Assembly: GCA_027004335.1 (NCBI GenBank)
Contig: JALTID010000021.1
Coordinates: 1-5,341 of the forward strand
From: JALTID01 sp027004335 [NCBI: bacterium]
GTDB lineage: Bacteria > JALSQH01
Direction of reading: 5' to 3'
Length of the DNA: 5,341 bases
Below the pieces are notes generated by a model that made no database searches, had not been told where the DNA came from, and saw only the letters and a program-made list of their open reading frames with translations. How positions within the stretch are numbered: the first letter of the stretch is position 1; each line of letters opens with the position of its first letter. The translations under genes and the position numbers were made by a program. Of this stretch, positions 1-5,341 are shown piece by piece.

Positions 1-87
1 ACCTAAGGCATTTACTTCAAAAATATCCCGGGAGTCCACTTTAGGGGGAATATAAGGTTTTTTCCCTTTTCTTTCGTCTTTTTTCAT
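1..87 (-). CDS. Short peptide gene, start only (possible ribosomal peptide precursor)
   Basis: Translation from the ATG at 87 gives 29 residues before the window edge, and the frame is still open. The start is lysine-rich (MKKDERKGKK), followed by PYIPPKV and then IFEVNALG at the edge. I do not recognise a named family. From memory, short peptides with a basic start, a PYxPPK-like stretch and an 'E-x-x-A-L-(A/G)-C' segment recur in anaerobic bacteria and resemble leader-core peptide precursors. The expected cysteine would lie just outside the window, so this is only a suggestion. There is no Shine-Dalgarno sequence. The ATG begins 7 nt after a good -10 box, which is why I accept this start and expect a leaderless mRNA. 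It lies 36 nt beyond the stop of the 46-residue peptide gene on the same strand. It could also be the N-terminus of a larger unknown protein. Confidence 0.5.
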   Translation of the reverse strand, partial: MKKDERKGKKPYIPPKVDSRDIFEVNALG

Positions 88-94
88 TATAAAT

Positions 95-123
95 ATTATA
101 TATACAATTTATGTTTCTTGCAA
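95..123 (-). promoter_or_regulatory. Sigma-70-type promoter for the left-edge peptide, leaderless
   Basis: On the minus strand, TTGCAA (118-123) and TATAAT (95-100) are separated by exactly 17 nt, followed by ATTTATA and the ATG at 87. The -10 is a perfect match and the -35 matches 4 of 6 consensus bases. With the usual 6-7 nt from -10 to start site, transcription would begin at or one base before the ATG, leaving no room for a ribosome binding site. The promoter fills the whole gap after the preceding stop codon (124-126), so the peptide can be expressed independently of the upstream genes. Confidence 0.6.
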
Positions 124-264
124 TTATTTTATGGGTGTAGGTTTTTCTTTTATCCGCATCCTTGGGTTTATGTAACCGACAGTTTTCTTTACTGCCTTTT
201 TGACCTTCATAATTCTTCGTAAGACCCCCATTTTTTTTACATCTACGGTTACATCACCTTTCAT
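124..264 (-). CDS. 46-residue basic peptide, unknown function
   Basis: A small, strongly basic peptide beginning MKGDVTVDVKK. Lysine and arginine run through the middle (about residues 10-27), and a proline-containing tail ends KPTPIK. It has no cysteine, no signal peptide and no membrane segment. The start is fixed by an excellent ribosome binding site, AAGGAGGTGA, a few bases upstream. A longer in-frame start at 312 would overlap the preceding gene's stop and has no such site. It begins 31 nt after the stop of the TusA/FeoA-like gene and is probably co-transcribed with it. The charge pattern would suit binding to RNA, DNA or an acidic partner, but nothing shows which. I do not recognise the family. 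The strong translation signal is the main reason to believe that it is a gene. Confidence 0.6.
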   Translation of the reverse strand: MKGDVTVDVKKMGVLRRIMKVKKAVKKTVGYINPRMRIKEKPTPIK

Positions 265-268
265 TTTG

Positions 269-278
269 TCACCTCCTT
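269..278 (-). promoter_or_regulatory. Strong ribosome binding site for the 46-residue peptide
   Basis: The minus strand reads AAGGAGGTGA, then CAAA-like spacing to the ATG at 264. This is close to the full anti-16S complement and is the strongest translation signal in the window. It decides the start of the peptide at 264 rather than at the in-frame ATG at 312. Confidence 0.8.
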
Positions 279-295
279 GTTCGCCATTTTTTATT

Positions 296-1243
296 TTATA
301 CTTCTTCTTCAATTATTTTTCTTACCCATATTTTCTCAGCAAGACCCTTTCCCAAAATGATTTCTTTCCCGTTTACTTTCATTACGACGAAATGTCCTGT
401 ATTTTCACCTTCGTGACTTTTTATTTCTTCAACTGAAAGAATTTCTATTTTTTTGTTTATTATTTCTTCTTCTCCTAATTTTTCGAGAAATTCTTTACCT
501 CCAATTATTTTTTTTATTGTTCCCATATTCTCGAGAAAGTTTGACTGGACAATTCCCTTCCCGGTTTCCACCAGAATCTTTGCAGCTTCACCATCTCCAA
601 GAACATATTTGCTTCCATTAATTTTGAATGAGTATGTCTTTTCTACATCATGTCCCTCGATATTAACTTCAACTCCTTCTTCAAGGCCAATTTGTGAAAG
701 AGCTGCGATCATTTCTTCGTTGAGTTTAATACTGTTTATAGTGCCTCTTTCACCTTTTTCCATCTCCAGGAGTTTTCTGTCTCCCACTATTACTTTTTCT
801 GCGATTCCCCTGGGGATCAATAGTTTTTCCCCCTTTATTTTTACCAATAGTGGTCCACTGTGTATATGACTAACTTTTTTTTCTGCTACCTCTGCTACTG
901 TTCCTACAACTATCCCTTGATTATCAAGTTCTTTTGTAACCTGTGCTCCTCCATCAATCCTTGCTATCCTTATTAATGTGCCTTTTTCAACATCAGTGAG
1001 GGGGAAAAGCTCTATCCTTCTAAAGTATCCATGATAAAAACCATCATCTTTTTTTATCACTTCGATGAGTTCTATCGTGCCTATCATCTGGGCCATTTTG
1101 CCAGCAACTTTTGGCATCCTTTCATCATCTGTAATTACTTCGATTACCTCTCCTAATTTTAGCTCCTTGCTTTCCTCTTTTACTATCTGTTGTCTTTCCT
1201 TGACGCTTTTCCCTATTACATTGATTTTATTCTTTACTTCCAT
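296..1243 (-). CDS. TusA-like domain fused to three tandem FeoA-like domains
   Basis: The product has 315 residues and is soluble, with no signal or membrane segment. Residues 1-76 follow a TusA/SirA beta-alpha-beta-alpha-beta-beta pattern (KINVIGKS, helix, LKLGEVIEVITDD, helix, IELIEVIKKDDGFYHGYFRR). The catalytic Cys-Pro-x-Pro is missing, with Val14-Lys-Glu-Arg17 in its place, so sulfur transfer is unlikely. Three FeoA-like units follow at about 86-154, 165-226 and 240-308. Each opens with GT(L/I) and closes with a matching strand: LLIPRGIAEKVIV, YVLGDGEAAKILV and IILGKGLAEKIWV. FeoA is a cytosolic SH3-like partner of the iron transporter FeoB, and related domains also end DtxR regulators. 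No feoB is visible here, so a regulatory or scaffold role is as likely as iron transport. The start at 1243 is set by GGAGGT at 1250-1255. The longer GTG start at 1285 overlaps the promoter and is rejected. The 46-residue peptide gene follows in the same direction. Confidence 0.75.
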   Translation of the reverse strand: MEVKNKINVIGKSVKERQQIVKEESKELKLGEVIEVITDDERMPKVAGKMAQMIGTIELIEVIKKDDGFYHGYFRRIELFPLTDVEKGTLIRIARIDGGAQVTKELDNQGIVVGTVAEVAEKKVSHIHSGPLLVKIKGEKLLIPRGIAEKVIVGDRKLLEMEKGERGTINSIKLNEEMIAALSQIGLEEGVEVNIEGHDVEKTYSFKINGSKYVLGDGEAAKILVETGKGIVQSNFLENMGTIKKIIGGKEFLEKLGEEEIINKKIEILSVEEIKSHEGENTGHFVVMKVNGKEIILGKGLAEKIWVRKIIEEEV

Positions 1244-1253
1244 GCCATTACCT

Positions 1254-1270
1254 CCAAAAATTATTTTTGG
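1254..1270. repeat. Perfect dyad over the transcription start of the TusA/FeoA-like gene
   Basis: CCAAAAAT, one central base, ATTTTTGG: a perfect 8-bp inverted repeat. Counting from the -10 box, it spans about -2 to +15 relative to the predicted start, a classic repressor-operator position. In the mRNA, CCAAAA and TTTTGG can pair around a 5-nt loop, and the closing GG is the start of the GGAGGT ribosome binding site. It could therefore act as a DNA operator or as a weak translational hairpin. It does not match a Fur or Ada box that I know. Confidence 0.5.
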
Positions 1271-1274
1271 TATT

Positions 1275-1303
1275 ATTATACTCACCTAATAAAGTTTTGT
1301 CAA
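1275..1303 (-). promoter_or_regulatory. Perfect-consensus sigma-70 promoter for the TusA/FeoA-like gene
   Basis: On the minus strand, TTGACA (1298-1303) and TATAAT (1275-1280) are both exact consensus hexamers with 17 nt between them. The predicted start is near 1268, giving a leader of about 25 nt that contains GGAGGT and ends at the ATG at 1243. TTAGGT occurs twice in direct orientation (1284-1289 and 1303-1308, minus strand), once in the spacer and once touching the -35. Such a strong promoter usually implies high expression or a repressor holding it down. Confidence 0.8.
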
Positions 1304-1613
1304 CCTAACATCTTTTCCTGGTTAAGACATATCCCCCACCCTAATTTAAAGAAGGCGTTAGAAAAGGAGATTCCCTTAAGCTGGAAAAATAAGAAGAGTT
1401 ATCCTATTATTTCTTCTAACGAATTTGAGACTTTCCATCTGACCCATCTCATTTGTTAAAATATAACCGCAACCAGGATTTAAAAGATATTATTGTGAGG
1501 TACTATCTTATCATATTGTTATGGTGTTACAATTTACCCTTTTATCTCCTCACTAAATTTCTTTAACTCCTCTCAGGTGATTTTACCGCAAAGAAAATCA
1601 TTTAATTTACACC
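1304..1613. other. No intact gene; possible coding remnant at 1301-1459
   Basis: I see no intact gene, RNA gene or clear terminator here. On the plus strand, 1301-1459 reads as about 52 coherent codons ending at TAA. It contains HIPHPNLKKALEKEIP and YPIISSNEFETFHLTH, which look more like real protein than random translation, but there is no start codon or ribosome binding site of its own. It could be the end of a decayed gene. The rest (1460-1613) is AT-rich and featureless apart from a weak 6-bp inverted repeat, GTGAGG (1495-1500) with CCTCAC (1548-1553). Confidence 0.3.
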
Positions 1614-1898
1614 TCAATTTATATTTAATAAGTAATCCAGATAAAATATTTGATTCAGAAAAGCAGGAATTATGAACCATGTTGCATATCCTGACGAAAT
1701 AAGATTACCGGCCCTGTCCCAGAACTATCTGATTCCAAGTTGAGTTTTTCCGTCCCAACCCAGAGCAACAATTACCCATCGTTCACCAATATTCTTAAGA
1801 ACCACAGCATATGGGCCAGAAAGTCTGTTTCTGGGAGAATTGATTTTCAGGATATCTTCATTTTTATCCAGTGGGAATGTTTCACCTGTGCTTTTCAT
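1614..1898 (-). pseudogene. Small hypothetical gene with an in-frame TAG
   Basis: From the ATG at 1898 the frame encodes 57 residues ending ERWVIVALGWDGKTQLGIR, then TAG (1725-1727). The same frame continues for 36 more codons (FWDRAGNLISSGYATWF and onward) to TGA at 1614. The part after the TAG is aromatic- and glycine-rich and reads as a natural continuation. From memory, small proteins with a 'W-x-x-V-A-L-x-W-D-G-x-x-x-L-G-I-R-W-F' core exist but I cannot name the family. A Trp codon TGG changed to TAG would explain the interruption in one step. The start is weak: only AGG lies about 8 nt upstream, and a TTG start at 1922 is also possible. The gene is either inactivated or, less likely, read through. 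Confidence 0.5.
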
Positions 1899-1946
1899 AT
1901 GGTACCTAAGATGGTAAAACAAAAGTAATTTTGAGGAAGAGGGCCT

Positions 1947-1988
1947 GCATGGTGATAGTATTGGCTTTTAATATTGTAATTACCATGC
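1947..1988. repeat. Inverted repeat upstream of the ogt promoter
   Basis: GCATGGT (1947-1953) and ACCATGC (1982-1988) are a perfect 7-bp inverted repeat with a 28-nt loop. Some extra wobble pairing is possible inside. No T-run follows on either strand, so it is a poor terminator. Its right arm contains TTACCAT (1980-1986), which recurs at 2023-2029 inside the ogt promoter and inverted at 1911-1917. Together these could be binding sites for one regulator, but chance is not excluded. Confidence 0.3.
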
Positions 1989-2010
1989 TGTCTGGTTTTT
2001 CCTGTTGAGA

Positions 2011-2040
2011 TTTACAGAAACCTTACCATTCTGGTATAAT
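2011..2040 (+). promoter_or_regulatory. Sigma-70-type promoter of the repair operon, leaderless
   Basis: TTTACA (2011-2016, one mismatch to consensus) and TATAAT (2035-2040, perfect) have an 18-nt spacer. The ogt ATG begins 7 nt after the -10 box, so transcription should start at or next to the A of the ATG, and no ribosome binding site can be present. This is the same geometry as the promoter at 95-123. TTACCAT at 2023-2029 lies between the two boxes, a position where a bound protein would block polymerase. No Ada box (AAAGCGCA) is visible. Confidence 0.65.
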
Positions 2041-2047
2041 ATATCAA

Positions 2048-2506
2048 ATGGAAGTTGCCTCTTTCAGTGTTGGTGCTGTAACAATCTGGGTTAGAGTGGT
2101 AGAAGGGATGGTTGAGAGAATATCTTTTTGGGAACTTCAGGGGGCACCGCCGGTGAGTGATATATGGAAGAAGGTGGAGGATTTTTTTGAACATTTCATC
2201 AGGCATAGAAGTTTTCATGGAATTCCCTTTCTCCTTTTTTCTCCGCTTCAGGAAAGATTGAAATTTTATCTAATGTTACAGGAGATTCCTCCAGGAGAAA
2301 CTGAGACTTACGCCTCTGTGGCAGAAAAATTCTGGGGTAGTAGAAAATACGCCAGAGTTGCTGGAAGATGGCTTGCCAGTAACAGATGGCCCATTCTCTT
2401 TCCGTGCCATAGAGTAATAAAAAGTGATGGTTCTCCCGGTGGATTTACGGGAGGAATTGAGATAAAGAGATTGCTTTTAAGCTGGGAAAAGGGAGGTGAA
2501 AAATGA
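2048..2506 (+). CDS. ogt: O6-alkylguanine-DNA alkyltransferase (methylated-DNA--protein-cysteine methyltransferase)
   Basis: The 152-residue cytosolic repair protein moves the alkyl group from O6-alkylguanine (and O4-alkylthymine) to its own cysteine, a single-use reaction. The active-site motif PCHRV is at 119-123 with acceptor Cys120. Upstream are the nucleotide-flipping Tyr88 (ETYASVA), the arginine finger Arg103 (YARVAG) and the hinge Asn112. The GGFTGG turn follows at 131-136. Residues 1-60 form the short variable N-terminal domain, and there is no Ada regulatory domain. The length is typical of stand-alone Ogt, though the usual NP at the hinge is NR. The ATG at 2048 is the only plausible start after the upstream in-frame TGA at 2006, and it lies 7 nt after the -10 box, so translation should be leaderless. 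It is the first gene of the operon and its end overlaps nfo by an ATGA junction. Confidence 0.93.
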
Positions 2507-3351
2507 AAAAATTTGTTGGTGCACATGTTAAAACAGCGGGTGGGGTTCAAAATGCACCCCTTAATGCAGTCGAAATTGGGGCAAAAGCTTTTGCCCTTTT
2601 TCTGAAAAATCAGAGGAGATGGTTTGCTAAGCCTTATGATAATAAAGCCATCGGAGAGTTTAAAAAGAATTTGAAAGAATCAGGAATTCTGGTAAAGCAT
2701 GTTCTTCCCCATGATAGTTATCTTATAAACTTAGGTAACCCTGATAAAGAGAAGTGGGAAAAGGCTCTTAACGCTTTTATTGATGAGGTTACCAGGGCAT
2801 CTCAGTTGGGACTGGACAAGCTCAATTTCCACCCCGGTGCACATCTGAATCAAATATCAGAGGAAGATTGTTTAAAGATAATAGCAGAGGCAATGAATAT
2901 AACTCTTGAGCAGACGGAAGGTGTTACTCTGGTAATAGAGACAACTGCGGGGCAGGGTTCCAATGTGGGATATAAATTTGAGCATTTGAGGACTTTAATT
3001 GATTTAGTTGAGGATAAGTCCAGGGTTGGTGTTTGTATTGATACTTGCCATATTTTTGCGGGAGGTTATGATCTGAGAGATGAAAAAGCATATGAGAAAA
3101 CAATGAAGGAATTTAATGATGTAATAGGGTTTAATTTTCTTAGAGGAGTGCATCTGAATGATGCTGCCAGTGAATTAGGAAGTAGAGTGGATAGACATGC
3201 ACATATTGGTGAGGGTAATATTGGTATTGAAGCTTTCCGTATGATAATGAATGATAGCAGATTTGATGATATTCCTTTAATTCTTGAAACACCTAAAGAG
3301 GAAAGATGGCCCGAGGAGATAAAACTTCTCTACTCTCTTATTGAAAAATGA
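2503..3351 (+). CDS. nfo: Deoxyribonuclease IV / endonuclease IV (AP endonuclease)
   Basis: The 282-residue TIM-barrel enzyme cuts DNA 5' of abasic sites and removes 3' blocking groups in base excision repair, using three zinc ions. All metal ligands of the family are present: His70 ([11 protein letters not shown]), His110 (NFHPG), Glu146 ([10 protein letters not shown]), Asp180 and His183 ([13 protein letters not shown]), His217 (HLNDA), Asp230 and His232 (DRHAHIGEG) and Glu262 (LETP). The N-terminal GAHVKTAGG and [11 protein letters not shown] match the DNA-contact segments of E. coli Nfo, and the length is normal. The start has GGGAGGTGA at 2491-2499, inside the end of ogt, and the ATG overlaps the ogt TGA. 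The next gene also starts in an ATGA overlap, so nfo is translationally coupled on both sides. Nothing suggests loss of function. Confidence 0.96.
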
Positions 3352-3698
3352 TGAGGCTCTTTTTTAGCACCATTCCCAGACAGCATGGTACATGGTTCAT
3401 ATTTCTCACTGCGTATATAATGGGTCATTTTGTTTATTCTCTTCCTTTAAATAGTTCCACTATCCTGTTTATCAGCATACTTTTTGCCATTTTTGCTTTT
3501 AATACTTCTGTGATAATAATAAAAGGGTACAGGATTGGAAAAAGGACTCTAAAATTTTTGCCCACATATCTGAGAGCACTTTATATTGTTTTCAAACGTT
3601 ATGAGGCACCTCCCGCTGTGGTGAAAATTGGCTGGAGTGAAGTTGCCAACAGCTTGATTTTTGTGACTCTGGTAATACTGGTTTTCAGGGTAAGTTAA
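3348..3698 (+). CDS. Short YwiC-like integral membrane protein
   Basis: The product has 116 residues and about three hydrophobic segments (roughly 16-32, 36-58 and 100-114), with a basic, amphipathic stretch between (59-88). The N-terminal [20 protein letters not shown] resembles the 'P-(R/K)-(E/Q)-H-G-x-W' opening of YwiC-like proteins. The C-terminal [15 protein letters not shown] resembles their last 'G-W-x-E' helix. Family members are, as I recall, about twice this length, so the middle helices seem to be missing, although the frame is continuous with no sign of a deletion scar. The function of the family is not known. The start overlaps the nfo stop (ATGA); a second ATG follows at 3351 and either may be used, with no Shine-Dalgarno sequence. 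The stop abuts the uvrC ATG. Its place inside a repair operon suggests co-expression and does not prove a repair role. Confidence 0.7.
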
Positions 3699-5341
3699 AT
3701 GTGGACGGAGAAGATAGGTGATGTACCCCATAGACCCGGGGTATATATTTTCAAAGATGTCAGGGGAAAGGTTATCTACATAGGGAAAGCCCGGGATCTG
3801 AAGAAAAGACTTCTCAGCTACAGTAGAGGTCATGATAACAGGCTGCTTGTTCCCTTTCTTGTGAGCCAGATAGCAGATTTTGAATACATTTTAACCACCA
3901 ATGAAACAGAGGCGTTTCTGTTAGAAGATACTCTCATAAAGAAGTATAAGCCCCTGTACAATATAAGACTGAGGGATGATAAGACCTATGTGAGCATTGA
4001 AGTTTCTGTAGGAGATAAATTCCCCGGAGTGTATGTGATAAGGAGAAAGCCAAACAAGAAAGGTAGTGTTGTCTTTGGTCCCTACTCATCTGCCTCTTCT
4101 GTTAGAGAGACTCTGCGGTATATTCTGAGGGTTTTCCCCCTCCGTACCTGTACCGATAATAAAATGAGAGTGCATCGGGATCGTCCCTGTATCTACTACC
4201 AGATAAAAAAATGTTCTGCTCCCTGTGTGGGATATGTAGATGAAAAGAAGTACCGTGAATATGTAGAAGGTTTAATTAGATTTTTAAAGGGTGAGGGAGA
4301 GGAAATTGTAAATGATCTAAAAAATAAGATAGAGAAACTTGCTGAGGATCTTAAATTTGAAGAGGCAGCTGAATACAGGGATAGACTCAGGGCTCTGGAA
4401 AGAGTTCTTACAAGACAGGCAGTAGTTATGAATAGAAAAGTTAATGCTGATTATCTGGGGTGGGCTGCAGGAGGAGGGCACCTCGTGATAACAAGAATTA
4501 TTGTAAGGGGAGGCAGACTTATAGATAAGGAGAATTTTACCCATTCTCCAGTGATTAATCCAGAGGAGGAAATAGGAAGTTATATATATCAGCTCTACAG
4601 AGTGGTTTCCAATCCTCCCCAATTTGTTTATGTTTCTCCTTTTGAGGGGAAGGATGTTTTAAAAGAACTCCTCTATCATTTAGATGTTAAGATTGGCTTG
4701 AAATCAGGTGCGAGAGAAATGGTAAATCGTGAACTTCTTGGACTTGCAGCTAAAAATGCTGAAGATTACCTGAAGAATGTTGCTGAAAAAGAAGGGATTT
4801 TAAGACTCCTTGAGAAGATAAAGAAAAAGTTTCAGCTCAGGAAGCTTCCCCGAAGGATCGAATGTGTTGATATATCTGAACTGGGAGGCAAAGAAGCTGT
4901 TGGAAGTATGGTAACATTTATTGATGGTGAACCTGTAAAAGATGAATACAGAAAATACAGGATAAAAGAGGTAGAGGGGATAGATGATTTCGGGATGATC
5001 AGGGAGGTGGTAACAAGAAGGTTGCGGGAAGACAGAGAATTACCAGACCTGATATTGATAGATGGGGGAAAGGGTCAGCTATCTGTGGCCAGGAAAGTTG
5101 TTGAAGATCTTGGACTGGAAGATGAGATAGAGCTCCTTGCAATAGCAAAAGATAGGAGAAGTGGTAGAGGAGAGAGGATTTTTAAGCCTAACAGAGTTAA
5201 TCCTGTAAGACTGAAAGAGGGAACCCCTGAGTATAAGCTTTTCGTTTCTGTGAGAAATGAGGCACACAGGTTTGCAGTAAAGTATAACAGGCTTTTAAGA
5301 AAGGAAACATTAAAATCTGGTTTACTTTCAATTCCTGGAAT
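3699..5341 (+). CDS. uvrC: UvrABC excision nuclease subunit C, C-terminus cut by window edge
   Basis: 547 codons are present out of roughly 600. UvrC makes both incisions flanking a DNA lesion in nucleotide excision repair after UvrB loading. The GIY-YIG domain (about 1-95) has Gly14-Val-Tyr16, Tyr27-Ile-Gly-Lys30, Arg37 and catalytic Glu76 for the 3' cut. Four cysteines, C151-x12-C164-x7-C172-x3-C176, match the iron-sulfur cluster motif. A UVR helix pair for UvrB binding lies near 199-235 (KFEEAAEYRDRL). The RNase H-like domain for the 5' cut has Asp391 (VDIS), Asp430 (DDFGM), Asp455 (LIDGGKGQL) and His523 (NEAHRF). The sequence ends at SIPG, the start of the helix-hairpin-helix DNA-binding tail. 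The ATG directly follows the TAA of the preceding gene, with only a weak AGGG 8 nt upstream, so translation is probably coupled. Confidence 0.96.
   Translation, partial: MWTEKIGDVPHRPGVYIFKDVRGKVIYIGKARDLKKRLLSYSRGHDNRLLVPFLVSQIADFEYILTTNETEAFLLEDTLIKKYKPLYNIRLRDDKTYVSIEVSVGDKFPGVYVIRRKPNKKGSVVFGPYSSASSVRETLRYILRVFPLRTCTDNKMRVHRDRPCIYYQIKKCSAPCVGYVDEKKYREYVEGLIRFLKGEGEEIVNDLKNKIEKLAEDLKFEEAAEYRDRLRALERVLTRQAVVMNRKVNADYLGWAAGGGHLVITRIIVRGGRLIDKENFTHSPVINPEEEIGSYIYQLYRVVSNPPQFVYVSPFEGKDVLKELLYHLDVKIGLKSGAREMVNRELLGLAAKNAEDYLKNVAEKEGILRLLEKIKKKFQLRKLPRRIECVDISELGGKEAVGSMVTFIDGEPVKDEYRKYRIKEVEGIDDFGMIREVVTRRLREDRELPDLILIDGGKGQLSVARKVVEDLGLEDEIELLAIAKDRRSGRGERIFKPNRVNPVRLKEGTPEYKLFVSVRNEAHRFAVKYNRLLRKETLKSGLLSIPG

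What the first reader, a model, noticed from the sequence alone, without database searches (positions are those of the whole stretch)
296..1243. TusA-like domain fused to three FeoA-like domains
The sequence shows three internal units, each opening with GT(L/I) and closing with a strand such as IILGKGLAEKIWV, which is FeoA-like. They sit behind a region with the TusA secondary-structure pattern but no Cys-Pro-x-Pro. I do not recall this architecture as described. A cysteine-less TusA fold joined to repeated FeoA folds, without feoB nearby and with a basic peptide gene downstream, could be a sensor or scaffold rather than a transporter part.
Basis: partly seen in the sequence, partly recalled or inferred. 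Interest (0 to 1): 0.6.

Follow-up and report, generated by a model that had tools for sequence, protein, structure and literature searches.

The report
TusA-like plus triple-FeoA iron protein
A bacterial protein joins a cysteine-less sulfur-carrier-like domain to three FeoA domains, the small partner domains of the ferrous-iron importer FeoB; several of its relatives sit in iron-import operons, so it is probably an accessory part of cellular iron uptake.

Summary
The 315-residue minus-strand ORF (296-1243) has one TusA-fold domain without cysteine, then three FeoA (SH3-like) domains. Pfam FeoA matches the protein at 6.8e-27 in 3 stretches; TusA is weak by sequence but clear by fold. The architecture is real: an archaeal MAG carries the same four-domain gene, 56% identical over residues 1-310, followed by feoA-feoB and preceded by two perfect TTAGGNNNNCCTAA palindromes. 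The triple-FeoA part alone was found in four more genomes: after feoB in two of one genus (one is Desulfurella acetivorans), in an ABC-transporter operon, and beside FmdE/DUF2325 genes. So 3 of the 6 loci found are feo operons, which moves the likely role from 'sensor or scaffold rather than a transporter part' to an accessory protein of iron import. Triple-FeoA proteins are already in print (PMC8980893: 29 of 28,444); the TusA-like fusion was not found in four searches of an open-access library (the 5 papers listed were not opened). New variant of a known kind. FeoB binding and metal binding are untested.

The parts
296..1243 (-). gene for the 315-aa TusA-like + 3x FeoA protein
1010..1243 (-). 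N-terminal TusA-fold domain, residues 1-78, no Cys
   Evidence: Pfam TusA 9.6e-4, under the curated cut-off; fold matches to TusA; 0 cysteines
779..1009 (-). FeoA domain 1, residues 79-155, with H126-x-H128 in the loop before GP
   Evidence: Pfam 1.8e-11; both His conserved in 5 of 6 homologues
557..778 (-). FeoA domain 2, residues 156-229, with H198 at the same loop
   Evidence: Pfam 7.7e-13; H198 conserved in 6 of 6
311..556 (-). FeoA domain 3, residues 230-311, with H277 and H284 at the same loop
   Evidence: Pfam 2.9e-4, just under cut-off; archaeal orthologue 2.2e-7; at these two alignment columns His is shared only with the archaeal copy
1275..1303 (-). consensus sigma-70 promoter TTGACA-17-TATAAT
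   Evidence: 12 of 12 matches; exact form expected 0.013 times, both strands, in Markov windows
1276..1289 (-). degenerate TTAGGNNNNCCTAA-like box (2 mismatches) over the -10
   Evidence: not significant singly
1295..1308 (-). second degenerate TTAGGNNNNCCTAA-like box (2 mismatches) over the -35
   Evidence: not significant singly
1251..1255 (-). ribosome-binding site GGAGG before the ATG
   Evidence: read from the sequence

Best explanation
The protein is a soluble accessory protein of ferrous-iron import: three FeoA domains on one chain, with a TusA-fold domain that has lost its sulfur chemistry. It is probably made under control of a DtxR-type metal repressor. Its FeoA barrels probably contact the cytosolic GTPase part of FeoB, as FeoA does (stabilising the GTP-bound form in the B. 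fragilis work), so that one chain offers several contacts at once. The cysteine-less TusA domain is probably a docking module and not a sulfur carrier. Shown here: domains, conservation, feo-operon linkage of half of the loci found, and perfect palindromes at the archaeal orthologue. Inferred: FeoB binding, regulation of the window gene, and the role of the TusA domain.
For: Pfam FeoA x3 and FeoA-type barrels in the model. The archaeal orthologue with all four domains is followed, after about 95 bp, by feoA and feoB (Pfam FeoA and FeoB_N). Triple-FeoA homologues follow feoB as the next gene in G234 = Desulfurella acetivorans A63 and in G387. Two exact TTAGGNNNNCCTAA boxes end 11 and 28 bases before the archaeal gene's ATG, and 3 of the 4 exact sites found in that genome stand before feo operons. 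The only exact site in the 2.4-Mb genome of G001, the window's relative, stands before its feoA-feoB. dtxR-family genes are present in 3 of 3 genomes tested (G000, G001, archaeal G408). dN/dS 0.16 (NG86) or 0.20 (YN00) between the G234 and G387 copies. FeoA stabilises GTP-bound FeoB: PMC8980893 (abstract passage).
Against: The window gene itself is not seen next to feoB, and 3 of 6 loci are not feo operons as far as their contigs reach (window, G407, G412). The genome already has ordinary feoA genes beside both feoB genes, so a FeoA function is not missing. G000 has no exact box genome-wide; the window's two boxes have 2 mismatches each and are within chance singly (3 matches, 3.74 expected; Markov p 0.08). 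The gene is rare and patchy: G001, of the same family, lacks it, and so does G386, of the same genus as the two Desulfurella-type carriers. Both archaeal copies (G408, G412) carry one in-frame TAA, so they may be decaying or misassembled.
Confidence: 0.55

Rival explanations
1. A cytosolic Fe(II)/Zn(II) sensor or chaperone: the His residues in the equivalent loops of the three FeoA barrels (H126/H128, H198, H277/H284) together bind a metal ion, and the protein hands over or reports iron independently of FeoB.
For: H198 is conserved in 6 of 6 homologues and H126/H128 in 5 of 6; 0 of the 6 ordinary FeoA proteins printed in that call has HxH at this place; two of the three loops (123-127, 275-283) are low-confidence, flexible parts of the model. 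Stenotrophomonas FeoA was solved with zinc (3mhx, title).
Against: G407 has a single His, at the H198 column; H277/H284 are shared only with the archaeal copy; the domain arrangement is uncertain (pTM 0.51) and I had no model coordinates to measure, so convergence of the loops on one site is not shown.
Confidence: 0.2
2. A general cytosolic regulatory subunit for several metal-linked transporters, not specific to FeoB: the barrels bind transporter ATPase or GTPase domains.
For: In G407 the homologue is the last gene of an NMT1-type binding protein / permease / ATPase operon behind the palindrome TTAGTTTTATCTAA (Markov p 0.011); G412 has it beside FmdE-like and DUF2325 genes.
Against: 3 of 6 loci are feo operons; G407 and G412 lack the TusA-like domain, so they may differ in role.
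Confidence: 0.15
3. The TusA-like domain docks on cysteine desulfurase or another Fe-S partner and so ties iron import to Fe-S cluster assembly.
For: The best fold matches include TusA solved in complex with IscS (3lvj); TusA is linked to Fe-S assembly and iron homeostasis in E. coli (PMC11302051, title and start of abstract in a listing only); the domain is 68% identical to the archaeal one, above the 56% of the whole protein.
Against: The sulfur-relay cysteine is absent; I noticed no desulfurase gene among the window ORFs; interface residues were not compared.
Confidence: 0.1

Closest known systems
FeoA (Pfam PF04023), including tandem FeoA-FeoA and FeoA-FeoA-FeoA proteins counted in PMC8980893
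   Same: three SH3-like FeoA domains in one chain; relatives in feo operons
   Different: added N-terminal TusA-fold domain; His in the loop before GP; not seen beside feoB in the window contig
TusA/SirA sulfur carrier (Pfam PF01206; PDB 3lvj, 1dcj, 3hz7)
   Same: beta-alpha-beta-alpha-beta-beta fold, TM 0.75 by query length to 3lvj_C
   Different: no cysteine at all in the protein, no CPxP, sequence score below the curated cut-off
YeeD/TsuB with YeeE/TsuA thiosulfate uptake (PDB 8k1r)
   Same: a TusA-fold domain working with a transporter; best fold match of the N-domain by E-value
   Different: different transporter; the window domain lacks the cysteine (that TsuB has it is recalled)
DtxR/IdeR repressors with C-terminal SH3/FeoA-like domain (PDB 4o6j)
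   Same: same FeoA-like barrel (Z 14.4 over 76 residues)
   Different: no DNA-binding or Fe_dep_repr match in the window protein

Membership tests
FeoA domain proteins | Pfam FeoA above cut-off | tested here: met
   whole protein 93.8 bits vs 23; domains 1 and 2 each over, domain 3 alone 21.3 bits
FeoA domain proteins | SH3-like barrel fold | tested here: met
   FeoA structures among the best matches
FeoA domain proteins | encoded beside feoB | tested here: inconclusive
   not in the window contig, which ends 295 bp downstream; met in 3 of 6 loci of the family
FeoA domain proteins | binds FeoB / affects Fe(II) import | not testable with these tools
   needs experiment
TusA sulfur carriers | TusA fold | tested here: met
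   eight best PDB matches of the N-domain model are TusA-type chains, two of them so named by recall
TusA sulfur carriers | Pfam TusA over curated cut-off | tested here: not met
   19.4 and 20.3 bits vs 28.6
TusA sulfur carriers | CPxP motif with persulfide cysteine | tested here: not met
   0 Cys in 315 residues; the archaeal N-domain has none either
DtxR-type iron regulon | perfect palindromic operator before the gene | tested here: inconclusive
   met in the archaeal orthologue; the window has only two 2-mismatch boxes; that the palindrome is a DtxR-type site is recalled

The most novel reading that the evidence does not exclude
A single-chain, pre-assembled FeoA trimer that caps a trimeric FeoB, with the three His-bearing loops meeting in a pseudo-threefold Fe(II) site and a dead TusA domain that docks the importer on the Fe-S assembly machinery, so that incoming iron is metered and delivered directly.
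Probability: 0.1. Interest if true: 0.75.

Novelty: new variant of a known kind. Interest (0 to 1): 0.42.

Why it matters
How FeoA acts on FeoB, and whether FeoB works as a monomer or trimer, is still debated (PMC8980893, passages). A natural single chain with three FeoA units is a ready tool to test stoichiometry, and a conserved cysteine-less TusA fold fused to it suggests a physical link between iron import and another module, possibly sulfur or Fe-S metabolism.

Tried and rejected
Rejected: sulfur carrier (no Cys); metal-dependent repressor (no DNA-binding match); chance resemblance (archaeal orthologue with the same four domains). Led nowhere: first genome-contig scan (0 relatives of 63 stretches), viral contigs (0 of 18), plasmids (no match at 1e-5), PHROGs and NCBIfam (none for this protein), Rfam (0 at gathering scores), repeats in 1240-2050 (none). 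PDB by sequence gave nothing at 0.001; best 2k5i at 0.035. Searches of family, order, class and phylum reached only the same 2 genomes. Paper searches that gave nothing usable: 0 papers; 13 listed, none opened; one review, PMC7762939, passages only: it speaks of DtxR/IdeR but gave no operator sequence in what I saw. One search returned only PMC8980893.

Rows dropped before counting the family: of the 10 loci, seven (L029-L035) match only 73 to 144 residues; I read L035 (dtxR-feoA-feoA-feoB by eye) and did not read L029-L034. Of the 5 foreign rows, four (G183, G014, G038, G343) match about one FeoA domain; I read L017 and L019 (feoA before feoB by eye), not L018 and L020. The six loci counted as the family are the window, G408 (=L026), G412, G234 (=L027), G387 and G407 (=L028).

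Box statistics: exact TTAGGNNNNCCTAA is not commoner than its backward control over the six genomes (8 places against 16); its placement is the evidence. Of the 8 places, 4 stand before feo operons (3 in G408, 1 in G001); 1 in G412 lies before a NUBPL iron-transfer NTPase gene, 1 in G412 and 1 in G407 lie inside ORFs, 1 in G408 lies at a contig end. Feo or FeoA3 genes with no good box: C19 feoA of G000 and the FeoA3 gene of G412. The two-box test on the window (0.0005-0.0008) used a spacing chosen after seeing the archaeal pair.

Full report
The ORF. Window 296-1243 on the minus strand encodes 315 residues from ATG 1243, with a GGAGG site at 1251-1255 and a perfect TTGACA-17-TATAAT promoter at 1303-1275 (0.013 exact cases expected in Markov windows). 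The window is the whole contig C21 of a 1.5-Mb, 262-contig genome rated 80.2% complete.

Domains. Pfam FeoA hits the protein at 6.8e-27 with 3 stretches; TusA at 0.0063. Cut into pieces: TusA 9.6e-4 for residues 1-80 (archaeal orthologue 5.1e-4), FeoA 1.8e-11, 7.7e-13 and 2.9e-4 for the three following pieces; the third alone is just under the curated cut-off, while the third domain of the archaeal orthologue is above it. A whole-genome scan at E 0.001 listed only the first two. The AlphaFold model from a 6-row alignment has mean pLDDT 83.2 but pTM 0.51, so the folds are credible and their arrangement is not. VIA-align gives Z 14.4 to the FeoA-like barrel of T. acidophilum IdeR, 13.7 to FeoA 3e19, 12.4 to the YeeD/TsuB part of 8k1r and 11.8 to TusA 3lvj. 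The N-domain alone folds at pLDDT 92.0, and its eight best Foldseek matches are TusA-type chains (E 2.7e-5 to 5.7e-3; two of them, YhhP and TA1414, assigned to the family by recall); methyltransferases with a similar sheet follow from 7.4e-3. There is no cysteine in the protein.

Relatives. In the window's own phylum only two genomes are held; the other (G001) has only a single-FeoA match. Of 386 genomes (own included) one other, G234, matches along the three FeoA domains. In G234's phylum 3 of 25 genomes match at 1e-12: G234, G387 and G407; G386, of the same genus label as G234 and G387, does not. In the archaeal class 2 of 400 match at 1e-15, one of them the starting genome G408. The second genome-contig scan gave 10 loci, of which 3 match along the three FeoA domains: an archaeon MAG (L026, 56% identity, residues 1-310), Desulfurella acetivorans A63 (L027) and a Desulfurellaceae MAG (L028). 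Only the window and L026 have the TusA-like domain (2 of 6); it is 68% identical between them.

Neighbourhoods. Archaeon: TusA-FeoA3, feoA, feoB. D. acetivorans: dtxR-FeoA, feoA, feoB, FeoA3, porin-like gene. G387: feoB, FeoA3, porin-like gene. G407: NMT1-type binding protein, permease, ATPase, FeoA3. G412: FeoA3, FmdE-like, DUF2325. Window: FeoA3, then a 46-aa basic peptide and an ORF running off the contig; on the other strand a methylated-DNA methyltransferase, endonuclease IV, a YwiC-like gene and uvrC. The genome's two feoB loci have their own feoA genes.

Regulation. The archaeal gene has two exact TTAGGNNNNCCTAA palindromes ending 11 and 28 bases before its ATG. In that genome 4 exact places exist; two are these, a third ends 12 bases before another feoA-feoA-feoB operon, the fourth is at a contig end. 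In G001 the only exact place is before feoA-feoB. Over six genomes the pattern is not commoner than its backward control (8 places against 16), so only the placement speaks. In G412 one place lies before a NUBPL iron-transfer NTPase gene. The Desulfurella feo operon and the G407 ABC operon have the looser TTAGNNNNNNCTAA. The window has two 2-mismatch boxes 19 bp apart over the promoter; singly they are within chance, as a pair 0.0005-0.0008 in Markov sequence with a spacing rule chosen afterwards. dtxR-family genes exist in 3 of 3 genomes tested. I read this as probable, not proven, metal regulation of the family; that the palindrome is of DtxR type is recalled.

Conservation. H198 is kept in 6 of 6, H126 and H128 in 5 of 6; H277 and H284 only in the window and archaeon. 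In a small domain tree, second domains group together (support 0.993) and third domains less firmly (0.769), first domains do not form one group, which suits an old three-domain protein without proving it. G234 and G387 copies: 226 of 243 residues identical, dN/dS 0.16 (NG86) or 0.20 (YN00). Both archaeal copies have one in-frame TAA; I cannot tell decay from assembly error.

Literature. PMC8980893 (section 4 read in full, passages elsewhere) counts FeoA-FeoA-FeoA in 29 of 28,444 architectures, and says FeoA-like proteins fused to non-Feo proteins were removed from its data. Searches for FeoA domain + TusA (0 papers), FeoA domains + fused (0), TusA-like + fused + sulfurtransferase + cysteine (4 listed, none opened) and FeoA + TusA + fusion (1 listed, PMC11302051, not opened) showed no such fusion. 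So the triple FeoA is known; the TusA-like fusion seems unreported in this open-access library.

Verdict. A real, rare four-domain protein; new variant of FeoA-type iron-import accessory proteins; mechanism inferred.

Noticed in passing
window 124-264 (-): 46-aa basic peptide with a strong ribosome-binding site directly downstream of the gene; no Pfam, NCBIfam or PHROGs match for the longer ORF 124-312.
   Followed up: partly
window 1-87 (-): ORF starting MKKDERKGKKPYIPPKVDSRDIFEVNALG and running off the contig; reminds me (recall only) of short precursor-like peptides.
   Followed up: no
L016:1190-1640: In D. acetivorans a stretch of roughly 144 bp, the end of feoB plus the start of the triple-FeoA gene, is repeated about three times in tandem, with one N; duplication or assembly artefact (read by eye).
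   Followed up: no
L026:9604-9606 and L040:2035-2037: Both archaeal copies carry one in-frame TAA at different places.
   Followed up: partly
L014:319-2013: G001 ORF of 564 aa with DUF1858 and two DUF2249 stretches joined to a region with a weak binding-protein match.
   Followed up: partly
L040:2250-3146: FmdE-like protein with a C-terminal hydrophobic stretch beside the G412 triple-FeoA gene, followed by DUF2325.
   Followed up: partly
L021:7573-7785: 71-aa Cys-containing, FeoC-like (by eye) ORF heads the Desulfurella feo operon behind TTAGATTTATCTAA; no Pfam match.
   Followed up: partly
L047:1501-1532: In G412 an exact TTAGGNNNNCCTAA place lies just before a NUBPL iron-transfer NTPase gene.
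   Followed up: partly
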